The notes under the pieces are model-generated. The model searched no databases and was not told where the DNA came from. It saw only the letters and a program-made list of their open reading frames with translations. From a virus: a stretch of 25,059 nt of DNA. The stretch is taken from the IMG/VR virus record IMGVR_UViG_3300025840_000226, positions 1 through 25,059 of that record; one strand, given 5' to 3'. Position 1 is the first letter of the stretch. Each line of letters begins with the position of its first letter. A program made the position numbers and the translations under genes. This document shows positions 1-25,059 of this stretch, in pieces.

Positions 1-2639
1 CCTCCTAATGTTCCTATACTTGCTGCTGCAATAGTAAATGAATCATTTTCAGTATTTGTTCTAAATGAATGTTCATCATCCACTGAAGCTGTATAGGTAT
101 AAGTTGAAGCACTTAAGTTTTCTTTTGCTTGTAGTAACCAGCTGTTACCTGATTGAATAGCATTTAACTGACTTCCTGTCCCTTCAAAAGTAACACCGGC
201 ATAGTCAATAGTATCTCCTTCTGTATCACTAAATGTTAAAGTGACAAGTGTTGAACCAGAACGGGCTAAGTTAGTATTTTGATTTCCAGTAGTATCTGTA
301 AATGTGATATCTGGTGCAGCATTTTGAGTTACTATGACTGAGAAGGTAGCTGCTGTTTCTGTCAAGAAACTATTACTTGCTGTTATTGAACCAGTTAGTA
401 CTGTTCCAGCTAAGTCTCCAGAACCGGATAGGTTTCTGTTTAGTCGTAGATTACCTGAACTATTAACAGAAAAGTCAGCAGTTGGCTCTACATACCATGT
501 TACTGCTTGATTAGAGTTAAAGTCAGCTATAGTTCCGCTAAATCCGTTTGTAGAGTCGTAAACATTATCTCCTGCTAAAGCAGATTCTATTGCATAAAAC
601 TGCTGCACTCCTGTTAATGAAGGAGCTACGTCGTCTGCGATAGGAATGGTTATAAGAGCCGAACTTGATGTTTCGTTATAAGCATCTCTTACAAAAGCTC
701 TATAGATATACGTATCGATTAAGTCTGAGTTTAAGTAAACTCCGGTTTTTCTTGTTACTTCTCCAGTAGAAGAGTTTATTTGAAATGCATTTTCATGAGG
801 ATCAGTTAGTTGAGAAGAACCTCCATAAGATCCAGTAGGAACTGGTGTACTATTTACAGATAAACTGTGTAAAACAAATCTATTAAATGTTACTGTATCA
901 CCTTCATTGTCAGCAGTACCGGTTACTGTACCGGCAGATGCTCCATTACCACTATTTTCATTAACTCCAGTTAAGGTTTGTGGATTGATAGTAGGTTGTA
1001 AGTTGTCTGTTACGGTAACTCCAACAAATATTGTTGAAATAGAACCTGTATCTTGAGCTGCTTCATAATGTTCATCAGAAGCTGTTATACTCATACTGTA
1101 TGCAGTAATGTTTTCGTAATCTAACGATGCAGTAGTTTGATAAATACGTACATAGTTAGAATGTAATGACATAGAGAAGTGTCCATTAGCATCAGAACCT
1201 GTTCTAATAGTAATAGCGTCGCTTTCTCCGTCGGTAAAGTAGATTTTAGTTACTTCCCCCGATGTGGCATTTTCATTTCTATTTGCATTAAAAGAAGAAA
1301 TAATAGAACCCACATTACTTGTTTGTCTAAATACGGGTGCAGTGTTTTGCAACACTGTTATGTAGATAGTATCTGTTCTTTCTGCTCCAAATACATCAGT
1401 TACTGTTACTTCTACTTCGTGGGCAAATGTACCATCTCCTCTATCTACAGTGTTAAATGTACCATAAGTAGGAATAACATTGAGTGTTACTGTTCCGTCA
1501 GAAGCTATTCTAACTAAATCGTCTGTATATGCTGAAGATGTGTTAAAAGTAAATGAATCGTTTTGGGTATCTGAACCTGTTAACTGTAAAACTACTGATC
1601 CTGAATCGTTAAACTCTCCTACGTTAAAGTAAGCACTAGCAGTAAAAGAAAATTGAGGTGCAGTATTGGTGAAAAATACTTTTTCTAAAAATTCTTGTAC
1701 ACTTCCTGAAGTTCCTGCATTAAATGATGCACTAAACATAGTACCCATATAAGGGTTGGTAACTATTCTATTACCGTCAAATGTTCCTCCAAAGCTAAAG
1801 TCTGCTGCTGCTGCTGATGCAGAAATATAGGTAGGGCTTATGTAAGATGCACTATCTGCCTGTATTGCATGAGAAGAAGATAGTTCGTAAGTTATCTCAT
1901 GTGATGCTGATACAGCGTAAGATGCTGTTACTGCACTTAAAGCGTAGGAAGATGTTACAGAAGTAAGTGCATAAGAAGCTGTTGCAGAAAAAGAAGAACT
2001 AATAGAGGATGTTATAAATCCTAAATCTTCTATTTGCTGGGATGATGATATTGTTCCTGTTAAAGATCCTGTAAGATATCCAAGTTCGCTGATTTGAGCA
2101 GAAGAAGATATTGTTCCTTCAGGAGATCCTGTGATAAAGCCAAGCTCTTCTATTTGAGTTGAAGAAGATATAGTACCGGCAGGGGGTGGTCCACCGAATC
2201 CTAATATAACCGCTGATTCGGAGGTTAGATATCCAGAAGCACTAATTTGTGCTGATGATGATATTACATTATCGCCGGTTACTGTTAAATAGGAACTAGT
2301 TGCAGCGATTAAGTTATTGATTAAAGAAGTATGTGAACCGGTTATAGTTTCTATACTACTTAATCTTGTGTTTAATGATGAAGTATAGGAATAAAATTCA
2401 CTTTCATGAGATGCTGTCCAAGCATTAATAGATGCTGAATGGAAGTTTAATGGTAATAAACTAGCAGATCCAACATTACCTGCTTCTATATTTTCTAACC
2501 TTGTAGTTAATGCAACTCCATTAATATATAACTCAGAACCAGAAACATTTAACCCGCCCGAAAATGGTTGGAGTTCTGCCGTTATGCTGCCAGAGTTAAG
2601 TATTAACGAACCTGAGAGTTCAGTTGAAAATTTTGTCAT
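1..2639 (-). CDS. Cadherin-like repeat tail adhesin/fibre protein (partial, C-terminus outside window)
   Basis: The reading frame opens at an ATG at 2639 and stays open to base 1, so at least 879 residues are encoded and the C-terminus is missing. An AAGGA sequence sits just upstream of the ATG. Residues 1-120 resemble phage fibre N-termini (Ser/Gly/Leu-rich, with a coiled-coil-like stretch). Residues 155-214 are three exact-length 20-aa repeats (G-T-I-S-S-S-x-Q-I-x-x-L-G). Residues 220-246 are three 9-aa repeats of the ASYAL type. From about residue 327 there are roughly five Ig/cadherin-like domains of about 100 aa, each opening with N-x-A/Q-P; one holds the cadherin-style motif LDYEN followed by I-T-A-S-D. 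Such repeats form extended fibres in phage and bacterial adhesins. Its position after the gp15-like gene suggests a virion surface protein for host binding, which is inference. Confidence 0.8.
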   Translation of the reverse strand, partial: MTKFSTELSGSLILNSGSITAELQPFSGGLNVSGSELYINGVALTTRLENIEAGNVGSASLLPLNFHSASINAWTASHESEFYSYTSSLNTRLSSIETITGSHTSLINNLIAATSSYLTVTGDNVISSSAQISASGYLTSESAVILGFGGPPPAGTISSSTQIEELGFITGSPEGTISSSAQISELGYLTGSLTGTISSSQQIEDLGFITSSISSSFSATASYALTSVTSSYALSAVTASYAVSASHEITYELSSSHAIQADSASYISPTYISASAAAADFSFGGTFDGNRIVTNPYMGTMFSASFNAGTSGSVQEFLEKVFFTNTAPQFSFTASAYFNVGEFNDSGSVVLQLTGSDTQNDSFTFNTSSAYTDDLVRIASDGTVTLNVIPTYGTFNTVDRGDGTFAHEVEVTVTDVFGAERTDTIYITVLQNTAPVFRQTSNVGSIISSFNANRNENATSGEVTKIYFTDGESDAITIRTGSDANGHFSMSLHSNYVRIYQTTASLDYENITAYSMSITASDEHYEAAQDTGSISTIFVGVTVTDNLQPTINPQTLTGVNENSGNGASAGTVTGTADNEGDTVTFNRFVLHSLSVNSTPVPTGSYGGSSQLTDPHENAFQINSSTGEVTRKTGVYLNSDLIDTYIYRAFVRDAYNETSSSALITIPIADDVAPSLTGVQQFYAIESALAGDNVYDSTNGFSGTIADFNSNQAVTWYVEPTADFSVNSSGNLRLNRNLSGSGDLAGTVLTGSITASNSFLTETAATFSVIVTQNAAPDITFTDTTGNQNTNLARSGSTLVTLTFSDTEGDTIDYAGVTFEGTGSQLNAIQSGNSWLLQAKENLSASTYTYTASVDDEHSFRTNTENDSFTIAAASIGTLG
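1902..1982 (-). repeat. Three tandem 27-nt repeats (ASYAL type) in the adhesin gene
   Basis: Residues 220-246 consist of three 9-residue units, TASYALTSV, TSSYALSAV and TASYAVSAS. Units of this kind recur in fibre proteins of marine and Bacteroidota phages (family knowledge). They sit between the 20-aa repeats and the cadherin-like domains. Confidence 0.8.
1998..2177 (-). repeat. Three tandem 60-nt repeats in the adhesin gene
   Basis: Three in-frame 20-residue units follow one another without a gap (residues 155-174, 175-194, 195-214). Each begins GTISSS and carries QI, LG and IT/LT at fixed positions. A diverged, shorter copy (residues 125-140) lies about 30 residues upstream. The units differ at the DNA level, so this is an old protein repeat rather than a fresh expansion. 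Confidence 0.85.
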
Positions 2640-2687
2640 CTATCCTTATTAAAATTTTTTTGGAACCTTTGAAACGCAACTCTTACT

Positions 2688-2695
2688 TATAAATA
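2688..2695 (-). promoter_or_regulatory. TATTTATA element upstream of the adhesin gene
   Basis: The sense strand reads CCATATTTATAAGTAAG, 48 nt before the adhesin ATG and just after the end of the gp15-like gene. It is one of eight similar elements in the gaps of this window. The opposite strand reads TATAAATA, the T4 late promoter consensus. I call it a candidate promoter; its direction is unproven. Confidence 0.4.
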
Positions 2696-2706
2696 TGGTA
2701 TTACTA

Positions 2707-3564
2707 CTAAAGCTTATTAACTGTTTCCGATGTAATTTTTATGTTAGTCTTTGAGTATACCTTCTTAGAATTAACTAACTGTGCATTGTAGGTATCGGTT
2801 ACTATATGTCCTAGTAGGTTTATTTGAAATTCCGTCTTCACTATTCTGTCGCTACCTTGTACTATTTCAGCAGATGTGGTATAAGTATCTATCATTGCTC
2901 TAAAACGAAATGTAGATGGGTTTCCCCAGTATGAATCTGAGGCAAAGTTGATTCCTTCTACTATTTTGTTGTTTTGTTCAACGTAATCCGTATATATAAT
3001 ACAAGAGTATACTATATTTACGTAATCTGGTATGGCTACTGCGTACAGTTCTTTTTGTTCTGCTCTATTATTAAGTATTCCAAATCTATCATACACGTTT
3101 TTTTTAGAAAACTTCTTTTCAAAGATGCCGAAATTGTGTGGGTTATTAGCATCTAACTTGTTTCCAAGATTTCTGTTCTTTTCTATACTATCTCTCCTAA
3201 AGACTATTAATGGAGCTTGCATTTTACCGTTTTTATCACGGTAATATCCGTCTTTTTGCATAGCTGCCCACCTTTCAGGTGAACCATATACAACAGGAAC
3301 GTTAATTACTTTACCGTTTTGAGAGACTTGGGGCTTTAATACTTCGTTAAAGTAGTAAAATATAGCGGTATCAATATCTTTTATACCTACATTATACGTT
3401 TCTACGTTATCTCCAAGCATAGATACCTGATTCCCACGGTTAGTTGATTGATCTAACTCACTTTTTGGGTTAATCTCAGTATTAGTCTCAGGATTAGTAT
3501 ATGTTGTTATACTATTCTGTGATAATTGCTCTTGAGATAGTGGGGTTAGTGGAGTTTCTGCCAT
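2707..3564 (-). CDS. gp15-like neck/tail-terminator protein
   Basis: This 285-aa protein resembles T4 gp15, the tail sheath stabiliser that caps the tail and joins it to the neck. Shared landmarks include an early segment with tyrosines and phenylalanines (FYYFNEVLKPQ), a V-P-V-V-Y-G-S-P-E-R-W strand corresponding to gp15 VPITY.SKEH, a central P-x-x-V-x-I-V-Y-S-x-I-I-Y-T-x-Y-x-E-Q-N motif like gp15 PIKMIYELSIFTRYEDD, and a late K-T-E-F-Q-I-N-L-L-G strand. The first 50 residues are polar and probably disordered. It is the last gene of a neck cluster and lies 1 nt after the gp14-like gene, matching the T4 order 13-14-15. The frame ends in three successive stop codons (TAG TAG TAA). The similarity is judged by eye and the sequence is very diverged from T4. 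Confidence 0.6.
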   Translation of the reverse strand: MAETPLTPLSQEQLSQNSITTYTNPETNTEINPKSELDQSTNRGNQVSMLGDNVETYNVGIKDIDTAIFYYFNEVLKPQVSQNGKVINVPVVYGSPERWAAMQKDGYYRDKNGKMQAPLIVFRRDSIEKNRNLGNKLDANNPHNFGIFEKKFSKKNVYDRFGILNNRAEQKELYAVAIPDYVNIVYSCIIYTDYVEQNNKIVEGINFASDSYWGNPSTFRFRAMIDTYTTSAEIVQGSDRIVKTEFQINLLGHIVTDTYNAQLVNSKKVYSKTNIKITSETVNKL

Positions 3565-3565
3565 T

Positions 3566-4051
3566 TTATCTTACTTCTGTTATACCTACCTTGTCTGCTC
3601 TTGTTAAATGACAGTCTACTAATATAGAAATAGTAGAACCGTAGCCAGATCCATAAGAAGTAAGGTTGTATTGATTATCTCTACCTAGAAACAACTGATT
3701 TTCACGTACAGTATCTACTTCGTAGAAGTCATTATGCCATTGTACTATATCTCCAACCTCTGGAACTACAGATGTATCTGCTAAATCCTGTCTCAGAAAA
3801 GCAAAAGTAGCTTCTCTACCTAAATCGGGTCCAAATTCTTGTATATCTATGACTTGATCACCTCTAGTAATTAGACAGTTAAGTTTAACTGCATTCCAGA
3901 ATGATTTCTGCAGTGCTTCACCATATAAGTTAACGTCTGTATCTTCTAAACTGAGTTTATGGTATAATACCTCCTGTTCTACTATATCTTTTAGTAGTTC
4001 CCGGTTAATATTTACCAGTAAATCGAAGTCTCTGTTAGATCCAAATAGCAT
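3566..4051 (-). CDS. gp14-like neck protein
   Basis: This 161-aa protein is probably a neck protein of the gp14 type, which completes the head after packaging so that the tail can attach. The supporting segments are an N-terminal helix ending in V-E-Q-E-V-L-Y-H-K, an L-Y-G-E-A-x-x-K-S-F-W segment like gp14-family proteins, and a C-terminal beta-rich part (P-E-V-G-D-I-V-Q-W...F-Y-E-V-D). T4 gp14 is longer (about 256 aa), so this version is compact. The start is well supported: AGGAG lies 9 nt upstream of the ATG, one of the best Shine-Dalgarno sites in the window. It is flanked by the 106-aa gene upstream and the gp15-like gene downstream. Confidence 0.55.
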   Translation of the reverse strand: MLFGSNRDFDLLVNINRELLKDIVEQEVLYHKLSLEDTDVNLYGEALQKSFWNAVKLNCLITRGDQVIDIQEFGPDLGREATFAFLRQDLADTSVVPEVGDIVQWHNDFYEVDTVRENQLFLGRDNQYNLTSYGSGYGSTISILVDCHLTRADKVGITEVR

Positions 4052-4052
4052 A

Positions 4053-4373
4053 TTAGTATTCTCCTGGTCGTTTCATACGTTCTACTGAGTTAGATGCTAC
4101 TTTTAATGAGTTTACTTCAGTATATTTACTCATAGCATTCTTTTTTAACGCTTCAAACGCCTCAGACGGTGGTTTTTGTGTTATTAACTTTACCTTAAAC
4201 GTATATCTCTTAGCATTTTCATCAGAACCTGCAATAGTACAAGTAGTTACCCCTGGAAGTGCACGAATTAAGTCAGCTAATACAGAAGGACTAGTATCTC
4301 TACTGATTACCTGTATCATAGCACGATAAGGTGTGTAAGTTGCTTCGTCTAGTATAATTTTAGATAACTTCAT
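4053..4373 (-). CDS. Small neck-cluster protein, possible ferredoxin-like fold
   Basis: This is an uncharacterised 106-aa protein. Predicted strands and helices alternate as beta-alpha-beta-beta-alpha (Y-R-A-M-I-Q-V...V-L-A-D-L-I-R-A-L-P-G-V...Y-T-F-K-V-K-L-I), suggesting a ferredoxin-like fold. Its start overlaps the stop of the gp13-like gene (TAATG), so the two are translationally coupled. The first residues, MKLSKIILDE followed by A, fit the gp21-type cleavage pattern I-x-x-E|A or L-D-E|A. That may be chance, since the preceding tag is only 10 residues. Its place between gp13-like and gp14-like genes suggests a head-tail joining role (inference). Confidence 0.6.
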   Translation of the reverse strand: MKLSKIILDEATYTPYRAMIQVISRDTSPSVLADLIRALPGVTTCTIAGSDENAKRYTFKVKLITQKPPSEAFEALKKNAMSKYTEVNSLKVASNSVERMKRPGEY

Positions 4374-5518
4374 TAGCCAATATATATTGTCATAGGTACA
4401 TCCCCTAATGTTTTCTTAAGATTTTCACTTTCATTAGCCTTCCTTTCAAGTTGAGCTTGTCTAGAAGTTTGATCTAACATTTCTTTTAATTGAGTAAGAA
4501 GTGATTCTTTTTCCGTTCTAGCATCTGTTAGTAAGTCTGCTTGATTTAAGGTAGCTTCTGAACCTGGTACCGGTACTACTTGGTACTTTCCTCTTATATA
4601 TGCTAGTAATTCTTTAGCTAGAGCTAATGTATATCTGAAAATCCACTGTCTTCCTACACTGTTTATGTGATTATATGTAGGGTTACTGTAAGGAACTTCT
4701 GCTACATTAGTAATAAGTTCAGCTCCATCAAGTAAACTAGCTGCTTTCTTATCATTGACCTTATAATATTCAAATCTTAGATTATAATTTGATTTAGGAA
4801 CTGGGAATATCTTTATTCTGTTGTTTACTACTTCAAAAGAGTAAGAAGATCTTCTAATCTGATCATTAAATTCAATAGCCTGTACCTTTAGAATATCAAA
4901 AGAAGCAGGCATTAATAGGAAGTTTACACCTGGGCTGTAAGATCCAAAGTCAAAAGCATCCATTAATGATTGAATACCTGTTCCAGTACCGGCATATGGG
5001 TCGAAATAACGTAGTATAGCAGGTGGTGCTTCATAAAACACTCTTCTGATTTCAATGCTTCCATCAATACCTTCAGCTGTAGCCCATGCATCTAAGTTAT
5101 AATCTTGAATAGATTTAGTAACTGCTAAAGAACCAGTGTACCTTGTTACAAACCCTCCAACTTCGGCTTCGGTACCGTAGTTTTTAGATATATTTACTAC
5201 TCTATCTAATGAAGGGTTAATAATTTTCTTATTTGCTGTACTTCCTGTTGAGGAGCCTTCAAGGTTTAGGTAATTTTCTCTAATTTTATATTGAAACACT
5301 TCATTACCGTATGTAGATACAGCTTCTTCGAAACAAGCGAAGAAATTACCATCTTGAAGTTCAACATCCATGAGGGGAAATCCAAGACGAGTACCGCAGA
5401 ACTTTGCTACTTTAACAGCATCAGTTTGAAAGTCGGTATCACTATCGTAAAATCCAAAAGGAGTAGAGCTGCCTGAGGTAAATGTTGCAGACCCATCCCA
5501 TATTGTTACATTAGCCAT
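4373..5518 (-). CDS. Neck/head-tail adaptor protein (gp13 position)
   Basis: This 381-aa protein begins at ATG 5518, just after a terminator and a TATTTATTA element, so it starts a transcription unit. Residues 50-80 (V-E-L-Q-D-G-N-F-F-A-C-F-E-E-A-V) match the helical motif D-V-E-L-x-x-x-x-F-x-x-x-F-E-x-A-V seen in many phage head-tail adaptors. The middle is beta-rich with aromatic residues. The C-terminus (residues 300-381) is a charged helix, with L-L-T-Q-L-K-E-M-L-D. By position it corresponds to T4 gene 13, whose product binds the portal vertex with gp14. I infer gp13 from synteny more than from sequence. It has no visible Shine-Dalgarno site. Confidence 0.55.
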   Translation of the reverse strand: MANVTIWDGSATFTSGSSTPFGFYDSDTDFQTDAVKVAKFCGTRLGFPLMDVELQDGNFFACFEEAVSTYGNEVFQYKIRENYLNLEGSSTGSTANKKIINPSLDRVVNISKNYGTEAEVGGFVTRYTGSLAVTKSIQDYNLDAWATAEGIDGSIEIRRVFYEAPPAILRYFDPYAGTGTGIQSLMDAFDFGSYSPGVNFLLMPASFDILKVQAIEFNDQIRRSSYSFEVVNNRIKIFPVPKSNYNLRFEYYKVNDKKAASLLDGAELITNVAEVPYSNPTYNHINSVGRQWIFRYTLALAKELLAYIRGKYQVVPVPGSEATLNQADLLTDARTEKESLLTQLKEMLDQTSRQAQLERKANESENLKKTLGDVPMTIYIG

Positions 5519-5532
5519 TTAATACGGTTTTA

Positions 5533-5541
5533 TAATAAATA
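5533..5541 (-). promoter_or_regulatory. TATTTATTA element upstream of the neck operon
   Basis: The sense strand reads TTACTATTTATTATAAAACC, ending 14 nt before the gp13-like ATG and directly after the gp23 terminator. It is a one-base variant of the element found in seven other gaps. A promoter is expected here because the preceding terminator would stop read-through. Confidence 0.45.
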
Positions 5542-5546
5542 GTAAC

Positions 5547-5571
5547 AAAAAAAAGAGGCCCGAAGGCCTCT
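5547..5571 (-). terminator. Intrinsic terminator after the major capsid gene
   Basis: On the minus strand a perfect 7-bp stem (AGAGGCC / GGCCTCT) closes a TTCG loop and is followed by eight T residues. The loop is the very stable C(UUCG)G tetraloop in RNA. It lies 25 nt after the gp23 stop codon and insulates the abundant capsid transcript from the neck genes. Confidence 0.9.
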
Positions 5572-5595
5572 CTTAATTATAATTCTAAGTAATTC

Positions 5596-7185
5596 TTAGA
5601 TCTGAGCTAAGTCAGTAATAAAGATTTTACCATAGAATTCAGGTCTGATCATCTTCTTAGCATAACGAGTCATTAAACCTTTTCTAGGAGTGAAGGTTTC
5701 TGGATCGTATACTAGAGGAGTCATCATTAATGGTACATAAGGAGCATAAACTGCACCAGTTTCAAGGAATTGTGAACCTCTAAATCCTAATAACATAATG
5801 TTCTCAGTCATATAAGGGTTTTTGTATACTTTGAAACGGTTAGCCAAAGATCCTACTCTTTGAACTCCCATGTTGAATTCTGCCTGATCGCCATCTGTAG
5901 CAGCAGCATATCCTGGGATAGATTCAAGGATTGTTGCAACTGTTGGAGAAGTTACGATAAAGTTAGCACCACCACGTAGAGTTTTTTGGTGAATCTTGTT
6001 AGATACTTTTTGTACTTTAGTACCTAAAGTTTGGAACCACTGACCTTGAGTGTTGTAGAAATCAGAAGTTGAAGTAGTCCAAGCTGAACCATTCCATACT
6101 TTGTTGTTTTCTGCTGACCACTTGTCAGTAGTTTTAGCTTCAAGGATAAGCATATCTAAAATCTCTAGGTCAATTTCCATAGAGATATACTCAGAAAGAA
6201 GTGAAGTTAATTCTGCTTCAGCATCGATTGAGTGATATGCGTTAAGATCTTGGGCGAACTCTGGAGTCCACTGAGCTTTTAACTTTCTAGTCTTAGCAAC
6301 GATAGCCTCGCTAGCAAGTTTAACGTCGATCTCAGGAATAGAGATAGAAGTATCTACAGCTCTTGATGAATCTGCTTCATAGTCCCCACGGTCGTTATCT
6401 ACTGGTTGTTTGTGGTAGATAACAGTTGGAGTAATTGCTGTTGCACCAGCTGAAAGATCTGCTGTTGCTACTACGAATTTTACTACGTTACCAGATACAG
6501 AAGTATATTGAGGTTTAGTAATATCTACAGAAGCAGATAAAAGTCTAAATGCTCTTGCTCCAAGAAAATCAGCGTTATCTGAATTAGCAAAAGTTACTGA
6601 TACGGTAGCGTGGCTTCCAGTAAGTGCAGGATCGTATCCTACATCTGCTAAAGCTGCAGAACCAGTGTTAGTGCTTCCAGCAGTTTTTGATGCAGAATTA
6701 ATTGAATATCCAAACTGACCGGCGCCATAAAGACCACCTTCTACGTCAGTGTCAATAGCCATTTTGCTGTTAGCAGTTGATACGTTACCGTACATGTTAT
6801 CGTCATCAGTACGTCCGTTTCTTGTATCTCCGTATTTGAAGTCAAGATAGAATACTAGACCTGAAGGTAAGTTCATTGGTTGAACAGATACGAAATCTTG
6901 AGCAACGATTTGAGCGAATACCTTACGTACTAGAGGAAGAGCTACTCCAGCCCACTGCTCACCAGCACCGGCTGTAAAGGAACCTCCACCTACGTTTGTA
7001 GAGTTAGCTTCTGCTACGATTTGCTTAGCTTGGTTTTCAAGGATCATCGCCATGTTGTTTTTGTAGCGATCATCTGTGATACCTTCTAATAAACCGGAAG
7101 CAGACCACTTGTCAGCTAAACGAGCTGCATCAGCCTGAAGGCTTTTGTAGTTGTTTGAGCTTTCTAATAATTGATTAATTTCCAT
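5596..7185 (-). CDS. 23: Major capsid protein (gp23-like)
   Basis: This 529-aa protein builds the head shell; T4 gp23 is 521 aa. The N-terminus (residues 1-59) is a charged helical propeptide. After it comes I-V-A-E|A-N at residues 56-61, equal to the T4 gp21 cleavage site before the mature N-terminus. The following segment, with V-F-A-Q-I-V-A-Q-D and then V-S-V-Q-P-M-N-x-P-x-G-x-V-F (about residues 88-112), matches the gp23 core I-x-x-x-Q-P-M-x-x-P-x-G. Further on, R-K-L-K-A-Q-W-T-P-E-F-A-Q-D-L-N-A-Y-H corresponds to the T4 segment R-Q-L-K-A-x-x-S-x-E-L-A-Q-D-L. Residues about 165-280 are Ala/Ser/Thr-rich, possibly a surface insertion. It follows scaffold gp22 by 19 nt with no promoter between, so the two are co-transcribed, and a terminator closes the unit. 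No Shine-Dalgarno site is visible despite expected high expression. Confidence 0.95.
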   Translation of the reverse strand: MEINQLLESSNNYKSLQADAARLADKWSASGLLEGITDDRYKNNMAMILENQAKQIVAEANSTNVGGGSFTAGAGEQWAGVALPLVRKVFAQIVAQDFVSVQPMNLPSGLVFYLDFKYGDTRNGRTDDDNMYGNVSTANSKMAIDTDVEGGLYGAGQFGYSINSASKTAGSTNTGSAALADVGYDPALTGSHATVSVTFANSDNADFLGARAFRLLSASVDITKPQYTSVSGNVVKFVVATADLSAGATAITPTVIYHKQPVDNDRGDYEADSSRAVDTSISIPEIDVKLASEAIVAKTRKLKAQWTPEFAQDLNAYHSIDAEAELTSLLSEYISMEIDLEILDMLILEAKTTDKWSAENNKVWNGSAWTTSTSDFYNTQGQWFQTLGTKVQKVSNKIHQKTLRGGANFIVTSPTVATILESIPGYAAATDGDQAEFNMGVQRVGSLANRFKVYKNPYMTENIMLLGFRGSQFLETGAVYAPYVPLMMTPLVYDPETFTPRKGLMTRYAKKMIRPEFYGKIFITDLAQI

Positions 7186-7204
7186 GATTTAATTTAAAAT
7201 AAGA

Positions 7205-8323
7205 TTATTTAATAATTCCAGCTAATTTTTGCATTCTACGAACAGCATCACTAACTTCGTTAATTACTTCTGGTTTACTAGCTGTAGTACCAGTAGCTTT
7301 AGATGCCATTCCTTTTACTTTTGATTCTGAAACTTGTTCTTTTTTACTAGTAACAACATTTTCAGAAACTGTTTCAAATACTAATTTAACTTCTTTTACT
7401 GTTTCGGCTTTGTCGAAAGCAGCAATAATGTTAACTTTTTGTGATTCAGTAAGGTTATTTGCCTTAAAGATTTTATTCACATATAAAAGTTTAGAGTTGA
7501 GAAGGTTTGTTTCGTGAAGATCTTGTTTAAGTTGCTCAATAGTATCTAAAGCTTCTTTTAACTCTTCTTCACTTACAACACGGTTAATGTTAGTACCCTG
7601 AGCTTGAGAATCAGCAGTATCTTGAACTTCAGTTGAGTTAGCAGTTGATACTTCCTCTACTTTCTCTTCGTCTTTATCTTCACCTTCAGCTACTGTAGCT
7701 TCTAGTTCAGCAAGAAGTTCGTCAAGATCAATTTCTTCTTCTTCTCCAGGTACTTCCATATCGTCAGCGGGTTCTTCGAGGGGAGCTTCATCGCCCATAC
7801 CTTCGATGTCACCACCGTCCATGTCGTCCATTCCTAATTCTTCTTCTCCGCCGCCGCCAATTTCTTGAGCTACGATGTCACGAATCATGTCTTTAAACTG
7901 ATCAACAGTTATATTTCCAATTTCTTCGTCACCTTCTACGGCTTCTTCTTCCTCGCCTTCTAAATCGTCAGCGGGTTCTTCGATTTCGGCTTCTGCTTCG
8001 TCCTCTGATTCTTCAGAGTCATCCTCGGCTTCTTCCTCGTCATCAGCTTCTACTACTTCTGGAGCAGCTGTAAGATCTTCCTCAATTGCTTCGTCTTTTT
8101 TGTCTTTGTCCATTCCTTCTTCTACTTCATCTTCTTCGACTTCGTTTACTACTTCTTCTACTTCTTCGGATTTGTCTTCCATTTCTTGTAGTTTAGCAGC
8201 TAACATGTCTTTTAGATGAGGAGTTAAAGTCTCTTCTAAAGCTTCTTTAGCGTTTGCAATAGCGGCTTCACGTACAGATTTTGCTTCAGCAATAGCTTGC
8301 TTGAATAAATCTTTGTTTGCCAT
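7205..8323 (-). CDS. 22: Prohead scaffold/core protein (gp22-like)
   Basis: This 372-aa protein lies between the protease region and gp23, the T4 position of gene 22, the main internal scaffold of the prohead, which gp21 degrades during maturation. Residues 50-230 are extremely rich in Glu and Asp with almost no aromatic residues. Residues 245-330 form a predicted coiled coil (E-E-L-K-E-A-L-D-T-I-E-Q-L-K). The C-terminus is a short basic amphipathic helix (A-V-R-R-M-Q-K-L-A-G-I-I-K), a typical capsid-binding element of scaffolds. Several L/I-x-E sites are present. A 20-bp perfect repeat in the gene encodes EEPADD twice. It has its own leader with a promoter-like element and two inverted repeats. 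Confidence 0.85.
   Translation of the reverse strand: MANKDLFKQAIAEAKSVREAAIANAKEALEETLTPHLKDMLAAKLQEMEDKSEEVEEVVNEVEEDEVEEGMDKDKKDEAIEEDLTAAPEVVEADDEEEAEDDSEESEDEAEAEIEEPADDLEGEEEEAVEGDEEIGNITVDQFKDMIRDIVAQEIGGGGEEELGMDDMDGGDIEGMGDEAPLEEPADDMEVPGEEEEIDLDELLAELEATVAEGEDKDEEKVEEVSTANSTEVQDTADSQAQGTNINRVVSEEELKEALDTIEQLKQDLHETNLLNSKLLYVNKIFKANNLTESQKVNIIAAFDKAETVKEVKLVFETVSENVVTSKKEQVSESKVKGMASKATGTTASKPEVINEVSDAVRRMQKLAGIIK
7760..7983 (-). repeat. Paired 20-bp direct repeat inside the scaffold gene
   Basis: The same 20 bases occur at 7760-7779 and 7964-7983. Both are in the same frame and encode EEPADD with identical codons. In a low-complexity acidic region this points to internal duplication or recombination between acidic blocks. 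Confidence 0.8.
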
Positions 8324-8346
8324 TTTTAAAAAAAATTTGTGATTTG

Positions 8347-8366
8347 TACGGTTATTAGGAACCGTA
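8347..8366 (-). promoter_or_regulatory. Perfect inverted repeat (7-6-7) in the scaffold leader
   Basis: The arms TACGGTT and AACCGTA are separated by 6 nt and lie 24-43 nt upstream of the gp22 ATG. There is no T-tract after it on the minus strand, so it is not a terminator. It could be an mRNA hairpin in the leader or a protein-binding dyad. Confidence 0.5.
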
Positions 8367-8389
8367 ATAGGTAGGTTAATATTTTTTAG

Positions 8390-8409
8390 ATATTGATATC
8401 TGTCAATAT
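8390..8409 (-). promoter_or_regulatory. Second inverted repeat (7-6-7) in the scaffold leader
   Basis: The arms ATATTGA and TCAATAT are separated by 6 nt. The geometry is the same as the dyad at 8347-8366, and the repeats start 43 bp apart. It overlaps a TTGACA hexamer on the sense strand, so an operator or -35 function is possible. Confidence 0.4.
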
Positions 8410-8416
8410 ATTCTTA

Positions 8417-8424
8417 TATAAATA
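8417..8424 (-). promoter_or_regulatory. TATTTATA element upstream of the gp22-gp23 operon
   Basis: The sense strand reads GGTATATATTTATATAAG, directly after the terminator at 8436-8461 and 93 nt before the gp22 ATG. A sense-strand TTGACA follows at about 8401-8406. The long leader is unusual here; in most gaps the element is 14-23 nt from the start codon. Confidence 0.45.
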
Positions 8425-8435
8425 TATACCAAAAT

Positions 8436-8461
8436 AAAAAACCCGACAAAAAGCCGGGTCT
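8436..8461 (-). terminator. Intrinsic terminator before the gp22-gp23 operon
   Basis: On the minus strand the stem ACCCGGC / GTCGGGT (one G-T pair) with a TTTTT loop is followed by a run of six T residues. It lies just after the stop codon of the 211-aa gene and separates it from the scaffold-capsid unit. Confidence 0.85.
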
Positions 8462-8483
8462 TGAGTGTAGCGGTGTTAGATAA

Positions 8484-9119
8484 TTAAGAATCTAATAAAT
8501 CCTTAATTTCTTTTTTAAATGCTTCTTCTTTGGTTAATTTAGTAGTTTCTTCAACTCCTTCTTCAAACCCAGTATTTCTCTGTCTATGTCTTTTTGCGTC
8601 TCCTGCTGCTCTAGCGACGTTTTGGAAAGATGCCCACATTTTACAGACTTTCTTTTCCCCATTGCCTTCTTTCTCGCAGTAGCTATCTAAGCTTAGAGCA
8701 CCTTTTACTACTCCAGCCATACCTGCCATAACTCCTAAACCGGCTGCAACAGCGTCTGGGTTTTGAGCAATAAGGTCCATAATTTGAGCCTCATTTACTT
8801 CTTCCTCTTCTAGAGTTTCTTCATTTTTCTTTCTTTTACCATGAGAATGTTCTTCAATAGATTTGATAGAAAGCTCATTTACAGGAATATCTTTTACAAT
8901 TCCTCCGTTTTTAAAGAATACATCATAATGTGTAACTTCATGTTTTCCTTCAGCGTTTTCTACTAAAGTATGTTGACCTTCAATACAAACCCCATACCCG
9001 TATGTTTCGTGGACTACGTGTGCAGCACAATCATGCTCAAAGCCAGGTGCTGATTCGTTTTTAGTTTCTTTACCTTCTGAAATAAATTTTCTAAGGTCAA
9101 ATTTAGTATATCTACTCAT
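8484..9119 (-). CDS. Uncharacterised head-region protein with tag, small barrel and Gly/Ala helix
   Basis: This 211-aa protein lies between protease gp21 and scaffold gp22, where T4 has no gene. Residues 1-15 end in F-I-S-E|G, a gp21-type site. The tag F-D-L-R-K-F-I-S-E resembles F-D-L-K-K-F-L-V-E in the 129-aa protein at 17400-17789. Residues 32-85 look like a small beta barrel (H-V-V-H-E-T-Y-G-Y-G-V-C...H-Y-D-V-F-F-K-N-G-G). A Lys/Glu linker ends in V-N-E|A at 108-111, a second candidate site. Then follows a helix rich in Gly, Ala and Val (residues 123-142), which could be membrane-interacting. The C-terminus is charged. It has its own TATTTATA element and a terminator, so it may be made as a monocistronic message. 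Probably an internal head protein (inference). Confidence 0.65.
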   Translation of the reverse strand: MSRYTKFDLRKFISEGKETKNESAPGFEHDCAAHVVHETYGYGVCIEGQHTLVENAEGKHEVTHYDVFFKNGGIVKDIPVNELSIKSIEEHSHGKRKKNEETLEEEEVNEAQIMDLIAQNPDAVAAGLGVMAGMAGVVKGALSLDSYCEKEGNGEKKVCKMWASFQNVARAAGDAKRHRQRNTGFEEGVEETTKLTKEEAFKKEIKDLLDS

Positions 9120-9142
9120 GATTTAAATTTTCTATGTTTATA

Positions 9143-9150
9143 TATAAATA
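9143..9150 (-). promoter_or_regulatory. TATTTATA element upstream of the 211-aa gene
   Basis: The sense strand reads CACATATTTATATATAAAC. It starts 4 nt after the stop codon of the protease gene and ends 23 nt before the ATG at 9119. It is nearly identical over 14 bases to the element at 12365-12372. Confidence 0.45.
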
Positions 9151-9154
9151 TGTG

Positions 9155-9733
9155 TTAGGCTCTTAATATGTCGTTAATAATTGAATCTAGATTGGAATAT
9201 TTAGAAACTCTTACTTTACCTTCTTGTAAAGATACTGGGTTCATAAATGCTCCATGTGTAGAAGGATTAGATACAAAATCCCAACATACTAATTCAAAGT
9301 CGTCTTGAACTTCTAAAGTTCCTTCGTTTGTTTGTTGAACTGAACCGGTCCCTCTAGATGAGATTCCAATTGTATGTCCTGCTTTAATAATCTCTTTAAC
9401 GATGTTACCTGCAGGGGTATTAAGTAGTTCTACACGTCCCATAAGGTCGTCTCCCTTCCACCATAACTCTTTTACTATGTGAGAGGCGTTCTTTAGAGAG
9501 ACAACAGGAGACTCTGGATGATCAAGTTCTCCGAATGCATTACCGTTCTTTACAAATTCGTCTGTGTATCTTTTAGTTTCTCTTTCAAGAATAGGTTTAG
9601 CATATACTCTACCGTTTTGATTTTGAGCGGATGCTCTTTGCATTACACCTTCTACTTCAAAGACTCCAGGTTTTGTTTTGGACTCTCTGATGGTAGGTCT
9701 AAATGGCGTAATGTCTACTAATAATTCTGCCAT
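9155..9733 (-). CDS. 21: Prohead maturation protease (gp21-like, serine peptidase)
   Basis: This 192-aa enzyme should trim the scaffold, capsid protein and internal proteins inside the prohead. T4 gp21 is about 212 aa and belongs to the herpesvirus-assemblin-like serine peptidases. Residues 38-45 (Q-N-Q-N-G-R-V-Y), His72 in E-L-D-H-P-E, and Ser125 or Ser126 in I-G-I-S-S-R-G-x-G are the family's landmark motifs, giving the catalytic His and Ser. Near the C-terminus L-Q-E|G at residues 169-172 is itself a good cleavage site, which would fit autoprocessing. It starts 3 nt after the stop of the 508-aa gene, so it is expressed with the core proteins. Its presence supports the cleavage sites noted in its neighbours. 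Confidence 0.93.
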   Translation of the reverse strand: MAELLVDITPFRPTIRESKTKPGVFEVEGVMQRASAQNQNGRVYAKPILERETKRYTDEFVKNGNAFGELDHPESPVVSLKNASHIVKELWWKGDDLMGRVELLNTPAGNIVKEIIKAGHTIGISSRGTGSVQQTNEGTLEVQDDFELVCWDFVSNPSTHGAFMNPVSLQEGKVRVSKYSNLDSIINDILRA

Positions 9734-9736
9734 ATC

Positions 9737-11263
9737 TTAGAAGTTTGGTGTAAATACTGTATCTTTTGGCTCTTCAATAATTTCAGTTTCACCTAATGGT
9801 CTTTCACCTGAATTATGAGCATCAACGTCTGCTTGAGTAATTGTTCTAACTTTAGGTAAATTTATTTTACTAAAGAAAGATCCTTTTTTGATTACTTTAC
9901 TAAGGTCTTGTCTAAAAGCTGATTCAAGGCCAGGAGCAATGAATCCTCCGATCTTTAATCCTTCTTCGTTTTCAAACCCTGAGGTTTTTTCAAAAACGTT
10001 TTTAATCTTATCGGCCATCTTATCGTAGAAAGTTTCAATTTCTGTTACGATATTTTCTAATTCATTTACTACTGGTTTAACACCTGGGAATGTTTCATAT
10101 GATTCAGCCCAATCGGCTAACTTTACAGTAGCAGCTTCGTTAATAACGTCTTCGTTTAAAGTCTTTTTAATAATGGACTTGATAGCTTCTTTTAACTGTT
10201 TTTCTTGTTCTTTATTTTTTTCTTTAGCTATATCGTAAGTAGATTTTTTACCAGCTAGTCTATCTTGAGTATGAGCTCTTTGTATTCTTTTCATTGTATA
10301 GCTTTCATCTTTACCCATTGCTTTTTTAATGGCTTTGTCTTTAGCAGCCATATAATCATCTCCATCGATGTCTCCATCTCCGTCATGATCTTTTCCTTTA
10401 GCTTCAGTTCTACCTGCAAGCTGGTTGCGTTGCTCTCTTTCGAAGTCAGCATCAGTATTAAGTTCTACTTCTTCCTCTTCTCCTTCTCTAAAATCAGAAG
10501 CAGTTTCGTAGTTAGCGTAAATATATTCTTCAAACTCTCCTTCAATATCAGCTCCATCTAATAGATCTTGATAGTGTGTTTTGATAAAGTCTTTGACTAC
10601 ACCGGCAGTAATTTCTGGGTATTTAGTTCTTAAAGCTCCTACTACTTTTCCTAATAGATTCTTTTTAGCGTCTTCAGACATCTTAGAAGTTTCTTTATCT
10701 ATAGCTTTTTCAGTATCTTCTGGTGATCTACCCATTTCTTTCTCCCACTCCTCATCATCGATATACATATTTTCTTTTAACGTAGCTTTTTTCATATCGT
10801 TAAAAGTATCCTTATCGGCTGCTCCTCTCTTAACTTCTTTTTCTTTGTCGTGTTTATCTACTTTATTAGATTCACCGGCCATTAAGTTAAGGTAGTGGTT
10901 GGCATCTTTTTCAAGATTATCTTTTGCTTTTTTCTCAGCTTGTTTAAACTCTTCTCCTTTTACAGTTTGAGCAGCCATGTCAATACCCATTGTTTGTAAC
11001 TCGATTCTAATACCTCTATCAAGAGCGTCAAGTGAATAAGTTAGGGCTGGTCTATCGTCGTAAACTTTCATATTAGAGAATGCTTTTTTAGGAGCTTCAA
11101 ATAGTAATTGACGGTTTTTAAGGATCTGTACTGTAGAGTCAAATCCATCGTATTGAGAGATGTACATAGGGTATGTTTGTCTCATCTGACGAACAAACTC
11201 CTTCTTTGCCATCTTACCTTCGTTGACGGCTTTATATTTTTCTGTTGCAGTTACTTGTCTCAT
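9737..11263 (-). CDS. Large prohead core-type protein with EF-hand-like loop and internal cleavage sites
   Basis: This 508-aa protein occupies the place of T4 core genes 67/68, between portal and protease. It is highly charged. Candidate gp21-type sites are L-F-E|A (54-57) and I-N-E|A (374-377). The second follows a helix, L-K-E-A-I-K-S-I-I-K-K-T-L-N-E, that resembles the N-terminal tags of neighbouring proteins. Cutting there would release a folded-looking C-terminal domain of 132 aa. Residues 292-303 form a calcium-binding-type loop, D-x-D-x-D-G-D-I-D-x-x-D. Residues 100-280 are Lys/Glu-rich and probably disordered or helical. Its ATG overlaps the 77-aa gene stop (ATGA), giving translational coupling. 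I propose an internal core or scaffold-associated protein that is cut into pieces; no specific homologue is named. Confidence 0.65.
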   Translation of the reverse strand: MRQVTATEKYKAVNEGKMAKKEFVRQMRQTYPMYISQYDGFDSTVQILKNRQLLFEAPKKAFSNMKVYDDRPALTYSLDALDRGIRIELQTMGIDMAAQTVKGEEFKQAEKKAKDNLEKDANHYLNLMAGESNKVDKHDKEKEVKRGAADKDTFNDMKKATLKENMYIDDEEWEKEMGRSPEDTEKAIDKETSKMSEDAKKNLLGKVVGALRTKYPEITAGVVKDFIKTHYQDLLDGADIEGEFEEYIYANYETASDFREGEEEEVELNTDADFEREQRNQLAGRTEAKGKDHDGDGDIDGDDYMAAKDKAIKKAMGKDESYTMKRIQRAHTQDRLAGKKSTYDIAKEKNKEQEKQLKEAIKSIIKKTLNEDVINEAATVKLADWAESYETFPGVKPVVNELENIVTEIETFYDKMADKIKNVFEKTSGFENEEGLKIGGFIAPGLESAFRQDLSKVIKKGSFFSKINLPKVRTITQADVDAHNSGERPLGETEIIEEPKDTVFTPNF

Positions 11264-11493
11264 AAGTAATCAAATCCTTTAGTATGTGATGGCCTTTTTG
11301 GCCTTTCTTGCTGCTTCCAGCCAAGTTTTGTTAATGTCTTTTTTGCTCGTTTACCTCTACCGAATGCCTTTGGTGTAGCATATTGAGCTCCGTCACCAGG
11401 AGTAAAAGAAGCACCGCCTACATTAGTAACGTTAGCTTCATCTAACTCTTGTATTACTTCCCTTACTAATGAAATTAGCTCTGATCTTTTCAT
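11260..11493 (-). CDS. 77-aa basic protein with capsid-targeting tag and a copy of the mature gp23 N-terminus
   Basis: Residues 1-19 are an amphipathic tag, MKRSELISLVREVIQ ending in L-D-E, followed by Ala20, a perfect gp21-type site. The predicted mature protein starts ANVTNVGGASFTPGDG. This matches the mature N-terminus of the major capsid protein at 15 of 21 positions, counting the preceding Glu. The rest is strongly basic (G-R-G-K-R-A-K-K-T and later R-P-K-R-P). It overlaps both neighbours (TAATG upstream, ATGA downstream). By position and size it resembles T4 gp67, an 80-aa core protein, but gp67 is acidic. Likely an internal or shell-bound protein (inference). Whether it docks on a gp23 partner through the shared segment is unknown. 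Confidence 0.75.
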   Translation of the reverse strand: MKRSELISLVREVIQELDEANVTNVGGASFTPGDGAQYATPKAFGRGKRAKKTLTKLGWKQQERPKRPSHTKGFDYL

Positions 11494-12347
11494 TACAGAG
11501 ATTTTAATTCATTTACTAAGTCGTAATATTGCAATAGGTTTACTAAATGACTGTCGTTAATTCTATCTTTATTTGATAACGGTTTAATAGATTTAGCGAC
11601 TTCTTCTAGTTTAATTTTTACTACTTCATCTTTTACTTTAGCTGATAAATTTCTAACTGCTGAGGCAATTTTATTAATTTCTTCGTTAACTAAAGTACGA
11701 AGTCGTGATTGTGAATTGACTGAAGTAATAAATTCTTTCAAAATATTTTTTTGCTCAGGAAGTAAGTTTTTATACTTATTGTTAAACTTCTCTAAAAGAA
11801 TTTTAAAAGTTAAAAGTTTTAAATCTTTATCATATTTAGAATACTCTTCAATTAAAGTATCTTTTACATCCTCCTCCTTTTGAGGTTCTGATGTAAGGTG
11901 TTCTAGTATAGTAGTTTTATTTTCAACTAAAGTTTGAGGATCAACTAATAGATCGTTATTTTGAGCTTCTAATAAACAGTATAAGGCAGCAAGAGGTTTA
12001 TAGTCTTTTACTTGCATACCAAAAAACTCATTAACATCGTAATGTTTTTTAATCTCAGAAATTAATTCGTACTTTTGAGTTCGTAATGTTTTTTGATCTA
12101 ATTTTCTAGATACTTCTGTAATAGTAGAAACGATAGCTTCTGCTTTAGATTGGCTAACGTTCTTATTTTTAACTATAAATTCGTAAAGCCTATACTCTTT
12201 TGATAGAGAAGACTTAGATCCGTAGAATTGTTTAAGTATTGGAATAGCGGCTGAGTCTTTATTATTTAAAGTATCAGCAGCAATTTGCTTTACTAGCAAT
12301 TCAAAAATGAGACCTGTATTACGAAATTTTGAGTGTTTTATCTTCAT
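11493..12347 (-). CDS. All-alpha protein next to the portal gene, uncharacterised
   Basis: This 284-aa protein is Lys/Glu/Leu-rich and predicted to be almost entirely helical, with coiled-coil stretches around residues 170-260 (L-L-E-K-F-N-N-K-Y, I-N-K-I-A-S-A-V-R-N). It has no signal peptide, membrane segment or recognised catalytic motif. The first residues, MKIKHSKFRNTGLIFELLV, look like a conserved start in related phages, but I cannot name a family. It follows its own TATTTATA element 17 nt upstream and runs directly into the 77-aa gene. Its place between portal and core proteins suggests a prohead core or portal-assembly role, by analogy with the T4 gene 20-67-68-21 interval (inference). 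Confidence 0.6.
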   Translation of the reverse strand: MKIKHSKFRNTGLIFELLVKQIAADTLNNKDSAAIPILKQFYGSKSSLSKEYRLYEFIVKNKNVSQSKAEAIVSTITEVSRKLDQKTLRTQKYELISEIKKHYDVNEFFGMQVKDYKPLAALYCLLEAQNNDLLVDPQTLVENKTTILEHLTSEPQKEEDVKDTLIEEYSKYDKDLKLLTFKILLEKFNNKYKNLLPEQKNILKEFITSVNSQSRLRTLVNEEINKIASAVRNLSAKVKDEVVKIKLEEVAKSIKPLSNKDRINDSHLVNLLQYYDLVNELKSL

Positions 12348-12364
12348 TATACACGTTTACTATA

Positions 12365-12372
12365 TATAAATA
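12365..12372 (-). promoter_or_regulatory. TATTTATA element upstream of the core-protein operon
   Basis: The sense strand reads TACATATTTATATATAG, 4 nt after the portal stop codon and 17 nt before the ATG at 12347. The same 13-base core occurs at 9143-9150. Confidence 0.45.
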
Positions 12373-12376
12373 TGTA

Positions 12377-14275
12377 TTAGTTACCTAAATCTTTAATGTT
12401 GTCTTCGTTAAGAAGATTAGACTCTGATTTAGATTCTTTTTTAAATACAATACTTTTTAATGCGTCTTTAGTCTTATGGTAAACGGCTTGAGTTGTAAGG
12501 TGCTCCATTACGTTATCATTATCTGATGGATATCCTCCGTGCATACCGTGGACACCTAGTGGATCACGTCCTCCTACTGGGTTTTGATTAGTTCCGTATA
12601 CAGATGCCTTATCTCTCGGTCTACCGCCTTCTGGACCGGATTCATCCCATTTAGGTTCCATTTCTGAGTATCCTTGTGGTACTTCTCCAGGCTCTCCGCC
12701 TTTAGGGGTTGAAGTAGCTCTTCTACCATACATAGAAGCTAAATCGTGAGGAGTACCGTATGTCATTCCAGACTTAGCCGGATCGTTTCCTTCATTTTCT
12801 ATCTGAGCTAATCTAAACATAGCTTTGCTGTCTTCTCTAACTAAATCTCTTTCTTGAATGTATTGATCTTCGGACATATCAAATATTTTCTCATATATGT
12901 AATCTGATGAGAACATTTTGGTGTCCTTCATTTGAGAAGCTAAATCAATTTTCTCCTTAAGAAGTGCTACTTTTTCTTGTTCAAAAATAATAGAAGGTGT
13001 AGTAAGTCTAATTTCAAAGTTAGTTAAAGACTCACCGGTAAAACCTTGCGTGTATAAATGAACTAGAGCTATTTTAGTTAGCTCTGATTCCATTATTTTC
13101 TGTACTCGTTCTACTGTTCTTGCAAAACGAATATCTTCTGCAGCCAGTGTTGCTTTCCCGTTTAGATCTCCTTCAAATCCAAAATACGCTTTTGGTATTT
13201 TAAGAGCAGCAAACATTTTAGCCTGTAGGTACTGTACGTCAGTTACTCCATCATATTCTAAACCTTTTGTAGTTTCGATTCTTGTAGAAGTATCTCCTCC
13301 ACGAACTGGAAGGTAAAAATCTTCCATCATATTCTGAAGGTTAAAACGTAAGTTATATTGACCATCATCTCCTACATAAGGAGTCTTCTTCATTTGATTG
13401 ATAGTCTTTTGCATAAATTGTTCTACCTCGTTGGGTGGAACGTTTCCTACGTTAATGTAGAACATTCTCTTTTCTGGAGCTCTCATGATTCTATGAATCA
13501 GCATTGCATCCTCCATTAAAGTAACTTGCTTAAAAATCTTTCTTGCAGGCTCTAAATAAGAACGTCCGTAAGGTAGGTAATTTGTATCTGAGATTAATCT
13601 AAAGTGTGCAATCTCGTAATTATCAAACTCAACAACTCTTTGATCCCCTTTTCTTTTCGGTAAGTAGTTAGGGTGTTGAGAAGAAGCTAATCCATCAGGG
13701 TCTAGTTTAAATGAAACTTTAGAAGGATTTTCTGGGTCTGTTCCTTCCTCTCTAATCATATGATATACCGTATAGGGTAGAACATTGTAAACTCCGAACT
13801 TCTCTGCTATTTCTAGCTTTAGGAAAAAGTCTCCGTATTTACACATGTTTCTTGTCCAAGACCATAAATTAAACTCAATGTTCAGTACATCATAGAATAA
13901 GTTATAGAGTACTCGTTGAATATTCTCATCAGATGATTTTATTGCTAGTATTTCATTTTGATCATTTTTAACCGTAGCTTCATCAGCTATAATATCTAAC
14001 GCAGAAGCTATAATAGGATCGGTATCCATTGCTTCATAGTCAGAATATAATTGGATTCTTAATGTTTGGTAATTAAGATTCGGATTAAAGATATTTTTAT
14101 TATTGTAAATATACAAACGACTAAACCTGTCTATAAGTGAATTAGTTTGATATCTACCGGTAGTCTGTATTTGATTAATATCTGCTACTTTAAGCTCATC
14201 TCCTCCTACGTTTCTGATTACTATATCAGAAGCGAAAAGACGTTTCAGCCTACCAAAAATTGAAGTGTCCGCCAT
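12377..14275 (-). CDS. 20: Portal vertex protein (gp20-like)
   Basis: This 632-aa protein forms the dodecameric DNA channel at the head vertex; T4 gp20 is 524 aa. Gp20 landmarks are present: R-M-F-Y-I-N-V-G-N-V-P-P around residue 270, then M-M-E-D-F-Y-L-P-V-R-G-G-D-T-S-T-R-I-E-T (T4 has M-L-E-D-F-W-L-P), D-V-Q-Y-L-Q-A-K-M-F-A-A-L-K-I-P-K-A-Y-F, and a Y-G-D-F-F-L-K-L-E wing motif near residue 147. The extra 100 residues are a Gly/Pro-rich, probably disordered tail (about 510-600) ending with L-L-N-E|D close to the C-terminus. It has its own promoter-like element and follows the terminase gene by 27 nt. In T4 these genes are separated by sheath and tube genes 18 and 19, which are absent here. 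Confidence 0.92.
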   Translation of the reverse strand: MADTSIFGRLKRLFASDIVIRNVGGDELKVADINQIQTTGRYQTNSLIDRFSRLYIYNNKNIFNPNLNYQTLRIQLYSDYEAMDTDPIIASALDIIADEATVKNDQNEILAIKSSDENIQRVLYNLFYDVLNIEFNLWSWTRNMCKYGDFFLKLEIAEKFGVYNVLPYTVYHMIREEGTDPENPSKVSFKLDPDGLASSQHPNYLPKRKGDQRVVEFDNYEIAHFRLISDTNYLPYGRSYLEPARKIFKQVTLMEDAMLIHRIMRAPEKRMFYINVGNVPPNEVEQFMQKTINQMKKTPYVGDDGQYNLRFNLQNMMEDFYLPVRGGDTSTRIETTKGLEYDGVTDVQYLQAKMFAALKIPKAYFGFEGDLNGKATLAAEDIRFARTVERVQKIMESELTKIALVHLYTQGFTGESLTNFEIRLTTPSIIFEQEKVALLKEKIDLASQMKDTKMFSSDYIYEKIFDMSEDQYIQERDLVREDSKAMFRLAQIENEGNDPAKSGMTYGTPHDLASMYGRRATSTPKGGEPGEVPQGYSEMEPKWDESGPEGGRPRDKASVYGTNQNPVGGRDPLGVHGMHGGYPSDNDNVMEHLTTQAVYHKTKDALKSIVFKKESKSESNLLNEDNIKDLGN

Positions 14276-14291
14276 TACGGTTAAATTTATT

Positions 14292-14299
14292 TATAAATA
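14292..14299 (-). promoter_or_regulatory. TATTTATAAATA element upstream of the portal gene
   Basis: The sense strand reads GATCTATTTATAAATAAATT, starting 3 nt after the terminase stop codon and 16 nt before the portal ATG. This is the only site where TATAAATA, the exact T4 late promoter octamer, appears on the sense strand as well as on the opposite strand. Confidence 0.5.
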
Positions 14300-14302
14300 G
14301 AT

Positions 14303-15877
14303 CTATTTTAACAACCATCTGATGTCTTCGTCACCATATGCTGTCTTAGTAAGATAAGGATTTTCTCTCTGACTACCAACTGATTGCATGATTGCTTTAT
14401 TTTGAGAATTTAAATTAGTAAATGAAGAAAGTTGAGCTCTGGCTAAGTCCATACCTTGTTGCCTTAATCTCAAAGCGGTATCCCTAACGTATAGAGCTGT
14501 CGCACATGAAATTATAAGGTCGTCATTATATCTATCTTGAGCTTGAGCTTTACCGTTTTTCCAGATAAATACTCTCATCTCAGCCATTAATCTTTTTGAT
14601 TGGATTGTAACTGAATGGTCTCTGATGTATTCAATCATTTTAGCTATTACTAAAGGTCTAGTTCTAGCTGACATAGTGAATCCAGGTACTAGTTTATCTC
14701 TTTCAAATTTGTGCATATACGATTCTACAGATTCCATATTATTAGTAGAACTGTAATACATATTTCTATACTCTCTTTCAAGTATCTGTTCTATTGTAGC
14801 CCAGCCTATATTTGCATTCTCACACACGAGTAATGCATCATTATATTCTGATGCTATTCCTACAAGTACATTACCAAATTCCTTTGGTGAAAGTTTACCT
14901 TTATATTCTCCTACCTGTACTGCATTTTCTATATCAAATATATGAAAAGCTGAGTAGTCAGTTGAATCACCTCTAGCAACGTCAGCTACAACCATATAAG
15001 ATTTAGAATAATCTACTCCTTCCCATATCCATAAATTACCGTCAACACCTCTTCTTTCAAGAGGATCTCTTTGATAGGTTTCTTCATAGAAAGTCATATC
15101 ATCAGTTTCGAATACAGTATCTCCAGAACTTAAGAAGTCACAGTCACATTCCTGACCGGCCATTTTAGGACCTAAATCTCTATCTTGTTGATCTCTCCAC
15201 TCTTGACCACGTTCGGGATGAACTGACCAAGGTAGTCTAATAGGTAAAAAAGAGTTCTCTCCTGATTCTGCTTTTTCCCATGTTTGATGGAACCAGTTAC
15301 CGATACCGTTAGGAGTAGACAGTGCCATACATTGTCCACCGGTAGCTAACGTTTGTTGAGCTGCAGTAAAGGTTTCGTCTACGTTTTCAATAAAGGCCGC
15401 CTCATCCATTAGTAATAACGATACCGCTTCCGAACGTGCAGCATCTGGTGATGATGATTTAGCTTGTATTTTAGAGCCGTTTTTTAGACGTAAAGATAAT
15501 TTGTTCTTTTCAACCGCTGGTAGTTTTAACCACTTAGGTAACTCTTCATACATGAATGTTACTTTGGTTACAAGGTTACGAGCAGTAGCTTGAGTAGTTG
15601 CCAGAGCAAGTACGTTTTTATCTTTATGAAATAACATTAACCATAGACTATATGCTGCAGCAAGAGTTGATATACCAAGCTGTCTTGATTTAAGAGTAAT
15701 AAGGTATTGGTTATCTCTAAATAAATGTAATACTTTTTCTTGAAAAGGATAGAGAGCAAATAATATACGACCACGAGTAGGGTGCTGTATATGGCAATAC
15801 TTTTTCATAAAGTACGCCGGATCTTTAGCACACTTGATGTACTCTTGTGCTATTATTTTTTTTATATCTTGTGCCAT
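14303..15877 (-). CDS. 17: Terminase large subunit (gp17-like ATPase-nuclease)
   Basis: This 524-aa motor protein packages DNA into the head; T4 gp17 is 610 aa. The ATPase domain has a P-loop K63-S-R-Q-L-G-I-S70, a Walker B L-L-L-M-D158-E159, and a coupling motif S187-T-P. The nuclease domain has D299 in V-V-A-D-V-A-R-G-D-S-T-D-Y-S-A-F, E353 in V-C-E-N-A-N, and N-D452-D-L-I-I, the usual acidic triad. The P-loop is a deviant form. T4 has S-R-Q-L-G-K-T, with the lysine before the last residue, whereas here that position is Ile and a lysine stands at the start of the loop, as in lambda gpA K-S-A-R-V-G-Y-S. An AGGA site overlaps the stop codon of the preceding gene and sits 5 nt before the ATG. 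Confidence 0.95.
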   Translation of the reverse strand: MAQDIKKIIAQEYIKCAKDPAYFMKKYCHIQHPTRGRILFALYPFQEKVLHLFRDNQYLITLKSRQLGISTLAAAYSLWLMLFHKDKNVLALATTQATARNLVTKVTFMYEELPKWLKLPAVEKNKLSLRLKNGSKIQAKSSSPDAARSEAVSLLLMDEAAFIENVDETFTAAQQTLATGGQCMALSTPNGIGNWFHQTWEKAESGENSFLPIRLPWSVHPERGQEWRDQQDRDLGPKMAGQECDCDFLSSGDTVFETDDMTFYEETYQRDPLERRGVDGNLWIWEGVDYSKSYMVVADVARGDSTDYSAFHIFDIENAVQVGEYKGKLSPKEFGNVLVGIASEYNDALLVCENANIGWATIEQILEREYRNMYYSSTNNMESVESYMHKFERDKLVPGFTMSARTRPLVIAKMIEYIRDHSVTIQSKRLMAEMRVFIWKNGKAQAQDRYNDDLIISCATALYVRDTALRLRQQGMDLARAQLSSFTNLNSQNKAIMQSVGSQRENPYLTKTAYGDEDIRWLLK

Positions 15878-15879
15878 AA

Positions 15880-17382
15880 CTATCCTATTGGATCTATTTT
15901 TTCAATTTCTAAAGTACCTTGAATGTTACCATTATTTCTTGCACTTATCTGAACTGAGTAAGGTTTACCTTGTTTTAAAACGTTAAAAAGTATTCTTAAT
16001 CCACCGTATTCTTCAGAATCTACTATATTAATATCAGTATATTCACCATCGTTATTATATAAAACTATATTAGTACCTCTCGGAAACGATTCTATTTTAG
16101 CTGACTGTCCTGATGATTGTCCTATAAGTTTAAAAAATCCAGGATTTACTGAGGTTAATGACATTGCAAATCCTGCTAGAGCTACTACGGCGTCATCTAC
16201 TTTATTTGATGGAAACTTTCTAAATAAAAATTCTACAGCTTTTAAAGCTGCATACTTACCTCTAAGTTTATCTAAATTAAAATTATCTAAATTTTGATTA
16301 TCTAATTTGTAAACAACGTTTTCTGCAGATCCTACTAATCCACTTACTTTTTTTCTTAATCTTTCTATTCCTTTTTTATACTTATCTTCGTCGTATTCTT
16401 TTTCGTCATTAGATAAGTTATAATCAGTTTTTACTTTAGAATATTTTGCAAGTAATCCTTTGGCTTTTCCGCCTTGAGCTTTTTCTTGTTTTAAGGAGAT
16501 TGCGACTAAAGGTTCATCAGATGCTCCCCATTCTTGGTTAAATAATTGGTTTAATACTTCTATATTATCTATAGAAGCTATATCTGGTAAGGTTCCTAAT
16601 TTTACATATAAATCTCCAGGACACCATTTATCTGCATCCATTCCGGTTAAAACTCTAGCTTTACTTCTTATTTCATTGAATACCCCTGAACGAATTATAT
16701 TGCCTTCTGGATAAGTATTTTTAATACTTAATGCGCTTGATAAAGGTTGATTTATAAACTTTACGTGTGCGTTTTTAGGTTCTAAGGCAGATAAATATTT
16801 TAAAACTTTTTGAGAGCTACTAGAATCTTCTCCAGGTATACCTGCATTAGCTATACTTTTTAAATTTTCTGCTCTCTTTAAAATATTTTCAGTAGTAAAT
16901 GGAGAAGTAATATCGCTAACATAAAATAAAGATACAAGTCCTTCTTTTACATCAGTATCAGCACTGTCTTCAGATGCTGTGCCTTTAACAACTATTTTAT
17001 ATTCTTTACCTTTAAATGTTAATTCAGCAGAACCTACTGATGATCCTGTTTTTACTTTTCTGTAATCGGTAATTTCATTTTCTTTTTGAGATAGTTTTTC
17101 TAACTCTTTAAATATTTCCCCCCTAAGAGATGTAGAAGATGCTCCTCTAGAAGGAACTTCGGAAAATTGAAGTCTTATATTAGTTGAACCGGTTCCTGTA
17201 ATGTCTCCGTATCCTTTTATATTAGATTTTATAAGATTTACTAAATCTTTATTTTCTTTTACTAGAGGTATAAAACCAAATATGGATTCAAACAAAGCTA
17301 TATCCTCTTGACTATTAATGTCAGGGTATCCTTTTCTGGTTCTATATGACCATTCGAGTATGGCTTTGTCTATAAGGTTCAC
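15880..17382 (-). CDS. Uncharacterised 500-aa protein, possible PD-(D/E)XK-like nuclease
   Basis: The start is a GTG at 17382; no upstream ATG is in frame before the neighbouring stop. The N-terminus (L-I-D-K-A-I-L-E-W-S-Y-R-T-R-K-G-Y-P-D) is a helical segment that I have seen as a recurrent start in marine phage proteins (recollection, not tested). Residues 250-260 read D-A-D-K-W-C-P-G-D-L-Y, and residues 293-300 read V-A-I-S-L-K-Q-E, followed by K-A-Q-G-G-K. This spacing of P-x-D and an S-L-K strand is reminiscent of restriction-endonuclease-like folds, but the usual acidic residue before x-K is Ser here. Residues 380-500 look like a separate beta-rich domain. It lies 2 nt before the terminase ATG. 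A nuclease role linked to packaging or head content is speculative. Confidence 0.55.
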   Translation of the reverse strand: MNLIDKAILEWSYRTRKGYPDINSQEDIALFESIFGFIPLVKENKDLVNLIKSNIKGYGDITGTGSTNIRLQFSEVPSRGASSTSLRGEIFKELEKLSQKENEITDYRKVKTGSSVGSAELTFKGKEYKIVVKGTASEDSADTDVKEGLVSLFYVSDITSPFTTENILKRAENLKSIANAGIPGEDSSSSQKVLKYLSALEPKNAHVKFINQPLSSALSIKNTYPEGNIIRSGVFNEIRSKARVLTGMDADKWCPGDLYVKLGTLPDIASIDNIEVLNQLFNQEWGASDEPLVAISLKQEKAQGGKAKGLLAKYSKVKTDYNLSNDEKEYDEDKYKKGIERLRKKVSGLVGSAENVVYKLDNQNLDNFNLDKLRGKYAALKAVEFLFRKFPSNKVDDAVVALAGFAMSLTSVNPGFFKLIGQSSGQSAKIESFPRGTNIVLYNNDGEYTDINIVDSEEYGGLRILFNVLKQGKPYSVQISARNNGNIQGTLEIEKIDPIG

Positions 17383-17399
17383 TATCTAAATACTAGTTG

Positions 17400-17789
17400 T
17401 TAACCAACTTTTTGCATTAGAGCATGAGTATCAGATTCTTGTTCAAAGTAGGAAATTTTATATTCATATCCTTCTGCAGAGAAGCCTAGCACGTTATCAA
17501 ATTCATAATTATCTTCACGACCATCTTTAATAGCTTCCGCTCTTAGTCGGTTAAACATATTTAATGCTTCTTGTGCTGATATTATTCCTTTGTTTTCTTG
17601 TCCTCCGTGACCTCCGTCCATAAAGAGAACTAGTACAGGTTTACTCATATCAATACCGGCATCTTTGAAAGCAGTTTCTACATCAAGTTTGCTAACATCC
17701 ACGATGTCGTTTCTTTCTACTAACATTCTACTATTAGTAGTAAGTTTATTCTCTACTAAGAATTTTTTAAGATCAAAATTATTTTTCAT
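17400..17789 (-). CDS. 129-aa protein with capsid-targeting-like N-terminus
   Basis: Residues 1-25 (M-K-N-N-F-D-L-K-K-F-L-V-E-N-K-L-T) form a helical tag ending in L-V-E at residue 13. The same tag pattern, F-D-L-(R/K)-K-F-(I/L)-x-E-x-K-x-T, starts the 211-aa protein at 8484-9119. The next residue is Asn rather than Ala or Gly, so cleavage there would be atypical. The C-terminal 95 residues look like a small alpha/beta domain (V-L-V-L-F-M-D-G-G-H-G-G...Y-E-Y-K-I-S-Y-F-E-Q), without a motif I can name. The leader is A/T-rich without a Shine-Dalgarno site. It sits 17 nt upstream of the 500-aa gene within a terminase-proximal operon. Probably a minor virion component (inference). Confidence 0.6.
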   Translation of the reverse strand: MKNNFDLKKFLVENKLTTNSRMLVERNDIVDVSKLDVETAFKDAGIDMSKPVLVLFMDGGHGGQENKGIISAQEALNMFNRLRAEAIKDGREDNYEFDNVLGFSAEGYEYKISYFEQESDTHALMQKVG

Positions 17790-17806
17790 GTCTATTATTA
17801 TAATTA

Positions 17807-18673
17807 TTATGCTTCTGGTTCTGCTCCGTCTTCGAAATCTATCGGCTCATCGGTTAAGTCTTCTCCTCCACCTTCTTCACCGCCTGAATCAGCTCCACCT
17901 AAATCTTCGCCGCCTTCAGCGCCTCCTTCTTCTCCAGGGAAGTCTCCTCCACCGCCGCCACCGCCTCCGGTGTCTGTATCAAATTCTCCTCCTTCTTCTC
18001 CGGCTCCTTTCATTGGAGACTCTCTATAAAGAATAGCTAGTTTGTCTATGGCCTGCTGATAATCGGCAATATTAGAAAGTAAGTATCTTTTACCTAATAT
18101 TTGAGCTTCAAAAGTCTTACCTGTCCATTTTAAGATATAATCTTGACCGTTTTTAAGGTTTACTCTAAATGAAGTTGGTCTTGGTGAAATCCAATCTATA
18201 GTATCTACAAACTCTTTGAAGTCTTCAGTTTGAAGTTTAATTATAGCTTGTCTTAAAGTTGGAAACTTAGCTAGTATAGTATCTGTAGCGTCTTCTAATA
18301 CTGTTTCTTCTCCAGCATCTGGATCTGGGTCTTCTTCTGGTGTTGTATCTTCTTCTTCGACTTCGTCTAAAAGTGATTCGTTTAGCTCTGAAGGAATATT
18401 AGTATCTAATATTTCTACTTGTTCTCCTTCTAAATCATCTAAAACACCTTGGTGGTATTTATTTGCAGGAAAATATAAAATAACTCCGTTAGGGTCATCA
18501 TTTATATCATAATTGATACCATGAATATCTTGTAATATAACTTGAGCTTTATTTTGAGAAGCAGCATCTTTAGGAATTTTTATATAATAAGTTCCTTCTG
18601 GTGCTTCATTGAGCTCAGATATTACTTCAGCGTATGCTTCTAATATAAGATTATTTAGATCCGTTCTTTTCAT
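17807..18673 (-). CDS. Tagged acidic protein with Gly/Glu-rich tail
   Basis: I choose the ATG at 18673 (288 aa) over an in-frame ATG at 18736, because from 18673 the protein starts M-K-R-T-D-L-N-N-L, matching the tag M-K-(R/K)-S-E-L used by the 77-aa and 48-aa proteins. The resulting overlap with the preceding gene is 23 nt. The tag ends in L21-N-E23|A24, an ideal gp21-type site, and the mature N-terminus would be [12 protein letters not shown]. Residues 24-90 form a small alpha/beta domain. An acidic linker (about 95-130) follows, then a second domain with [21 protein letters not shown] (about 160-200). The last 65 residues are almost only Gly, Glu and Asp. No known family is recognised. An internal head protein is the best guess. 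Confidence 0.6.
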
Positions 18674-20267
18674 CTGCAAATTTTTGAGCTTCTGGTTTTG
18701 TTTTGAAGCCTTTAATTCTTTTATCATTTTCTCCATCAGCAGATGTTTTCCAAACTGCCCAAGGAGTGTTTTTAGCCGAGCAAGGACGAACTACATATTT
18801 ACCTTCTTTGGCTTCTTGCATTTGACGTGAAGGTCCTGGTCCAAATTCAATATCAATTCCTACCTCTTGTGTAAACTGCTCTAAAAACTCATGAATATCG
18901 TTTCCAAAGTAATGACGAGCCATAAACTCAGTTACTTCGATAACTTCTGCCTGCTCATCACCAGTAGCGTCCATTGCTCTGGTTTTTATAAGCTCTATAA
19001 TATCGTCTGCTCCTCCAGCTCTTTCGTTTATGTTAGGATCTAATTCTTGTCCTGCTCCGATTCCTCCTACTGCTTGATCTAATTGAGCTTCTAATTCTCT
19101 TTTACGAGCAGTATGTTGTTTTAAAGCAGCTACTATTTTAGCTTTTGCTTCTCCTTCAGCAGTTTTATAATGCTGTGCAAGTTGTTTCATTTTACCAACT
19201 AAAGCATCGTATTCTTTTTTAATCTTATTAGCAGAAGCTTCTTTTAAATTTTCGTCTAAAAACTCTATAATAGCCTCTAATGCATCTACTGCAGATGTTC
19301 CTGGTTGTTCATCTATTAAAGCGATAGCATCTTTAGCTATCTGCATAACTTTGTCTGCTTCTTCTTGATTAGAATAAAATTGATGATCTCTTTCTTGATC
19401 TTCTTCCATTTCATCTTCTCTTTTACCAAAAGTTTTATGAACTAATGTATCTAATTTTTTATGAAATTTAGTTTCATCTTCTTTCGATGCTCCATCTTTA
19501 CTTTCTAATGCTAATTGATCTAATGCAGGTTGTTTTTCTTCTGCTTCTAAGTAATGTTGTGCAGCAGACATATATTCTCTGGCTAAGATTACTTTCTTTT
19601 GCCACCATTGAGGAAAATCTACTTCTCCGTCATGCTGATCGTATTTGTTTAACTGCTTATAAAGTTTTGCAGCATAAGTAGCTATATCGTATATATCTTT
19701 TTTAAGCATGTTTGGCTCGTCATCTTGATGACCTACGTCAAGATCTCCTCCGTCTGTATCAACATCTGTGCCTTCCTGAGCGTCTTGCTGAGCTTTTACC
19801 CAATCGTCAGAATTATACATTCTATCTATTGCTGGTATATCCTCATCTGATTCTTCACCTTCCATCTTATTAGCATTTTGCATTAACGCATATATTTTCG
19901 CAATAGTTTCTTGATCTTTAGGAGTTAATCTTTCCATTCTTTTTCTTTCTAAGTCTTCTGGATCGCCGGGTTTCATTTCTTTCACTTCTTGACCATCGGA
20001 TGATTTTATTTTATCTATATCGTCAGCGTCTTTTAAAGCATCTACTTCGTCGTCTCCTAACGATAGAGCAGCTGTTTTACCTGATTTAGGAGTTACAAGA
20101 TAAGTTTTTTCTTGTGCTTCATTAAGAAGTTTATATAAGGATTCCTTGAGAAGTTTTAATTTTTGAGTTTTTTCGGTAATATCTCTACCTGTATATTGTC
20201 CGTCTTTTATTTTTTCTAATGTAAGTTCACATTTAGTAAGACGGTCTTTTATCTCTTGATAGGTCAT
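18651..20267 (-). CDS. Large acidic multi-domain protein with DUF2188-like C-terminus and two predicted cleavage sites
   Basis: The ATG at 20267 gives 538 aa; a TTG two codons upstream is less likely. Residues 1-50 are a helical tag ending L-L-N-E50|A51, followed by [11 protein letters not shown]. Residues 60-190 are acidic and probably disordered. Residues about 200-250 contain an aromatic-helix motif ([16 protein letters not shown]). Residues 290-400 are long helices. A second site, M-Q-E485|A486, precedes a 53-residue domain (K-Y-V-V-R-P...W-A-V-W-K-T...[11 protein letters not shown]) that matches the DUF2188 pattern of a small beta-beta-alpha repeat with an aromatic W and a closing helix. 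I read it as a polyprotein-like core or internal protein. Its function is unknown. Confidence 0.6.
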
Positions 20268-20277
20268 TTGCAAATGT

Positions 20278-20295
20278 TTTATATACGTATATAAA
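20278..20295. promoter_or_regulatory. Perfect 18-bp palindrome in the gap before the 538-aa gene
   Basis: TTTATATACGTATATAAA reads the same on both strands and overlaps the TATTTATA element of this gap. It may be a dimeric operator, or simply A/T-rich promoter DNA. Confidence 0.35.
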
Positions 20296-20297
20296 TA
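20290..20297 (-). promoter_or_regulatory. TATTTATA element upstream of the terminase-proximal operon
   Basis: The sense strand reads ATACTATTTATTTATATACG, beginning 4 nt after the stop of the ParB-like gene and ending 22 nt before the ATG at 20267. The half-element TATTTAT occurs twice in tandem. Confidence 0.45.
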
Positions 20298-20305
20298 AAT
20301 AGTAT

Positions 20306-20785
20306 CTATTCTTCTTCTAATATGTAATCATGAAGAACTCTAACTTTAGCAGGAATATTTAAAAATAAACAGCAGTAAAATCTAGTCCTTCCATCTATAA
20401 TATAAAGTTTTTTTTTAATTTCTAAAAATAATATTGGATGATAACTACTATCCTCTACTGATTGAAGTAATTCTTCTATGCTATATCCTCTGCTTATATC
20501 TCTAGGATGAGTCTCATCTCTTTCTTTTAGTAGGTTAATAAACTTATTAGTATTTTTTTCTCTAAGAATACGTAGTAAAAGCGTCTTACAGTATTTGGAA
20601 TTAGTTAAATTAAGAACTTCTTGGTATTTAGATATATTAAAAAAACTAGGGGGAGTGCTTTTTAAAATATTTAAAACATACTCTTTATTTAACTTTGAAG
20701 TAAATTCTTTTACATCAGGGTGCCATTGATTAAATAAATTTTCTACATCAATAACACTATAAAACTCTTTATTTATTTTTACCAC
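20306..20785 (-). CDS. ParB/sulfiredoxin-fold-like protein
   Basis: This 159-aa protein uses a GTG start at 20785 and overlaps the end of the 183-aa gene by 17 nt. The C-terminal 60 residues match the ParB N-terminal-type domain. A helix (S-I-E-E-L-L-Q-S-V) is followed by H-P-I-L-F-L-E-I[12 protein letters not shown] (residues 116-135) and [10 protein letters not shown]. The D-G-R-T-R segment corresponds to the nucleotide-binding/nuclease G-x-x-R motif of the ParB/Srx fold. There is no helix-turn-helix or C-terminal dimerisation domain, so a plasmid-type partition role is unlikely. Phage proteins of this kind act as nucleases, NTP-binding proteins or regulators. The N-terminal 95 residues are helical and unassigned. 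Confidence 0.6.
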
Positions 20786-21320
20786 CTTTCATATTGGCGC
20801 ACCAATGGTACATTTTTCCTTTCTCACCGCCATACTTCTTAGCCTTAGCTCGTAGGTCGGTTACAGATCCTTTACATGAGGCTCCTGATTTTTTAACTCT
20901 ACCGGGTCTAGATTTACCTTTTACTTTACCGTCGGCGTAGTTTTCGTTTTTAGAAAATACAGTAGGATCACCTTTTATTTCACCGTGGTTAAATCTAAGC
21001 TCAGATTCTATCCCCAACACTCCTAATTTTGCTCCTAAACGTTCTTCCGTTTTACTATCTCCTTTAAGTCTAGCGTTATAGTATTTAATGTATTCTAATG
21101 CTTCTTCTTTGGTAATTTCTTTTTCGTTTTCATATTCACCTTCTTCATTTGTGTAAATGTAAAAAGTTCCATGAACATCTCCTGAAAAGATCATTCGTAT
21201 TTGATCACTATCTAGATTACGTTTACCGTCAATAACACTAAGTACAGTAATGTACTTATCTATAGTAGCTTCTTCTCGAAGTACTTCTCTGACTAAATAT
21301 TTTAACTCTGATAGTTTCAT
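20769..21320 (-). CDS. Tagged protein with basic Cys-containing C-terminal module
   Basis: The N-terminus of this 183-aa protein, M-K-L-S-E-L-K-Y-L-V-R-E-V-L-R-E-E-A, belongs to the tag family found in the 77-aa and 48-aa proteins. Possible cleavage after L-R-E or E-E|A is less canonical. Residues 20-110 are a mixed alpha/beta domain (Y-I-T-V-L-S-V-I-D-G, G-T-F-Y-I-Y-T-N). The last 50 residues are strongly basic with two cysteines (Cys149, Cys174) in K-S-R-P-G-R-V-K-K-S-G-A-S-C and M-Y-H-W-C-A-N-M-K. I believe this module recurs in marine phage proteins, but I know of no function for it. The start overlaps the stop of the 48-aa gene (ATGA). The basic C-terminus could bind DNA in the head (inference). 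Confidence 0.6.
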   Translation of the reverse strand: MKLSELKYLVREVLREEATIDKYITVLSVIDGKRNLDSDQIRMIFSGDVHGTFYIYTNEEGEYENEKEITKEEALEYIKYYNARLKGDSKTEERLGAKLGVLGIESELRFNHGEIKGDPTVFSKNENYADGKVKGKSRPGRVKKSGASCKGSVTDLRAKAKKYGGEKGKMYHWCANMKGGKNK

Positions 21321-21463
21321 TTAACCTTAATGCAAACGTCTTTACCGTTTTTAGTACCAGCATAACGATATCCTTTCCAGCAAGCTTTACCGTCCACACC
21401 TTTTTTCTTTTCTGTTACCTGTACTACTTCTCGTACTAAAGATATGAGTTCTGATTTTTTCAT
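21317..21463 (-). CDS. 48-aa tagged basic protein
   Basis: This small gene runs from ATG 21463 to TGA 21317-21319. The first 15 residues, MKKSELISLVREVVQ, match the 77-aa protein's MKRSELISLVREVIQ at 13 of 15 positions. Between the two, at least six codons differ only synonymously, which argues for real coding and selection on the peptide. The remaining 33 residues are basic with two cysteines (G-K-A-C-W-K-G-Y-R-Y-A-G-T-K and D-V-C-I-K-V). The tag ends V-T-E followed by Lys, so a canonical cleavage site is absent. It begins 2 nt after the 116-aa gene stop and overlaps the 183-aa gene (ATGA), so translation is coupled. Probably a minor internal or DNA-binding protein (inference). Confidence 0.75.
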   Translation of the reverse strand: MKKSELISLVREVVQVTEKKKGVDGKACWKGYRYAGTKNGKDVCIKVK

Positions 21464-21465
21464 AA

Positions 21466-21816
21466 TTAACTTGAGTGCATCATTAACATTCTAATAATAA
21501 TACCTGCCATAATACCAAAAATAATCCAAAGAGCTCTAGTTACACCTGCTTTCCAATTTTCAATTTCTTTAATTTTAGCCATTTGCTCATCAAATTCTTT
21601 TTGATTTGATTGCATTTGCTGTCTAAACTCAGTATTTTTATTAGTATTAACAATTACTCCATTCTCTGGGTTTAGTAGGGTGTATTTCATATCTGAAAGA
21701 TCCACTTTCATATCTTGCATATCTTTTTGCATTTGTTTCAACTCGCCATTTGGCATGTGAGTCTTTATATGCTTTATTTCAGATAGTAGTGTGTCTAGTA
21801 CTTCCTTCTGGGTCAT
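21466..21816 (-). CDS. Coiled-coil protein with C-terminal membrane helix (holin/XhlA-like candidate)
   Basis: This 116-aa protein has two amphipathic helical stretches (residues 5-45 and 62-88) with heptad-like Met/Leu/Ile spacing. One transmembrane helix follows at residues 95-113 (A-L-W-I-I-F-G-I-M-A-G-I-I-I-R-M), and the tail is very short. This layout, a cytoplasmic coiled coil plus a single C-terminal membrane anchor, is that of XhlA-type haemolysin/holin accessory proteins and some phage spanin-like proteins. No endolysin is visible nearby, so lysis is unproven. An alternative is a membrane-anchored assembly factor. It is preceded by a TATTTATA element 18 nt upstream and opens a short operon of tagged proteins. 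Confidence 0.6.
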   Translation of the reverse strand: MTQKEVLDTLLSEIKHIKTHMPNGELKQMQKDMQDMKVDLSDMKYTLLNPENGVIVNTNKNTEFRQQMQSNQKEFDEQMAKIKEIENWKAGVTRALWIIFGIMAGIIIRMLMMHSS

Positions 21817-21834
21817 AGTAAAATATATTATTCT

Positions 21835-21842
21835 TATAAATA
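21835..21842 (-). promoter_or_regulatory. TATTTATA element upstream of the 116-aa gene
   Basis: The sense strand reads TAGTCTATTTATAAGAATAA. The element starts only 2 nt after the stop codon of the zinc-ribbon gene and ends 18 nt before the ATG at 21816. Confidence 0.45.
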
Positions 21843-21844
21843 GA

Positions 21845-22417
21845 CTATAGGTATTCTTTTAAGTGCCCTAAATATATCTTCAGATTTTCTATAACTCTTT
21901 TTTTAATATTATTGTTAGATTTCCAATCTTCAACTACACCGTCTTCTGTAACAAAAGTAGATTCTGCAGTTACAAAGTCTTCTACCCACTGTTCTATATC
22001 TGATGCAAAAGCTTTTATATTACCAGACATCATTCTTTTTTCATATTGTTTATACAGTCCGGCTTTTTTAAGATCGGCTTCCATCATTACCGTACAGGGG
22101 TCAAAACAAAAGCCATGAATTTTATACATTTTTTTAGCTAACCAATGTTTCATTGGTCCACCACACTTTGGACAAGTTAATGGAGTTCTAACTGCTTTCT
22201 TAGCAGCATCGAGTTTAGTAATGTTTTGTTTTATACCGTTTTTAATAGTCCAAGTCTTACCAGATTCTTCCCATATGTCTCCTTCTTTATACTTTATAGA
22301 AGTCTTTTGATATCCTACTTGTGATTTAGTTTTAGCAGTAAAATCTTTATTTACTAAATTTCTTACTCTCTGGACGTCTGATTGTTTAAATTCTTTTTTG
22401 AGAAGTGATTCACTCAT
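21845..22417 (-). CDS. Zinc-ribbon protein, uncharacterised
   Basis: This 190-aa protein contains a Cys4 metal site: Cys82-x2-Cys85 in T-C-P-K-C-G-G-P-M-K and Cys104-x3-Cys108 in G-F-C-F-D-P-C-T. The N-terminal 70 residues are basic with a W-E-E-S-G-K-T-W-T-I-K-N-G-I-K-Q beta hairpin. The C-terminal 80 residues are helical with Trp and Phe (I-E-Q-W-V-E-D-F-V). No catalytic motif is visible. Its ATG overlaps the HAD gene end by 8 nt, so it is co-translated with the nucleotide-enzyme cluster upstream. The cysteines look structural. DNA, RNA or protein binding are all possible. Confidence 0.65.
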   Translation of the reverse strand: MSESLLKKEFKQSDVQRVRNLVNKDFTAKTKSQVGYQKTSIKYKEGDIWEESGKTWTIKNGIKQNITKLDAAKKAVRTPLTCPKCGGPMKHWLAKKMYKIHGFCFDPCTVMMEADLKKAGLYKQYEKRMMSGNIKAFASDIEQWVEDFVTAESTFVTEDGVVEDWKSNNNIKKRVIENLKIYLGHLKEYL

Positions 22418-22955
22418 AACCTAACTCTTGTAATTTTTGTATAACATGATTAACATCTCCGTCTTTACACCTGATAGCTATCCCACCTTTTGATGCCCAT
22501 TCATTGATGTTTGATTTTTTATCGTCTATTAATATAGAATTTTCATTTGCATATCTCTGCTTGTCCTTGGAGTAAGCAAATATAACTTTTGGTTTTGGAT
22601 TTAATTGATTTTTAACCCATAAATTTTTTCCTAATCTCGAAGTATTATCTCTTGATGGAGAAGTTAAAAGATCTGGTTGATAAGGCTTAATAAAATCCCA
22701 TAATTGTTTACCTTGAGGCATCCAGTCCATTCCTACCCAAAATCTAACTCCTATTTCAGTATCTATAAGATGCCAAAATGCTGCAGTACCTTTTTCTTTT
22801 TCGTATTCTTGAGGATTCATACCAGTAAAGTGATCAAACCTCTTCTCGAAGTCTGTCAACACTCCATCCATATCGCAATATATCTTATATGGAGGTTTTG
22901 GCTTTTCCTCTCTTAGAGGGTATCCTTCTTTTAATAAATCTTTAAGTGATTCCAT
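22410..22955 (-). CDS. HAD-superfamily phosphatase (5'-nucleotidase-like) with a capsid-tag-like N-terminus
   Basis: The HAD fold is clear in this 181-aa enzyme. Motif I is D28-M-D30-G-V-L-T-D, with the nucleophile and acid aspartates. Motif II is L-T98-S, the lysine motif lies near K130-D-K-Q-R-Y, and motif IV is I-D144-D145. The size and D-x-D-G-V-L-x-D-F pattern fit the NT5C/deoxyribonucleotidase group, which removes phosphate from (deoxy)nucleoside monophosphates; the substrate is not provable. The first ten residues, MESLKDLLKE followed by G, precede the HAD core as a separate helix and end in a gp21-type L-K-E|G site. The enzyme could therefore be virion cargo. It overlaps the nucleotidyltransferase gene by 14 nt. 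Confidence 0.8.
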   Translation of the reverse strand: MESLKDLLKEGYPLREEKPKPPYKIYCDMDGVLTDFEKRFDHFTGMNPQEYEKEKGTAAFWHLIDTEIGVRFWVGMDWMPQGKQLWDFIKPYQPDLLTSPSRDNTSRLGKNLWVKNQLNPKPKVIFAYSKDKQRYANENSILIDDKKSNINEWASKGGIAIRCKDGDVNHVIQKLQELGYE

Positions 22956-24156
22956 AACCGTTTTTTGTTTTATCTTCCCAATTGCGGAAGGTTATATTAC
23001 CTACTAAGTAGGCTTCTTTTTCAAGCTCTAAAAGAGCGTCTGATTCATTAGTGTTAGATGTTTGTACTTCTCCTAACCTACCTTCAAGATTCTGAATATG
23101 ATGAACCATTTCATGTGTAAATGATCTCATAACATCTTTAGGGTGCCTTCCTTGTGTGTATAGCACTATTGTATTTTCGTTAGGATCATAGTAAGCTGTT
23201 TTACCAAAGAATTGTTCTGATTCAGCTAAGTCTTTTCTAATTTTAACTTCAGGTAAAGGTTGTATGTTCATACCTTCGTCTAACATATACTCTAAAATAG
23301 AAGCCATGTAAGGGGTATAATCAAATGTACCCTTAGTTGATTGATTTTCTAAACCTACCCGTATATGATCTTCTTCGAATGTTACCTTTACTCCTGGTGA
23401 TTCAATTTGGTTTCGAATTCTGTTATATAAAGTTACTAACTTTGCTCTATCTTCAGATCTTATTATCGAGTGAGGAGCAATAGGTGCACCAGAACTATTT
23501 TCTTTAATATCTTCTTTAAACCATGTGTCAAAAAGACCATCTATCTTATCTTTCATTACTTCAGATATAATACTCTTTTTTAACATGTTTACTATCTTTA
23601 ATATTTCTTCTCTTTTTAACTCTTTAGGAAAAAAGTCTTTTACTTGATCTAAGTTTCCTGATAGTAGAGCTTTTCTAAAATCAGTAGCTCTTGTTCCTCC
23701 TTCGTTACTACCTATAATTAAACCTTCTACATTAGGCCTGTTTTTAAATGTAGATATACGTCTAAGGTCTCCTAAATCTTCTTTACTTCGTATTCCTGTT
23801 ACTGCGTAAAAATGCTCGTCAGAATTAGACTTAGCATATTCTTTTGCAGCCATCATAGGATTTTTTTCTCCTATAATTACTTCTACGCCTGGTAGATACT
23901 TACTATAAATATCCCAAACGGCTTTTGATTCTTTAGCCGTTATACCGTTACGAATACCTCCTCCTATAAAAACTACTACCTTTCTTATTGGTTCTACTAC
24001 AGTATCATCTTCTCTAAGAGCGTCTACACCTATTTCCTTATAGTTGGATAGGTTATAAACTTTGCCTTTATGAGAACCATTTAAAAGTCTTTTTACAACT
24101 TCAAAATGTCCTCTATGAGGTGGTTTATATGCTCCTGGATAAAGTGCTGTAGCCAT
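22942..24156 (-). CDS. Nucleotidyltransferase fused to a zinc-metallopeptidase-like domain
   Basis: The N-terminal half of this 404-aa protein is a cytidylyltransferase/NMNAT-type domain. It has Y-P-G-A-Y-K-P-P-H14-R-G-H17 (the HxGH nucleotide-binding motif), V-V-F-I-G-G-G-I-R at 61-69, and G-G-T-R-A-T-D-F-R at 153-161 in the place of the second S-x-T-x-x-R motif. It would transfer a nucleotide from ATP or CTP to a phosphorylated acceptor such as NMN; the acceptor is unknown. After a linker (about 215-235) comes a domain with S-F-T-H348-E349-M-V-H352-H, a zincin HExxH site, followed by L-E-L-E-K-E381-A-Y as a possible third ligand. The start is coupled to the kinase stop (TAATG). There is no frameshift or internal start evident, so the fusion appears real. 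Confidence 0.8.
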   Translation of the reverse strand: MATALYPGAYKPPHRGHFEVVKRLLNGSHKGKVYNLSNYKEIGVDALREDDTVVEPIRKVVVFIGGGIRNGITAKESKAVWDIYSKYLPGVEVIIGEKNPMMAAKEYAKSNSDEHFYAVTGIRSKEDLGDLRRISTFKNRPNVEGLIIGSNEGGTRATDFRKALLSGNLDQVKDFFPKELKREEILKIVNMLKKSIISEVMKDKIDGLFDTWFKEDIKENSSGAPIAPHSIIRSEDRAKLVTLYNRIRNQIESPGVKVTFEEDHIRVGLENQSTKGTFDYTPYMASILEYMLDEGMNIQPLPEVKIRKDLAESEQFFGKTAYYDPNENTIVLYTQGRHPKDVMRSFTHEMVHHIQNLEGRLGEVQTSNTNESDALLELEKEAYLVGNITFRNWEDKTKNGYGIT

Positions 24157-25059
24157 TATGAAAGAAAGTTCTGTATTTTTTGATTTATCTGAGCAGGTGT
24201 TGAGTGTTTTAACTTTTCTTGAAAAACTGGGCTAAATATTAGTTCGGAAATATTATCTAATATGTCTTTGTTTCTCTCTGCAGCATTTTCTTTTGACCTA
24301 CGGTGAGATTTAAGTTTATTTTTCATTTTATCATCTCCAGGACCTACACCGTTTTTTCTATACCAGTCAGTAAAGTACTTTTTGAGCTCTCTATCTTCAC
24401 TGTAGTCCTCTACATCATAATCTATATCCTTAACTGCTTTGTAAAATTCCTGTTCCTCTTGATCAGACATTTCATAGGGCTGTCTAAAAGAAGAACCTTC
24501 TATACCTTCTTTTTCATTAAGTCTTTCTAAGTAATCTGATATGCCTGCGGCTCCATTTTTAGCAGCAGTATTAAATTCCTGTATATACTTATTAAACTCC
24601 CCTCCTCTATCGTTTACAAAGATTGAAAGATTTCCTTTTAACATTTTGTTATAATCGTCTATTAGATTATAAACATTACGCCAGGTTTGAAAAACAGCTG
24701 AGCCAGGAATTTGTCTTTTGCGTCTGGCATTTGAAAGATAGGCTATAATTGGATGAGTATAAACCATCACCATATAGATGTCATATCCTTTTTTAAGGAT
24801 TTCATCTATTTTAGAAGAGTTAGATGCAGTAGTATCCCAAACAAATGATTCTTTATTGCTTGACAGGTCTTCTGCTTCCTTGTTGGCTGCTGCGACCCCT
24901 GGGCTGAGTTTGTTGTATGCTGGGTGATTCGGATCCTCTACGTATTTGTCTGGGTTGACCAGGGGTAGAGATCCGAGTTCGAGTTGGTTGAGAAGGTATG
25001 ACTTCCCTGCTCCAGCTCCTCCCGCCATTACTACGAGTTTGGGTTTGTTGCGGCCTTCT
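24156..25059 (-). CDS. P-loop kinase, zeta-toxin-like (partial, N-terminus outside window)
   Basis: The frame is open through the right edge. The ATG at 25028 is internal: the residues before it, K-P-K-L-V-V, form the beta strand leading into the P-loop G-G-A-G-A-G-K-S, so the true start lies beyond 25059. After the P-loop come V-N-P-D-K-Y, F-V-W-D-T-T-A-S-N (Walker-B-like strand), Y-D-I-Y-M-V-M-V-Y-T-H-P and R-R-K-R-Q-I-P (possible lid arginines). This resembles zeta-toxin/UDP-GlcNAc-kinase-type enzymes. The last 130 residues are charged helices with K-S-H-R-R-S-K-E. No antitoxin is visible, so a toxin role is unsupported. It is more likely a small-molecule or nucleotide kinase working with the adjoining nucleotidyltransferase and phosphatase (inference). 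Confidence 0.7.
   Translation of the reverse strand, partial: EGRNKPKLVVMAGGAGAGKSYLLNQLELGSLPLVNPDKYVEDPNHPAYNKLSPGVAAANKEAEDLSSNKESFVWDTTASNSSKIDEILKKGYDIYMVMVYTHPIIAYLSNARRKRQIPGSAVFQTWRNVYNLIDDYNKMLKGNLSIFVNDRGGEFNKYIQEFNTAAKNGAAGISDYLERLNEKEGIEGSSFRQPYEMSDQEEQEFYKAVKDIDYDVEDYSEDRELKKYFTDWYRKNGVGPGDDKMKNKLKSHRRSKENAAERNKDILDNISELIFSPVFQEKLKHSTPAQINQKIQNFLS

Follow-up and report, generated by a model that had tools for sequence, protein, structure and literature searches.

In T4-like phages the major capsid protein acquires a new N-terminus by proteolysis (yielding gp23*), and this end locks the shell after expansion. Two proteins of the T4 prohead core, gp67 and gp68, are degraded to peptides, and what such small core proteins do has remained vague ever since these were described. 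The lock itself, termed the N-fist, comprises residues 66-91 of T4 gp23 (PMC7136217); it makes contact with four subunits spread over two capsomers and, upon expansion, passes from the inside of the prohead, where it is disordered, to the outer surface, where it is ordered (PMC9958956). N-fists are a described feature of gp23, but not of gp24; together with the I-domain linkers they help to form the Soc sites (PMC9958956). Five gp23 subunits face the portal at its vertex in T4, and their N-fists are disordered (PMC7136217).

A second relevant group comprises the T4 internal proteins IPI-III and Alt, which combine a short N-terminal capsid-targeting leader, removed by gp21 in T4, a gp21-type cleavage site, a basic mature protein and entry into the head. 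Their mature parts have defence or host-modifying functions (PMC3012670, PMC9026906), whereas the protein analysed here, which appears to share the above features, has a predicted mature N-terminus that imitates gp23. Read by analogy, this 77-residue protein is of the T4 internal-protein design, with a putative N-fist mimic in place of the mature N-terminus. In T4 the N-fist occurs only in the capsid protein; here a comparable segment is also seen in a second, unrelated protein.

Gene order and architecture of the 77-residue protein

The window, namely the whole stretch of DNA that was analysed, is a 25,059-base IMG/VR record representing a fragment of the head and tail region of a T4-like marine phage. 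All the genes described below, and the features within them, lie on its minus strand. It encodes a terminase, the portal protein gp20 (12377..14275; PF07230, 8e-73), a 284-residue protein (11493..12347), the 77-residue head protein (11260..11493; 8.6 kDa, pI 10.1), a 508-residue protein (9737..11263), the prohead protease gp21 (9155..9733; PF03420, 5e-35), a 211-residue protein, a gp22-like acidic scaffold (7205..8323; 372 residues, pI 4.1, charge -81), the major capsid protein gp23 (5596..7185; 529 residues; PF07068, 3e-81, phrog_138) and a neck protein. The scaffold was assigned by position and composition, and showed no family match in PHROGs or Pfam. The reading frames given for gp23 and the 77-residue protein in a preliminary description of this DNA were recovered as described. 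The gene for the latter overlaps the start of the 508-residue gene and the end of the 284-residue gene; PHROG and Pfam searches assign no function to these two neighbors, which separate it from the gp21 and portal genes, respectively. Within the 508-residue protein, a short stretch (10303-10394) carries DHDGDGDIDGDDY, an EF-hand-like calcium motif, with a 79% match over 92 bases to the DNA of cyanophage S-TIM5. Among named phages, those nearest to the window are the Flavobacterium immuto phages, which are 72% identical in DNA across 44% of the region and have the same order of portal, 284-residue protein, small protein, gp21, gp22 and gp23; the host assignment is based on this Flavobacterium relative alone.

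The 77-residue protein is encoded at approximately 300 loci, with a mean pN of 0.19 against a pS of 0.60, indicating that the gene is real and under purifying selection. Searches with it against PHROGs and Pfam domains gave nothing significant, tblastn recovered no match in the T4 group, and a profile search of the PDB with the family gave one weak match, to chain 'H10' (8fjf, E 0.006). The protein falls into three parts. The leader, residues 1-19 (MKRSELISLVREVIQELDE; 11437..11493), is a predicted helix resembling a capsid-targeting sequence and ends in a predicted gp21 site, LDE|A. It is followed by the N-fist-like segment, residues 20-39 (ANVTNVGGASFTPGDGAQYA; 11377..11436). The rest of the predicted mature protein, residues 40-77 (11263..11376), comprises a TPxAFGK motif and a strongly basic tail with RPKRPSHTKxFDYL. 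The AlphaFold2 model places helices at residues 3-20, 49-56 and 69-74, with a pLDDT of ~83 at the start of the leader, and the N-fist-like segment is predicted to be disordered (pLDDT ~50). The predicted mature part of 58 residues has a pI of 10.6, against 4.1 for the scaffold, and that of the tail (residues 41-77) reaches 11.2. Some orthologues of just ~57-62 residues lack the basic C-terminal tail and keep the leader, the segment and TPxAFGK. Orthologues without the RPKRPSHTKxFDYL tail, with the other three regions retained, were observed at loci L075, L079, L080, L081, L202, L209, L215 and L250, the last of which has lost the core of the segment as well as the tail.

A site of the form xxE|x[NS] is present in all 151 distinct homologues; at P3, 135 of these have L or I and the remainder M, V or T, and the glutamate occupies position 19 in 119 and lies within positions 16-22 in every one. 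This agrees with the cleavage rule of T4 gp21, L/I-x-E (PMC9026906). The features of gp21-processed, leader-bearing head proteins, namely a leader of ~10-20 residues, the L/I-x-E motif and an encoded cognate protease (9155-9733), are all found. Thus, the leader, the conserved site, the mimic and the basic tail mark the protein as a predicted gp21 substrate. The leader also resembles those of two other small proteins of the window, encoded at 20769-21320 and 21317-21463 (MKLSELKYLVREVLREE and MKKSELISLVREVVQ, respectively), a common leader type suggesting that this phage has a group of cargo proteins targeted to the head.

The preliminary description had regarded T4 gp67 as the positional counterpart of the protein. 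The location of the gene between portal and gp21 is in keeping with this, but the proteins themselves are dissimilar: gp67 is acidic, ending in a long Asp/Glu run, in contrast to the pI of 10.1 seen here, and lacks a match to the T4 N-fist (p 0.99). T4 gp68 resembles the 77-residue protein in its basic C-terminal half and in where its gene stands among the head genes. Neither gp67 nor gp68 qualifies as a counterpart in sequence, gp68 also failing to match the T4 N-fist (p 0.64). In T4 (L256) the N-fist scored above shuffles against gp21 (p 0.004, one of five tests), via a GDHG stretch inside the protease, and this similarity is probably due to chance.

Similarity to the N-terminus of mature gp23

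In the window, the gp23 propeptide (residues 1-59; 7009..7185) ends in IVAE and is followed by residues 60-79 (ANSTNVGGGSFTAGAGEQWA; 6949..7008), which align to T4 gp23 from residue 75. More precisely, residues 61-120 align in phmmer to residues 10-68 of mature T4 gp23, i.e. residues 75-133 of the full-length protein; since this alignment begins within the T4 N-fist (66-91; PMC7136217), the stretch is its counterpart. Like the T4 N-fist, it lies directly after the gp21 cut. It is this stretch that the 77-residue protein resembles: 15 of 21 positions are identical between E19-A39 and E59-A79 of gp23, as had been claimed. The accompanying statement that most of the matching codons have diverged holds by the narrowest margin, with seven of the 15 using the same codon and eight a synonymous one.

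The two segments align locally with a score of 69, whereas 5,000 shuffles of the 77-residue protein never exceeded 46, and gp23 is the second match (E 8.8e-6) when the whole protein is compared with the six frames of the window. Alignment of the two family profiles by hhalign gave a probability of 94.8 and an E-value of 4.9e-8, with the match confined to 26 columns at the cleavage site. ORFs from the window and from seven relatives, among them contigs of 191 kb and 154 kb and most of immuto, were also searched with a gp23 profile; gp23 came first, followed in the window and in the relatives other than immuto by the 77-residue protein or its homologue (E ~0.02-0.17 each). The homologue in immuto, which has no core motif (see below), was not found by this profile over the ORFs.

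The similarity begins directly after the gp21 site and is not followed by an N-arm or HK97 fold, the basic tail standing in their place. The gp23 segment often has two to three additional residues in its middle that are absent from the small protein. An AlphaFold2 model of gp23, with a mean pLDDT of 49.7, was too poor to use. In the relatives examined, the gp21-type site lies at the same place in both proteins. In a large clade (L084, L221, L231, L238 and relatives), gp23 is cut mostly before QS rather than AN, a shift mirrored in the small protein, whose site is followed by xS (QS, IS, MS or LS) in place of AN.

Covariation and joint loss of the two segments

Covariation between the segments was a question posed beforehand in the preliminary description, and was addressed with loci containing both genes, recovered in scans of sequence collections and mostly from metagenome contigs, initially 49 phages and then 82. 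Own pairs had a similarity of 0.507; this fell to 0.435 when partners were swapped at random and to 0.481 when they were swapped within close clusters (p 0.0002). The corresponding excess of 0.072 compares with a maximum of 0.026 in 1,000 simulations of independent evolution on a tree built from the protease and capsid-body sequences, although any distortion of this tree by recombination could make the resulting p-value too low. A stricter comparison of independent sister pairs was not significant for the 49 phages (9/16 positive, p 0.27-0.40; Wilcoxon p 0.27) and marginal for the 82 (16/25 positive; sign test p 0.11, Wilcoxon p 0.048); across 200 alternative pairings of the latter set favoring informative pairs, the median p was 0.008. 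The own-pair excess and, above all, the joint losses described below speak for covariation, but the strict sister-pair test lends it marginal support.

At the level of individual residues, the variants GET, GEN and GEG tend to co-occur in both genes of one phage. The clearest parallels are L169, with TQxGGSGF..GET in both genes, L272 (GET in both), L226 and L323 (GEN in both) and L157 (GEG in both); contrary pairs are L168 with L221 and L153 with L068. The neck protein (head-tail adaptor Ad2; 4373-5518), which starts MANVTIWDGSATFTSGSSTPFGF and looks N-fist-like by eye, served as a negative control. As a candidate third copy it was rejected: its N-terminus, MANVTIWDGSATFTSG, is similar but does not covary with gp23 (p 0.84) or with the small protein (p 0.29).

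In six of the 82 phages (L001, L233, L250, L254, L377 and L378), gp23 lacks the aromatic/glycine core of the segment, F-x-x-G-x-G. Both proteins carry it in 76 phages and neither does in five; loss from gp23 alone is seen once, in L254, where the small protein retains the core, and loss from the small protein alone never occurs (Fisher p 2e-7, uncorrected for the tree). This pattern was noticed post hoc. On the tree there are five losses in gp23 and four in the small protein, and all four of the latter fall on branches of gp23 loss. When four losses were placed at random on length-weighted branches, three or more coincided in 0.05% of trials and all four in none of 200,000. With L377 and L378 treated as a single loss, three of three coincide, as did none of 200,000 random placements. 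Homologues lacking the motif, which the preliminary description had regarded as refuting its proposal, do occur, but in company with a gp23 that also lacks it, so that this check speaks for the proposal rather than against it. A named example is immuto26A_199 of the Flavobacterium phage immuto, a 73-residue homologue encoded at the same locus that shares the leader type and the RPKRPSHTKxFDYL tail and has its predicted site at E16 but, like the immuto gp23, is without the F-x-x-G-x-G core. Another possible case of joint loss is the Microcystis phage Mel-JY01, whose gp23 is without the core and whose hp08, in the same gene interval and homologous by eye only, has NVTGNVDGYETPYAF after the predicted site and is likewise without it. 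Taken together, the gp23 and small-protein copies appear to be linked in evolution, and their shared retention and loss suggests a common binding place in the virus shell for the two.

The main rival to this reading holds that the shared stretch is an extended gp21 recognition site, with both substrates tracking changes in the protease. The start of the stretch exactly at the cut in both proteins, and the shift from AN to xS at P1'-P2' in both families in one large clade, would fit such an origin. Nevertheless, T4 gp21 needs only L/I-x-E (PMC9026906), and other predicted gp21 substrates of the window whose leaders are of the type seen in the 77-residue protein (20769-21320 and 17807-18736) do not contain the stretch. 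Moreover, the covariation extends as far as P18'-P19', and the cut site stays where the core has been lost from both proteins. Accordingly, we consider extended recognition rather unlikely. That the glycine-rich, predicted disordered segments are merely flexible Gly/Ser/Thr linkers, converged by composition after a cleavage site, finds a parallel in the neck protein N-termini, which are similar by eye without covarying. Such convergence is nonetheless improbable given a score far above that of composition-keeping shuffles, the ordered anchors F..G.G.Q[YW] and the joint loss.

The remaining alternatives concern the origin and maintenance of the match. A local match in otherwise unrelated proteins is the expected trace of a domain copy, and the resemblance might thus be mostly inherited from an old partial duplication of the gp23 N-fist codons, with no present common function. 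A relic of this kind would not be expected to track the gp23 of its own phage, yet the joint losses and the matched GET, GEN and GEG variants indicate that it does; nor would it readily account for the low pN of the segment (0.147, against a pS of 0.586), and we regard it as an unlikely explanation. Ongoing gene conversion keeping the two DNA segments alike would produce greater similarity in own than in swapped pairs, as observed at the protein level. However, codon identity at common residues is 0.437 within phages and 0.450 between them (p 0.75), and for QSST in L238 one gene uses the serine codons AGT TCT where the other has TCA AGC. The two segments are therefore kept alike at the protein level, and gene conversion seems highly improbable.

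A possible role at the gp23 N-fist site

The reading that we tentatively favor, with somewhat less than even confidence, is that the 77-residue protein is a gp21-processed head protein whose exposed N-terminus has been selected to bind the gp23 N-fist site. The sequences show a leader, a conserved site, gp23-specific mimicry, purifying selection and joint loss; how the protein would be cut, kept in the head and docked, and what its tail would do, we infer as follows. The helical leader of 19 residues would carry the protein into the prohead core, where gp21 would cut it after E19, at the stage at which gp23 is cut after E59. The peptide thereby exposed, imitating the gp23 N-fist, may bind the surface that receives gp23 N-fists at the contacts between capsomers, either during shell expansion or where gp23 supplies no N-fist, for example at sites facing the portal. 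With the basic tail holding the acidic scaffold or DNA, the protein could staple the shell from within or serve to fill sites.

A more specific proposal, which is possible but doubtful, is that a non-capsid virion protein coevolving with gp23 fills or competes for its N-fist sites, for example at the portal or the vertices, and thereby sets capsomer locking or the identity of the portal vertex. Docking receives no structural support from the segment, given its predicted disorder. Each gp23 also brings its own N-fist, and hence free N-fist sites are not known to exist, which counts against docking. A search with the gp23 profile detected no gp24-like second capsid gene in the near-complete relatives (loci L085-L122), suggesting that the vertices are built in some other way, in which the 77-residue protein could take part. 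In the open-access literature we found no description of capsid-arm mimicry by a prohead protein and no virion proteomics of Immutovirus.

If the favored reading is true, a second protein would gain the end of gp23 by the same cut, constituting a built-in molecular mimic of the capsid lock. This would offer a way into how capsid locks come to be positioned or blocked at particular sites, and into what the small prohead core proteins do.
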